This document shows, piece after piece, positions 1 through 64,000 of a stretch of 64,000 nt of DNA (the stretch's first letter is position 1; the number at the start of each line of letters is the position of its first letter). A program made the position numbers and the translations under genes. The stretch is from Simmondsia chinensis (lineage: Eukaryota > Streptophyta > Magnoliopsida > Caryophyllales > Simmondsiaceae). Under the pieces are notes generated by a model. The model saw nothing but the letters and a program-made list of their open reading frames with translations. It was not told the origin of the DNA and did no database searches. The stretch lies in the NCBI GenBank assembly GCA_018398585.1, contig JAGTTD010000010.1, forward strand, positions 17,172,005-17,236,004. The letters run 5' to 3'.

Positions 1-1003
1 ATTTCATTAAAAATAACCCCGAACTATTAACTAAAATCAATTTGATCTCGCAACTATAAAAATTGTATCAATGACATCAGAAGCAATTAAAAAAAAATTA
101 AAAATGTTTAATTTAGACTTCCTAAAATTTGATAATATACTTTTCATATGTCATGAATTTTAAAATTATTTTCATGATAATGCAAATTTTGATAATTTTT
201 TTTCCATGTACTATCCCTATAACTCGATTAGTATTCCATTAAATTAAACTAACTTGGGACTTAAAAAATAATATGACTAAGGGAAACAAATTTCATCTAT
301 ACTTAAAACAATTATTAAAAAAAATTTAAATAACTTTCAAAAGAAAAAAAATAATTGTTTTTTTGTTAATTTTTAAACCTATTTATTGGTAGGTTTAGCA
401 AGTTCTCTATTCTTTAAAATTTTAAAATCACTTTAAATATTTAAACTTAATTTAAATATAAATAACAATTAAATTATGTTTAATATATTTTCTTTTTATT
501 TTGGTTGTCATATCAAATTGGTTTTCGTTATTAGTTCGGGAGTATCCTTGATGTAATTTAGAAGTTGAGGGATTACATTGACTTTCAATAATAATTCGGG
601 GGTGTCTTTGATGAAAATAAAAGTCCAGGGGGTCATTTTGGTTTTTACCAATAGTTAGTGGAGTCTTTTTGAATATTATCTTATTTTTTATTACCCTTTA
701 GTAAAGGTTAATTCTACTAGATAAGTCTTATTGCATGCTAGAATTAAACATATTTATTTAATAATTCTCAAATAATTTTTATAATAGCAATTAACCCCCC
801 GTAAGATATCCATGAGAAAAAATAATTTTAACTACTATAATTATTTTTCTCATGGCTTTTTTCTTTAGTTCCCAACTAGCCCTTTTTTCAAAAATTCTTT
901 AATACAAAAACATATTTACTGTATTAATTCCAAATTTCAAAACTTAGAACACTTGGCCAAAGATTTCAAATTTATCCGAACACTTGCTAATCCATTGGCT
1001 TTG
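1..1003. other. AT-rich intergenic DNA
   Basis: No coding region is recognisable on either strand. From about 540 to 680 there are degenerate phrases such as TTCGGGGGTGTCTTTGATG that recur with variation, which looks like decayed repeat. Nothing else is supported. Confidence 0.6.
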
Positions 1004-1925
1004 TTTGGAACATGAAATTGGAATTAGACCGGGGAATTACAATCACAATTCCAATTCCGGTGGAATTCAAGTTTTGATGTAATTGACATTATATTGATTG
1101 GTTCATTAAAGGAATTGGAAGTCGGAATTGTAATTCCATAATGATTTGAGTCATCATGGCTTTCAATCAATTGAGTTGGAATATTTCATGCTTTAAATTA
1201 ACCTGGGGGTGATTTTGGCTAGAGTGGTTTACATTGCGTTTGATTTATTATGTTCAGATTGATTCACTTTGAGTTCAAGTTATTTGAATTTCAAATCAAA
1301 TTGGGTTAAGTATCAAGTCAGATCATTTGGAATTCAAGTTATCTCGGATTTTTATTTAATCGGATTAGGTCTTTTCGGGATTCATGTTAGAATTGATCGA
1401 GTTTGAATTCATTTAGGTCATTATGAGCTCGAGTCATCTTAGTTTGGGGAAAACGTTTTGTATCATTTCAAATATCGAGTCATCTTATGCAGAGTTTGAG
1501 ATGGCACGGGTCATTTTGAATTTGGGTCATCATAAGTTTTGGTTCATTTGATCAGGTCATTTGCACTTCAGCTCAGCTTCTTTATTTCACGTTTAAATCA
1601 TAGCAGCTTCATTTTTTGGATTTGATTCATCTCAAGTTTTCAATCAATTGGATGAGGTTGCGGATTTTGAGTTAAGTTGATTTCGGTCATTTCAACTCAA
1701 GTGGGGTCATTTAGGGTTTCAGGTTAATAGAGTTAAAATAGAATTGTAATTCCTTACCCCCACCCAGGGAATTGAAAAATATAATTTTTTGTTAAAATCT
1801 AATTCCATTAAAGATGGCAGTGGAAATGCAATTCCGATTCCCGCAGGTAAACCAAACAATAGAATTGGAATTCTATGTCCCAATTCCAGTCTCAACCCTA
1901 ATTTCAAGCTCCAATTTCATGATCG
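1004..1925. repeat. Possible TIR transposon with AATTGGAATTCC-rich ends
   Basis: Both ends (1004-1140 and 1738-1915) are dense in AATTGGAATT and GGAATTCC. The left outer end reads TTTGTTTGGAACATGAAATTGG and the right outer end contains CCAAACAATAGAATTGG, so the ends are roughly inverted. Such ends are common in plant non-autonomous DNA elements, but I find no clean target duplication. The middle is a different repeat. Confidence 0.35.
1190..1735 (-). repeat. Degenerate GGGTCATTTTGA-type repeat
   Basis: The segment repeats phrases such as GGGTCATTTTGAATTTGGGTC and GAGTCATCTTAGTTTGG many times with drift. It is the reverse complement of the GACCCAAA/TGACCC-rich elements at 24555-25080, 39333-40023 and 46430-47480, so it is probably another decayed member of that family. 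No coding potential is seen. Confidence 0.4.
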
Positions 1926-3199
1926 AAACAGGACCGAGAGGATATTTTATCTCGTAAGAAACCATAAATTCCACGTGAACATTTATTCCCACCACACTTT
2001 ATTCATTACTCATTTTCCATAAGATTTTGGTCACTATTAGAGACCTAACTTTTGAGTACACCAAAACAACTAACACTCCATGCACAGGTTCAAAATATTC
2101 TCCAAATTTCGAGTTATTGTTTAAATAGTACAAGATGAATTACTTATTTCTAATGGTAGTTTAGATACCAGTAATTCACGTGGTCCATTTCAGTGTGTCA
2201 ATCTTATTGTAAAATACCAACATAATATGTTTCAAATCACTATTCACATGACCAAAATAAGTCATCTGAAGTGTTACACTCTAACCTTAGTAGACAAGTA
2301 GTCCAGAATTGTCGCTGACTCAAAATCATCAAATAAAATATCATTCCATTTATTCTAAGTCTATATATGGCGTAATCTCATTATCCACTTAAAAAATATT
2401 GTAACATTATTTAAGGACTACATCTATCTCATGGTGTGTTGCTAAAAGGAAAATCACATGCATAATGAACTCTTAAACACAACAAAAAAGCAAATGATAA
2501 CAAATAAATTTTATTTAGTAATAAAATTATTTACATAATTTGGGTTTGTCAGCACAGTGTTACCAACAGGTGGGGCCTAGTGGTCTAATGATATAGTAAA
2601 GCCCTGGAGGGAAGAGGAGATGAAAGGCGACCTGTGAAATAGATCGTGCAAGGTTGCAATGGTATGGCCACATGGGAACTCAACCACAAGCTTAGGGCTA
2701 CCGGGACCTTATAGTGCAACAATAAGTGTCAATGGGGTGCAGTGTCCAATACCAGACAAAGGAGCTACTGCTACGTTGAGCTCCGTAAGGGCTTGACTGG
2801 GCTGGCCATGAGGGTTCATGGGTAAGGTCAATATAGCGTACTAGCAGAATAGGGTTGCGAAGGTTCGATGCAGTAAGAATGAGCAGGAAAGGAGACATAG
2901 CAAATCCCAAGGTGGTCATGGATGTCAATGCGAATGTATGATAGGGAAAGAAGTGTTCAATGAAAAGGAATTCATGACTCGTGTAGGCGAAACCAGAGTG
3001 TGGGTTTGCAACGATACCCCTTGTTGTGTTTAGAATAACTTTGGAAGATATGGGAAATCAACCTAGGTGTTAATTGGTTAGCAATGACCAAGAAGAGATT
3101 CGAGTAAAATTCACCACCAAAAATGAAAAAGTAAAATAAATCCAAAACATACTAATGTAGCTCAAAGTGAATATGGTCATTCATGACAAAGTTAGAGAG
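1926..3199. other. No gene recognised
   Basis: The stretch is AT-rich to about 2560 and less so afterwards. Short minus-strand reading frames at 2698-2928 lie downstream of the copia integrase remnant and could be its decayed continuation, but I cannot match them to a domain. Confidence 0.4.
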
Positions 3200-3654
3200 A
3201 CTATTATCTTAAACGAGGTGGTGAGTATAGTAACAACTTGAAACTCACTAGACATGTTGGCCTTGATCAACATAGTTGGGGCCGCTTCTAACATATGTTG
3301 ATGCTTGCACTCTGCAACATCATTTTGTTGCAAATCATGTGGGCATGACATTTGGTATTAAACTCCAAGAGTCTCTCATAGTACCTATGAAAAGCGTGAC
3401 TATCATATTATTTGCCTCCATCCCTCTGAAAATTTGTTACTTTTTCATTGAATTGAAGTTCAGTGAAAGTTTTGAAAGTTTGAATGCATCAAGGCATCTT
3501 ACATAAAAACAAAGCAGATATAGCCAAGTGAAATGAGTAAAATTGTCAACAAAAGAAATATAGCAACAAAACCCAAGAAATGAGTCAACTGGTAATTGCT
3601 AAACATTACTATCTGACAATGTTAAACGTCTTGTAGTACGACATTGAATTGCAG
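3200..3654 (-). pseudogene. Decayed copia integrase fragment
   Basis: Reading the minus strand with several frame changes gives copia integrase core features: a phrase like DSFLGFCCYISFVDNFTHFTWLY, typical of the segment before the second catalytic Asp, followed by a run like QRDGGK and a downstream V-A-E-x-K-H-Q-like stretch. Stops and frameshifts are frequent. It continues the minus-strand element whose GAG-pre-integrase region lies at 3864-4295, from which it is separated by the SINE at 3669-3863. It is part of the host element into which four younger elements inserted. Confidence 0.55.
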
Positions 3655-3668
3655 AACAAGGAAAATGA

Positions 3669-3863
3669 CTAGAAAAAAAAAAGAACGTACCCAATGCCTC
3701 AAGGGCTCCCACCTACTCACGGTCTAGGGGGGACGGATGTACATAGCCTTCCCCCTTCAGGGTGTTAACCTAAAGAGAGGCTGTTTCCCAGTGCCCCCAA
3801 CCTGAGGGTGAGGACTTCTTAGGAGGTCACCCATCCTGGTGCTACTCTCGCCCAAGCACGCTT
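3669..3863 (-). mobile_element. 5S rRNA-headed SINE, copy 1 (5'-truncated)
   Basis: On the minus strand the element begins inside the 5S rRNA internal promoter (GTTAAGCGTGCTTGGGCG, then the GATGGGTGACCTCC C-box region). It continues into a tail resembling the 3' ends of the RTE LINEs in this window (CAGCCTCTCTTTAGG, TACATCC, a C-run, GAGGCATTGGGTA). A 14-bp target duplication AACAAGGAAAATGA flanks it at 3655-3668 and 3864-3877, as expected for target-primed reverse transcription. Copy 2 at 27367 is longer at the 5' end. Confidence 0.8.
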
Positions 3864-4295
3864 AACAAGGAAAATGATTGGACTTTCTTAAATGACATGA
3901 CCAACACTAGCTAGTAGTGGTAGACCTAGAACTTAAGACTAATCGATTGTGGAGTACTGAGTGAACTGGAGTACCTAAATGACTTAGACAACAATGCAAG
4001 TGTTAAGGAATATTCATGAATGAAAGCCAAGAGAGGGTAGGAGCACAAATTAGGGCATCAATAGAGATTATCGTTGCTAGGTTGATGAAGTGGGATTCTT
4101 CCCTTAGCATTGTCATGTATAGTAAAGGAGTTGTCATCAAATCCAACATTACTATTGTTATGTGGATAAAGAATCTTAATTGAGAGAAGGTTATGTTTGA
4201 GATGAGAAATATGATAAATATTGTTAAGAATCACAGGGCTATAAGGAGCGGGAATCATAGAGGATTGAATATGCACAATGGGAAAAAGTGTCAAA
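3864..4295 (-). pseudogene. Copia protease-end/GAG-pre-integrase fragment
   Basis: The minus strand from 4294 to 4058 reads an uninterrupted stretch containing NNIYHISHLKHNLLSIK and SFTIHDNAKGR. This matches the plant Ty1/copia region between protease and integrase. Below 4058 the frame shifts but a WHxxLGHPSS-like GAG-pre-integrase phrase and later Cys residues remain. It is interrupted by the copia element at 4301-7371 on one side and by the SINE on the other. It belongs to the same minus-strand host element as the gag pieces at 8100-8222, 9283-9527 and 23233-23374. Confidence 0.65.
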
Positions 4296-4300
4296 TCACT

Positions 4301-4932
4301 TGTTAGGTTTATATCTCAAATTACTTGTTTTAAGTTTATGGGGTTGCCAAAGGGTCACCGATGGATCGAGAGGGAAGCCCGATTGATCGGGTGATTTAAG
4401 GGAATTTTTGGGATTTTTGGGCTGTAAGAGGGCCGATCGATTGGCATACAGATAGATTGGGTGTTTCCCGATCAATCAGGAACTCCTAGACACGAGTCTA
4501 TAAATAGGGGCATAGGGTTTACGTCATTAAGCATCCAATCAAAAGAGTGAGGCGCCGCTATGGAGTGAAAGAGGTGATTTTGTAATTCCTCCAATTCAGA
4601 TTTCGAGTGCCACGAGAGTTAAGAGAAAGAGTTTGTAATTCTTTCATAGATCTCGTTCAGAAGAAGTGTCGTTGTAAATCTTCCGTTCAGTATCAATAAA
4701 TAATCTCCATCTCCGACCGTGGTTTTTTCCCCTCTCGATTGTAGAGGGGTTTTCACGTAAATATTATGTGTTCGTGTTTGATCTTTCTTTCTTCATATAT
4801 TTGTTTACTTCTCGTTTGTGTGAGTCGTATTATTTGAATCGAATCAAGTAATTAGGGTTTACGCTTTCGCATCAAGATTTTCGTAACAAATTGGTATCAA
4901 AGTATATCAGTTTGTTCCAGTTTTTTCGCTCA
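4301..4932 (+). repeat. 5' LTR of copia element 4301-7371
   Basis: The LTR is about 632 bp and is repeated at 6739-7371. A CTATAAATAGGGG TATA-like box sits near 4498. A perfect-looking older end, GTAACA at 4883-4888, is followed by a tRNA-Met-like TTGGTATCAAAG that is inside the LTR, because the same bases follow the 3' LTR copy and precede the target duplication. Confidence 0.8.
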
Positions 4933-4935
4933 AAT

Positions 4936-4948
4936 TTGTATCAGAGCC
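4936..4948 (+). other. Primer binding site, initiator-Met tRNA type
   Basis: TTGTATCAGAGCC lies 3 bases after the LTR end inferred from the target duplication. It differs by one base from the plant copia consensus TGGTATCAGAGCC. The upstream TTGGTATCAAAG at 4891 is a relic inside the LTR. Confidence 0.65.
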
Positions 4949-4984
4949 CTATCTATTTCGATTTGATACTATAACGTCTACAAT

Positions 4985-5820
4985 TGGACCGAAGTTGAGA
5001 AGTTCGGTGGTCAAGGGAGCTTCAGTTTATGGCAGGTTCGCGTTAAGGGTCTGTTGACTCAAAGTGGCTTGAAGAAAGATTTAAATGGGAAAGAGAAGAA
5101 ATCAGAGAATCTAACAGAAGCACAATGGGAGGAGTTAGACAAAAAGGATCTCACTGCAATTTAGATGTGTCTTACCGATGACGTTTTGACAGAAGTTCTG
5201 GAAGTGAAGACCGCTAAGGAGTTGTGGGAGAAATTGTAGGATATGTTCTGTTTCAAGTCCGTCTTCAACAAACTCGTAGTTAGGCCCCAGTTATTCACGT
5301 TTCGTATGTCAGAAGGTACGTCACTTAAGAATCACGTCAATAAATTTAATTCAATTATTCAAGATTTAGAAGAATTGGATGATGTTCTTAAGGATGAAGA
5401 TCAGGCAATGTTGTTGTTATGTTCTCTCTCTGCTTCATGTAAGAGTTTTGTTGAAATTTGATTTATGGTGGTAGACAAACCATATTTGTTGATGAAATTA
5501 AGAGAAACCTACTGAGTAAAGAACGAGTAGATAGAGAATTATCTGATTCTGTTTATAACTCAGGTAGTAGTTTATTTGTGAGAGAAAGAACTGAGTATGA
5601 TCATAGTGGAAACAAGTTTAAGTCTAGGCATCAAGACCTAACTTATAACTACTGTCATAAGAAAGGGCACATTAAGAAAGATTGTTACAAGCTTAAAAGA
5701 AAACTTGAAGCAGATAACAGGTCTGACCAGAGATCCATAGTAGCTAGTGTTTTGGATGGTGAGAATGATGATCTTCTACTACCTATATCTGAACCTCAGT
5801 CTAATTTGAGAGAGAGTTGA
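4985..5820 (+). pseudogene. Copia gag, broken
   Basis: The reading contains the plant copia gag (UBN2-type) pattern: KFGGQGSFSLWQVRVKGLL near the start, then DDVLTEVLEVKTAKELWEKL and LKNHVNKFNSIIQDLEEL. A zinc-knuckle relic reads YCHKKGHIKKDCYKLK, with the first Cys of CX2CX4HX4C replaced by Tyr. At least two in-frame stops (near 5161 and 5236) and a frame change near 5460 break it. It is transcribed in the direction of the LTRs. Confidence 0.75.
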
Positions 5821-6440
5821 ATTTTGGATTTGGGTTGCTCCTATCATGTCTGTCTCAATCGGGATTGGTTTTCCACATACGAGTCAGTTCGAGGTGGAGT
5901 TGCTTTGATGGGTAATGATACTTCATGCAAAGTTCTGGGTATAGGAACAATTCGTTTTAGGATGTTCGATGGCACTATCAGGGTTTTGAGTGATGTTCAT
6001 CATGTTCCTGATTTGAAGAAGAATCTCATTTCTTTAGGTACTCTTGAGTCTAAAGGGTACAGGTACACAGCTGAAGGTGGAGTTTGAAGGGTCGTTAGGA
6101 GTGCATTGACAGTTTTGAAGGGTAGAAGGTTAGGTACTCTATATGAGCTTGTCAATTCCACAGTTGTTAGATCTGTTGCAACATCTTCATCATCATTGTT
6201 ATTGATAGAACCAGAGATCACAAATTCAGGACGTTTGAGATTGGATCATTCAGGTGATAGGGGTCTATCTGAGCATAGTGTGAGGGGTTCTTTGTGTGGT
6301 CAGTCTACAGGACTGATATTCCGTGAACAAGGGCTCTATGGGAAGCAGAAAAGGTTTTGCTTCAAGCAATTCCTGACGAGTAGAGTGTCACATTTGGTGA
6401 GTCTTCGTTATTATCTCCAAAGAAGATGTCATCAGTTGAT
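5821..6440 (+). pseudogene. Copia protease and GAG-pre-integrase, broken
   Basis: The frame from 5824 begins [10 protein letters not shown], which is the copia retropepsin D-S-G-x-S-x-H region with the Ser of DSG replaced by Leu. It continues through [16 protein letters not shown], a phrase usual just before the GAG-pre-integrase domain. A TGA at about 6085 and later frame changes interrupt it. After about 6440 the homology jumps to the end of pol, which marks the internal deletion. Confidence 0.65.
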
Positions 6441-6529
6441 TGTGATTCAAGTCAGGTGAGTAAGCCAGAGGGAGTTCAGCTTCAGTTGAGTAACACAGTT
6501 CAGCAGCAGGTGGCTGTTTTAGATAATGT

Positions 6530-6735
6530 GTCGAGAGCCAATTTAAAGAAGAAGAACATTGGCATTACTGATAACCTCTCAGATATGTTCACTCAGTTGC
6601 TACCTAGCAGGAAGTTCAAGCTTCGCTCGGACTCGGTTAGGTTTCGTGTTTCGTTGAGATAACCCCGTGTGTGGGGTGCTTAGTGGAGAAGGTGGAGGAA
6701 AATCTTTTATGTATGTAATTTGAGCCAAGGTGGAG
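6530..6735 (+). pseudogene. C-terminal end of copia pol plus polypurine tract
   Basis: A short reading with DNLSDMFTQLLPSRKFK resembles the NPADMLTKxLPxxKFKH end of plant copia RNase H. It is followed by a purine-rich AAGGTGGAGATT directly before the 3' LTR start TGTTAGG at 6739, as expected for the polypurine tract. The bulk of pol is missing upstream. Confidence 0.55.
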
Positions 6736-6738
6736 ATT

Positions 6739-7371
6739 TGTTAGGTTTATGTCTCAAATTACTTGTTTTAAGTTTATGGGGTTGCCGAAGGGTCACCGAT
6801 CTATCAGGAGGGAAGCCCAATCGATTGGGTGATTTAAGGGAATTTTCAGAATTTTTGGGCTGTAAGAGGGCCGATCGATCAACCCGGTTCCGATTGATCG
6901 GCATACCGATCGATCGGGACCTCTCAGACACAGGTCTATAAATAGGGGCATAGGGTTTATGTCATTAAGCATCCAATCAAAAGAGTGAGGCGCCACCATA
7001 GGGTGAAAGAGGTGATTTTATAATTCCTCCAATTCAAATTTCGAGTGCTACGAGAGTTAAGAGAAAGTGTTTGTAATTCTTTCATAGATCTTGTTCAGAA
7101 GAAGTGTCGTTGCAATTCTTCCATTCAGTATCAATAAAGAATCTCCATCTCCGCCCGTGGTTTTCTCCCCTCTTGATTGTAGAGGGGTTTCCACGTAAAT
7201 ATTGTGTATTCGTGTTTGTTCTTTCTTTCTCCATATATCTGTTTACTTCTCATTTGTGTGAGTCGTATTATTTGAATCGAATCAAGTGATTAGGGTTTAC
7301 GCTTCCGCATTAAGATTTCCCTAACAAATTGGTATCAAAGTATATCAATTTGTTCCAGTTATTTCTGCACA
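6739..7371 (+). repeat. 3' LTR of copia element 4301-7371
   Basis: The copy is about 633 bp and very similar to 4301-4932. It includes the TATA-like box CTATAAATAGGGG near 6936, the relic CCTAACA end at 7320-7326 and the tRNA-Met-like TTGGTATCAAAG at 7329. It is followed by the TCACT target duplication. Confidence 0.8.
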
Positions 7372-7376
7372 TCACT

Positions 7377-7530
7377 TGCAATAATTTTCATATCATCCAC
7401 ATAAAGAGTGGAGAAGGAAATCACACCTTCAATAGGCTCATGCAAGCAGTAGCACTTGATCTGAGCACCAAATACTCTCAATAGAGTCACCAATGGACAT
7501 GAAAAATAAGGGATTGAGCTATTTGGTTAG
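7377..7530 (-). pseudogene. Copia-like reverse transcriptase scrap (uncertain)
   Basis: The minus strand reads a stretch ending SFSTLYVDDMKIIASD, which looks like the catalytic YVDD box of copia reverse transcriptase. It joins in frame to the protease-end segment at 4295 when the intervening element is removed, yet reverse transcriptase should lie after integrase, not before protease. It is either a rearranged copy or a chance match. Confidence 0.35.
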
Positions 7531-7559
7531 TGTAGGATCAATTGTATCGATTAGGTAGT

Positions 7560-8092
7560 AAGCAGCCCTATGCCCTCAAATGCAACATATCTAGAAAAGA
7601 AAGGGAACAAGGATGGGCCATGGATGCCTACACCAGGGTTGGACATGTTACTATGACACCTAACCACTCGGGGAGAAGCTGTTTGTACCAATGACCCCAT
7701 TAGTTAGCCACTGTGATAGCCTACATTGTTGCCATTATGGGTTACGACAGCTAGGACTGAAGGTAGGTCACTATTAGGGGAGGTTCCTAAATGTTGTAGT
7801 TAAGACGTGAAAAGGTGGCTATACTATTGTCTTCAAAGTTTAGCTAAGACTAATAGTAGAAATTGGGTAAGAAAGAATGAGTTAAGCAAAGGAACGAGAA
7901 GAAAAAGAGACAGAGATTAGATTTCATTGAACATTTTCTCCGAATCCTTTATAGTGGAGGGTTCCATTTATATAATCCACTACCTCACTACTGTCAATCT
8001 AACTAACCACTAGCAACAAAAAGTAAATTATGTAAATTATCACTAAGATAAAACTACATATTAAAATATTGTTAGGTCACATCCCTAACATA
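7560..8092 (-). other. Possible LTR-like segment, no gene
   Basis: On the minus strand the segment starts TGTTAGGGATGTG (at 8092), has TTATATAAATGGAACCC, a TATA-like box near 7965, and no reading frame. This resembles a truncated LTR, but no partner repeat or target duplication was found. Confidence 0.3.
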
Positions 8093-8099
8093 TGAATAA

Positions 8100-8222
8100 T
8101 TATTTTTTAAGATATTTTTCTTCCCAGCATAAATAAGGAACTTGGAAGCAAAACCTTGCATTTCATAAATTATGACAATACCAAATGAATCGTTAGAAGG
8201 GTCAAGGCCTTAGAGAGCTTAC
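8100..8222 (-). pseudogene. Copia gag fragment, downstream part
   Basis: The minus strand reads a phrase close to GLDPSNDSFGIVI, which fits the segment after the central part of copia gag. It is separated from the upstream gag piece (9283-9527) only by the TRIM element, whose TTAC flanks match on both sides. Confidence 0.45.
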
Positions 8223-8468
8223 TGTCACGGGATGAGCGCAGATCACCCGTGTGGAGCCCGGGCCCTGAGGCTAGGGCCGGGCCAGCCTACCCCCTATGGT
8301 CAACAAGCAGCAATATGCACCTTCAAGAGACGAAATATACGGCATACCACGGACATACCTGAACACAATCAATGCGCATTAGTATCGGACAGGCTTAAGA
8401 GACCCCATATGGCATATGTCTGCTTATTGAGCACCAGGGACAGTGTCAACCAAAGGCGGCCCGTGACA
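8223..8468 (-). repeat. TRIM LTR (3' copy in minus orientation)
   Basis: Direct repeat partner of 9037-9282, TG...CA ended, adjacent to the polypurine tract on the minus strand. Confidence 0.85.
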
Positions 8469-9036
8469 TTCTCCCCCACCTAATTCCGCAAACGTCCTCG
8501 TTGCGGGTGCCTGCCCATCATCGCATCCCTGCATCTCTAGCAGCCTTGAGTGGTCACGGGACGACCACATCATCATCCCCTCCAACGTGACACCCCTGAC
8601 ATGCTATTGACACTCATCTGATGATAAGCAGCGTGCCCAAAAAGCAGCATGCCAGCTCCATGCACCATAGTGCACCACGTACACGTCTCGCTCCACGATG
8701 CTTGTTGACTCTTCACCTTGTAAACTTCGCACTGCACCCTAAGGATCGGCCCAATCTCCACGCAGTAAGCCAGCCATACGGTCAGCACGCCTGACAGGCA
8801 CCCAACACGGTGCGCCTTCCGCCACATTCGGAACCGCGAGCCACTCAACTTCACTCCGAAAGTTCCTCGTTAGAGTGCCCCTCTCACACAAGGAGTGTCC
8901 ATACACGGACAAACCCGCTCAACGCACCAAGGACACGAGAAACTCCCATTCCCTAGGAGTGTCCACCATCACGGACAAAGCTCGGTCCCAACACAGCTAC
9001 TTACTCGCATATCCTGAGCCTCGCTCTGATACCACT

Positions 9037-9282
9037 TGTCACGGGATGAGCGCAGATCACCCGTGCAGCGCCCGGGCCCTGAGGCTAGGGCCGAGCCAGC
9101 CTACCCCCTATGGTCAACAAGCAGCAATATGCACCTTCAAGAGACGAAATATACGGCATACCACGGACATACCTGAACACAATCAATGCGCATTAGTATT
9201 GGACAGGCTTAGGAGACCCCATATGGCATATGTCTGCTTATTGTGCACCAGGGACAGTGTCAGCCAAAGGCGGCCCGTGACA
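9037..9282 (-). repeat. TRIM LTR (5' copy in minus orientation)
   Basis: Direct repeat partner of 8223-8468, adjacent to the TGGTATCAGAGC primer binding site on the minus strand. Confidence 0.85.
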
Positions 9283-9527
9283 TTACGATACCAACTGTTC
9301 ATCAAAAACAGCTAGACTGTGGGCAAGAGACTGCAATGTGTTCGTATAATCATTAACAGTGGATCCTAACGACTGAAAAGTGATAAACTCCAGTCGCAAA
9401 TTCATCTATTTAGCGAACGATTGGTTCAAGTAGTGGTTATTCAAAGTCTCCCATATAGCTTTGGAGCAAGGTTCGATGTACACATAATTAAGACTAGGAC
9501 GGTCCAGAGTAGCAAAGATCCAACTCT
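9283..9527 (-). pseudogene. Copia gag fragment, central part
   Basis: The minus strand reads WIFATLDRPSLNYVY-like and AIWETLNNHYL, followed by a segment with LEFITFQSLGSTVNDY. This is the characteristic plant copia gag (UBN2) core. It is continuous with the N-terminal piece at 23233-23374 once the Tat element between AGATG duplications is removed, and with 8100-8222 once the TRIM is removed. Confidence 0.7.
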
Positions 9528-9532
9528 AGATG

Positions 9533-9895
9533 TGATGAATACAAAAGTGACCACCAGGCGGTACCGACCCCAGGAGCCACTACCGCCTCCCAGCATAACC
9601 GCCACCAGGCGGTACAGGGCCCTGAAGCCACTACCGCCTCCCAGCATAATCGCCACCAGGCGGCACAGGGCCTAGGAGCCATTGCCGCCTCCTTAAGCAC
9701 CCCCACCTAAATAACCTCAACTCTAGAAATCACCAATGCCCCCATTGGCTGAAGGGACCAGGCGGTACCCTACCCCCCATTACTTCCTACCCAAACATAC
9801 ATTCCCCTATAAATAGGGGAAGGGACCTCACAAGAAAGACAAGGAACTTGAGCCTAGTTCTATCCTCAAGAACCCAACCAAAAAATCCCGAAACA
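9533..9895 (+). repeat. 5' LTR of Tat element (363 bp)
   Basis: Begins TGATGAATAC and ends CGAAACA. It holds three copies of a 51-bp repeat at its start and a CTATAAATAGGGG TATA box at about 9807-9817. The 3' LTR is 254 bp longer because it has five more 51-bp copies. Confidence 0.9.
9558..9710. repeat. 51-bp tandem repeat, 3 copies (5' LTR)
   Basis: GGCGGTAC phases recur at 9558, 9609 and 9660, exactly 51 bp apart. Each unit contains the inverted repeat ACCGCCaccaGGCGGT or a near variant. Confidence 0.85.
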
Positions 9896-9935
9896 ATAGG
9901 CGCTGTCCGTGGGAAGGGAATTACTAACTTTTCCC

Positions 9936-11318
9936 ATGTTAAACACCAGTCGATCTACCGCTCACGGGGGACACTATCACCCCGATTACATAACACAAGG
10001 CCAGTTTAAGCAGCTCCAATAGCAAATCCACCAGTTCTTCTCACATACACCTGCCAATATAGAATACATGCCAGAACCTGACCATTCCACCACAGTGTCC
10101 CCTCAGACGCAAGCTCAAAACATGAGCGGGGCCACCACTTCTACACCAAGCACTCATCCCGCTCAAGCCAGGAGGGACTCCAGGGGAGCCCCCAGGCCGG
10201 CCACCTCTTACGTCGTGCCAAGGACTCACTCACCCTTTTTGCCTCGGATCCTGTCAGCCCCAGCAGGAAAGGTAAAAGTCTCGAACATCGATCTATTTGA
10301 TGGAACACAAGACCCTGAAGATCACTTGGCTAGCTTTATGGCCCAGATGTATCTACAGGATGTGGGGGAGGACATTTGGTGCAAATGTTTTCCCGCTACC
10401 TTGAAGGGGGTTGCCCAAAATTGGTTCGCCTCCCTTCCGAACTCCTCTGTGGATAGCTTCACGGACCTCTCCGAAAGGTTCGTTCATCACTTCGTTAGTA
10501 ATAAAAGAAGGAGGAGGACGGCGGTGCATCTCCTCAAGTTGCAACAGTATGAAACTGAGCCCTTGAGGAGTTATGTGAAACGGTTTACACGGGCCATGAT
10601 TGACGTCGCCAGCTTGTCTGACGAAATGGCCATTATCGCCGTTATTAACGGATTACAGAACTCCAACTTCAAATTCGCATTGGCAAAGGGGCCGCCCCCC
10701 ACCATCGACGAATTATGGAGGAAGGCCAATAAGTACATCCTGGCAGAGGACGTTATGCACATAATGCCCAGAGCCGAAATGGCTCAGGCATCTCCAGGGC
10801 CCAGAGACCGCCCCAGGCCACCCCAGGGTGACGCCGGACAGGCTAGAAAACCGAACGCGCCGGCCTTCCGAACTCAGAATCAGCAGCCCGTACCTCGCCA
10901 GCTCTTAGAGGTAGAGACGAAGGGACCATCCAAGGACCAGGACCCTACTCCACCTGATGGCGGTGGGGCAGTCTGGTGTGCATATCATCAGGTTTCTACC
11001 CATGACACGGCCAAATGTCGGGGCTTGGACTTCCGCCTCAAGGAAGCCGAGCGTACCGGCCAGTGGGAAGAATACGCAACATTAAAAAAGATGAAGACTG
11101 GGAAAGCTCGAACCGCGAGTGATAGCAACAAAGGTCCCAAGAACGCGGTGGCCAAAGTCATCGCCACCATCGCCATAAAGGTAGTTCCCCCCACATCAGA
11201 GGAGGGGACAGAAATCCTGAACGTGGAAAGGGACGTGGCCCAGAACGCACCCGATGTATTAGCTTCACTAGAGAAGATGCCCGAGGTGTGGACGATCGGC
11301 AAGAGGATCCCCTTGTGA
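9936..11318 (+). CDS. gag: Tat gag polyprotein (one in-frame TAG)
   Basis: The reading starts at ATG 9936, 41 bases after the LTR and the GGCGCTGTCCGTGGGAA primer-site region. An in-frame TAG at 10020 (probably from CAG) separates 28 codons from the 416-codon open part starting at ATG 10068. The Retrotrans_gag region runs from about residue 75 (FDGTQDPEDHLASF) through NWFASLPNSSVDSF and LRSYVKRF to about residue 190. A CxYHxxxxHxxxxC zinc-knuckle-like motif (CAYHQVSTHDTAKC) lies near residue 305. It would form the particle core. The pol frame begins before its end. Confidence 0.85.
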
Positions 11319-11953
11319 TTACAGCCGATATCAACAAACACACGGTACGTAGAATACTGGTAGGCCAGGGCAGTTCCGCAGATATCCTATTTCTGGAATA
11401 CTATAACAAAATGGGGATGCCACTCAGCGCGCTGTCATCGGCACCGTACTCCGTCGTGGGCTTTACCGGAGCGCCCATCCTGCCACAGGGCAGGATAACG
11501 CTGCCCACTATTTTCAGAAACAAAGATGAACGGCGGACGGTCAAGATAGAGTTCCTTGTTATTGGCGGTCCTTCTTCTTACAACGTGATCTTAGGGAGGC
11601 CCTCCTTGAACTGTTTGAAGGCAGTGGTATCTGCCTATCACCTGGCAATGAAGTTTGAAGCGGACATCGGGAGCGTCATGACGATACGAGGGAGGCACGG
11701 CGCGATCTCAGAGTATTATCATACCTTTTCCAGTCTGGCGGTCATGACAGCCGAACCGCTTGAGTTGGGCTCCCCTCCTGAGGCACGCTCTTCCCCTCCG
11801 CCCTTGGAAAAATATGAGTTGGCGCCTGGATGTTACACCTATTTGGGCACCTCCCTCCCCAGACATCTGCATGAAGAGATTGGGGAACTCTTGAGGCAAT
11901 ACCGGGACGTTTTCGCCTTTGCTGCCAGTGAGATGCCGGAAATACCGCCCTAA
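11288..11953 (+). pseudogene. pol: Tat protease region of pol
   Basis: The frame overlaps the gag end by about 30 bases. It contains GQGSSADILF in the retropepsin position, where the family normally has D-Q-G-S-S-A-D; the catalytic Asp is replaced by Gly here, so the enzyme would be inactive. Downstream phrases (IEFLVIGGPSSYNVILGRPSLN, shortened in this copy) match the plant gypsy linker between protease and reverse transcriptase. The frame closes at TAA 11951 but the homology continues without a shift. Confidence 0.8.
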
Positions 11954-12780
11954 GTGATCACTCATCAACTCAACGTACGAGATGATAAGACACCCGTTAA
12001 ATAGCGGAGGCGCAGCTTTTGCACCGAGCGTAACGAGATCATCAAAGCTGAGGTTAAGAAGCTATCTCAAGCCGGTTTATACGGGAAGTGATGTACCCCG
12101 AATGGTTGGCCAACGTGGTGTTAGTGAAGAAGTCTAACGGAAGCTGGAGGATGTGCGTGGATTTTATAGATCTCAACGAAGCCTGCCTGAAGGACTCTTA
12201 CCCTCTACCCAAAATAGACAGGTTGGTGGATTCCACGGCAGGCTGCGAGCTATTTAGCTTCATGGACGCTTTTCTGGATACCACCAGATTCAACTGCACT
12301 CCGCTAACGAAGAAAAAACGGCTTTCATCACGGCAGAAGGTACGTACTGCTACAAAGTAATGCCATTTGGGCTTTAAAATGCAGGAGCCACTTACCAAAG
12401 GCTGGTTAACAAAGTCTCCGCCCCCCAGGTAGGGCGCAACATGGAGGTCTATGTGGACGATATGATAGTTAAGTCGAAACGTAAGTTAGACCATGTTTCA
12501 GACCTGAGAGAGGGTTTGGAGGCCCTTCGAAAGTACCACATGAAGCTGAACCCGGAAAAGTGTTCGTTTGCCGTGCTCGACGGGAAATTCTTAGGCTTCA
12601 GCGTAAATTCTCGAGGAATTAAGGCAAACCCAAAAAGGTGCAAGCCATACTCGATCTGAGGCCACCTCGTTGCCCCAAAGATGTACAAAGGCTGGCCGGC
12701 TGCATGGCCTCACTCCATCGATTCATCAGCCAAGCCGCAGAAAAGGCTCTGCCGTTCTTTAAAGTATTATGAGGGAAACA
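11954..12780 (+). pseudogene. pol: Tat reverse transcriptase, broken
   Basis: Domain landmarks in order: EWLANVVLVKKSNGSWRMC and DLNEACLKDSYPLP near 12100-12210, FMDAF near 12260, MPFG near 12360, and the catalytic YVDD within MEVYVDDMIVKSK near 12445. The frame changes near 12080, 12275, 12360 and 12640, with stops at 11951, 12000 and 12088. The YVDD itself is intact. It would copy RNA into DNA in the parent element. Confidence 0.8.
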
Positions 12781-12850
12781 GCATTTTTCTTGAGATGAGG
12801 AATGCACGGGCGCCTTTGATCAACTGAAGCAGCATTTTGCACACCTTTCG

Positions 12851-13888
12851 GTGATCACCTCCCCTGAGTCGGGCGAGAAGCTAAGTCTCTACCTGGCTAT
12901 CTCAGAAAATGCCACGAGTGCAGTATTAATAGCTGACCGACAGGGACGGCAACTCCCGGTATACTTTGTAAGCCAGACCCTCAAAGACCCGGAAAAGAGG
13001 TACCCTATAATCGAAAAGACCGCCTTGGCCCTGGTCACTGTGACGCGTAAACTAAGACCCTACTTCCAGTCTCACAATATCACGGTACTCACCAACCTGC
13101 CACTCAAAAAGCTGCTCTCCAAGTTAGATTGCTCGGGGCGCCTGCTCAAGTGGGCGGTAGAACTCTCTGAATACTACATACACTATCAGCCTCGCAAAGC
13201 CATTAAAGCCCAGGCTTTGGCCGATTTCCTAGTAGAATGGGACTTTGAGATTGGGGCATCGGGACCGGCAAACTCTCTGGGGAAGATGTCCGTCTGGAAA
13301 ATATTCGTGGATAGATCTGTAAATTCAGAGGGCCGAGGCACGAGCATAGTACTAATCAACCCTAAGGGAGAGCAGGTGGAATATGCGATAAGGTTACATT
13401 TTAACGCAACTCACAACGAAACCGAGTATGAAGCACTGTTGTTGGGCATGGACCTAGCCAAAGTTGCCGTAGCAACTTGCCTAGAGGCGCGAAGTGACTC
13501 GGAATTGGTAGAAAACCAGGTCACGGGCAGTTATGGAGTGAAGGAGCCACACCTATCCCGATACTTGGAGCTGGTTCGAACTAAGGCCTCCGAGTTTCAA
13601 GGCTTTAACATACGGGGCATTTCCCGAGAAAGCAATCATCGCGCTGACGAACTAAGCCGCCTGGCCAGTACTGGAGGAAGGGACCTCGACAGGTGCATCC
13701 GTATGCACGAATCCCAGGTTAAGTATGTGGACAAGCCCACACCCCTAGACGTAATGCAGGTGCAGCATGAGAATAACTGGATGCGTCCAATTTTGGACTT
13801 CATCCTTCACCATGTGAAACCCTCGGATCAGGTGGAAGCGCGAAGGCTGAAAAGGCGAACGGTGCATTTTACAGTCACTGGCCAGTAG
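12851..13888 (+). CDS. pol: Tat RNase H plus second (archaeal-type) RNase H
   Basis: An uninterrupted 345-codon stretch of pol carries two RNase H domains. The first (codons 1-130) has the plant gypsy pattern YLAISENATSAVLI and PVYFVSQTLKDPEKRYP. The second (codons 145-285) starts WKIFVDRSVN and shows the four acidic positions: Asp in FVDRS, Glu in ETEYEALL, Asp in ARSDSELV and Asp in NHRADELSRLA. The Gly usually after the first Asp is Arg here. The duplicated RNase H places the element in the Tat/Ogre group. Confidence 0.88.
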   Translation: MITSPESGEKLSLYLAISENATSAVLIADRQGRQLPVYFVSQTLKDPEKRYPIIEKTALALVTVTRKLRPYFQSHNITVLTNLPLKKLLSKLDCSGRLLKWAVELSEYYIHYQPRKAIKAQALADFLVEWDFEIGASGPANSLGKMSVWKIFVDRSVNSEGRGTSIVLINPKGEQVEYAIRLHFNATHNETEYEALLLGMDLAKVAVATCLEARSDSELVENQVTGSYGVKEPHLSRYLELVRTKASEFQGFNIRGISRESNHRADELSRLASTGGRDLDRCIRMHESQVKYVDKPTPLDVMQVQHENNWMRPILDFILHHVKPSDQVEARRLKRRTVHFTVTGQ

Positions 13889-13904
13889 CTATACAAAAGG
13901 TCGT

Positions 13905-15013
13905 TCACACATCCCGTGTTAAAATGTTTAACGCCGGAAGAAGGGGATTATGTCCTAAGGGAAATCCACTAGGGAATATGTGGGATCCACATTGGAAAGC
14001 GAGCCTTAGCCGGGATGGCGTTAAGGGCCGGGTATTTTTGGCCCACCCTGAGAAAAGATGCTGGCACCCTTATGCGAAAATGCGATAAGTACCAGAGGTT
14101 CGCGCCGCTCATCCATGCTCCTGCCGCGCCGCTACAGCCCACCGTTAACCCCATACCTTTCGATCAATGGGGAATGGACATCATAGGACCTTTCCCCTTA
14201 GCCAGCGGACAAAGAAAATTCTTGATCGTGGCCGTAGACTATTTTAGTAAGTGGGTGGAGGCCTAGGTGGTAGCTCGGATTACAGACAGCGCAACGCGAT
14301 AGTTTCTCTGGAAGAACATCATAACACATTTTGGAATCCCTGGAGCCATTATCACTGACAACGGGACGCAATTCGCATCACCACGATTCCGAGCATACTG
14401 TCAACATATGAACATCGCTCTTCATTTTACCGCCATTGCGTATCCTCAGAGCAATGGGCAAGCGGAGTCGAAAAACAAGCAGATACTGAACGGGCTTCGA
14501 AGAAGGCTGGATGAGGCTAAGGGAAGATGGGTGGAAGAATTGCCCAGTGTACTATGGGCACACTGGATAGTCTACCGTGTGGCTACAGAGGAAACCCCGT
14601 TCATGCTGACTTATGGGGCTGAAGCCATGATCCCAGTGGAGGTGGGAGAACCCAGTTGCCGCATACAGCATTATAATTGTCTGCATAATGAAGTTCAGCG
14701 GAGGTGTGCTCTGGACTTAGAAGACGAAGTTAGGGAGGATGCTCTTCTTCGAATTGTGGCCCAAAAGCAACAAATGTCTCAGTACTACAATAAACGTCTA
14801 AGGAGGAGAAGTTTAGAGGTAGGGGACTTAGCCCTGCGACGAACAAATACCACGGCCCAGGGGGTCGAAACTGGCAAGGTTGCTGCAAATTGGGAAGGGC
14901 CCTACCGTGTGATTCAGAAGCTAGGGGAAGGAAGTTACAAGCTAGAATGCCTAGACGGTTCCCTGTTGCCCCGAGTATGGAACATCAAGAATCTCAAAAG
15001 CTACTACGCTTAG
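13905..15013 (+). pseudogene. pol: Tat integrase, broken
   Basis: An N-terminal zinc-binding region (GYFWPTL, CDKYQRFA) is followed by the core with all three DDE residues visible: Asp in WGMDIIGPFP, Asp in ITDNGTQF and Glu in NGQAESKN. Stops at 14264 and 14299 interrupt the core and the HHCC part is frame-shifted. The C-terminal part (14408-15013, 201 open codons) ends with GPYRVIQKLGEGSYKL and SLLPRVWNIKNLK, the usual end of plant gypsy pol. Confidence 0.85.
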
Positions 15014-15495
15014 CTAGGTAATTCCGGTAATAAGTATGTAAAATATCAAACGTATACTGATGTTGTGTAAGCCATATCTTAGAGAACCTGGGGCGGTACC
15101 CCCAGCACATAAATAAATGGTATTTCCTTAAAGATTGCGTCGACATCATCGATAAAAAGCCAGGGTAAACAAAACGAAGCATATATGTATAAGGTAGTGT
15201 ACAACAAAATGCCATCGTTTTCACTAGAATACAAATTTGACAAGGCTACAGGCGAACTGCCGCCTCTAAACCTTACCACATATAAGTAGGTACATTGGCC
15301 AAAAAATAACGGGGGGCATGACAAAAAGGGGTATCCCCCCCCCCCCCCCCCCCCCCGACTTTCTCTTTAAATATGCAAAAAAAACCAAGAGAAAGAGGGT
15401 ATAAGATTAATAAAGGGAAAAGATGCCTAGCTAACGCCTGCGCCTCCTCGGATGATATCCTGGCAAAGCTGGTCCCCCACCTGCTGAAGGGACTC
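15014..15495 (+). other. Post-pol spacer with C22 tract
   Basis: No gene is seen. An uninterrupted run of 22 C residues lies at 15335-15356, preceded by GGGG on a purine-rich background. It separates pol from the end of the antisense ORF. Confidence 0.6.
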
Positions 15496-18220
15496 TCAGC
15501 TAAGCTAAGGATGAAGGCGTGCTAAGCGTCGTGCGAGGGTCGACAGGCCTGAAGCAAAGCCCTCCCAATAATGGGTGCTCATCGTGGAACGAAACTCAAG
15601 GCTCTCTTTAAACAGGGAGACCGCCTCTGCTGCCTCGATCCGAGCATGCTGAGCTTTGATAAGGATCACCTCTGACCGTGCTTGCTGGGAAGATAACTCC
15701 TCCCTCAAGCCTTGGGCCTCAGCAGCCAGCGTTTCCTTCTCCCTTCTCATCCTTAGAGCGAGCTCGGCTTGTTCCTATCTTTCCCTTTCAGCTCTCTCTG
15801 CCGCCTCTACCGCCTTCCCTTTTTCTTCTCGTAACCGAGACAATTCTTGCATAGCAGCATCTTGTTCGCGAAACTACCCCAAGACCAGGGCGGCAAAAAG
15901 GGAACTCACCTGAAAGGCAAAACACCAAAGCATGTAGTTAATATAATGATCACTTAAAAGTATAGCCTGTAGTCTTTACCTTAGCAACACAATCAACTGC
16001 CATGTCCCGGGTCACGACCTGAGGACCCCCAGATGGAAAAGCCAGCGAAACAGCACATTGGATGTCGATGAGGAGCTGGCAAGGAGAGGGACGAGTAGAA
16101 CCCTCGGGCGGTGCTCCTTCATCAGTGGGAGCTCTCTCTTCCCTAGGAACCTCTCCTGGAGACTCAGGAGGGACGTCAGCAGGGGTCCCCGGAACCGATG
16201 AATCGATACGAAAGGAGGGAAGAAGGCTGTCCACTACCTGTATGTCAGGACGAACATCCGCCACCACCTCCTGGAGCAATTCTGGCAGCTGGGGCGGGCT
16301 CCTGGCAGGAGGCCCTCCTCTCTAAGGCAAGGACACTAACCCTGCCGTCTCTACTAAGGACGGCTCTGGCACCTCAACCGGCACCTCTAAGGGCCTCCTC
16401 CCTTCTGGTGGTAGACCCACCTCTATCCCTTGTGAGAGGGTGCCCGACGGTACGGTCATGGTGGGAGGAACCTTTGCCGCGGTAACCCCAGGTTCAGCGA
16501 CGGCAGCCCCAGGTGCAGCCACTGTAACCCTAGGTTCAGCCACGGCAGCCCCAGGTGTAGCCACTCTAACGATCGGCATAGCCCTAGACCCCTCTTCCGC
16601 AATGACCTCGGTTATCGAGACCCCTTTAGGACGGGGTACGGCTGACGTTCCACCATCGCCTTGCTGAGAGACAGAGGTATGCAGTTCCCGACCACTTGGA
16701 ATTGAAGAGGATCTCTCAGCAGCAAGAGACGCCTGAACTATAGGCGCCTCAAGAACGACCCTGGATGGAGGGGGCACCTCCAAACTACCGCCTGGGGCAA
16801 AAGCCTCCGCTCGGGGCTTCTTTGATCGAGTGACCTTCTTAGGCGGTTCTCCTCCTTCTTCGGTGACCACCCTCTTGCCCCTTCTTGTGGCTCTTTCGCC
16901 CTTACTCTCACCTTTCTCTCCCCTTTTCCTTTGTCCCTCACAACAGGATTCTGTGAAGGTTGCAATGTCTATATCGGCCTTTGGTCCTGAAAGGACACAG
17001 TTAAGCAGCCAAGGTAAAATTATTAAATGGCAAACAACGATAATAAAAACTTAACCGTCCCAAAGAATTACTCACCACTAACTGGCCGGGCATACAAGCC
17101 TGCCCGGATCAACACTTTCTCCTGGCATAATACCTCCCTGGTTGCCAGGTATGGCGATCCTAAACCCCTTTCAAAATACCGAACCACCTCTCTCTCTAAG
17201 GCAGACAATTCATCCTCTGAGGGGATACTGCACTTGTTCAATGAGGTCCAATAATGAGGAATGCCCAAAGGACTAGGAGGTCGGACCCAAACAAACCTAT
17301 TTTGCCAAAAATTTACCTTCGAGGGATTAAGCTCCACAAACTTAATCCCGCTTTTTCCCTCGAAACTGAAAACACCCTTAGCTTGTTTGGCCCTAAATAA
17401 ATAATCAAAGCTACGAGTGGAGGGGGTCAGACTGGCCACATGACAAGTAAGGAGGTAGCCGTAAATATTACGAAAACCGTTGGGGGTGACCTGACTAGGA
17501 CACACGGAATATTGCCTAAAAACCCACTCCAGGATAGGTGACAAGGGAAATCGTAAGCCGGCCTCCAAAGCATCTACGCTAACGGCAAACAATTCGAGGG
17601 AGCGAGGGTATAAAATGTTGTCGCTCTCTCAGGGGCCGATAACTTCGTAACCATTTGGGAAAAAATATTTTTCACGAAATTTCCTCATCCCCTCTACCGT
17701 GGCCAGGGAGAATACAAGGTTTCCCAGGGGAAGAGCCGCGGCTGTATCGGGATACTGAGCGTGCACGGCCGTTTCCTCAGGTGACGTCGGCGATGAGGGA
17801 GCCAGTTGGGATAACAGCTCCACTATCAGTACCTCATCTTAAAACGCTCCTCCAGCACAGTCTGAACATCTAAATCCCTTCTGCGCACATTTTGGAGCCA
17901 TTTAACTAATTCACAAAATATAAGGAGAAATTAGAAAGGGTTCTTACCTTGAAAAATAGCAGATTCCCACCGGAGCTTCCCGAGGGTAAGACGGGGGCGC
18001 TGGTGTCCGGTGAGGCAGGAGCCGCCTGAGGATCAGGCCAAAACATGCAGGGGGAGAGTCCCTGGTCATAACACGCCCCCACCTCACCTGGGCGAACAGT
18101 AGGACAGCCGGCGAGAATCGCGGTAAGGATGTTTATAAGCTGGGGGTCCAGTTCGAAGTCCCCATCGAGTTCTTCCATGGGAACCTCAAGTTCCTCCATG
18201 GAAGCCTTAGGTTCAGCCAT
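15496..18220 (-). pseudogene. Antisense spliced ORF of Tat element (putative gypsy-type transposon protein family)
   Basis: Exon 1 starts at ATG 18220 and ends at a strong donor (AAG|GTAAGAA, 17948). A plausible acceptor TTCAG|ACTG starts exon 2 at 17861. The 17592-17068 part, with ALEAGLRFPLSPILEWVF, NGFRNIYGYLL and PLGIPHYWTS, is the conserved core that I associate with the plant 'putative gypsy type transposon' domain (Pfam Transposase_28). Another donor GTGAGT follows near 17062 and an acceptor TTTCAG near 16985. The C-terminal part is low-complexity, Pro/Val/Ala-rich, then coiled-coil-like (15750-15505). A telo-box (AAACCCTAA, 18457-18465) and CT-rich leader lie upstream. A TGA near 17634 and a frameshift near 17825 break this copy. 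Confidence 0.7.
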
Positions 18221-18456
18221 GGAAGCTCCAACAAGAAAGCTTCCCCATACTTAAAAAAAAAAAAAAAAAAGAGAGCGAGAAAAGAGGGCGAAAGACGAAA
18301 GGGGGAAAACCCCAAAAACACTTCAAATCTACAAAAGCACAAGCAAAATACCTTTTAATTATCACGAAAATGAGAAAGGGTGATGGGCGAAAGGGAGTCA
18401 GGGTGAGATGCACAGAAGCAGGGTCGGGAATGCAGAGAAAATGAAGAGAAGGGGAG

Positions 18457-18465
18457 TTAGGGTTT
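18457..18465 (-). promoter_or_regulatory. Telo-box upstream of the antisense ORF
   Basis: AAACCCTAA on the minus strand, about 240 bases upstream of the antisense ATG at 18220, within a CT-rich stretch typical of plant 5' leaders. Confidence 0.4.
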
Positions 18466-18585
18466 ATCGGGTGCTTTTTAAGAGGAAAGGGGGTTTTTAA
18501 GAAGAAAGGGAGCAAAAGGGGCGTGAGGAGAGAGAAAGCGCCAAGTGGGGTGTCCCCTTTAGGTTCCATAAGTACACGGTGGGGT

Positions 18586-19700
18586 GGTTACCCTTCACCT
18601 AAAGTGAAGGAACCGCCTGGCTTTCACCTAATGTGAAGGTCTTGGTATGCCAGGTCCCTTGAACAATGGGGGCTCGGTCTTCTTGCTCAAATGGAAGTAA
18701 GAGAGCAAGAAGAGGTGGTGCGGTTACCCTTCACCTAAAGTGAAGGAACTGCCTGGCTTTCACCTAATGTGAAGGCCCTGGTATGCTGAGTCCCTTGAAA
18801 AATGGGGGCTCGGTGTTCTTGCTCAAATGGAAGTAAGAGAGCAAGAAGAGGTGGGGCGGTTACCCTTCACCTAAAGTGAAGGAACCACCTGGCTTTCATC
18901 TAATGTGAAGGCTTTGGTATGCTAAGCCCCTTGAAAAATGGGGGCTCGGTCTTCTTGCTCAAATGTAAGTAAGAGAGCAAGAAGAGGTGGGGCGGTTACC
19001 CTTCACCTAAAGTGAAGGAACCGCCTGGCTTTCACCTAATGTGAAGGCCTTGGTATGCTGAGTCCCTTGAACAATGGGGGCTCTGTCTTCTTGCTCAAAT
19101 GGAAGTAAGAGAGCAAGAAGAGGTGGGGCGGTTACCCTTCACCTAAAGTGAAAGAACCGCCTGGCTTTCACCTAATGTGATGGCCTTGGTATGCTGAGTC
19201 CCTTGAACAATGGGGGCTCGGTCTTCTTGCTCATATGGAAGTAAGAGAGCAAGAAGAGCTGGGGCGGTTACCCTTCATCTAAAGTGAAGGAACCGCCTGG
19301 CTTTCACCTAATGTGAAGGCCTTGGTATGCTGAGTCCCTTGAACAATGGGGCTCGGTCTTCTTGTTCAAATGGAAGTAAGAGAGCAAGAAGAGGTGGGGC
19401 GGTTACCCTTCACCTCAAGTGAAGGAACCGCCTGGCTTTCACCTAATGTGAAGGCCTTGGTATACTGAGTCCCTTGAACAATGGGGGCTCGATTTTCTTG
19501 CTCAAATGGAAGTAAGAGAGCAAGAAGAGGTGGGACGGTTACCCTTCACCTAAAGTGAAGGAACTGCCTGGCTTTCACCTAATGTGAAGGCCTTGGTATG
19601 CTAAGTCCCTTGAACAATGGGGGTTCGGTCTTCTTGCTCAAATGGAAGTAAGAGAGCAAGAAGAGGTGGGGCGGTTACCCTTCACCTAAAGTAAAGGAAC
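18586..19700 (+). repeat. 136-bp tandem array, about 8 copies
   Basis: GGTTACCCTTCAC phases recur at 18586, 18722, 18858, 18994, 19130, 19266, 19401, 19537 and 19673: steps of 136 bp with one of 135. Each unit holds CCTTCACctaaaGTGAAGG, GCTTTCACctaatGTGAAGGC and CTTCTTGCTC...GAGCAAGAAG inverted repeats. Confidence 0.93.
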
Positions 19701-20385
19701 TGCCTAGCTTTCACCTAAAGTGAAAGGCCATGGTTTTCTAAGTCCCTTGAACAATGGGGGCTTGGTCCTTCTTGCCCAAGTTAAAACAAAAGGGCAAGGA
19801 GAGGTTGGGCGGTCATCCCTCACCTACCGTGAAGGACCCGCAGGCGGTTAGCTTTCACCTAAAGTGAAAGGCCATGGTTTTCTAAGTCCCTTAAACAATG
19901 GGGGCTTGGTCCTTCTTGCCCAAGTTAAAGCAAAAGGGCAAGAAGAGGTTGGGCGGTCATCCTTCACCTACCGTGAAGAAAGGCCATGGTTTTCTAAGTC
20001 CCTTAAACAATGGGGGCTTGGTCCTTCTTGCCCAAGTTAAAACAAAAGGGCAAGGAGAGGTTGGGCGGTCATCCTTCACCTACCGTGAAGGACCCGCAGG
20101 CGGTTGGCTTTCACGTAAAGTGAAAGACCACGGTTTTCTAAGTCCTTTAAACAGTGGGGGCTTGGTCCTTCTTGCCCAAGTTAAAACAAAAGGGCAAGGA
20201 GAGGTTGGGCGGTCATCCTTCACCTACCGTGAAGGACCCGCAGGCCGTTGGCGTTCACCTAAAGTGAAAGGCCATGGTTTTCTAAGTCCCTTAAACAATG
20301 GGAGCTTCGTCCTTCTTGCCCAAGTTAAAACAAAAGGGCAAGGAGAGGTTGAGCGGTCATCCTCCACCTACCGTGAAGGACCCTT
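19701..20385 (+). repeat. 144-bp tandem array, about 5 copies
   Basis: GGTCATCC phases recur at 19811, 19955, 20067, 20211 and 20355: steps of 144, 112, 144 and 144 bp, one unit having lost about 32 bp. The unit is related to the 136-bp unit and keeps its three inverted repeats (CTTCTTGCCC...GGGCAAG(A/G)AG in place of CTTCTTGCTC...GAGCAAGAAG). Confidence 0.9.
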
Positions 20386-20387
20386 TG

Positions 20388-21117
20388 GCGGTAAACTCTC
20401 ACCGGTTTGAGAGCCCGCGATTGTGTGTGCCCCATCTAACACCGGGGTGGTTGTATGTGTCCCACCTAACATCAGGGACGGGCGGTAAACTCTCACCAGC
20501 TTGAGAGCCTACGGTTTTTTGGCCCTATCTAACACGGGGGCGATTATGTGTCCCACCTAACATCAGGGATGGGCGGTAAACTCTCACCAGCTTGTGAGCC
20601 AGCGGTTTTTTGGCCCCATCTAACACGGGGGCGGTTATGTGTCCCACCTAACATCAGGGACGGGCGGTAAACTCTCGCCAGCTTGAGAGCCCGCGGTTTT
20701 TTTGTCCCATCTAACACAGGGGCGGTTATGTGTCCCACCTAACATCAGGGACGGGCGGTAAACTCTCACTGGCTTGAAAGCCCGCGGTTTTTTGGCCCCA
20801 TCTAACACGGGGGCGGTTATGTGTCCCACCTAACATCAGGGACGGGCGGTCAACTCTTACCGGCTTGAGAGCCCGCGGTTTTTTGACCCCATCTAACACG
20901 GGGGCGGTTATGTGTCCCACCTAACATCGGGGACGGGCGGTAAACTCTCACCAGCTTGAGAACCCGCGGTTTTTTGGCCCCATCTAACACGAGGGCGGTT
21001 ATGTGTCCCAGCTAACATCGGGGACGGGTGGTAAACTCTCACCAGCTTGAGAGCCCGCGGTTTTTTGGCCCCATCTAACACGGGGGTGGTTATGTGTCCC
21101 CTCTAACATTGGGACAA
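20388..21117 (+). repeat. 91-bp tandem array, 8 copies
   Basis: GGCGGTAAACTCTCAC phases recur at about 20388, then 20481, 20572, 20663, 20754, 20845, 20936 and 21027, at 91-bp steps. Each unit contains CTCTCAccagctTGAGAG, an inverted repeat, and GGCGGTTATGTGTCCCACC. The spurious minus-strand 64-codon frames across it are products of the repeat. Confidence 0.92.
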
Positions 21118-21381
21118 CCAGTGGACTCACACAAACATAAGAATTCACACCAAGGAGATAGAAATATCCAATGATTACTCACCAACAAACACACGCACAT
21201 AACAAAGGTAAAAAGTTAAAATATAAACACCTTCAGGGCCAGGGTATTCACATACATTATAGCAAAACTTCATTACATTAGCCTTCCGTTAATACAACTA
21301 CCACGCCAAAAGTAAGATACAAAGAGATTCCATAACGCCCTCCTACAATTACCACGATCTACTCAAACGGGGGATGAAGGA
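21118..21381. other. Spacer between the 91-bp array and the F-box frame
   Basis: No reading frame or repeat is recognised. It may contain the 3' untranslated end of the antisense F-box transcript. Confidence 0.4.
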
Positions 21382-22491
21382 TCATGGGATCAGTCCCACA
21401 ACGAAACAAAGAGCTCGAATAGGGGGAAAGTGTCCCAAGAAGACCGGACGGCCATGATGGTCTCCGCGAAGGGCGCACTGGAACACCTGATTGCTTGCGA
21501 TAAACATCAGGTGTTCTTTTGACACAGCAAAGCTTGCAATAGCTGGATCCCATCTACCTCTAGACCAAGGCAGCCGAACAAATAACCGCTCCCGCCTGAT
21601 CTAAGAGGAAGGATCCTCCACATTAGTCAGCGTCCAGATGGTAAACACTGGACTCCGGAGCATTATCAGGCATAGTGAAGGGGGCCCTGTGGTCACATCC
21701 CACCACCTCGAAATCTTTGCATCTCGGCTCGATGACAGGTTATCCCAAACCACGCCCGGAAGGGTCATGTTATGAAAAACCCCTGTCTCGGTATTCCAAC
21801 GAACTACGTATGGGCGGTTATTGCTACCGTCAATATAATGGCCCCAGTCAGACAAAAAGAAAAGCTCCCCATGCTAACAAATGTGGTCCATAAGAAAAAC
21901 ACTTCGGGGACCCATGTCCAGGCTTCCCCAAAAATTCCAATCACCCTGCCAATTATACACCTGGTACGCGGTAGGCCAAAAGCCGTGGTAGGGGTAGGAC
22001 AAGTCCATTGTCATAAGGAAAAGGTAGAACCCGAACTCAGAAGTGGAGTCGAAACACCCAAACACTAGGTTTAAAGGGGCATCCAGACAGCTTGTCAAAA
22101 TACCGTCAGGCAACGGCACCAACTGACGTATGCCCAAGGCAGGGTTACACACGAACAACTTGGAGAGATTGTAGTCTCGGTACAATATCAAACCACCCTG
22201 AACACCGAGAACTCTAATATTGTCCGTCAGCACCTCCGTTACCTCTGGCGGCATAACTGGGGAAAAGTCCCCGGCAAAGGAAAAGGCCCCCAGATTGTCA
22301 CGAGAAAACTCGCTTTCTGGTTGTAACAAGACCCCATCAACATCACGCTCAAGAGCGCGGAAAGACTGTTTCTTAACAAAATCACCATCGGTAAGTAAAC
22401 CATAAAATTCAGAAGAGGCATAGCAAAACCTTAAAAGAGATTTGGCAGGAAGCCAAGATAACATTTCACGAGTTACGTCCTCCATAATCAA
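21382..22491 (-). pseudogene. F-box protein gene with F-box-associated domain, antisense inside the Tat element
   Basis: A single minus-strand frame of 369 codons runs from ATG 22491 to TGA 21382, with two in-frame stops (TAG at 21876-21874 and TAG at 21603-21601). The N-terminus (residues 4-40: REMLSWLPAKSLLRF, then DFVKKQSF) is an F-box, the Skp1-binding motif of SCF ubiquitin ligases. Residues 80-200 (GGLILYRDYNLSKLFVCNP) match the start of the F-box-associated domain, and length agrees with that family (about 350-420). A TATA-like GTATAAATAC on the minus strand at 22557-22566 lies about 66 bases upstream of the ATG and 45 bases inside the 3' LTR border. The gene was probably captured from the host; whether related Tat copies carry it is unknown. 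Confidence 0.75.
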
Positions 22492-22556
22492 CTCTCAAGA
22501 TACCAATTAGAGAATGAAAGGGACAAGGAATACCCAAAGGGTGAGAGTATGAAGGA

Positions 22557-22566
22557 GTATTTATAC
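22557..22566 (-). promoter_or_regulatory. TATA-like box of antisense F-box gene
   Basis: GTATAAATAC reads on the minus strand about 66 bases before the F-box ATG. The spacing suits a short-leader plant promoter located between the F-box frame and the 3' LTR. Confidence 0.45.
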
Positions 22567-22610
22567 ACTTTGAAATCAAAGAAACTTTGACCTCAAAGTG
22601 GGGGGCTAAC

Positions 22611-23227
22611 TGATGAATACAAAAGTGACCCCCAGGCGGTACCGACCCCAGGAGCCACTATCACCTCCCAGCATAACCGCCGCTAGGCGGTACAGGGCCC
22701 AGGAGCCACTACCGCCTCCCAACATAACCGCCAACAGGCGGTACCTGCCCCAGGAGCTACTACCGCCACCCAGCACAACCGCCACCAGGCGGTACCGGGC
22801 CCAGGAGCCACTACCGCCTCCCAGCATAACCGCCAACAGGCGGTACAGGGCCCATGAGCCACTACCGCCTCCCAGCATAACCGCCAACAGGTGGTACCGG
22901 CCCCAGGAGCCACTACCGCCTCCCAGTATAACCGCCACCAGGCGGTACAGGGCCCAGAAGCCACTACCGCCTCCCAGCATAACCGCCACCAGGCAGCATA
23001 GGGCCTAGGAGCCATTGCCGCCTCCTTAAACACCCCTGCCTAAATAACCTCACCTCTAGAAATCACCAATGCCCCCATTGGCTGAAGGGACCAGGCGGTA
23101 CCCTACCCCCATTACTTGCTACCCAAACATACATTCCGCTATAAATAGGGGAAGGGACCTCACATGAAAGACAAGGAACTTGAGCCTAGTTCTACCCTCA
23201 AGAACCCAATCAAAAAATTCCGAAACA
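22611..23227 (+). repeat. 3' LTR of Tat element (617 bp)
   Basis: Starts TGATGAATAC after a purine tract (AAAGTGGGGGG) and ends CGAAACA. It carries eight 51-bp units at 22635-23040 and a TATA box CTATAAATAGGGG at 23139-23151. It exceeds the 5' LTR by 254 bp, which equals five 51-bp units minus one base. Confidence 0.9.
22635..23040. repeat. 51-bp tandem repeat, 8 copies (3' LTR)
   Basis: The phase GCGGTAC recurs at 22636, 22687, 22738, 22789, 22840, 22891 and 22942, then a degenerate copy at 22993. Each unit has ACCGCC...GGCGGT inverted halves. Confidence 0.9.
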
Positions 23228-23374
23228 AGATGCAACAATCTATTTATAGCGAGGGTGGGCATAGACTCTACCATTTGGACCAGTAATATGTTGGGGAGGC
23301 CAAGGGAGAGATCCATTAATGAAGTCATTTAGATCATAATAAAGATTAGTAGATAAAGCATTTGATCCTGCCAT
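23228..23374 (-). pseudogene. Copia gag N-terminus of the host element
   Basis: The minus strand from ATG 23374 reads DLNDFINGSLPWPP and continues to the AGATG duplication at the Tat border. The gag core then resumes at 9527. One in-frame TAG lies near 23238. This is the 5' coding end of the oldest element in the nest; no LTR or primer site could be identified upstream of it. Confidence 0.6.
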
Positions 23375-24554
23375 GATGAATAAGAAAGGCATTCATTAAG
23401 CTTGACATGAAGATGTTGGCAATGTTTGGGACACAACGGGCTACGGTAGCATGGCAAAGGTTGGATAATAGTATTGAGCTGGTGACGAAAGATTGGGCCC
23501 AACAGACCCCACCATTGGTGCCCCGCGACTGATCTGGGCGAGAGGCCAGAGAAGAGAGGGAGCCAAAAATGGAAGTTGTAGTGTAAAGATGCAAGTCAAA
23601 GGTCGGCCTAAGGGGGGCCAAGTTGGTGGCGGTGGCTATGCTTGGGCTTGGATTTACATTAGGGGTTTTGGGAATCGTTGTCAATGTTTTCCATGATTCC
23701 AATGCCATTTTAAAATTAAGAAGAGAAAAAATAGAATATGCTACCTAAGTATTAGAACTATCAGCTCTTAATGAACATAATATAGGATTAGTAGAATCCT
23801 AAAGGGAAAATGGCTATCCTAGTAGAGTTTTATGTTTGCTAATACTGTTGTTAGATAAAAGTGGAAGCTATTTTTCTACTTTTAAATAAAAGTGAAAAAA
23901 TAATTGTTCTCCTAAGAAAACATAAGCAAAGTGTTAAAAAAAGGCTTTCACACAAAATGCTCTTACTCATAATTCGAAAAGGTTAATTCTGGAAAGTGTG
24001 ATTCCAAAATTCTATATTATGGCCAAAACAAACTCTAATTGGATATAAAAATGATAAAAATAAATGTTGTGTTATAAAATTAGAGACATACTATACTCAA
24101 TAGGAGAAGAATTAAAATACAAACTCAAATATAATTAGAGAGAAATAGCAAGTATTTCAAAACTTATAAACATAATTCATATAATATTTTTCTCTCTTAC
24201 TTTCTTCTTCACCGCAACATCAGCTATTTATATATGCACAAGTAAATGCATGAGTCATCTTTTCTATGTTCAGACGGTGACATGTTTATCTTTCATTTAT
24301 ATATATATAAATACACTTCTTTTACGTTTAGGTGTTATATATGTAAAATATGCACATGAATACATATATAATATATGTATATATAAAGAGCGTTTACATA
24401 ATTTCTAATTTCCTAGGTATTTGATAATATCCAATATTAAAAATAAAAATTATACCCGAAGAATATCCAATATTTACAGCATGTTGTTATTTTTAAAGTA
24501 TTTTCTTATTAATATCATACCAATAATATAAACATCTAAAATATAATTATTTGT
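23375..24554. other. Intergenic, probably 5' part of the old copia then AT-rich DNA
   Basis: 23375-23710 is GC-richer and may be the leader of the minus-strand copia. 23711-24554 is AT-rich with TA-rich microsatellite patches (24298-24310, 24364-24386). No gene is seen. Confidence 0.45.
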
Positions 24555-25080
24555 AAAGCTGGCAAAATGTGACTCAACCCAATGACCCAACCTATTTGAC
24601 CCGCTACTTGACCTAACCCTAACCCGAAAATTGTAAAATTTATTGGGACCCAAACCCAAAAATAAATCAACCCAAATTTGACCCAACCCAAGCTGACCTA
24701 AAACCCAAAATGACCCAACCGGAATTTGACCCCGATGCATGATGAGTCGAGAGCCAACCCAGACCCATCCTATGAAATGATCCAAATAGAAATCCAATCA
24801 CCCTTAAAATGGAATGCACATGCTAATTATAGTCATTTTTCAATTTGTAGTTTTAGTTATGATTTTCAAGGTCAAATGGATCAACTGAAATTCGACCTGA
24901 TCAAAGGATGACCTGATTCGAGGTCGACCAGAACCGATATAGACCCAACCCAAGACTGACCCAATCCAAGGTTGACCCAAACTCAAGGATGACCTGACCC
25001 TAGTCTGACCCAACCTGACTTTGAGATAGACCTGACATTTCATTAACCCAACCCAACCTAATTATCGGGTCTAATTATTT
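24555..25080 (+). repeat. GACCCAA-rich dispersed repeat, fragment
   Basis: Dense TGACCCAACCC and GACCTGACC phrases fill the segment. The left end reads GCTGGCAAAATG, similar to the AGAGGTGGCAAA end of the better-preserved copy at 39333. No matching right terminus is found, perhaps because the LINE inserted at its end. Confidence 0.55.
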
Positions 25081-25129
25081 GTCATCAATTAAAATCTTGG
25101 TGCACACCACCGATGTTAATAGAGTAGGA

Positions 25130-25680
25130 GAAAGCTAGGTTCTGGGAGGACTTAGACTTAATGATGTAAGGCATACCCCAGAGCAAACAAGTGGCGATTG
25201 GAGGTGATTTCAATAGACATGTGGAAGCGACCTCAGACGGCTATGCATCATACCATGAAGGCCTTAGTTTTGGAGCAAAGAATGACGAGGGTAAAGCTCT
25301 CTTAGACTTTGCTATCACTTATGAGTTAACAGTTGCCACACCTTCTTTAGAAAGCGGGATACGCACATCATCACGTATCAAAGCGATGGAGCAAGGACTC
25401 AAATTGACTACATACTACTAAGGAAGAGGACTCAAAACGACTGCAGGGATTGCAAGGTTATTCCTAGGGAAGACCTATGTACACAACACAAGCTACTGTG
25501 TGCTGATGTTAAGGCCAAGAGAAGAGCGAAAAGAACTAAAAAACCAGCACAACCATGCACTCGTTGGACGGACTTAAAGGGGAACAAGTATCAAACCTTC
25601 AAGGAAATAGTAGAGTCTGAGCTTAACTGGGATTTGATGGGGGATATAAACCATATTTGAAGCCAAATGGCCTAGAAGAT
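25130..25680 (+). pseudogene. LINE endonuclease (AP-type) remnant
   Basis: The reading contains AIGGDFNRHVEATSDGYASY, the Asn/Asp-containing strand of the APE-like nuclease, and a second frame with DCKVIPREDL and TQHKLLCADVK, the usual end of the domain. The nuclease nicks target DNA in intact relatives. Two frame changes occur (near 25390 and 25500). Confidence 0.7.
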
Positions 25681-26089
25681 CAGAGGTTTGGCAAGCGAAG
25701 TCCTAGGTGTGCCAAAGGGTAGGGCACCAGACTACAGAGAGTCGTGGTGGTGGTGTAGGGAGGTCCAAGAGAAGATTAAGGCAAGCAAGACTGTTTCAAG
25801 GAGTGGGATCGAAGTGAAAATGATGACAAGAAACAATAGTATAAAAAAGCCAAGAAAAAGTAAAGATAGCAGTCAAAGAAGCATAATTCAAAGCCGATGA
25901 TCATTTCTACAAAATGTTAGATACTGAAAAGGGAGCTAGGGACCTAGATAAAATCTCAAAAGCGAGGGAGAGGAGGACTAGGGACCTGCCTCATGTAAAT
26001 TGCATAAAGGGGGGCAATACGAGCAGCAAATTAAAGGCAGGTGAAAAGCCTACTTCCACAATTTGTTCAACAAACAAGGGGATAGAGAT

Positions 26090-26722
26090 ATATCCCTAGG
26101 AGAGCTACAAACATCTGAGGACCATTGCATACCGAGAAAAGACTGCTTTAAATACCTTGGTTCTATAGTGCAGCAGGGCGGGGAGGTTGACGAGGATGTC
26201 AACAATTGGATTAAAGTAGGCTGGCATAAATGGAGGTCGGCCTCTGGGATACTATGCGATAGAAAGTTTCCGCTAAAGTTAAAGGGAAAATACTATAAGA
26301 CAGTAGTGAGACCAGTTATATCATATGGTGCGGAGTGTTGACCAGTCAAACGGCATCATACTCAAAAGTTGAAGGTGGCGGAGATGAGGATGTTGCGGTG
26401 GATATGTGGACATACAAGAAAGGATATGATTAGAAATGATGTTGTAAGAAGCAAATTAGGCGTGGCCGCAGTCGAGGATAAGTTAAGGGAGCAATGTCTG
26501 TGGTGCTTTGAGCATGTCAAGAGAAGGCCAACCACTGCCCTTATCAGGAGAAGTGAATAACTCAATACTACAAGTGGAAGGAGAGGGAGAGGCAGGGCAA
26601 AGAAGAGTTGGACGGAGATAATTCGACATGATCTCATCCACCTCAACCTCAATGAAGAGATGGCCCTAGATAGAGCGGAGTGGAGGGCTAACATAGGCAT
26701 AGCTGATATTGTGGTTTAAAGG
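26090..26722 (+). pseudogene. LINE C-terminal domain remnant
   Basis: The reading starts KDCFKYLGSIVQQGGEVDED, then GWHKWRSASGILCDRKFP, LKLKGKYYKTVVRPVISYGAEC, a TGA, and MRMLRWICGHTRKD. It ends near LNLNEEMALDRAEWR at the stop about 26717. This is the conserved region downstream of the RTE reverse transcriptase. The same segment recurs on the minus strand at 58017-58555 and 61836-62337, giving a family signature. Confidence 0.8.
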
Positions 26723-27054
26723 AGATGAGTGCAAACTAAGATTGTTCTAGCACCCATAGACTTATATGTATGCTTGTTTGATTTTATTTGCTATTATTGT
26801 GTGTTGATTGTTTGTTGCTCTGTCACTAGGCTGCTTTATTGCTATCACTGCTTCATGCTTCATGCTTTATACTTTACGCTTTATGCTTTCTATTTATGTA
26901 TTATTGTTTTTATGCTTTTAATGTTGGGGGTCCTCGGATACAACTTCTTTTTATGGTAGCACCTTAAAGGGGTAAGTCTGCATACATCCCACCCCCTCCC
27001 TCAACCTTGCATATGCAGGAACCCTCAAGGCACTGAGTTTGTTATTGTTGTTGT
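26723..27054 (+). other. LINE 3' UTR and GTTGTT tail
   Basis: The last part reads AGCACCTTAAAGGGG, TACATCCCACCCCC, CCTCAAGGCACTGAG, then TTGTTATTGTTGTTG. These blocks are shared with the two 5S-headed SINEs and the LINE ends at 57.6 and 61.5 kb. Confidence 0.75.
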
Positions 27055-27366
27055 AATTAAAATAAAACAATATTACCCGAAAAATTGATAACAGAAAACA
27101 AACAAGGGCATGACTTCGGACCTGAAAAAGCACGCAATAACAATCTTACCTTCCATGCTTTCTTGTTGGCAGTATCTATTAATATATATATTTTTTCGAT
27201 TATAGTCACTTGACTCAATCCACACAAACGTGACAATAAAAAAATAAATAAATAAAAAAAGAGAGAGAGACAAAAGCAATACAACAGTTTAAAGCAAGAT
27301 TATAAAACAATTACAGATAAAATCCGACAGGTTTTAATATATAATTCATATCTTTTGAAATTATCC

Positions 27367-27576
27367 CATTAAAATTCCGAAGTTAAGCGTGCTTGGGCGA
27401 GAGTAGTATCAGGATGGGTGACTTTCTGGGAAGTTCTCACCCTCAGGTTGGGTGCACTGGGAAACAGCCTCTCTTCAGGTTAACACCCTGAAGGGTGAAA
27501 GCTGCGTACATCCGCCCCCCCAGACCCTGGATAGGTGGGAGCCCATGAGGCACTGGATATGTTACTTTCCTTTTTA
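27367..27576 (+). mobile_element. 5S rRNA-headed SINE, copy 2 (longest)
   Basis: A 16-bp duplication TCTTTTGAAA(T/C)TATCC flanks the 210-bp insert (27351-27366, 27577-27592). The head, 27367 to about 27440, follows plant 5S rRNA from about nucleotide 35 and keeps box A (AGTTAAGCGTGCTTG, 27381-27395), the intermediate element (GCGAGAGTAG) and box C (AGGATGGGTGAC, 27411 on). The remaining 130 bp resemble the local RTE LINE 3' ends. An RNA polymerase III internal promoter plus a LINE tail is the SINE design. Confidence 0.85.
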
Positions 27577-27592
27577 TCTTTTGAAACTATCC

Positions 27593-27953
27593 ATTTTTAC
27601 TTATATATATCACAATCTGCCACTCAATTGGGTTAGGATTCTTTACAATTAAGCAAACATCTAACTAATTAAATGCTAAATAATTTAAATTAAAGTATAA
27701 AATTGTTACTAAGTCATTGCCTAAAAATTTACGATTTTATAATAATTAGTTGTACACATCATACGACAAAATGCAAATAAAAAATGGAGATTATCCTCTT
27801 GATTGCAATTTTGCAAAAAAAGCACAGAAATAAAGAAAGATAATTCAAGAAGTTAATGCGATCTCAAGCCCTTTTCAGACTAGCCCAGACGAGCAAACAA
27901 CCCTAGAAAAAAGAAAAACCCTCAATATTGAAAAATTAAAGAAAAATGTATAA
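27593..27953. other. AT-rich intergenic DNA
   Basis: No gene or repeat structure was recognised. Confidence 0.5.
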
Positions 27954-27962
27954 TTTATATTT

Positions 27963-28486
27963 GGATTATTTATATTTTAGTACCATGACGCTTTTAAAAA
28001 ATAACAAAAATGATCCTGATCCTTTTAAATTATTAAAAATGCCCATATTTTATCGTATCAATATCTCAACCATGATGATATCATTTTTTATTGACAGAGC
28101 TGATGTGGCAATTTTTTTTTATTAATGCTAAAATAAAATGACCCAAAATGCGCTTTAACGCCCTTATTAATACTTTATAAGCATAAAATTCGAGATGTTG
28201 CATGTAGAAGCTATATATTTTCACTTAATTTGTTTCAAAATATGATTATGAAAGGGTGTTTTGTTATTTTACTATAGTATGAATAAAAATACAACTATCA
28301 CATCAGCTCTGTCAACTAAAAATGATATCATCAAGTCAGACAGAAGCCTTTTTATTAATGCGACAAAAACTTAGGGGCCTTTTTATTAATACGACAAAAA
28401 CTAAGGGATCTTTTTAATAATTCAAAAAATTCAGTGTCCTTTTTATTATTTTTAAAAACATTAAGCTACTAAAATGTAAATAACCC
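27963..28486. mobile_element. Mutator-type MITE with long inverted repeats
   Basis: The outer 150-200 bases of each end are inverted copies of each other (for example TTATTTATATTTTAGTA at left against the complement of TACTAAAATGTAAATAA at right, and GACAGAGCTGATGTG near the centre on both arms). The 9-bp duplication TTTATATTT is exact at 27954-27962 and 28487-28495. Long TIRs and 9-bp duplications indicate the Mutator superfamily. No coding capacity. Confidence 0.85.
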
Positions 28487-28495
28487 TTTATATTT

Positions 28496-29861
28496 TCAAT
28501 ATATAAAATATATTGTGATGACTTAACTATAATTTGCTAGGTAATCATTGTCAAGGTGATCCAAAAAGAGTTCCAATACCCCTAACCAATTCGAAAAACC
28601 ATTATCGAAGATATTCAAGAGATGCTTGATAAGTACTCCTCATATCTTCAAAGAAGGTAACGAGGCTCAAAATTTGGTGACAAATATAGGCCATTTTTGG
28701 TAGGGATGCTGAGGAGTCAAAGTAGAATCACTTCAGCATCTCGAGAGGATTATTTATGCTGACGCACCAAGAAAAGTCATTTATTAATAACTCGTTCACT
28801 GTTCTATTTACTTTCTAAAAAATTATAATTTGCTAGATCGAGGGTGTTCATTTATTTCCTTAAATTGGGAACATAAAGACAATTACACGGACAAATGTGG
28901 GTCACTAATACATTATCGAATTATGGGTCAAATGCCTCTCTGCAATTTGATTATTGGTTGCAAATTGCTATCCATAGTTAAAAACAATGAACTCGATGAA
29001 AGTAACTGCAACCTTTAAAAAATAAATAAATAAATAAATAATAATCTACCATAGAGAGCTCAGCATTGAATTTCAACAAACCCAAATGCTTGAATTTTTC
29101 AATGGATAGTGATATTTCATTTTTGTCATAGGCTTTTGTTTTTATTTTTATTTTTTCATTTGCCAAAATATATATTTTTTTTTAAGATGAATTAAATTCA
29201 AATAAGTTAATAGGTTATTATTAAAAAAAAATTTTAATAAGTTAAGTTATTACTGTCATATTTATTTATGTGTTCAAATAAAATTTTAACCCAAATAATC
29301 AGTAATAGATCTTGAAATGATAGTGTAAAAAAAATTAATCACAAAACTTAAACATAAAAAATGACCATTTAGACTATAATTTGTATAGCATATCATAAAT
29401 ATTTTTCTATCTTAAAAAAATATTTATGGACTCACTAAGTATAAACTTATATTTTAAAGTTTTGTCCATTATATGTCCATTGGACACATATGCATTAATT
29501 ACATCAGTTCTAACATTTTATAGGTCAATAAAAAATATTTTAACTTTTTTAGTAGTTTGATAATTTAGTAAAAGATGAATGAATACAAGTGTAGTTAACA
29601 CATTTTAAGATCCATATTCGAAAATCCCTATATCTTATTAGAATATGTAGTGAACATTAGTATTAGTCTTTTTAAAAATTATTATCCTAATCTTAATACG
29701 TCTCCACCAATGCAAATGATTATACGTGTTTCATTTAAGATGGGCCGTAGTGGTTAACAAGCTCTTGCAATAATTTGGCTTTGATTATAAGTACACCACT
29801 GCCTTTTTACTTAGAAATTCCATCGACCCCATAAGTTTAATCCTGTAGGTAAAAAATGCAG
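28496..29861. other. Intergenic, no gene seen
   Basis: The stretch is AT-rich with an (AAAT)n microsatellite at 29018-29042. Short frames are not convincing. Confidence 0.5.
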
Positions 29862-30455
29862 GATATTTTTTATGTTAAAAAATTATCACTTAGGTACTCT
29901 TATGTTTTAGTATTTATCATTTAGGGTCCTAATATTTTAATCTATATAATAAGATATCATGAGGTTTAAATATTATATCATTTAATTATCCTATGAAGGA
30001 ATTTGATAAATTTTTGTAAGAATCTGATTAATTTTATACAAATTTTTTTGATCTAATATATAGATACAATAATATATATAAGTTAGTGGCATGTTTTCAT
30101 CAAAAATTTAATGAATTATGATAAAATATTCACCGAATATTAATGTAGATCACCTAAAAGTTACCATAATTTGTATCATTTTCGCATTTCTTGGCAAAAA
30201 TTATCAAATTCTAATGAATATACTTATATATTGTGGAAGTCGTGTTTAATTTTAGCATTTTCTAACAAAAATTTATCGAATTTTTGACAAATGGATACCT
30301 AATTGTTAAAATTTTAAAACTTTAGAGTATCTAAGTGATAAATTGTCTAAAACTCAGGATACCTCATTATATATATTAAAATATTATGGTACTTAAATAA
30401 TAAATGTTCAAACCTCAAAGTATTTACGTGGTAATTTTCCTTTTATATTTTAGTA
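29862..30455. repeat. Long-inverted-repeat element (about 590 bp)
   Basis: The left arm from about 29880 (TATCACTTAGGTACTC, then CCTAATATTTTAATCTATATAA, shortened here) is matched by the complement of the right arm ending near 30440. The arms are about 90-170 bases with substantial drift. Exact termini and the duplication could not be fixed. Confidence 0.6.
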
Positions 30456-30885
30456 CGTGGATCCAAGCAAATGTGTGCTAAACTTAAAATATAGTTAATA
30501 CACAAGCAGATTCATATCTTATAATTGATATATTAATATTTAGTGTGGCTATTAGAATTCGAATTTATAACATCGCGATAATAAGATTTAGAAATGGTTG
30601 TATAAATTATAACCCTCACCTTAAATTTTTTATTTTTTTTATTTTTATTTTTTTAAACAAGCCTTTTGAAAAGTCATGACAGTTCCCTCATCCTTGTTCA
30701 ACTACTTAAATTTCTGCATTGAATTGGACTCCCTCAATTGTCCAAAGCGCATCAACCCCCACTTGGCTGCTCTTACGGGGAACTCAACTCTCTACCATTA
30801 TTATCTGCCTCTACCCCGAGCACTCTATTACAAAATTCCACGGCGGTGCCAACACCTGCGCCGCCTGTGAAGTAGGTGTTTGAGG

Positions 30886-33800
30886 ATGGCAGGAGGGGCG
30901 TTGGGGCCGACGGCGGCGGCCGGAGTGGCAAAGGAGAGGGCAGAGCAGTACCAAGGGAAAGCCACATCCTATGTGATCATTACTTGTATTGTTGCTGCTG
31001 TTGGCGGGTCTCTCTTTGGCTATGACATTGGTATCTCAGGTACATTCTTAATCCCATTTTTAATCTGATGTTGGTTGGTCACCTCTTATGACATAATTCG
31101 ATTCGTGTGTCAATTTCACGGGAGGTAGGTATTTATGTTTGATTGTGAGAATGAGAAATTTTCTATGAATTAAAACTTACTTAGTCTCTAGGTAAGTCAA
31201 TTCATGTGCAACGAAAGAGTTGAAGTTCACGGGAATTAGAATTTCTCATGTTGTATGAATTTCTTGATAATCAAATAAAAGGGCGAATGCCTGCATTATA
31301 TGAATTCCAAATCTTTGTGCTACTTCTTAAGAAATAAATAGCCAGTTAAAATATTTTTAGAGAAGAGTTCAACGTATAAGTTTTGCAGGGAATTTTGAAA
31401 TAAAATCTCAGTTGAATTGTATATGAATCTCAATTCATAAAATTTCGCACCTTTACCTTTATAGATTCAAAATTCCATCATTATGATGCCAGAATCTTCC
31501 TATGATCAATCAATCATCACAGAAACAAAAAAGGGAGAAAGGGCATAAAGGGAAAACCGAAAAGTTTCAGCTTGCAACTGGGTCAATGACAAAAGTCTGC
31601 AATCATGGTTGTGAAAGTTTGTTTCTTTTGTAAGTATTTTGAAAATAAGTTTTTGTTTGAGTGTTATTTGGTTAATTACAAAAAAATGAAATTACTCAAA
31701 ACAGGAAATGCATGAGTGCTAAAAATGCTTGCTTTATGATCAGTTTATCAAAAATTTTCTTAAGCCTTGGACGAGGAATTGCCTAGTCAGATACCGTCCA
31801 TGAATAATCTACATTACTTTTTGTAATCCATGATACTTATATGTTGATCTGTTTCGTATCACAGTTCCAATAATGGGCTTCTTTCTAGGCTATGTGAATT
31901 CTTTTATCTTTCCCTCTCATACGCAACCCTTTGTAGGGGGCATCTCCCACTTTCTACAAACTAGTTAGGTATTTGATCATTCACAATTGGATCCATTATT
32001 AATTAAGAATTCCTCAATTTGCACAAGTCAAGCTTATCCTTCCCCTTCGAGGCTCTCAATGTATCAAATAAGGGCCACTGAACTCTATAACCTACTATGC
32101 TACCAATTGAAACAACCAACTATCTAGAACCTTCAAGTCACTAGGTGAAAGTCCATGAATCGTTTTATATTCAAACTCTTAAAGTATTAAATCATTCATG
32201 GACCTTCACCCATCGATTTAATCTTTTGGGGATAATTGATTCCCTGACATGGTATCAAAGCATCGTTGACCAAAAGGTGACAAGTTCGAATCTTAACAGC
32301 CCCCACTCTAAATGTTAATACATTTCAATGACAAGGTATAGTTGGTTTATGCTTTGTCCATGCATGACATGTTAAAATATAAAATTATTCATGAACATTC
32401 ACCCATCAGCCTAAACTTTTAGGACAGTTGGTTCCTTGACACTAATGTGCTAGTTGAATAGGTGGGGTAACATCAATGGATGGGTTTCTAAGGCATTTCT
32501 TCCATGGGGTGTATGAGAAGAAGCAGCATGCACATGAGAACAACTACTGCAAGTTCAATGACCAAGGCTTGGCTGCATTCACATCTTCCTTGTACCTTGC
32601 TGGACTGGTTGGATCTCTGTTGGCATCCCCTGTGACAAGAAATTATGGCCGTCGGATCAGCATAATCAGCGGTGGGATCTTTTTCCTTGTTGGGGCAGCA
32701 CTGAATGCTGCTGCTCAGAACCTGGCTATGCTTCTCCTAGGCCGCATCATGCTCGGTTTTGGCATCGGGTTCGGAAATCAGGTTAACTATAATCACTGTT
32801 ACCTCGACTCTCTGTTCTACTCAAACAAACTCGCATTGAATAAGAATACTTGGATGTTGTATGATGTTACAACATTATAAATTAGAGCAAAATTATAGAA
32901 AACCCATTAGAAAATAAACTGAGCATAAGTTTTGGATAAATATCTGTGTCTAACTTTCGTACCCGAGTCAAGGTAATGTAGGCTATAATCTGCTTGCATG
33001 TTCTTAGGTTAATATGAGATGATATCAACTTAAAGCACAAGCATAAGGTCTAGATTAAATCTGTGAGTATGGATCAGAATGCAAGAAAATGCAACTCCAG
33101 AGAAAATTCAGTCCATGTATTAACCATTGGATAAGTTTATTTGCATCCATCTTTAATACTTGGCATACAACTGGTTGCTTAGACTGTTGACCCAGAAAGA
33201 GTAAAAGATGGAGGAAACTTTGTGACTGTTGTAGTGCATACAACTATTCTCCAGCCTTCACCTAACAACTTAAACTTTTGTAGTCTTTAATCCCTTGACT
33301 TGGTATGAGATCCTCTTTAACTGAAAATCTTGAACTCAAATCCTTAAGTATAATCTATGATGCTTTAGCCATTCTTCAAAGCATCTACAGCCTAGTTCGA
33401 GTTTTTGGGATAGCAGGTTTCTTGATAGGCTAAGACCCATCCATGTTCTTTTTAGGCAGTTCCCTTGTATTTATCAGAGATGGCGCCAACCCACATCCGC
33501 GGGGGACTCAACATGATGTTTCAGCTCGCAACAACACTTGGTATTTTCACAGCCAATATGATCAACTATGGAACATCAAAGCTTGAACCATGGGGATGGA
33601 GACTGTCTCTTGGTCTTGCTGCATTGCCAGCCACATTGATGACCCTCGGAGGGCTCCTTGTCCCTGAAACACCAAACAGTTTGATCGAACGCGGATTAAA
33701 TGAGCGAGGTCGCAGAGTACTACAGAAGATCAGAGGGACAGAGAATGTTTCTGCAGAGTTCCAAGACATGATTGATGCCAGCGAGTTTGCGAAAACAATC

Positions 33801-35168
33801 AAGCATCCCTTCAGGAACATCCTAGAAAGGAGGAATAGACCACAGCTGATTATGGCAATCTTCATGCCTACTTTTCAGATACTTACAGGGATAAATTCCA
33901 TACTTTTCTATGCACCTGTGCTATTTCAGAGCATGGGGTTTGGTGCAAATGCTTCCCTTTATTCTTCAGCTTTAACGGGAGCTGTGCTCGCTTCTTCCAC
34001 GTTGATCTCTATCTTGATAGTTGATCGTTTGGGTCGAAGAGTTTTGCTAATCAGTGGTGGCATACAAATGATCACTTGTCAGGTTAGTAACCTTAAGCCC
34101 TTTACTGACATTGTATGGTGGAATAGATAAAGACTGTTATATAAGTTACAAATTTTGAGTTAATCATTCCTCTGATTGGGTAGTGTTCAAAATAGGAAGG
34201 AATAGTTGAATTTGAATTAGAAATTTACTTTACCGAAGTCAATTTCCTTTGTTTCAACTTGACATGAAGAACGCCTTCAACAACAAAGGGATCATTATGT
34301 AGCAGCAGTTATAGTTCGAGTCTATCCATCCCCATCTATCTGCCAAGAAAAATTTTGCATTGGCCTCAGTAATGCATGTGCTATATTTCTTTAATAAAAT
34401 ATGTTGTAAATGCATTTTCATGTTAAAACTATCAGTGTTAAGATTGATGATTATCTGGCTATTCACTCAAATATTTACAAATATAAGGGTTGAAAGCAAA
34501 TTACCTGGCCTAGCAAAACCAATTCCATTGCCACAAGCATGTTATCTAACATCTATGATACCACGCTCACAACTGCTATGGTAATATGAACTGTGATTTG
34601 ATTCAATGCCTTTTATCCTTACATTATATTCTATGACATGCATATTGAGCTTGGATATTCTCATAACTTGCAACAATGCAATAATCATACTATATATTCA
34701 ATGAATGTGAAACAGGTGATAGTAGCTATAATCTTGGGAAAGAAGTTTGGGACTGAGGGGCACTTATCACAGGGCTACTCAATTCTAGTGGTGATTGTAG
34801 TGTGCCTCTTTGTTCTTGCCTTCGGCTGGTCATGGGGGCCGTTAGGATGGACGGTACCCAGTGAGATATTTCCACTAGAGACGCGGTCTGCAGGACAAAG
34901 CATAACCGTTGCAGTGAACCTCCTGTTCACTTTTGTCATCGCACAGTCTTTTCTTTCGCTCCTCTGTGGGCTCCAGTACGGGATATTCTTGTTCTTTGCT
35001 GGATGGATCACTATCATGACTGTGTTTGTGTACTTGTTCTTGCCTGAGACCAGGGGAGTTCCCATTGAGGAGATGATTTTGTTGTGGAGAAAGCATTGGT
35101 TCTGGAAAAAGATTGTCCCTCAGGAGGGAGAGATTAATGCAAGTAATGGCATGGGGATGACTGCATAG
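30886..35168 (+). CDS. STP7-like: STP7-like monosaccharide/proton symporter
   Basis: Four exons join to a 517-residue protein: 30886-31039, 32462-32781, 33456-34082 and 34716-35168, all with GT-AG introns and consistent phases. The product is a 12-helix plasma-membrane hexose/H+ symporter of the sugar transport protein (STP) family in the major facilitator superfamily. Visible motifs are FGYDIGISGG with Asp47 (the proton-site Asp of helix 1), NYGRR at 112-116, PETPNSLIERG, QILTGINSILFYAP in helix 7, VDRLGRR, WGPLGW with PSEIFPLETRSAG, and PETRGVPIEEM near the C-terminus. Cys81 and the Cys in LLCGLQYG could form the extracellular lid disulfide known for STPs. ATG 30886 was chosen because the usual short N-terminus (MAGG...GVAKERAEQYQGK) begins there. 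No lesion is seen, so it is probably functional. Similarity is closest, from memory, to Arabidopsis STP7. Confidence 0.93.
32177..32441 (+). mobile_element. Small TRIM-like element in STP intron 1
   Basis: Two related ~72-bp direct repeats (32177-32249, 32370-32441) share ATTCATG(G/A)ACxTTCACCCATC and end CCCTGACA or CCTTGACA. The first is followed directly by TGGTATCAAAGC, a tRNA-Met primer-site form. The interior is 120 bp with no coding. The repeats are diverged and no duplication was found. Confidence 0.5.
33252..33436 (+). mobile_element. Decayed TRIM-like copy in STP intron 2
   Basis: CCTTCACCTAACAACTTAAA...CCCTTGAC is followed by TTGGTATGAGATCC, resembling the LTR end plus primer site of the intron 1 element. 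A second LTR-end-like phrase lies at about 33395-33432 (TTTTTGGGATAGCAGGTTTC). Confidence 0.35.
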
Positions 35169-35636
35169 CAATACAGATGTCTCTTTGCACATGCCCCATT
35201 AGAGGAGTTAGACATGCGTATATGTCTAAACTAAGATTTGTCTCTCTCTTTGGTATGACTTAAATCGTCAAACTGTGTTATACCAACATCCAAGCGTCCT
35301 GCGATCCAATGTAGGTTTTTCAGCAGCATAGGGAGTTGGAGTAACTATAGCCAATACCCAACACAATATTCTATCGGTGAGGTGTGCTTTCATACATGCA
35401 TGGAAGGATTTCACAAATGTATGCAACTAAACAAGCCTAGGGGTTAAGATAAATGTTACCCAAACTTGGGTACGAGAATCACACGTAAGTATTATTCCCA
35501 GAGGTCAGTTGGTTGTGCTATAAGAGAGTTCCCTTTTTTTTTTTTTTTTTTGGGATCAGTAGCGTTTTGTGTTTTTGGTTAATTTAAAGTGTTTAGTGTG
35601 TAGTTGATCAAAAAAAAAAAAAGTGTTTAGTGTTAT
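35169..35636 (+). other. STP 3' UTR and flanking DNA
   Basis: No canonical AATAAA was found near the stop. A T-run lies at about 35534-35550. No gene. Confidence 0.45.
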
Positions 35637-36979
35637 TGATGCTTAATGCGTATTGCTTAGCAAGTGCCCTAAGTCGTATTAAGTAATACAGAGTGAGTAC
35701 AGTATCGTTCCTCCGAGGATTGTTTATTGAATGAGTACCGAAATTAGTAGTTTTAGCGCTATTTGAAAGACCGAAAATTGTAGTTTTGACTATAAAACAA
35801 ATAAAATGAAAAGAATTAAAAATGTTTACTGATTTTTTTGTTAAAGTTTTTTGATTTAATAAGATTTAAGGCATCCGATTTGACCTAGTTGTATTAATAC
35901 GCCTTTCTATTCTCGATATTCAGGTTGTTATTACTTATTGATGGTCGAAAATCCTAATTTACTAAATATTCTCTCTCAAGCAACATTTAGCATACTCTTT
36001 TACATATTAACTTATCAATCTCTTCTAGGAATTTAAATAAGAAAAGAATTTTGAAGATTCATGGTTTTCACTTAAGACCATACAAATCGTGTTAATCTAT
36101 CTTTAGCATTCACTCAATTTGTGGTGTTTATTACTTTAGCAATTACCATAAATCTCCTCTTGGACTTATTATGAATCATTACAGGCCTTGAATGGTGATC
36201 AAGTATTCAAAACTCATGAAGAATAATAATAAACACTTAAACAACGCAATAAACAAATTTTAAATACATTGACTTAGAAAAAGAGCGTATATTGCAACTT
36301 AGGCAACATTATAGCCTTGGAAAAATAAAATTAATTCATGATAGAAATTACATAAAGCAAAACTAAGACAAAATCCATAAACTTAAAGAGGAAAAGAATA
36401 GGCAAGAACTTGAAAAAATTACAAACCAAACTCTTTCTTTTCTGTTCCTTCCCTCCTTCTAACCTATACTTATGTGGTATTTTTTTTCTTTGGAATTGTA
36501 TGCTAAAACACTTTCCAAACACCACTATTTATAGTATTTGAGAAATGAAATTCATGGAATAAAAAATTATTTGATGCTTTTCCCGCCCATGGATACAACT
36601 TGCCTCCTACTTGTCATTTTCTTCATTTTTCTCTTTATTTTACCACCCAAACTCAGCTTTTGTCTCAAGTAGCATGAATATTTTAAGTGTTTAATCCACC
36701 CTTACTTGTGATTTGTTGATTTTGCCACTAAAGTTTGCAATTTGCAAATTGTTCTTCAATTCTTTACTCTTAGCCGTGTGGTTTTGGAGTTGTTTGCCTA
36801 TTTTTTGCTTTTGTTGTATGTATCTTGCTTTCATTTGTTGATGTTGATGATAAAACCTAGCAAAAATTAGCATAAAATGAGTGTTTGTGCAAGGAAATAA
36901 CAATAAGAGCAAAAAAGAGCAAAAGCGATAAAAATTAGATGTAAAATAATTACTAATTGATCCTAAATTGGACTTATCA
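35637..36979 (-). mobile_element. Solo LTR, 1343 bp
   Basis: The segment starts TGATGC and ends TTATCA. An exact 5-bp duplication GTTAT flanks it (35632-35636, 36980-36984). On the minus strand there is a CTATAAATAG TATA box near 36530, so the LTR is in minus orientation. No internal region or partner remains, which indicates recombination between the two LTRs of a full element. Its type is probably Ty3/gypsy, judged only by length. Confidence 0.8.
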
Positions 36980-36984
36980 GTTAT

Positions 36985-37720
36985 ACCCATGTTTCTGTTG
37001 ATGTATTTTCAAAATGTATATTGAATAATATGTAAATGTTGTTTAATTTGTGTATAAGATGAGTTTGAGACTGTCCCGATATTTGCTTAAGTGTTTGAAG
37101 TTTGTTAGGGGGGGGGTGTCGACACATGGGCCATGTGTGTCGACACACAAACCAACAGAACCACGGGAGAATAGCTGTGTGTCAACACACAGCCCATTAC
37201 AGAAGCATACAAAGAAAAGTTGTGTGTCGACACATAATCTTATAGTACGCTGTGTGACGATGTGTGTGTCGACATACAGCTTCGACAAAAAGGTCTGTTT
37301 TGGCGGTTTCCTGTGCGGTTTTTCCCCTGTTCATCGCGGCTTTTTGCTTGGCTTTTTAGGGACGCCTCTCTTCTTGGTACACATATAAATACCCCAAATT
37401 TCTTAATTGTTACTTACATGAATTGAATTGATTAAAAACAGAAGAGAAGAAAAGATATTAAAAGAACTTTGTGGGTTCAAGTGTTCTTGTGTGGTTGTGT
37501 TGTGTTCCTGAGTAACAAAACTTCAATCTCTCTACATCTTTATCAATCTCTCCCTTTACACATCTTCACTTCATATTTGGTTGTTGTTGTATTCCCAGGG
37601 ATATTTAGTATACGATTATAAACCTTAAGAAAAGTGATTACATATCTTTAACATCCGAGATCTTTCGGTTACCCATTTGCAAGGATTTTGTAAGTATTTC
37701 ATAGATTTGTTTTAATAGTT
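36985..37720 (+). repeat. LTR-like sequence with a TATA box
   Basis: A CATATAAATACCCC box at 37382 follows a block of palindromic motifs (37116-37280), and a pyrimidine-rich leader with frequent CTCTC and CTTCA follows. The arrangement resembles U3-R-U5 of an LTR, but termini and partner were not found. Confidence 0.35.
37116..37280. repeat. Five-copy GTGTCGACAC palindrome cluster
   Basis: GTGTCGACAC or one-base variants occur at 37116, 37137, about 37179, 37224 and 37267. The third copy is GCTGTGTGTCAACACACAGC, a near-perfect 20-bp palindrome. They lie 100-270 bases upstream of a TATA-like box. Confidence 0.75.
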
Positions 37721-38209
37721 TCTGCACTCTTATCCAAAACGGGTTCTCTTGAGAGGAATTGATAGTGAAAGTAACTACCAGTTCTTATCAGCTTATGCTT
37801 TAAGATTTTTCCTTCTAAAGCACTTCTCTTGTTATGATATCTACAGACAAAAACTTCACATTTTTACTAGTCGTGCTTCAGACTGGGTGAGCTAGACCAA
37901 GAATTCAGTACTTCTGATGACAACATATGCCTTTGTGCAAGAACGAACTATTCTGAAAATTATTAGGTAAAGGTTTACTAATGGATTTATATTTTAATAA
38001 TATCATATTATCCGAATATCCATTGAGCTTGAGGCGTAGATAATGCATAGTTTTACATGTACGTTGTGCTTGAACTATTTTAATATTATGAATGAGGATT
38101 ATTTGGAATCAAAATCACAACCTTGTAAACAAAAAAAGCTTTGGTTACATATCAAAGAACCAATTATCCTAAAGTATATAAAGTTCAACTTCACTTAATA
38201 TTATTCCTA
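37721..38209. other. Intergenic, no gene seen
   Basis: Nothing recognised on either strand. Confidence 0.45.
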
Positions 38210-38770
38210 AGGGTGTAAAGAGCCAACCCGAGCCGAGCACCCTCCATTTGAAAATAGAGCTCGACAAGACTTATCAAGCTCAATTTCGAGGTGAACTTTT
38301 ATTGAGCTTTTCTAACCCTTGTTCGAGCTCTTTTTAAGTCGAGATGAGCCAAGCACCAGCCTTTGTTGGTTAGACTTATTAAGCCGCGTTGAGCACATTG
38401 TCAAGCCCAATCGATCTTAAAATAGAGCCGATCTTGCTATCTAGTCAAGCTCATTTGAGCCGAGCTTTTCAAGTTACAATCGAACCATTATCAAGCCACT
38501 TCTGAACCAATATCAACTATTAGTGAGCTCTTGACGAGCCCTTAACGAGTTTTTAACGAGCTCTTATTGAGCCCCTTAACAAGCTCTTATCGAGTCATTT
38601 ACGAACATTAACAAGCCGTGCTTTGCGGTGCTCGAACTCGACTCATTAAGCTTATCGAACCTGCTCGAACTCGGATCTATAAGCTATCGAGCCCTCATAA
38701 TGAACACGAATGAGCCCTAATCGATTTCTAAGACGACTAGTTCATCGAATGTTCGGTTCTTGTACACCCT
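38210..38770. mobile_element. MITE with GAGCTCGAGC-rich interior
   Basis: The left end AGGGTGTAAAGAGCC and the right end GGTTCTTGTACACCCT are inverted (AGGGTGTACAAGAACC on complement). The interior is full of GAGCTC, TCGAGC and GAGCCGAGC words, a composition typical of a widespread plant MITE group. It has no coding capacity. Confidence 0.65.
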
Positions 38771-39332
38771 GGATTATGCCTCAATTTGAGCTAGGGAAAA
38801 ACTTCATCCATCTCATTTCTATTATTTTCTTATATCAATATGTTATAGTGGAAGTGAGGCTATGAGTTTATGAGATAATGATAACAAGCACCACAAGAGT
38901 ACAACTGAAAAAACACAAAATGAAAGAAAGAAAACCAAGAACAATGAAGAACACCAGATGTAACGTGATTCTGAGCCTAAAAAGATGGTCTTAGTCCACA
39001 ACTCCCTAAGACTAACAAAGACTCTCCATTATATCAGTTATCGAGTTACATATAAAGACAATTACAACAGTACAAAGTAATATCTATACACAAACTTAGG
39101 TTTCCAAGTTAGAAACCTTACTGTCTACCATGGATGATTAGGATCTCAACATCTCAAAAGCTAGCGCCATGTTCAAAAATGGGAGTTAGCTATTCCAGGG
39201 CTTGGGTTTCTTTGGAGAGCACCGGTCTTAGAGGAACGATGGGAAAAAGAAAAGAAAAACAATAAACTCCCCCCCCCCCCCCCCCCCCCCCCCCCTCTCT
39301 TTCTCTCTCTCCCCTCAAACCGCTCCTTTATA
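38771..39332. other. Intergenic with C27 tract
   Basis: No gene is seen. An uninterrupted run of 27 C residues lies at 39269-39295, followed by a CT-rich segment. Confidence 0.6.
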
Positions 39333-40023
39333 TATATTAGAGGTGGCAAATTCAACCCGACCTAAAAAACCCGTAAACTAACCCGATCCAAACCAAAAAT
39401 ATGTCATAAATAATTGAACATAAAACTGAAATGAACCGACCTGCAACTAACCCGACCCGTTCTTTACCTGACCTGAAAATAACCCGATACCAATTTGACC
39501 TGACCCAACCCACCATTAACCTGAACCAACCCAACCCAAGATAACCTGAACCTGAACCCAACCCAACCTAAAAGCTAAATTTATCCAAGTTCTTTAAATT
39601 CAATGAGAATTATTAGTTGTCAGAAGTACAATTGGACTTCATAACATATTATTAAGCATCTATATTGATAATATAATAAATATATTGGTAAAAATATAAA
39701 ATATTTCGTATAGTTTAAATTTTTGTAACCGGTTCATATCACCAAGGTACTAAATAGTAGGATTATTAAGACCTGAAACCTGTACAATCTGACCCAAGAT
39801 TGACCCGAAGCTAAAACCACTCAAAATTAAAGTGATCCGAACCCGAAATAACATGACCCAGACCAACCTGACCCGAGAACAGGTAAAACCCGAGAGTGAC
39901 CCGAGCTTGAATGGGTCAACCTGAGCCCGACCGACCCAAGTTTATTATAAACCCAAAATGACCCAAATCTAAATGGGTTCACCCGAACCCGACCCAAATG
40001 ACCCGATTGCCACCTCTAATATA
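39333..40023. mobile_element. GACCCAA-rich TIR element, intact ends
   Basis: The 17-bp termini TATATTAGAGGTGGCAA (39333-39349) and its exact complement (40007-40023) bound 691 bp. Both halves are rich in GACCCGAACCC and TGACCC; an AT-rich centre separates them. The A/T outer bases may include a TA-type duplication, so the superfamily is undecided. Confidence 0.75.
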
Positions 40024-40903
40024 GATGTTAATTAATGTCACGCCCCTTAAAAAGCCATCCCATCCGTTTGTTAATCCTCTCATGAATGGCTATAAATACA
40101 CCAAAAGAAACACAAAATGGAGCCCCATGATCACGACACACATCCCACCAAAAGGGAATGAGAAAGCGACACATGGCCAAGTTAACCCTGATGGATTAGG
40201 ACATGGAGGAATAGGGGAAATAAAAAGACCAAGGAATAATAATTCAACTCATTCACATCCAAAAGGATGGTCCACTAAAAATCTCTCCTAATTTTTTTTC
40301 CTTTCCTGATCAAGCTATAACAAATGAGAAGCTAGACAATACAATTCCAAGGGATAAGAGACATAGGGCTAAAGAGAGAGCAAAGAAAAGAAATCAATTA
40401 GTTAATCATTAAAGTTTCATTTCTTCAATAACCAGACACGGATTTAATATATAAGAACCCGAGCGATCGGATCTCCAGTAGCAGACGGGTGAGCAATGCG
40501 TAAGAACCTCTGTGAATCAGCAAGGACCACCTTGCAAGGCTAAATACTCCTGGGTGACTGATAGACGCGAATAAAAGCTTCCACGGCTGGAAGATCAAGT
40601 TGGTAATTTTATTTTTATTTTTTTGTATTCCTCTGCTATTCAAGAAAATTGTCTAATTCCCCGGAGCAGGGGCACGGGCAGCAAATATGCCCAATGGTCA
40701 AGATAAAATGGTCATTGACCAAACATCCTTGATTTTCGAAATTAAAATTAAAATGCCCCTTTGGATGCTAGAAATTACATAACATGCCACCTCTAGTATA
40801 TGAAGCTCAATTAGTGGATCTAATCTTAGCCTAATCATAAGCCTAAAATTAGCACAATTAGCTTATTAGGAGCCAATGCTGAACAAATCTACACCTTCGT
40901 TAT
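40024..40903. other. Intergenic, contains plastid rRNA scraps
   Basis: No protein-coding gene is recognised outside the plastid-like insertion at 40455-40566. Confidence 0.5.
40455..40566 (+). other. Chimeric nuclear insertion of plastid 16S and 23S rRNA pieces
   Basis: TCCAGTAGCAGACGGGTGAG and GCGTAAGAACCT follow plastid 16S rRNA near its 5' end with a few changes. They are fused at about 40509 to TGTGAATCAGCAAGGACCAC, then AAGGCTAAATACTCCTGGGT, from plastid 23S rRNA. A 5' bit GAACCCGAGCGATC also resembles 23S. These pieces are not adjacent in plastid DNA. Confidence 0.7.
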
Positions 40904-41297
40904 TGTTAAATACTAGTATTTGTTTATATGTATTTTCTTGTATTTCTTTGTAATCTTTTTCTTTGTACCATATCTATAGGATGGTATATTCTTTGGCACC
41001 TTATAAGCATCATACAAGGCATTCGAGGCATTCAGAATATTCAAGGCATTCAAGACTTTTTTTCCTCTTCCTTGGCTCAAGTAACCGGCCCTTGATGGCC
41101 ATTATTGTCCCTCATTTACTTTGTTTTCTTCCTTCATGTAACTTAGGATTCTAGTGTTTTCTTTTATGTCTTTTGATATTCTTGTTCTTTTCTATTTAAA
41201 TGAAGATTTTTATTTTATTTTACTTATTCAATCAAAAGGAATCATCCTCCATTCTTGTTCTCGTCTTATTTTAGCTGAAGTTATTTAAAATTTTACA
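40904..41297 (+). repeat. 5' LTR of copia 40904-46081
   Basis: 394 bp, TG...CA, followed by TGGTATCAGAGCAGG. Confidence 0.88.
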
Positions 41298-41426
41298 TGG
41301 TATCAGAGCAGGATTGATCTAAACCCAGTTCATTCATCTTCTTGCCGTGATCAAACGGCTATTGTGAGCGTACTTCTTGCTTTATCTCTTGTTTTGATTT
41401 GTGTTATTTTGTTGTTTTCTTTCATA

Positions 41427-42100
41427 ATGTCTAGAGAAAATTCAAACCAAGTTGAGGCACTAGTTGTCGTTTTAGGGGGAGTTCTAGGGAGTTCTAAATG
41501 CTAGCTCTCCCTATTATTTATATTCCTCGGATCATCCAAGGCTTGTGTTTGTTCAGGATGTTTTAATTGGTCCAATTTTCTTGCATGGAGACGCTTGATT
41601 TTTAAAGGTTTTAAAGCTAAATGTAAGATTGGCAACCTGATAGAAGTATTGTTAAACCGGATGAAAATTCTCCAGAATTTGGGAATTGGAGTACTTGTGA
41701 CTCAATGGCTTCTTCTTGGCTCACCAACTCAGTTTCGAAAGAAACTAATGCTAGCATCACTTATGTTAAGACTTCCGGTGACATTTGGTTGGATTTAAAC
41801 AAACGTTTGTCACAAGGAAATGTTCGCCCTAATTTATGAAATTAAGCTTGAAATCCCACACTTAAAACAAAAAAATATGTCTGTTTTTTACTATTTTACT
41901 AAGTTAAGGTCTTTGTGGACGAGTTTTATACGTTGGTTGCTATTCCACCTTGTACTTGTGGGTTCACACAAGCTTTGGTAGCAATTCGTGATATGGAAAG
42001 GCTTTTAGGTTTGCTTACAGGGCTAGATGCTTCTTTCTCCACTATTAGGTCTCAGTTAATGAATACTAAGCCTTAACCATTGTTGGAAATGCATACTTTG
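41427..42100 (+). pseudogene. Copia gag, broken
   Basis: Begins at ATG 41427 (MSRENSNQ). It contains IGPIFLAW-like then WRRLIFKGFKAKCKIG, DENSPEFGNWS-like and TSGDIWLDLNKR-like phrases across frames, the usual copia gag (UBN2) order. At least four frame changes are present. Confidence 0.75.
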
Positions 42101-42504
42101 TTTTGTGTCAGGAAGAAAAATAGCAAAGTGTGGCTACCGGGACCATTGTCGTGCCCGAGGCTGTGGCTTTGGCCACCGAAATAGCAATGCTGCTGCAGCA
42201 GCTCCGATGTCAAGCAATTTTTCTTGTTGTTCTAATCGCTTTACTTGTATGCACTATAAGGAATAGAAGCACACTAAGGAGTAGTGTTTTGAGCTAACTG
42301 GTTACCCTTTGAGATGGAGGAACAAGGCTTTGGGAGGAGGTGGAAGGAACATGGCTGTTGCCATAGCCATACAATCGACATGTGATAGTCCGGTCCGTGA
42401 CAGCCCAGTGATCGGGCTCTCTCAATGTCAATATCAGCAACTATTAGCCTTACTTGAACCTGCTTCAGCCTCCCCTAGTTTAAACGTAACAGGTTACCTC
42501 TTCT

Positions 42505-43105
42505 TTCAGTAGGATTATTGATGCCGGGGCCTCTGATCGTATGGTTTCTCCAAATCCATGTTGTCTAATGTTACCGTTAATAATTATGTTGGGGCCTTAG
42601 ATTACCTAACGGGTCAATTTTAACTGTTGCCCATGTTAGGAAGGTTCGAATTTCAAAAAGTCTAGTCCTCAACATGCCTAGTTTTTGATATAATTTGTTG
42701 TCTTTGAGCAAAATAACTCATAATGAAAATTGTGCGTTAACATTTCACTCTCAATTTTGTTATATACAGGACCTATGCTCGAGGAAGCTATTGGAGTGGG
42801 GTTGGCTTAGAGATGAGCTATATTTTCTAAAGATACCATCGGTTGGGTCCGCATCATTGGTGGCTTCTACTTCTCTTTCAATTCAGAGCAATAAAGAAGC
42901 TATTTTGTGGCACTATCATTTGGGACATGTGCTTTTTTCAAGATTGTCTAGGTTTCCATTTTTGAATGTTGAAAGGACAGATTTTATTTGTGATTCTTGT
43001 TATCATGTTAAGCAGGCATGTTTGCCTTTTCCCTTTGTCAATTTCAAGAACAAATGTGTGTTTTGAGCTTATATATTGCGATATTTGGTGACCCTATTGT
43101 ACCGT
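42505..43105 (+). pseudogene. Copia protease and GAG-pre-integrase, broken
   Basis: IIDAGASDRMVS near 42515 is the retropepsin active-site region (DTGASDHM in the family, Thr replaced by Ala). Downstream, CYIQDLCSRKLL, LWHYHLGHVLFSRL and FICDSCYHVKQACLPF show the GAG-pre-integrase domain and zinc-binding residues. Confidence 0.75.
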
Positions 43106-43620
43106 TTTGTTAACAGGAGCTCGTTATTTTCTTACTATCGTTGATGATTTTAATCGTTGTACTTGGTTCTTCTTGATGAGGGAGGAATCCCAAGCTCACA
43201 AAATTCTTATAGATTTTTGTAGGATGGTTAGTACTCAATTTGGTTTTCAGGTGAAACAAGTGAGGAGCACCAATGGGCAAGAATTCAAGTACAGGCCTTT
43301 TGTTGGAATTGTATGCCCAACACAGGATTCAATTCCAAACATCATTGATTGAGGCACCTCAACAGAATGGGGTTGTAGAGCGGAAGCATAAGCACCTTTT
43401 AGAAGTTGGTCGAGCTCTTCGTTTCCAAGTAGGTTTGACAAAGAGGTTTTGGGTGAGTGTGTTTTGATAGTCGCTTATCTTATTAATTTAACTCCAATTG
43501 TTTTGCTCACTAATAAATGTCCATATGAGGTTTTGATGGGAAAACTACCCTCATATGAACATTTGAGAGTTTTCTTGTGTCGATGTTATTTTCATAATAA
43601 ATAACAAGATAAGTTAGAAA
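43106..43620 (+). pseudogene. Copia integrase core, broken
   Basis: ARYFLTIVDDFNRCTWFF contains the first catalytic Asp, NGQEFKYRPF the second Asp position replaced in context (usually DNGxEF), and EAPQQNGVVERKHKHLLEV the Glu region. A frameshift separates the last two. Confidence 0.75.
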
Positions 43621-44229
43621 GTCGTGCCACTTCAGGAATCTTTATAGTTTACCCTCATGGTCAAAGGGGGTACAAGATTTTTAATGTCAAAAATAACAAG
43701 AGTTGTCTCAAGAGATGTTCGGTTTTAGGAAGACGTTTTTCCTTACCTAAAACCCAATAATATTCAAACCACACTTGACGGGGATATGAATGAAATTGCT
43801 TTGGGTCGAAGTTATGGCTTTATTGATGATGAGGAACCGGTTCACATTGAACCGGTCTCTGCACAGGATGCTTCGGTTGGCAGTGAGCCGTCCAAAGAAT
43901 AAGCAGCACCACCGGCCGACCTGATGATGAAGGTCATTGTGGTTTGGACGACCACTAGCACAGTTCGAGTGGGGATAACAGTCCCCCCTTGAGTCCGGAT
44001 ATTGTTACTAGATGCAGTGGTCGTATTCAGGCAGTTCCGATTAAGTATCAAGACTACATTTGTGATGTTTCATCTTTTATAGCCAATACTCTTACTACCG
44101 TTTCATCGGCCAATTCAGGCATAGTCTATCCTATTTCAAATTTTATTTCTAACGCACAATTTTCCAATGCTCACGTTGCCATTTTAAATGTCATCAGTTC
44201 AAGTGATGAGCCCAAAACTTTTCAACAGG

Positions 44230-44990
44230 CCATATAGTACAAGCATCTGAGAGCCGCAATAGAAAAGAAGATACACGCCCTGGAGCAGAACCATACTTGG
44301 ACTTTAGAACATTTACCGAATGGGAAAAGAGCCATCGACTCAAAGTGGCTCTATAAAGTGAAGTACAAGTCAAATGGATCCATAGAGCGGTATAAGGCAC
44401 ATTTGGTTGCCAAGGGATTTACTCAAGTGGAAGGTATTGATCATCACAACAATTTTGCTCCCATTGCTAAATTAGTGACTATTCTTTGTGTTTTAGCAGT
44501 TGCCTCAGCCCAAAATTGAATTATATATCAGTTAGATGTGAACAATGCCTTCCTTCATTGAGATTTGGGCGAGAAATTTTACATGAAACTTGCTTTGGGT
44601 TTTGAGAAAAAAACATGAGGAGAAGGTTTGTTGCTTTCATTAATCTCTTTATGGTCTAAAACAAGCCTTCAAAAATTGGAAAGAAAAATTCACTTCCACC
44701 TTGATTAGTATTGGTTTTAGACAGTCTAGAACAAATTATTCTCTCTTCACGTATTTTCAAGAGAATGTATATACTGCTATTTTAATTCATGTGAATAAGT
44801 CTTTTGGTATTAAAGATTTGGGGCATGTCAAATTCTTCTTGGGAATAGAAGTAGCTCATTCCTCTAAAGGGATCATGTTAAATCAAAGAAAATATGTTTT
44901 AGACATTCTTAGTGAGGCCAGGATGTTGGGGGCTAAACCGGTTTCCACTCTAATTGTTCAAACCATGGGTTGGCCGACAAAGTCGGTGAT
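44230..44990 (+). pseudogene. Copia reverse transcriptase, YVDD deleted
   Basis: IDSKWLYKVKYKSNGSIERY, LVAKGFTQVEGIDHHNNFAP and IYQLDVNNAFLH are clear fingers and palm motifs. Near 44795 the reading passes directly from AILIHVN to KSFGIKDLGHVKFFLGIEVA, so the YVDD catalytic box and its surroundings are deleted. It cannot be active. Confidence 0.78.
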
Positions 44991-45670
44991 GTCGTGAACA
45001 ATGCGGGTCAATATAGGCACTTGGTGGGGAGGTTGTTGTATCTCACCATTACACGACTCGACATTTGCTACGCAATTCATGTTTTGAGTCAGCTTATGCA
45101 GGACCCTTGGCAACCTCATGTCGATGCCGTTACGCGTGTTTTGCAGTACCTAAAGGGTACGGTGTGTTTTTTCCATCAGATGGTGATTTTATGCTATGAG
45201 GTATTCTGATGCCGATTGGGCTGTTTGCCCAACCAGGAGATGCTCTACAATGGGTTATGTTGTTTTCTTAGGTGGCGCACCGGTTTCATGGCAGTCCGAG
45301 AAATAAAGTGTAGTATCCTGTTCCTCGGCCAAGGCTGAGTATTATTCAGTGGCCACGGCTACAAATGAGATTGTTTGGTTAAGACATTTATTATTTGATC
45401 TTAAGGTTCTTGTGCACGTTCCTTCGTTTTTGTTTCGTGGCAATCAAGCAACTTTGTATATAGCCTCTAATCCAGTCTTTCATTAGAGAACGAAGCACAT
45501 TGAGATCGATTATTATTTTGTTCGTGAGAAGCTGTTGGCCAAAGAACTTGCTACATCTTTTTGTTTCTTCAACAAATCAAGCTGCGGACGTTTTCATTAA
45601 AGCTTTAGGTTCTTCGAACTATTTGACAGTCGTTTGCAAGTTGGGCATGGTGAATCTTCACGCTTCAACT
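44991..45670 (+). pseudogene. Copia RNase H and end of pol, broken
   Basis: YRHLVGRLLYLTITRLDICY and AVTRVLQYLKGT lead into an RNase H region in shifting frames (SADWAVCPTRR-like, then a region like TKHIEIDYYFVREKL). The reading ends just before the AAAGAGGAG tract. Confidence 0.7.
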
Positions 45671-45680
45671 TAAAGAGGAG

Positions 45681-46081
45681 TGTTAAATACTAGTATTTGT
45701 CTAATTATATTTTCTTGTATTTCCTTATATTCTTTTTCTTTGTATATAGCTATAGGATGGTATATTCTTTGGCACCTTACAAGCATCATTGAAGGTATTC
45801 AAGGCATTCAAGACTTTTTCTTCCTCTTCCTTGGCTCATGTAACCGGCCCTTGATGGCCATTACTCTCCCTCATCTACTTTGTTTTCTTCCTTCATGTAA
45901 CTTGGGATTCTAGTGTTTTCTTTTATGTCTTGATATTCCAATTCTTTTCTATTTAAATGAAGGTTTTTATTTTATTCTACATATGCAATCAAAAGGAATT
46001 ATCCTTCATTCTTGTTCTTGTCTTATTTTGGCTTAAGTTAGTGTTCAAAAAATTTTAGCTTAAGTTATTTAAAATTTTATA
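45681..46081 (+). repeat. 3' LTR of copia 40904-46081
   Basis: About 401 bp and clearly diverged from the 5' copy, with a short internal duplication of TTTTAGCTTAAGTTATTTAA near 46045-46070. Confidence 0.85.
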
Positions 46082-46429
46082 GTTACTATCTAAGCTAGTG
46101 GCTAGTTAAACTTTATTAATAGAGAGTGTTGCCAGTTTACTTGGGATTTCAGTCACTTCAAACTAAATTGATACACTTATCAATTTATCCAAAGTTACCA
46201 CCTTATTACCGTGTTAGTTGAATTTACATATGTGCAAATTTACTCCACATCTACCTCAATCTCATTTAGCTTTTTTCTTATAAAATTTCTCCAGATGATC
46301 AAATATTTAGTTTGGTTATGGCAGACTGGGTTTCTAGTTAGGGCCAATATAGATTGACTATATGTATAAATCAAGGGTGGACCTAATTTTGGGTTTAGCT
46401 CTAAATGAAGGTCATTCACCCTATTTTGT

Positions 46430-47480
46430 AACATTTGAAAAAATTTCTTAGGTAATTGAACCTAAAGTTAAAATGACTTAAAATTGACTTGAGACGTCCT
46501 TTCCCTGACCTAAAAATGACATGATATTCAATTTTACCGACCCAACCCACCATTAATCTGAACCAACTTGGTTCAAATGACCTGAACTTAAACCTAACAC
46601 TAATGTCCGTAAATGAAATAATCGTTATAATTTGTCAATAATATAGACATCATTAAATTACAAGTAACATAATAAATATGTCGTTTAAAGTATTAATTGT
46701 TTTAAATATAATTTAACTTTTGTAAATAGTTCATAACACAAAGACATCAAATAGTGGAATTATGATTACCTAAATGGTTTCTTACTAAAATGACCTACAT
46801 ATTAGATGAGGTATTAGAAAATTACTTAACTTTTTTACTTTTTTAAGTCACAACTAATGCTGACATCGTTAACTTTAAAATAAATATGAAATTACCAAAC
46901 TACCCTTTCAATAAATTATAAACAAGTTTATAAATAAAAAAATACTTCTAAATTTTTTTTGGTGGCAAAAGCCTGTAGCAGCGCACTAAACCCTTAACAA
47001 TTTTACAAATTCAAAGGTGAAGGGTAATTTTTTTTTGGATGAAGTGAAGGGTGGTTTTGTCACTTGTAAAGTACATTACTTAATATAATTTAATTAAATT
47101 AAGTTAAACTTGTTATTTTGATGTATTTATATACCCAAAACGAGGCGTTTTATTTGATGGAAAGTCAATTGTGTTGGCATTAGGTGTGACGTTGAAAAGT
47201 TTTTGAAAAGTTTAAATGTGACTTTGAAAAATTAGAAAAGTTAGTTTTCTGATAGCTCACCTAATATGTATGTGGTTTTTAGTTAAAAATTCTACCTGAA
47301 AGCCATACAACTGACTCAATATTGACTGAAACCCAACATGACTTGAAAAAATGGTGACCCAAACCCAACTTGACTTGAGTGCAAGTAAAAGTCAAAAATG
47401 ACCCAAGCCTTAATGAGTCAACTCTAACTCGATCCCAACAAAGTTTATTATATACCCTAAAAGACCCCGAATAGGTATAG
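46430..47480. repeat. GACCCAA-rich TIR element, decayed and split
   Basis: Left (46440-46776) and right (47294-47470) parts resemble the halves of the element at 39333, including the AT-rich centre with AATAATATAGACAT and ATAATAAATAT. Termini are too worn to define. The gap is filled by a second element (46777-47293). Confidence 0.5.
46777..47293. mobile_element. Mutator-type MITE nested in GACCCAA element
   Basis: The arms are inverted: ACTAAAATGACCTACATATTAG at left (shortened) against ACTAAAAACCACATACATATTAG on the complement of the right. A 9-bp flank pair ACCTAAATG and ACCTGAAAG (two mismatches) lies at 46768-46776 and 47294-47302. Arms exceed 70 bases. No coding. Confidence 0.6.
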
Positions 47481-47526
47481 ACCGTCTGAACCTTGAGAAC
47501 TAGACCGCAACATCAACTAATGTATA

Positions 47527-47610
47527 AGCCCATTCAAAATTTGAGCCCAAATATTAAATCAGCCCGTTGTCCAAATCATTTCTAAGAAATATTCAATTGG
47601 GTTAGGGTTT
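47527..47610 (+). promoter_or_regulatory. Promoter-like cluster: site II motifs and telo-box
   Basis: Minus-strand TGGGCT (site II) at 47527-47532 and 47544-47549, a CGGGCT variant at 47561-47566, and TTAGGGTTT (telo-box complement) at 47602-47610. Together these are typical of plant ribosomal-protein and mitochondrial-biogenesis gene promoters. Confidence 0.5.
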
Positions 47611-47634
47611 TCTAGTTGCCCTGAACAAGCCTAG

Positions 47635-47802
47635 CCCTGTCAACAACCAAAAAAAAAAAAAAAAACAAACACCTAGCCAAAAGTCAACAAACAAACCGCT
47701 ACTTCTCTTCGAAACACCGTGCCACCACCGCATTGTACCATGCCTACAACATCGTAGCGCCGCCTCGCCGCCGCACCACCACCAGATCACTGTTTCTTGA
47801 AC
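47635..47802 (+). other. Possible non-coding first exon (5' leader)
   Basis: A GC-richer pyrimidine/CCACC-rich segment ends at a good donor ACTG|GTAGGT (47802/47803). It has no long open frame. I propose it as the leader exon of the S6-type gene whose ATG is at 59036. An alternative is an unrelated or dead promoter. Confidence 0.35.
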
Positions 47803-47953
47803 TGGTAGGTGTCAGTTTCTTAAATTTGTAACACTATTTGCGTTAACTTGTAGCAATCCGTTTTTTCTATCACATTTTGCCCTAATGAAGCCCTAGTTTT
47901 TAATTTCAGTTGTACGCATAAAAAATTGTCTTGTGTTTAGAGAACACAGCATT

Positions 47954-48183
47954 TGTTGCGAACCTAAACAAAAATATACTATAAACTAAAAAAAAGCATT
48001 AAAAGAGACATAAAAAAAATATAAGATAACATTTCATTTGATTGATTGAATATGGATTACAATGCCCCTATTTATAGAATGAAGCTTCTTCTAGGTAGGG
48101 CCCACTGACTTACTATTAGACTACTACAATACTGAATATCTTAATACTATAGACCATAAATAGCTAATTTAGGATCGTATCAA
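47954..48183 (-). repeat. 3' LTR (minus) of gag-only element
   Basis: 230 bp direct repeat partner of 49693-49924. Confidence 0.85.
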
Positions 48184-48297
48184 TACTTTCCCCTTTGAGA
48201 GACCCTTGTCCTTAAGGGTTTAGTATAATACTCCAGTACTTCTAGAAAAATAATAAATTTTTTTTTTGTCATCATTTTTTGTTAGATCAATTTTCTA

Positions 48298-49653
48298 CTA
48301 TTGTCCCCCAGGATCAAATACATTAGGTACAAATTTTACTAACTTAAACTGTCTAAAATTAATAATAGATATTATACCCTTTTTTCCAAAAATATTTAAG
48401 TTGAGAGTAATTATGTGGTTATAAATAAATAAAGGGGTAGAATTATAATTTTGTTTTAAAATACCCCTAACCCTAGTCCCCAGTTCCCCCTCCCAGCGCC
48501 GTTGACCCTGTCTCCCCATCTTCCACACCCACATCGTCACTTTCCGGTGGCCGTCAGGCGGCGCTTTGCCGCGGCAGCAAGCGGGACGGCCCCCCCTTCT
48601 CGTTCCTCTCCCATACCTCTTCGAACTACCTACTGCTCGCGTTCTCCTCTCTCTCTTCGTCGAATCAAGGCGCTCTCTATGGTGGTGGCGACGCCCAGCC
48701 TCCGGGGCGGTGTTCGACCTCGGTGCGGCTGATTTCCCCCCTTCGACCCTTATCTTCGTCGTTCTCGTTCTCCTTCGTTCTTCCGGACCCTCCTTCGTCC
48801 TTTGCGTCTGGATAGGCGTCGGTCTTAAGCCCGTTCGTTCGGCCTCGTCGTTGCTCAGAACCCCTCTCTTCGGCTGGTTCTCCATTGATTCTCCCGGTTC
48901 CACCTCTTGGTCGTGGCCTTTCCTCTTCGTTGCCTCTTCGTCCCTCAATTCTGGTACGTCTTCGATCTTTGTCCTCTGTCCTTCATCTTCTTCTTCGGGT
49001 GGGTGGGTATTCTCGGTCTGGGTGGTTGGGGGTGTCTCCGGTGGTGGCTCCGGTGTTACCGGAAAAACACCGTCTGTTTCCGGCGAAATCCGGCCGGAAA
49101 CCGCCACTACTGGCATTGTAATTTGTACTGATTTTTCCTGATTTTTCAACCTATCTTGAAGGTCATTGAGTTTTTGTAGGATTGTTGCTATTGTGTTTTG
49201 AGTCCCAGCAACTGCTACCGGATCGATTTCTATCGAGTGGGTTTGTGTTTCGTGGGGATAGGTTAGAGGTGGGTAATAGTGGCTGGGGGTGAGGTCGCTG
49301 GTGGTGAATGTGGTGGGTGGTTGTGGGTAGTAGAGGTCTGTGGTAGGTGGTTGTGGGTAGTAGTGGTCGGGTGGGTAGTGGTGGTGGGACTGGTGGTCGG
49401 TTGGTGGGTAGAGGTCAGGTGGGTAGTGGTGGTGGGTCTGGTGGTCGGTTGGTGGGTAGAGGTGGGGTGAGTGTTGGTGGATCGGGTTGATGGTGTGAGG
49501 GTGGTAGTCAAGTGGTGTGGGGTGAGAGTGGTAGTCAAGTGGTGGTGGCGGTGGCGGCTGTCTGGCGGCAGAAAGGGTGGCTGCCACCTGTCGTGGTGGT
49601 CCTCCCTGGTGGCTCCATGGTGGGACCGTTTGAGTCCGGCTTCGGGTATACAT
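48298..49653 (-). CDS. Proline-rich gag-like protein of non-autonomous element
   Basis: A 451-codon frame starts at ATG 49653, which begins MYTRSRTQ about 40 bases after the LTR (the upstream frame would enter the primer site). Residues 20-150 are Pro/His/Tyr/Thr-rich with repeated PPTDHQxHHHYPPDLY-like units. Residues 155-185 (TIATILQKLNDLQDRLKNQEK) form a likely coiled coil, then acidic Pro/Glu-rich and Arg-rich basic regions. There is no zinc knuckle or pol motif. A particle protein role is inferred from position. The composition makes even the frame's continuity beyond residue 350 uncertain. Confidence 0.6.
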   Translation of the reverse strand: MYTRSRTQTVPPWSHQGGPPRQVAATLSAARQPPPPPPLDYHSHPTPLDYHPHTINPIHQHSPHLYPPTDHQTHHHYPPDLYPPTDHQSHHHYPPDHYYPQPPTTDLYYPQPPTTFTTSDLTPSHYYPPLTYPHETQTHSIEIDPVAVAGTQNTIATILQKLNDLQDRLKNQEKSVQITMPVVAVSGRISPETDGVFPVTPEPPPETPPTTQTENTHPPEEEDEGQRTKIEDVPELRDEEATKRKGHDQEVEPGESMENQPKRGVLSNDEAERTGLRPTPIQTQRTKEGPEERRRTRTTKIRVEGGKSAAPRSNTAPEAGRRHHHRERLDSTKRERRTRAVGSSKRYGRGTRRGGRPACCRGKAPPDGHRKVTMWVWKMGRQGQRRWEGELGTRVRGILKQNYNSTPLFIYNHIITLNLNIFGKKGIISIINFRQFKLVKFVPNVFDPGGQ

Positions 49654-49692
49654 TGTACGCACAGTCCGAGAACCGACAAGCTCTGATACCAA

Positions 49693-49924
49693 TGTTGCGA
49701 ACCTAAATAAAAGTATACTATAAACTAAAGGAAAGCATTAAAAGAGACATAAACGAAAAACATAAGATGACATTTCATTTGATTGATTGAATATGGATTA
49801 CAATGCCCCTATTTATAGAATGAAGCTCTCTTCTAGGTAGGGCCCGCTGACTTACTATTAGACTACTACGATACTAAATACCTTAATACTATATACCCTA
49901 AATACCTAATTTAGGATCGTATCA
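49693..49924 (-). repeat. 5' LTR (minus) of gag-only element
   Basis: 232 bp, about 95 percent like 47954-48183 by eye, adjacent to the primer binding site. Confidence 0.85.
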
Positions 49925-50216
49925 GCGTTGCACACAAATTGGAGGAGACCTCAATTTCTGGTACGCTCTAGAAACCTTTCTTCATTTTGGAATTGCTGCA
50001 AGCTTGGTTGACTTTTAGTATAGGAATTGATAACTATATGGTATCTGTTGTGATCCAAATCAATCCAAGACAAGTGAACTACAATCAACTCAAAAACAGT
50101 AGTATAGTAGTATGAAAATTGTAATCCATACAAAGATAGTATAGGTAAGGTTTGTATAATAAGAGGAAAGATAAGGGGAGATAGAGAGTAGAGATAGAAA
50201 GAGGGAGCCAAACTTA
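49925..50216 (+). other. Intergenic or intron sequence
   Basis: No gene recognised. If the leader-exon idea is right this is intron of the S6-type gene. Confidence 0.4.
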
Positions 50217-50644
50217 CCCCCTGTTTAGCAACGGGATAAAGAGGGGTAAAGGGGGGTAAGGGTAAAGAGGGGTAATTTTCTACCTCTGTTTGACAAAGTT
50301 ATTCGAAGGGTAAATGGGGGTAATTTTTTACCCCCCTTTACCCCCCATTACCCCTCTTTACCCCCAATTTTTTTAACCCCCAAATTGGGGGAGTAAAGGG
50401 GGGAAAGGGTAATTTTTAAAATTTTTTTGACACTTTTACCCTTATTTTAACTATAACTCTCTTTATCCTTACTCCTTTACCCAATTGCCAAACAAGAGTA
50501 ACTCATTTACCCCTCTTAATTTGACATATTCAAACAAGGGTAAAATACTACCTTACCCTACCCCCCCGCCCTTTACCCTCCTTTACCCCTCTTTACCTCA
50601 TTTACCCCTCTTTACCCTCCTTTACCCTGTTGCCAAACAAAGCA
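50217..50644. mobile_element. Tourist-like MITE, copy 1
   Basis: TTA duplications (50214-50216, 50645-50647) flank ends CCCCCTGTTTAGCAAC and, on complement, TGCTTTGTTTGGCAAC. The interior is full of GGGGTAAA and TTTACCCC. The TTA duplication fits PIF/Harbinger. No coding. Confidence 0.75.
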
Positions 50645-51000
50645 TTAGGGAGAAAGAGGAGAGAGAGAGACTTGCATTTCAAAATCATACATTCTACCTC
50701 TCTTCTAAGTAAAGCCCTTATATACAGAGTTAGGGAAGGGGTGTAGTTGGAATATAAGATTTATTGTATTTATCTATACTTAAATTACCTCTCACTACAT
50801 TATAGATTGTATCAATATCGTTTTCAAACAATCAGGTTATTTTTTTTATTTTTGGAAACTATAGCTCTACCTGTGGTCAGTCACAAGCTGCGCTTGTAAC
50901 ATTCTTTGGACTTGATGTAGAGGTAGGCCTTTTCAACTGATGATGAAAAGAAACCCTTACCCGTTGTTTGGCAACTGGATAAAGAGGGGTAAGAGTAATG

Positions 51001-51556
51001 TGTTATGATCCAAGAATCCGAGGCATGAGATGATGGTGGCTGTGTTGCTGTCCTGCTGCTATGTTGCTGCTGTGAGCTGCTGCAATGGTGGCTGTCTTGC
51101 AGCCATTTGATGATCATTTAGTGTAGGGAAGTTGTATTAGCTTGTTGATATTGTAACTAGAATGAGTCTTGATGTAATTAGTTGCATAAGTCTCTTGTTA
51201 AGTCATGTAATGAGTGAACTTTAGTGGCATGTGGCCTAGGTGGTCATTGGCCGGTCAAGGTTGGTGGCTAATTAGTTAGATGGCGGTTAAGTCGGTTGGG
51301 CCATGGGTCCATATGCATTGTATCTCTAGATATTTTTAGTCTTAAGCCATCCTAAGAGGAAGTAGTATAAGTAGATAGCTCTAGCTTGTAATCCATTACA
51401 ACTTTGATGAATGAATTGGATATCTCTTGATATCTCTCTCTACTTCTCATCTCCTTTCCCTTCTTATCTCATCTAAACTCTATATTCTTTCTCATCTCAT
51501 ACTCTCACTATCCCAACCAAGGTTGAGGTTCAAGAGCAATCTTTGAAACCTTAACA
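51001..51556 (+). repeat. 5' LTR of 51001-56270 element
   Basis: 556 bp. Ends CCTTAACA before the tRNA-Met primer site. Confidence 0.92.
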
Positions 51557-52645
51557 AGTGGTATCAGAGCCTTAATTTGGCTTCCGAATCAAGCTCTAAA
51601 TTAGAAAAAATTACAAAATCTGATTGATTGTGTTGCAATTAATCAACAAAAACAGTTTGATACTGATTTAGTTCAGTTTTTGTGATTAGGAATTCAATTC
51701 TGCATTTTGAATTTGAGATTGGCGGTTACTGACATATGCAATATTCATAGCCTGCATATTGCCTGGGAGTTGCTTTCGGTTGGGATTAAAATTGATCAAA
51801 TTACATTGATGGAAGTTCAATTGATCAGTATTTGTTGATTACATTCACATCAAGGCTGATTCAGATTGAATTCAGTTGAATCGATCAATCATTAGCTGCT
51901 GAAGTGAGTGCTGAAGCAAGCAGTAGTTGTTGAAGTGAATGCTAAGCTAAACTGTTCTTGATCAATTATTCATTGATCAGTTGGAGAAGAAGTTAAACGT
52001 GAGCTAATTGATCCACATTACATTTGATCATCATCAAAAGATCAGAAACTAGCTGAATTAAGGTTAATTCAGATTCTATAATTCAGTAACTGAGGTTGAG
52101 GTAACGGTTTCTGAACTTCAAGTTACAATTCGATGAGAATTTGTGTTTGTTGCTGGTTTGTGATGAAATTGTGTTGATAAGCATAGAAGTGGTGCGAATT
52201 CATCAAAATCTGTGCGTGGTTCTTAAGAATTATATATTATTGAGTCGATAGTTGCTTAGGCGAAAATCTGACAACGAACTGAGCACTGAAAGCGTTGAAT
52301 CCGATTTCATCCTTGAAGGTTGTGGTGAATCGTGTGTTTTAATCATCATTACAGACAAAATCGAACCTACTTCAGATTCTTAGTTTGAAGTATTCAAGAA
52401 AGCATCTCTGTTAGGGTTTGTTCGAAGAGTTAGGGGTCGTGCGCGAACTCTACAAGTTATGGTTTGTAATCAGTGATGATTGTCGAACCGTTAGCAAGGG
52501 ATTGTTTGTACGAACGAAATAGTGGAACTTCGTTAAGCAATTGGTTGTGGAAGAGTTGCGAAACAAGTCTCCCTCTTCTGCGATTTTCGAACTCGCATCC
52601 TGCGAACTGAGTTGTTCCAGATTGAAGTTGTTGTTCATTGTCAAT
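51557..52645 (+). other. Long leader of the LTR element
   Basis: Begins with AGTGGTATCAGAGCC. It is rich in TTGATC, GATCAAT and AATTGATC words and has no long frame. The 1.1 kb length is unusual for a gag leader and may hold packaging signals; this is inference. Confidence 0.5.
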
Positions 52646-53833
52646 ATGGCTGAGTTGAATGAGCAGTTGGAGAAATTAAGGCAAGAATTGAGACAAGAAC
52701 GTGAGGAATTTCAGAAAAGGAGACAGGAATGGGACGAAATGATGCAGCGAAATATGATTCGGCAATGTTTAGCTTATCCTAACATCAGTCGTGATTGTGC
52801 TGCTGTTCTTGATGCAAATGAGTTTCCGGAGCTAGCGGATAGCGTTAGACAACGGAAGTTCCGTGTTGAGCGAAAAGAGAGAGTGGAATCTGTTGCCGTT
52901 GGAGATAAACTCGTCCCCGATTATGCCGAAATTGTTGAACACAAGCTAGAAGACCCTGAGTTTGAACAAGTTGATCCTTATGAAGACTCTTTGCTAGAGT
53001 TAGAGTATCTTGATGATGTTTGGGCACAGTATGACATACATCCGAAATGGGAATACGATTTTCATGTCAAAGGAATGTTAAATAAAGCAAAGAGTAAGGC
53101 GAAGAGGAACCATCTAAATGAAGCGTTGAAAGACGTTTGGGGTAAAAAGAAGTTTACAAAGCAGAAATTGAAGCAGGAGGTTGTGTTTCAGCCTAGAATG
53201 CTTGATGATCAACAAGAATTAGCTCAAGATTCTGGTCTTATTGATGTATATGCTGGTATACAAGATTCAGATAAGCATGTTGGTATACAAGGATTGGTTG
53301 CAGCAGAATCTGTGATTCCAATTGGAAAACTTGATGCCACTGCTGGGATATCACTGAAAACATCTCCAAATCTGTTAAGTAATACTCCATGGCAAGCTGG
53401 TATGCAGAATCGAAGCACCTTCATACCTGAGCAATCTCATTCTGTTGGGAAAGCTGAGTTTATTGCTGTAGTAACAATGGAAGCACCACAAAAGGTGCTA
53501 AGCACTTCGCCAAGGTATCTTGATACTCGTAATCAGCAATGGGTTTGTGATGGTAGTGATGCAATTGATACATTGCAAGGTTCTTGGAGTAGAGAAAAGG
53601 AGAATTCAAATGTACACTCTTATGACGAGTTACCTCTTGATCCGGGAGAAGATTCTCAAGCTTATATGAAGCCGAAAAGAGTTAAATTTCTGCTGAAAAG
53701 AATTACTCAAGCCGCGAGAGTGCGTTTCAAGGTTCAACGAAGGAGAAACATGGTGCTATACAAGCAATTGATTTGTTGGAGGTGTATAAGTTCAGTAAGG
53801 TGCTGCAACAGGTTTCTACACAGACCAAAATGA
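52646..53833 (+). CDS. Unrecognised ORF A of LTR element (coiled-coil start)
   Basis: ATG 52646 is preferred over the upstream non-ATG extension because residues 1-45 (LNEQLEKLRQELRQEREEFQ, then a W-D-E-M-M phrase) form a strong coiled coil. Residues 90-150 are acidic (DPYEDSLLELEYLDDVW), then a basic KAKSKAKRN patch, and a second basic cluster near the end (KPKRVKFLLKR, RRRN). It has 395 codons. Near 53745 the likely original frame shifts, since continuing in the other frame gives EKHGAIQAIDLLEVYKF and enters ORF B. No family is recognised. By position it could act as a gag-like protein. Confidence 0.55.
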   Translation: MAELNEQLEKLRQELRQEREEFQKRRQEWDEMMQRNMIRQCLAYPNISRDCAAVLDANEFPELADSVRQRKFRVERKERVESVAVGDKLVPDYAEIVEHKLEDPEFEQVDPYEDSLLELEYLDDVWAQYDIHPKWEYDFHVKGMLNKAKSKAKRNHLNEALKDVWGKKKFTKQKLKQEVVFQPRMLDDQQELAQDSGLIDVYAGIQDSDKHVGIQGLVAAESVIPIGKLDATAGISLKTSPNLLSNTPWQAGMQNRSTFIPEQSHSVGKAEFIAVVTMEAPQKVLSTSPRYLDTRNQQWVCDGSDAIDTLQGSWSREKENSNVHSYDELPLDPGEDSQAYMKPKRVKFLLKRITQAARVRFKVQRRRNMVLYKQLICWRCISSVRCCNRFLHRPK

Positions 53834-54780
53834 GTACCATAGATGCTTTAACTGATGCGTTTGAAGTTGGAAGTCCCTTTGATCGGGGAAAGAATGAATT
53901 ACAAGTGCTTGGAGAAGCAAGGCATCTGGTGCTGCTGCTCGTTGATGAAGAACTCGGTGTCAGTGCAAGCATTGGTGGAAAGATGGTAGAGGCTGTGGGT
54001 CATTGTGAAGTTAACATCAAAGCCAGCTATAAAGACAGGGGTTACACATGTTGCAGGCTGCATAATTCTTGTGACAATGAAGCTTCCATTGTCCTGGAAT
54101 TGGTGTTGCTTCGGTTCATACAAAAGCGTTTACTTGAAGGGATGGTAATTGTTGCTAGTTGTTTGATGAATTGTGGATGGTTTGAGGAGGTGTTGGGCCT
54201 CAGGTATGATCTCACAGCTGGTGCACAAAGCTTAGTTGCACAAAGCCTAGTAAAGACAAAGGTTATAGCACTTGGAAATTGGAATAAACAGCAACTGAAT
54301 GGTGCTGATCTGATGCAGAATCTAAAGGTGTTTGGGGTGGTCTATTGTGGCTGTTCCGAATGGAAAAATTATATGCACAAGCTTCAATATTTTCTTAGTG
54401 TTTGGAAGGAGAAGATCAGTGCAACATTAAGGCTAACTCCAGCTGAAATTGGAGTGAATATCAGCAAGGAAATTTGGAACAAATCAACTCTGATTTTGAA
54501 GAAGTTTACAATTGCTCGAGAGTTCTTTTGGTGTCTCCACTTGTTATATTTGTTATTCAATTTTGAGGTGGTTGACAAGGAAGCAAAACTTGATCATTTG
54601 AGGTATACTTGGTGGCTGGATGAGCTTTGGGTCCAGGAAAGACTTGAGAACAGGCTGGAAGGTGTGAGCTGCAGCATTGACAGTGTCGATTGGAATGTTT
54701 TGGGTGTTCAAGTTATGATTTTGTGCATTTGGCATTCAACATTGGTTTATGAACTCTTAGTTGGTGTGTTCTATGCATGA
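53773..54780 (+). CDS. Unrecognised ORF B of LTR element
   Basis: A 335-codon frame overlaps the end of ORF A by 61 bases. It probably continues ORF A after a frameshift. It shows no catalytic or zinc motif; the second half is rich in Trp, Leu and Phe (EFFWCLHLLYLLFNFEV, YTWWLDELWVQERLE). It ends in TGA 54778, and the same frame continues open into ORF C. The TGA may be a lesion (TGA from CGA or TGG) or a read-through point. Confidence 0.5.
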   Translation: MLEVYKFSKVLQQVSTQTKMSTIDALTDAFEVGSPFDRGKNELQVLGEARHLVLLLVDEELGVSASIGGKMVEAVGHCEVNIKASYKDRGYTCCRLHNSCDNEASIVLELVLLRFIQKRLLEGMVIVASCLMNCGWFEEVLGLRYDLTAGAQSLVAQSLVKTKVIALGNWNKQQLNGADLMQNLKVFGVVYCGCSEWKNYMHKLQYFLSVWKEKISATLRLTPAEIGVNISKEIWNKSTLILKKFTIAREFFWCLHLLYLLFNFEVVDKEAKLDHLRYTWWLDELWVQERLENRLEGVSCSIDSVDWNVLGVQVMILCIWHSTLVYELLVGVFYA

Positions 54781-55635
54781 GTTTGGGAAGAAAAGGCCGG
54801 TACTTTCAGATCTTACAAGCTCACAATCAAGATTCAAGCAATAGAAGAATTTGTGGCTGCTGAAAATTTTTGGAGAAATACAATCCCTTCACTGTCAGCA
54901 GTAAATGAGTTGTTCAGCTTGAGTGTTGTTGGTGCTGTCATGGCTTTGGGAAGATGTGATAACTTGTTCGCGTCAATGAGCTTCCACCTGGACAAGAATC
55001 GAACTGAAATGTGTAATAACCGCAGCTATGAGTTGTCTTGGTTATACACTGCCGAATATTTGGGTTCTGTAACACAACATGAGGAATTGGGAAGCAATCA
55101 AGAGTTTGTTGAGCATGGTTTGAGATGGTTTAGTAAGTGGGTGTTTAAGCAATACAAATTTTGGATAAGATCCAAGATGAAAGAGTTGCAGCTGCATCCT
55201 TATGGAATTCCAACGTGTTTTGTTGCCATGATCAAGAAATGGGGCTGTTTGAACTGCACTTGGGAATGTCTACAAGCTGATTTTGATATTTGGTTCTCTT
55301 GGTTTGAGTTTGAAAAATCTCCAGAGTTGCTTGAGGACTTCATATGCAGCTTTATGGGTTTATTGACATCTAACATCTGTTGTGTAGCACTTCACAAGCT
55401 GAATTGCAGAACTGTTGCTGCGTTTTGTGACTCTCGGCAGCAAGATAGTATTTTGAGCTATGTTAACTGCATCATGAGGTGTCGTGAATGTGTTGTTGAT
55501 GTTTGGTTTGATCAGTGCAGACCCCCTGAAGAGTATTATACATTCAAATGTAAACATTGTGTCGAAACAAGCATCCTACAAGGTGTCCTGCTGCAATTTC
55601 AGATTGAGTGCTTCAGATGTCTTCCAGCTGCATAA
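54781..55635 (+). CDS. Unrecognised ORF C of LTR element (same frame as ORF B)
   Basis: Open from the codon after the TGA at 54778 to TAA/TAG near 55633, 284 codons, in frame with ORF B. It is Cys- and Trp-rich (WGCLNCTWECLQADFDIWFS, CKHCVETSILQ). There is no match to integrase, reverse transcriptase or any domain I know. It ends about 80 bases before the 3' LTR polypurine tract. Confidence 0.5.
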   Translation, partial: VWEEKAGTFRSYKLTIKIQAIEEFVAAENFWRNTIPSLSAVNELFSLSVVGAVMALGRCDNLFASMSFHLDKNRTEMCNNRSYELSWLYTAEYLGSVTQHEELGSNQEFVEHGLRWFSKWVFKQYKFWIRSKMKELQLHPYGIPTCFVAMIKKWGCLNCTWECLQADFDIWFSWFEFEKSPELLEDFICSFMGLLTSNICCVALHKLNCRTVAAFCDSRQQDSILSYVNCIMRCRECVVDVWFDQCRPPEEYYTFKCKHCVETSILQGVLLQFQIECFRCLPAA

Positions 55636-55713
55636 CTCCAGCCAGAAGTTGATCTTCATTGTTACAACTCTCTTCTATTCTTGAGGACAAGAATGTTTTC
55701 AAGGGGAAGGGAA

Positions 55714-56270
55714 TGTTATGATCCAAGAATCCGAGGCATGAGATGATGGTGGCTGTGTTGCTGTCCTGCTGCTATGCTGCTGCTGTTAGCTGCTGCGATG
55801 GTGGCTGTCTTGCAGCCATTTGATGATCATTTAGTGTAGGGAAGTTGTATTAGCTTGTTGATATTGTAACTAGAATGAGTCTTGATGTAATTAGTTGCAT
55901 AAGTCTCTTGTTAAGTCATGTAATGAGTGAACATTAGTGGCATGTAGCCTAGGTGGTCATTGGCCGGTCAAGGTTGGTGGCTAATTAGTTAGATGGCGGT
56001 TAAGTCGGTTGGGCCATGGGTCCATATGCATTGTATCTCTAGATATTTTTAGTCTTAAGCCATCCTAAGAGGAAGTAGTATAAGTAGATGGCTCTAGCTT
56101 GTAATCCATAACAACTTTGATGAATGAATTTGATATCTCTTGATATCTCTCTCTACTTCTCATCTCCTTTCCCTTCTTATCTCATCTAAACTCTATAGTC
56201 TTTACTCATCTCAGACTCTTACTATCCCAACCAAGGTTGAGGTTCAAGAGCAATCTTTGAAACCTTAACA
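55714..56270 (+). repeat. 3' LTR of 51001-56270 element
   Basis: 557 bp, preceded by AAGGGGAAGGGAA and followed by the TAATG duplication. Confidence 0.92.
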
Positions 56271-56546
56271 TAATGACGGGTAAACTCTTACCCTTGTTTG
56301 ACAATTGTTTTTTAAGGGTAAAGGGGGTAGTGGGGGTAAAAGTTACCCCTATATATTCCGTCTTTGACTGTGGGTAAAAAGGGAAAGGGCAAATTTAAAA
56401 AAAAAAAAAAATTGACATTTTTGTCTTTATTTTAACTATAATTTTCTTTACTTTTATTTTTTGTTATTGTACATATTCAAATAAGGGTAGCATAATAGCT
56501 TGCCCTACCCCTTTACTCATTTACCAAATTGTCAAACTAAGCATTA

Positions 56547-57640
56547 ATTTTAGGGCCCATTCTTGGCTGTTTGGTTTCTCTTATGTGTGTTGTGCTGTTG
56601 CTTATCAACCTGCAAACCCAGAAGGATGGAGCTTCTTCTAATGGAAATTCAGAGCCTAATGAAATCAAGCTGTATTTTTCCATCACGGAAATTTTAACAC
56701 ATAATGTAAAAGAGTTGATAGTTGATTAGTTCCCCTATTTCTTTCTATTTTGGAAACTTCCTACCACAGATGGATTCAGAATGGAATTTTTCTCTCTGGA
56801 TTGTTTAATTTATTCATTATTTAGCGTACCAGTTTGTTTGTTAGGCTGGGATTTGGATCTAGTCACAGCAGAATATCAATACTGTGGCCATAATGGTATC
56901 AATTTATGGTCCAGTGCTTGTTAGGAACGTTTTATCATTTATTTGCCAATTAAATTTGTTAATTGACATTGGTCCATTTATTTGCTATAAACCATTCATA
57001 AACATGAATGGTTACGTTGACGATTCAACTTTCATTTGGGTGAACAAGAAGGGAATTAGATTTATCTGAGGACAAGAACTTGTAGAGTTTGTTGTTGGAT
57101 GCATGTGTGGCTAAAGTCAAGCAAAAATATAGGCCTGCTCTTCCTTTGGGTCAAGAACTTGTGTTTTTCATGGATGCTTGTTGGGATAAGGACTTACAAA
57201 GTTTCCTATGTGTTTTTTGGAACCATATTTTTTGTTATGTTATTTTTCGGATCGAAAAAAGAGACTTCATTGAGAGAGAAGGAATGTACTAGGTGTTTAG
57301 GACAAAATGTCCTCAAAAATACAACTTTGCAACCATAAAAACCATGAATTAATAATATAAAGCTCTAAAATCCCTTTGCAAGAGTTCTTACTCGAAAGAG
57401 TCTTAAAAATCACCTTTTCTTATAAGAAATTAACTAGTGCATATTAGTCTTTAAACATCCTAGAATTCCTCTCTAACCAAATACACCAAAGAATCATAGT
57501 CTTGGCCATGTAGAATAATATTAGGATGTTTTCCTTCTTTTGTGTCTCGGAACTTTATCATAAGGATACTCTCAATCGAACTTGGGCTAACCCATATCTT
57601 ACCCAAAAAAAGAAAGGTTTGCTCCATAAATTCTAAGCTA
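56547..57640 (+). other. Intergenic or intron sequence
   Basis: No gene or clear repeat recognised. Short frames at 56884-57292 are not convincing. Confidence 0.4.
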
Positions 57641-58560
57641 TTACAACAACAACCAAAAAAAAAAAAAAAAAACCCTCAGTGCCTTAAGAGCTCCCGTCTG
57701 AGAAGGGTTTTCCCTGTCCGTGCCCACCGGGGGGGGGGGGGGGGGGGGGAGGGATGGGATGTATGCAGCTTTACACCTTTAGAGTGCTACTCTAAAGAGA
57801 GATTGTGTTCGCGAGCCCCCAATCCTAGAATCAGAAAGTAAAAACGAAGTAGAAGTGAAAAATAAGTAAGGCAACGAGAACGCAACAGGGCAACAAGTAG
57901 CAAAAACCCGCAACAAAGAACAACAATACCATATGCAATCAAGCAAGCGACAATCCACAATATCTGACGGGAAAGCCTAGGGTCTCTATGCACTAGTTTC
58001 GTTGTTCCCCTCCACCCTAAACCATTACATCAACTACATTTATTCTAACCCCTGACTCGGCTCTATCTAAGGCCACCACCTCATTTAGGTTCAATTGGAT
58101 GAGGTCATATTTAATTGTCTCCATTTTGCTTTTCTTAGGCGTGCCTCTACCTCGCCTGTCGTGCGTTATGTATAGTTGTTTGCATCTTCTGACTGAGGCA
58201 GTGTTCATTCTCCTCCTAACATGTCCAAACCATCGCAGGTGTTGCTCCCTCAACTCATCTTCAATTGGGGCCACGCTACCTTGCTTCTTATAACATCATT
58301 TCTGATCCTGTCATTCCTTGTATGTCCATACATCCACTACAACATCTTCATCTCCACCACCTTCAACTTTTGCGTATGTTGCCATTTAACTGGCTGACAT
58401 TCTATACCATATGACATAGCTGGTCTCACTACTTTCTTATAATATTTTCCCTTCAACTTAAATGGAAACTTTTTGTTGCAAAGTACCGCAGAAGCCATCC
58501 TCCACTTATGCCATTCTACTCTAATCCGGTTGTTCATTGCAAAAAGAAATATGATCGTGT
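57641..58560 (-). mobile_element. RTE LINE 3' fragment
   Basis: On the minus strand the fragment starts in the C-terminal coding region (NNRIRVEWHKWRMASAVLC, VVRPAMSYGIEC) at about 58550. It continues through MRxLR and APIEDELREQHLRWFGHVRR to a stop near 58017, then a 3' UTR containing TACATCCC, a G21 tract on plus (57729-57749), and GGTTGTTGTTGTAATA at the end. It is strongly 5'-truncated. Confidence 0.8.
58017..58555 (-). pseudogene. LINE C-terminal coding remnant
   Basis: Same conserved segment as 26090-26722 with moderate divergence and one frame break around 58275-58340. Confidence 0.75.
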
Positions 58561-59005
58561 GTCTCCCCACTTTGGAAGGACATGGCACAGATCTCGGGAG
58601 ACAAAGCTTTAGAAGGTCTCTATATCTCCAGGGAATCTTGAATATTAAGCTTGTTAAGAAATGAAAATCACAAAAAGACCTTGATTCTAAAGGCTACCAT
58701 AGCTTGTCAAACATAATAGCATAGAGGAAGATTGGAAAATGATCGTGCAACATAGGGTGATGGGAAAAAAAAAATAGTAATAGAAGTTCAAGTTTTGAAA
58801 CACGTCTTACTTTGTGCTGCACACAACTTGTTTGATGTATTGCATCAACATTGTAATCAATTTTGTAACTATGTCTGTGTATTCAGCATGTTTTGAAGGG
58901 AAAAATGTATTCTTTCCTCTCCGTTATGTTGTTTATTAGAAAATGAAGCATATAGACAAGTGTGTAATTATCAGTATTGACCCCATGCTATTTGTTTTGA
59001 GACAG
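58561..59005 (+). other. Upstream region or intron of S6-type gene
   Basis: A plausible acceptor TTTTGAGACAG ends at 59005, 30 bases before the ATG, which suggests an intron in the 5' UTR. No other feature. Confidence 0.4.
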
Positions 59006-59035
59006 ATTTGGCTGTGAGGGAATAAGTAGACCAAG

Positions 59036-59218
59036 ATGCCACTCTACGATTGTGTGCTTCTGCTAAAACCCCATGTGAAGAAGGAGGCACTTATGGACTT
59101 GGTTGCACGGGTGGGGAAGCATGTTTATGCTAGAAATGGTGTCCTGACAGAGATCAAGTCCTTTGGTACAGTTCAATTGGGTTATGGTATTAAGAAGCTT
59201 GATGGCAGATTTTTTCAG
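59036..59218 (+). CDS. Bacterial-type ribosomal protein S6 (organellar), first coding exon
   Basis: 61 codons from ATG 59036 to a donor TTCAG|GTATG (59218/59219). The sequence MPLYDCVLLLKPHVKKEALM, then RVGKHVYARNGVLTEIKSFG and GYGIKKLDGRFF, matches the N-terminal half of the S6 family, which binds 16S-type rRNA with S18 in the small subunit. Plant nuclear genes of this kind encode a mitochondrial or related organellar S6. The rest is not found before 64000, so the intron exceeds 4.7 kb or the gene is broken. The intron would contain the LINE and Mutator-type element downstream. Confidence 0.8.
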
Positions 59219-61484
59219 GTATGCCCTGCCATGCTGGTCTAATCAGTTCTATATCTTTTCCTGTCCAATTCTCGTTGTTCCCTATAATATCGGCACTCAT
59301 TGAATGGCTTCTTTTATTTTGTGAAAACTTATTAAAGGCACATGTTTCTACGGTTTATGTATGCATCTCTTGTGTGCATCACCGCTGCTGAAATCTAGTG
59401 TAACAAATAGGTATCTATTGGTTTTAGTATTCTGTCATTGGTGGGTCATTAATAATGAGTATATATATGAGTTTATATAGGCATCCCTAGTGTAAAAAAT
59501 TAGGAAACTAAATAATCTCGTATATAGAGATTTGCTTAAATATTCAACATCTCAACAATATGGAAATTAAAGTATTCAAAAACTCAAAAAGATGGGAATT
59601 TACTAAAATATTCAAAATTCTAAAAGATAAACTAATATCTAAGAAATATAAAAGATACAAATATATTTGACCTTATTGTCCAAATATTCCCGCAAATCCC
59701 ATAACTTATGTTACCCTTGTACTGTATCACATAGTAGCGCGCACTTAGTGTGAAGCTTCTTGTAATCCCTTGGCCTTGGAAGACTGAGCAATGGTAGAAT
59801 AGACACAGATCGTAGAGTAGGAGGGAGATAGAAGAGAAAATTGTCCTTTTGTTTTAATAGCTTATTGTGCATTACAAATCAGTATGTAAATGGTTATCTT
59901 CTTCCTATTAATGTTAGTGTACTTGCTTGGAATGACGCACTTTGGAGACCGCCCCTCGTCTGGAAGCATCCAATGTTACATGAGAAGTCTTGGTATTTTT
60001 CCTATTGAGCTCAAGAGCGAGGTGTTTCACATAAGACATACTTAAATCACTAAAGCAAAATTTACTAAATCTCCTTTTATGCACCCCTGCTTTTGCGAGA
60101 GAAATGAACTTTAGGATGCCATTAAGTGCTTTGAGCATCTCCATAGCATTCTTTAGTTCGGGTTTTGCTTTTTGTCTATTCTGTGAACTCATTGCGTATT
60201 GAAATGTCTTATCGATAATCACAAGGTAAACGAACATAGAGAGGGTTAAAGGGAACATGACAAATGGGAAGTTGATTAGTGCCAAAAATATCTATATGTT
60301 AAAATGCGTCTTCTTATGTTTTTGAGTTAATTACATTTTAATATTCCAAGGTATGGGGAAATGATTTTGTAGTCCACAAACTTGTACAAACTTCTTAGTC
60401 TATCAGTAAACTTCAGAGTATTGACGTCACCTTATTGATGATAGCTGTGTAGAGCAACATATTTTATAACATATCCAAAATACTCATAACAATTTAAAAT
60501 TACTAAAATATTTCACCTCATCCCCTTCCCTGGTGACCCCCTAAACCCATGTGAACTACTCCGGTAACTTCCTAGGTTGGCAACTATGCCCTGGCCACCA
60601 CCTTGCCACTGTCCACCCCTCCCCTGTCCTCCACCATCTCCCCACTCCCACCCTTTCTCCCTTTAAACTCTCATTTTCTTCTTTGTGAGCTATCTTCAAC
60701 TAGGTACACTATTTCCGGCAAAACTAGCACGGGAGAGAGGGTGAGGAATGTGATACAGAGATGGAGAGGCAGGAGAAGAGAAGTAAAGGAGAGGGGGGAC
60801 CAGCGGGTGTTCAAAGGGGTTGATTCCAACCTTTGCAAATCTACAGCCACTGGCAGGTGGTGTGGGTGTCAATGGGGTTGGAGGTGCACAGGCAGCGATG
60901 ATGAGGGTTGGATGTGACATGGTAGGGGTAGGTGAAGGGTCGTTAGTGTGGACAGTTCTCAAGGTGTTGGAGGCAGCAGAGAAGTTGCCAGTTTGGAGGG
61001 GGTGGAGGTATGTGTGGATGAGGGTAGGGAAAGGGGGAGGGGGTGGTATTTTCGGCCACTTTTGATCACTAGAGAATGCTGCATTTTCATAGCCTAGTGA
61101 GGTTTCTTGTGTTGGCTTGATGGTTCCCTTTTCGAAGTTGTTTTGTCAGTAAAGAGAATTCGTAAATATTTTTACAATTTAAGAAAACGAAAATTCATAG
61201 ACCAGTTGTTGACATATAGACTGGATCTCTACAAGCAGTTGTCGGATATCGTGATATTTATCTGGGATACTAGTACTGTATGGGGATAATGAGGGTCTTC
61301 CAGGTTTGGGATTATGTCTGCTTCCTGTGGAATATCTTCTGTTCCTTGGTTTCTTTCTTCCTTTTTTTTTTTTTTTTTTTTTTTTGTGCGCAATTAGGAG
61401 ATTTCATGGTCATCAACATGAGGATCATCTTGTCTTCCAATGATCTTCTAAAAATTATACATTAGTACCCTAAGGTTTATAACA
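59219..61484 (+). other. Probable intron of S6-type gene, no second exon seen
   Basis: A minus-strand 123-codon frame at 59914-60285 is not recognised. 60600-61060 is GC-richer and CCACC/GGTGG-rich with overlapping frames that look accidental. A T-run lies at 61363-61385. No S6 exon 2 was found by eye. Confidence 0.4.
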
Positions 61485-61835
61485 ACAACTAACCCAGGGC
61501 CTCAAGAGCTCTTGCCAATTTAGGGCCCTTTTTTTTTTGGGGGGGGGGGGATGTATGTAGCCTTACCCCTTCAAGGTGCTATCCTAAAGGGAGGCTATGT
61601 TTGAGGATGCCCAACCTAAAAAACATAACAACACAAAGAGAGCATAAAGCAACAACAAGTAATAAAGCAACAAGCAAAAAGGCAACAAAGTAAAAAAGCA
61701 ACAAGCAGCGACAACAAACTGCATGAGCAGCAAGCAGCCAAGCAACCAACAGCACACAGTCATAACAAGTATGAGCAAATAGGCAAACATATAAGCCTAG
61801 GGGCGCTGGGACTAACTTAGTTATGCTCCTTCATT

Positions 61836-62337
61836 CTAAACTACTACATCGGTTACATCTATGCTAACCCTCCACTCAACTCTATCTAAGGACATCTCCT
61901 CATTTAGGTTTAGGTAGGTGAGGTCGTGTAAAATCGACTTCATCCAGCTCTTCTTTGGCCTACCTCTCCCTCTCCTCCCGTGCGTAGTATGGAGGAGTTT
62001 GCATCTCCTGACAAAGGTAGTTTGTCGGTCTCCTCCTAACATGCCCAAACCACTACAAAAGTTGCTCCCTTAACTTATCCTCGATTGGGGCCATGCCTAA
62101 TTGCTTCTTATAATATCATTTTTGATCCTATCCTTTCTTGTATATCCACACATCCACTGCAACATCCTTATCTCCGCTACCTTCTGCTTTTATATATGAT
62201 GCCATTTCACTGGCTAACACTCCACACTATATGACATAGTTGGTCTCACTATCGTGTTATAGTATTTTCCCTTTTAACTTTAACGGGAACTTTCTATCGC
62301 ATAGTACGACAGAGGCCATCTTCCATTTATGCCAGCC
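61836..62337 (-). pseudogene. LINE C-terminal coding remnant
   Basis: Contains the same block as 26090-26722: GRRGRGRPKKSWMKSILHDL and LNLNEEMSLDRVEWR near the end, with frame changes upstream. Confidence 0.75.
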
Positions 62338-63077
62338 CAGAAAGCACCAATACTTTTTTTTTTTACCAGAGTTCCGGTGTCCGACATGTATCTAACATAG
62401 ATACGCTTCCGATACGTGTCCGGAACGTGAAAAAGTATTGGATTGTTTCCCTTAAATTTTGAATTTCTTACATGCGTTCGACACGCATCCGACATGCTTC
62501 CGATACGTTACCGATATGTTTAGAATATATATTAAATAGGTTAATTATATTGTATACATTTGAATATGATTATATTTAGATTAAATTAAAAAAAAGAACC
62601 AATATTATAATAAATTAGTAGCTTTACAGCTGTGTTTGGCAGAGAAATAAAGTAATAATAGTTTATTCTATGTAATTTGAACACAGTGAGGGGTTTGGGT
62701 AGGAAAAATAGGCGAGGCAATTGTAAATTGAGAGAGAGAAAAAGGTGTAACAGAGGGAAAAATGGGGTTTTGGCAAAGAAATAACACAAATGAAGTTCTT
62801 GCTTATTTTTGTCTACGACTCTAAAATGTCACTTTATATAGTTATTTTGATAGTACTGTGCTTTTCAATTGAGTGATTCCAATATATAAACAATGACTGA
62901 TTGTTAATTTGATGAAAACTCTTGTTTTTTATCAATTATATGGACTATACATAAAAAATACATAATTTTGAAGTAGCATGTCCCCAAGGTGTTGTATCCT
63001 AGTTTTTTGAAAAACCATGCATCAGCGTGTTGGTATCGAATTGTATTTCTATTCGTATCCATATCCGTGCTTCCTAG
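62338..63077. mobile_element. Mutator-type non-autonomous element
   Basis: A 9-bp duplication ATGCCAGCC is exact at 62329-62337 and 63078-63086. The ends CAGAAAGCACCAATA and, on complement, CTAGGAAGCACGGATA are inverted, and the left part repeats GATACGTGTCCG and CCGACATG words. The LINE reading is continuous after removing it. No transposase is seen. Confidence 0.8.
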
Positions 63078-64000
63078 ATGCCAGCCTACTTTAATACTGT
63101 TGTTGACATTCTCGCCTACTTCGCTATCCTGCTTTACTATGGAACCGAAATATTTAAAGCAGTCTTTTTTCGGTATGGGCTCTGATCCAATCTTGTATGC
63201 TTGGCTTGGCGGAGGAACAGAACTTGAGTTCCATTATAGTCGGGTCTTGGATCGATCGAGTTGTCAGCTTTTCAATTCCGAGACTCTTCTCTAAAGTTCC
63301 AACTTCTCATTCACCTCTTCTCTATACTTTCCTGCCATAACTATATAATCCACGAAAAACATGTACCAAGGCACACCCCCTTGGATGTGCTTAGTGAGCT
63401 CGTTCATAACTAGAAGGAACAAAAAGGGACTCAGGGTTGATCCTTGGTGTACCCCAACTATAATGGAAAAAACATCTGTGTACACACATTTGTTAATGCG
63501 TCCCCGTACATGTTTTTAATGGCTCGGATATAGGGCACGGAGATGCCTTTTTTTTCCCAAACCCTCCATACGACCTCTCTCGACACTCTATCATATGCCT
63601 TCTCCAAATCATTAAAAACCATGTGAAGATCCTCTTGTCTATCTCTGTAGTGCTCTTCGTCCTTCTTAGTAGATGTATGGCTTCTATAGTTGATCTATCA
63701 GGCATAAATCCAAATTGGTTCTCCGTCACACCTGTTTGTTGCCGTAACCTTCCTTCTTTGACCCACTCGCATAGCTTCAGGGTGTGGCTCATTAGTTTGA
63801 TAACCTATAGTTGATACAACTCTGAATGTCGCCTTTATTCTTATACTTCGAAATTAATGTGCTCTTCATCTACTTGTCAGGCATCTTCTTATCTTGAAGA
63901 AATTGTTGAATAGTTTAGTGAACCAACCAATGCCCTTCTCTTCAGTGCATTTCCATGCCTCAATGGGTATTTTATCTGGGCCGACTGCTTTACCCTGCTC
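63078..64000 (-). pseudogene. LINE reverse transcriptase, broken
   Basis: Fingers and palm motifs (NQFGFMPDRST, FNDLEKAYD-like, GSTLSPFLF) are clear in changing frames. The catalytic box reads FVDY instead of F/YADD, so it is inactive. Part of the following region with EPIPKKDCFKYFGS occurs at about 63130-63180. Confidence 0.8.

Follow-up and report, generated by a model that had tools for sequence, protein, structure and literature searches.

LARDs are defined as non-autonomous elements of more than 4 kb that combine LTRs, a primer site, a purine tract, high copy number and a conserved interior, which is non-coding, while TR-GAGs are non-autonomous plant LTR elements with one ORF. The genome of Simmondsia chinensis also harbours an autonomous Ty3/gypsy element, L063, which encodes gag, protease, reverse transcriptase (RT), RNase H and integrase and has an LTR of about 406 bp. 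Here we describe an LTR retrotransposon of the same genome at 51001–56270 of the window (the whole stretch of DNA analysed, 64,000 nucleotides), whose interior was read in a preliminary description as an unrecognised ORF of about 1000 codons. No description of such an element was found in the titles and abstract starts of open-licence papers.

The element and its family

The components claimed for a complete LTR element were all confirmed, namely an LTR pair (545 of 556 bases identical in the alignment, with one gap), a TAATG target duplication, a primer site and a polypurine tract. The features are as follows, with the basis in brackets.

50996–51000, no strand: target-site duplication TAATG, left (sequence)
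51001–51556, + strand: 5' LTR, TGTTA...TAACA (LTR pair alignment)
51557–52645, + strand: leader, 1.09 kb, strongly ATG-depleted (copy comparison)
51559–51571, + strand: primer binding site TGGTATCAGAGCC, two bases beyond the 5' LTR (sequence)
52646–53745, + strand: ORF piece 1, start ATG to apparent frameshift; predicted helical, probably coiled-coil, start
53066–53125, + strand: putative constrained patch 1, piece 1 codons 141–160, Lys/Arg-rich (pN/pS against neutral simulations)
53746–54777, + strand: ORF piece 2, followed in the window copy by TGA 54778–54780
53869–54345, + strand: exchangeable module, piece 2 codons 62–220 (comparison of 16 copies)
54346–54405, + strand: putative constrained patch 2, piece 2 codons 221–240, SEWKN... 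(pN/pS against simulations)
54781–55635, + strand: ORF piece 3, including the TAA stop, 78 nt ahead of the 3' LTR
55501–55560, + strand: putative constrained patch 3, piece 3 codons 241–260, VWFDQCRPPEE... (pN/pS against simulations)
55636–55713, + strand: tail with polypurine tract (sequence and copy comparison)
55701–55713, + strand: purine tract AAGGGGAAGGGAA (sequence)
55714–56270, + strand: 3' LTR (LTR pair alignment)
56271–56275, no strand: target-site duplication TAATG, right (sequence)

We take initiator tRNA-Met (tRNA-iMet) to be the match of the primer site. The window copy displays three open stretches (52523–53833, 53686–54780 and 54781–55635), the second and third being divided by the TGA, and the frame of about 1000 codons is indeed present: it runs from the ATG at 52646 with a frameshift near 53745 and that one TGA. 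Since a neighbouring forward frame contains 82 stops across 52647–55713, the frame is not open by chance. Pieces 1 and 2 lie in a single frame in several other copies, among which the longest open frames reach 953 aa; judging by these sequences, the frameshift and the TGA seem to be decay particular to the window copy.

A first look at the 831-Mb genome returned 2754 candidates for the frame, and all 137 candidates scored matched piece 3. A distinct LTR family with a large unrecognised ORF, as proposed, is thereby supported, and its copy number is high; 30 of the 137 matches served as piece-3 loci. We compared 17 full copies at distinct places (the window and 16 others). Eight were chosen from the piece-3 matches for long open frames or high similarity (four are among the 30 listed loci), and the other eight, hereafter LTR-ascertained, were taken from 41 LTR matches. 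Several labels denote one copy (L040 and L024; L041 and L017; L003, L030 and L059; L055 and the window copy). In six of the eight ORF-picked copies, only the last ~200 bp of the 5' LTR match well, which indicates that its first part has been swapped among copies. The tail is about 90–99% identical to other copies where aligned.

The ORF starts after the leader in all 14 examined loci that had been identified through their LTR or leader; the window copy aside, these represent 12 distinct copies. Its last in-frame stop lies 50–216 nt ahead of the 3' LTR in 14/17 copies; in the other three the frame continues into the LTR, which counts against the reading that we favour below. The leader is 80–88% identical among the 16 copies fetched in full and contains 7 ATGs in the window copy, with ~29 expected. 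Across the 17 leaders ATG is the most depleted trinucleotide (108 vs 490 expected), while its reverse-strand control CAT is not depleted (305 vs 327). Because TTT is depleted almost as much (456 vs 855; mean z −5.1 vs −5.5 for ATG), not every depletion in the leader concerns start codons. Within piece 2, the exchangeable module exists in three mostly non-alignable versions among 16 of the 17 copies (L043, which has no anchor, was left out); its length is a multiple of 3 in 14 of these 16, and 14 of the 16 have 0–1 stops.

Search for related proteins and gypsy elements

Neither the ORF pieces nor a profile of piece 3 gave a significant match in Pfam, PDB sequences or protein databases without plant proteomes, so the ordinary gag or pol match that would have spoken against a novel ORF did not appear. 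Even at E values up to 10, Pfam returned no gag match for pieces 1–3, and RT, integrase and protease were not found in the interior by Pfam or by six-frame comparison with L063. An out-of-frame or antisense gag-pol was considered and rejected: L063 and another, gypsy-like stretch of the window, each compared in six frames, produced chance-level matches only, as did the reversed control. A structured RNA was likewise rejected, as no Rfam family reached its gathering score.

Structure prediction, with a shallow alignment behind it, gave no confident fold for piece 3 (pLDDT 30) or for most of piece 1 (mean pLDDT 42). Residues 1–30 of the piece 1 model form a helix with mean pLDDT above 90, and a coiled-coil start is plausible on this prediction. 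Cys and Trp together make up 2.5% of an average protein. They account for 10.3% of piece 2 and 10.6% of piece 3, where stop-free random DNA of that base content predicts 6.6% and 6.2%; the Cys/Trp-rich end may in part be a by-product of stop-free, T/G-rich DNA. The preliminary remark on the two ends is plausible for the start and agrees with the lack of a pol domain, while the Cys/Trp-rich end may be partly a matter of composition. The composition of piece 1 is protein-like (correlation of 0.75 with the average protein).

Links to gypsy elements are nevertheless visible. The final 34 bases of the tail match L063 at 82%, and the region of the purine tract and a portion of the LTR end are related to it. 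Copy L040 has, in place of the ORF start, sequence that in L063 sits just before the gag domain. Similarity of the interior to L063 stays at chance level in six frames, and no close autonomous element that shares the full LTR was found. L063 is a relative, not a proven partner. The family appears incapable of moving on its own; a gypsy-type element moved in trans is the best reading.

Amino-acid change is close to neutral

The omega of the ORF is 0.71–0.76 in the eight LTR-ascertained copies. A dN/dS below 1 had been suggested as the sign of a conserved protein, but a simulated stop-purged frame without amino-acid selection gives the same value (0.76±0.04, 12 runs), and we therefore ceased to take raw omega as evidence that the protein is selected. 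As controls, the RT of a gypsy family in this genome gave 0.08–0.10 and the gag N-terminus 0.38–0.44. The RT control (11 copies, i.e. 10 of 133 matches plus L063) is biased towards conservation, since its copies are the best protein matches; the gag control comprises 12 (10 of 152 matches plus L040 and L063). Changes per codon at positions 1/2/3 are 0.225/0.216/0.237 in the ORF and 0.074/0.051/0.277 in RT. Codons 1–23 of piece 2, which overlap piece 1 out of frame, were left out of the codon-position, pN/pS null and private/shared tests and kept in the omega of 0.71–0.76, the likelihood gain and the count of 41 stops below.

In the 17 full copies, overall pN/pS of pieces 1–3 is 1.00, 0.96 and 0.97 vs a tree-based null with the LTR spectrum of 1.05, 1.08 and 1.00; in 32 distinct copies piece 3 has 0.98 vs 0.94±0.08. 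Piece 2 as a whole lies under all neutral simulations (0/50 as low for the full copies, 0/60 for distinct copies). Three short patches look protein-constrained in these alignments: patch 1 (0.36 in 17 copies; minimum of 50 neutral simulations 0.45), patch 2 (0.42–0.45, lower than every null simulation) and patch 3 (0.34, against a null minimum of 0.43, for 32 distinct copies; inside the null, at 0.55, for the 17 full ones). If mutation context is ignored, omega departs from 1 by likelihood (gain 10–15). Under a null without the CG/CHG excess of LTR pairs, pieces 1 and 2 fall below 50/50 runs and piece 3 below 49/50; weak constraint is therefore likely if the source copies mutate without that excess. 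Amino-acid changes are not clearly rarer than the neutral expectation, as they would be in an ordinary protein-coding gene; constraint is weak at most and mainly in the three patches.

Stops are purged from shared variation

In the eight LTR-ascertained copies plus window, 31 of 32 stop variants are private to one copy. Amino-acid variants are private in 842 and shared in 459 cases, silent ones in 179 and 116. The shared-to-private ratio relative to silent variants is thus 0.84 for amino-acid changes (p=0.20) and 0.05 for stops (p=8e-6); with all 17 full copies it is 0.78 (p=0.014) and 0.11 (p=1e-7). In the RT control of 11 copies, the amino-acid/silent ratio is 1.20 among private and 0.23 among shared variants (p=9e-14), while the small gag N-terminus control has a similarly modest private-to-shared shift, from 2.03 to 1.38 (p=0.27). 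Since 31 of the 32 stop variants are private, the frame was open when the LTR-ascertained copies, taken as a group, inserted; their amino acids drifted at a nearly neutral rate. In agreement with this, we counted 41 stops in the eight copies (34 once the out-of-frame overlap is excluded). A frame free of selection since the split would be expected to hold 130, and post-insertion decay to contribute 21; the LTR mutation spectrum lifts both expectations about 1.7-fold (arithmetic).

Indel phase was rejected as a demonstration that the frame is selected. Indels in pieces 1 and 3 seemed tenfold too rare in a count that included four copies twice (L043 = L012 and L044 = L015 in addition to the two pairs L040/L024 and L041/L017) and omitted L001, L002 (the window copy), L003 and L009; the deficit fell to 3–4 fold in LTR-ascertained copies (ORF 3.8–5.2 vs leader 15.0 per kb), and indels of multiple-of-3 length show no clear excess (38/114, 27/121, 12/135). 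Because the deficit shrank and phasing is unclear, we give this evidence little weight.

A frame probably kept open for translation

We favour, with a probability of roughly 0.55, a non-autonomous gypsy-type element that borrows replication proteins in trans, with selection keeping its RNA translated end to end in cis. The RNA would act as a translatable message, in which ribosomes scan the ATG-poor leader and then read one frame of about 1000 codons that ends shortly before the polypurine tract. End-to-end translation in cis would be the selected trait: after a stop, a frameshift or an upstream ATG, a long part of the RNA would go untranslated, which would expose it to decay (NMD) or to silencing through RDR6, or else such a change might interrupt a polysome route to gag particles. 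The protein would be mostly a by-product, although the three short motifs and the helical start may have a minor cis function. Selection in cis is probable, since a trans-acting helper protein would not hold the frame open copy after copy. Slightly short of even odds, we would go further and regard the ORF as a placeholder, whose translation is preserved and whose product hardly is, so that the parasite RNA is handled like a normal message and modules can be exchanged as long as the frame stays open. To our knowledge, classical LARDs are mobile without such a frame, which counts against the favoured reading.

Alternatively, the ORF might encode a fast-evolving, mainly cis-acting protein, e.g. 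a gag adaptor or RNA binder, whose function resides in short motifs (the helical start and the Lys/Arg, SEWKN and WFDQCRPPEE patches) joined by long free linkers. Three windows constrained beyond or near the simulation edge, the confident helix at residues 1–30 and the swap of the L040 start for a gypsy gag-associated N-terminus agree with this, but stops are purged over the whole frame, not just over the ~60 of ~1000 codons that such motifs cover, and a 60-codon function leaves the open frame to near the LTR unexplained; we consider it unlikely. More doubtful still is a rapidly evolving trans-acting protein, e.g. an anti-silencing factor in an arms race, in which conserved and positively selected sites would average to a near-neutral omega. 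The near-neutral average with both low and high windows (pN/pS 0.26 to 1.82) and the modular exchange would suit it. However, neutral simulations also cover the highest windows found in piece 2 and in piece 3; range and test count L040/L024 and L041/L017 twice, and when distinct copies are used (32 and 26, with the coverage cut-off at 0.75 rather than 0.8) the outcome is unchanged, the highest window of piece 3 being 1.84 vs a null median of 1.61. Such a public good should also decay in most copies, while the eight LTR-ascertained copies fit, as a group, an open frame at insertion.

The initial proposal of a very derived gag or captured host gene under ordinary constraint draws on the protein-like composition of piece 1 and the gag-associated N-terminus of L040. 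The empty Pfam, PDB and database searches (plant proteomes aside), the chance-level six-frame similarity to gypsy gag-pol and the near-neutral amino-acid change, with an omega equal to that simulated without amino-acid selection, leave it unsupported and highly improbable. Finally, if all copies were recent descendants of one intact ORF, the frame would be a relic with nothing selected, as near-neutral amino-acid change alone might suggest. This is already contradicted and we give it almost no credence: the ORFs of 16 full copies differ from the window copy at 12–24% of sites whereas their own LTRs differ at 1.5–5.2%, stops are nearly absent from shared variation, and their number is far below that expected for an unselected frame.

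If the favoured reading is true, one can test an old question, why coding capacity persists in some non-autonomous elements and is lost from others, and also whether plants recognise retrotransposon RNA through its translation state. A long open frame kept across repeat copies does not on its own establish a functional protein, and annotation pipelines would go astray in calling such frames genes. With genome copies as its only input, the private/shared variant test distinguishes a selected frame from a selected protein.

Comparison with known systems

The family resembles LARDs in size (>4 kb), LTRs, primer site, purine tract, high copy number, conserved interior and lack of autonomy. It departs from them, described as non-coding, in its ATG-poor leader and in a stop-purged frame of about 1000 codons kept open by selection. 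With TR-GAGs it shares the status of a non-autonomous plant LTR element with a single ORF; unlike theirs, this ORF has no gag domain by Pfam, is about 1000 codons long and has near-neutral amino acids. Elements of the L063 type are related around the purine tract, over some of the LTR end and in the pre-gag sequence of L040, while their interior, with its full set of gag and pol domains, matches only at chance level.

A parallel is offered by defective interfering RNAs of a coronavirus (MHV), which reportedly must be translated; they belong to an RNA virus, not a retroelement, and no relatedness is implied. What would be the evolutionary counterpart of such a cis-translated, helper-dependent RNA is seen here in the pattern of variants, with stops purged and amino acids drifting. 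In work on EVADE (Ty1/Copia), the translation state of plant LTR RNAs is tied to silencing by RDR6: polysome association is poor for those degenerated gypsy elements that give rise to siRNAs, and numerous translated TEs produce none (PMC8892269). Unlike the family described here, EVADE is autonomous, and its silencing is triggered by translation itself through ribosome stalling, so that a simple rule by which translation protects needs caution.

The frame was open when the copies inserted

The element at 51001-56270 carries LTRs of 556 and 557 bp, identical at 545 of 556 aligned bases with one gap, and is organised as follows.

51001-56270: element, flanked by the target-site duplication TAATG
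Primer site: two bases downstream of the left LTR
Leader: 1.09 kb, between the left LTR and the ORF
52646 (ATG) to 55633-55635 (TAA): frame of about 1000 codons, interrupted by a single frameshift and a single TGA
Purine tract: before the right LTR

Repeats rich in TTTACCCC-like units occupy 50213-50992 and 56271-56511, so that the element lies inside or beside them.

The frame was analysed as pieces 1, 2 and 3 (52646-53745, 53746-54777 and 54781-55635). The family is large. In the single genome searched (831 Mb in 35 contigs, a plant's by its content), the piece 3 protein gave 2754 first-look candidates, of which 137 were scored. Every one of these is a match with an E-value under 1e-100; identities span 58-100%, with the window itself as the 100% entry, and open frames reach up to 953 aa. 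Leader and LTR searches gave 2493 and 3684 candidates, of which 40 each were scored, yielding 43 match rows and 41 matches, respectively. The ORF start follows the leader in 14 of 14 examined loci found by LTR or leader, which represent 12 distinct copies besides the window. Two loci on one contig (L004 and L005) match piece 1 equally, at 51.4%, and are perhaps a segmental duplication. The 16 full copies fetched are bounded by LTRs with 94-98.5% within-copy identity.

Variants were classed in eight copies picked by LTR similarity, not by ORF, together with the window. Private variants should be mostly post-insertion, while shared ones survived at least one round of copying. Among stop variants 31 of 32 are private, compared with 842 of 1301 amino-acid and 179 of 295 silent variants; relative to silent variants, shared stops are thus 20-fold rarer (p=8e-6), while shared amino-acid variants stand at 0.84-fold (p=0.20). 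Across all 17 copies these ratios are 0.11 for stops and 0.78 for amino-acid variants (p=0.014). The eight copies hold 41 stops, or 34 once an out-of-frame overlap is excluded; a transition-biased model expects 21 from LTR age and 130 if the frame had been unconstrained ever since the lineage of the window copy split off, both about 1.7-fold higher under the LTR mutation spectrum (7.1 stop mutations per 100 accepted changes). As a group, the copies therefore had an open frame when they inserted.

The amino-acid sequence changes almost neutrally

Changes per codon at positions 1, 2 and 3 are 0.225, 0.216 and 0.237 in the ORF, against 0.074, 0.051 and 0.277 in the reverse transcriptase (RT) of the family of L063, a gypsy element found in this genome. 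The preliminary description had proposed dN/dS below 1 across copies as a check. For the LTR-ascertained copies, codon-model omega in two pairings is indeed 0.71-0.76, and for copies picked by ORF it is 0.73, but neutral simulation also gives 0.76±0.04 (12 runs). This simulation used random codon strings and a CG/CHG-rich spectrum from 310 LTR-pair mutations, and rejected stops alone; in the 17 LTR pairs (the window and L039-L054), C-to-T change is 0.18 in CG and 0.12 in CHG versus 0.018 in CHH. Control omega is 0.08-0.10 for RT and 0.38-0.44 for the gag N-terminus. For the ORF, an earlier analysis, with loci mostly from the piece 3 search and two copies doubled, had given omega values of 0.61, 0.76 and 0.89.

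Tree-based pN/pS for pieces 1, 2 and 3 (17, 16 and 17 full copies) is 1.00, 0.96 and 0.97, against nulls of 1.05±0.06, 1.08±0.05 and 1.00±0.06; with nulls lacking the CG/CHG excess (1.13, 1.10 and 1.06), the observed values fall below 50, 50 and 49 of 50 runs. With more copies, piece 3 gives 0.98 versus 0.94±0.08 (32 distinct copies) and piece 2 gives 0.96 versus 1.09±0.05 (26 distinct copies; 0 of 60 runs as low). Amino-acid constraint is thus absent to weak, and clearest in piece 2. Three short patches look constrained: codons 141-160 of piece 1 (pN/pS 0.36, null minimum 0.45), 221-240 of piece 2 (0.42, null minimum 0.60) and, with 32 copies, 241-260 of piece 3 (0.34, null minimum 0.43; with 17 copies 0.55, inside the null). 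Elsewhere, the ORF amino acids are near-neutral.

The leader is ATG-poor and copies exchange modules

The element is laid out like an mRNA. In the 17 leaders ATG is the most depleted trinucleotide (108 versus 490 expected from dinucleotide shuffles), with 3-10 per copy versus about 27-31 expected; its reverse-strand counterpart CAT is not depleted (305 versus 327), and TTT is depleted almost as strongly (456 versus 855 in the shuffles). Since the leaders are homologous, these counts are not 17 independent trials. At the other end, 14 of 17 copies have their final in-frame stop 50-216 nt upstream of the 3' LTR, and in the other three the frame continues into that LTR.

Family copies exchange modules, mostly in frame. 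For the middle of piece 2 there are at least three versions that mostly do not align with one another. The length of this module is divisible by three in 14 of 16 copies, and the two exceptions are the copies with many stops. In six of eight ORF-picked copies the first LTR part aligns weakly or not at all to that of the window element while the last ~200 bp match, so related families exchange LTRs.

Proposed translation in cis and the relation to gypsy elements

Copy after copy keeps its own frame, so the frame does not behave as a public good. Based on 17 full copies from one genome, we infer that translation of the element RNA would be required in cis. An open frame may allow escape from nonsense-mediated decay or from RDR6 silencing, or may serve RNA delivery to gag via polysomes. 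According to PMC8892269, siRNA-producing degenerated gypsy elements associate poorly with polysomes, and many TEs that are translated produce no siRNAs. Translation itself is described as able to trigger silencing in the abstract of that paper, which makes any protective step of translation a hypothetical one.

The interior had been described as unrecognised instead of gag-pol, and this holds: searches against Pfam (with E allowed up to 10), the PDB sequences and a database of 5.8 billion proteins, of uncertain plant coverage, returned no significant relative of the ORF pieces. Piece 3 and most of piece 1 yielded no confident predicted fold, which is weak evidence given the shallow alignments. 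Among the loci examined, no autonomous element sharing the complete LTR turned up. By eye, fragments resembling Ty3/gypsy gag-pol at 10023-15013 (+) suggest a second LTR-element interior in the window, and an F-box-like ORF (21874-22494) adjoins two antiparallel overlapping ORFs of an imperfect repeated unit (22606-23008).

L063 encodes gag, protease, RT, RNase H and integrase domains, and its six-frame comparison with the element interior gave chance-level hits only. The ORF start of one family copy, L040, is a gag-associated gypsy N-terminus; a genome search with this gag-associated sequence (L040 1761-2090) gave 4295 first-look candidates. L063 has in common with the studied family part of the LTR end and the purine-tract region, and the DNA directly before its gag domain is also present in L040.
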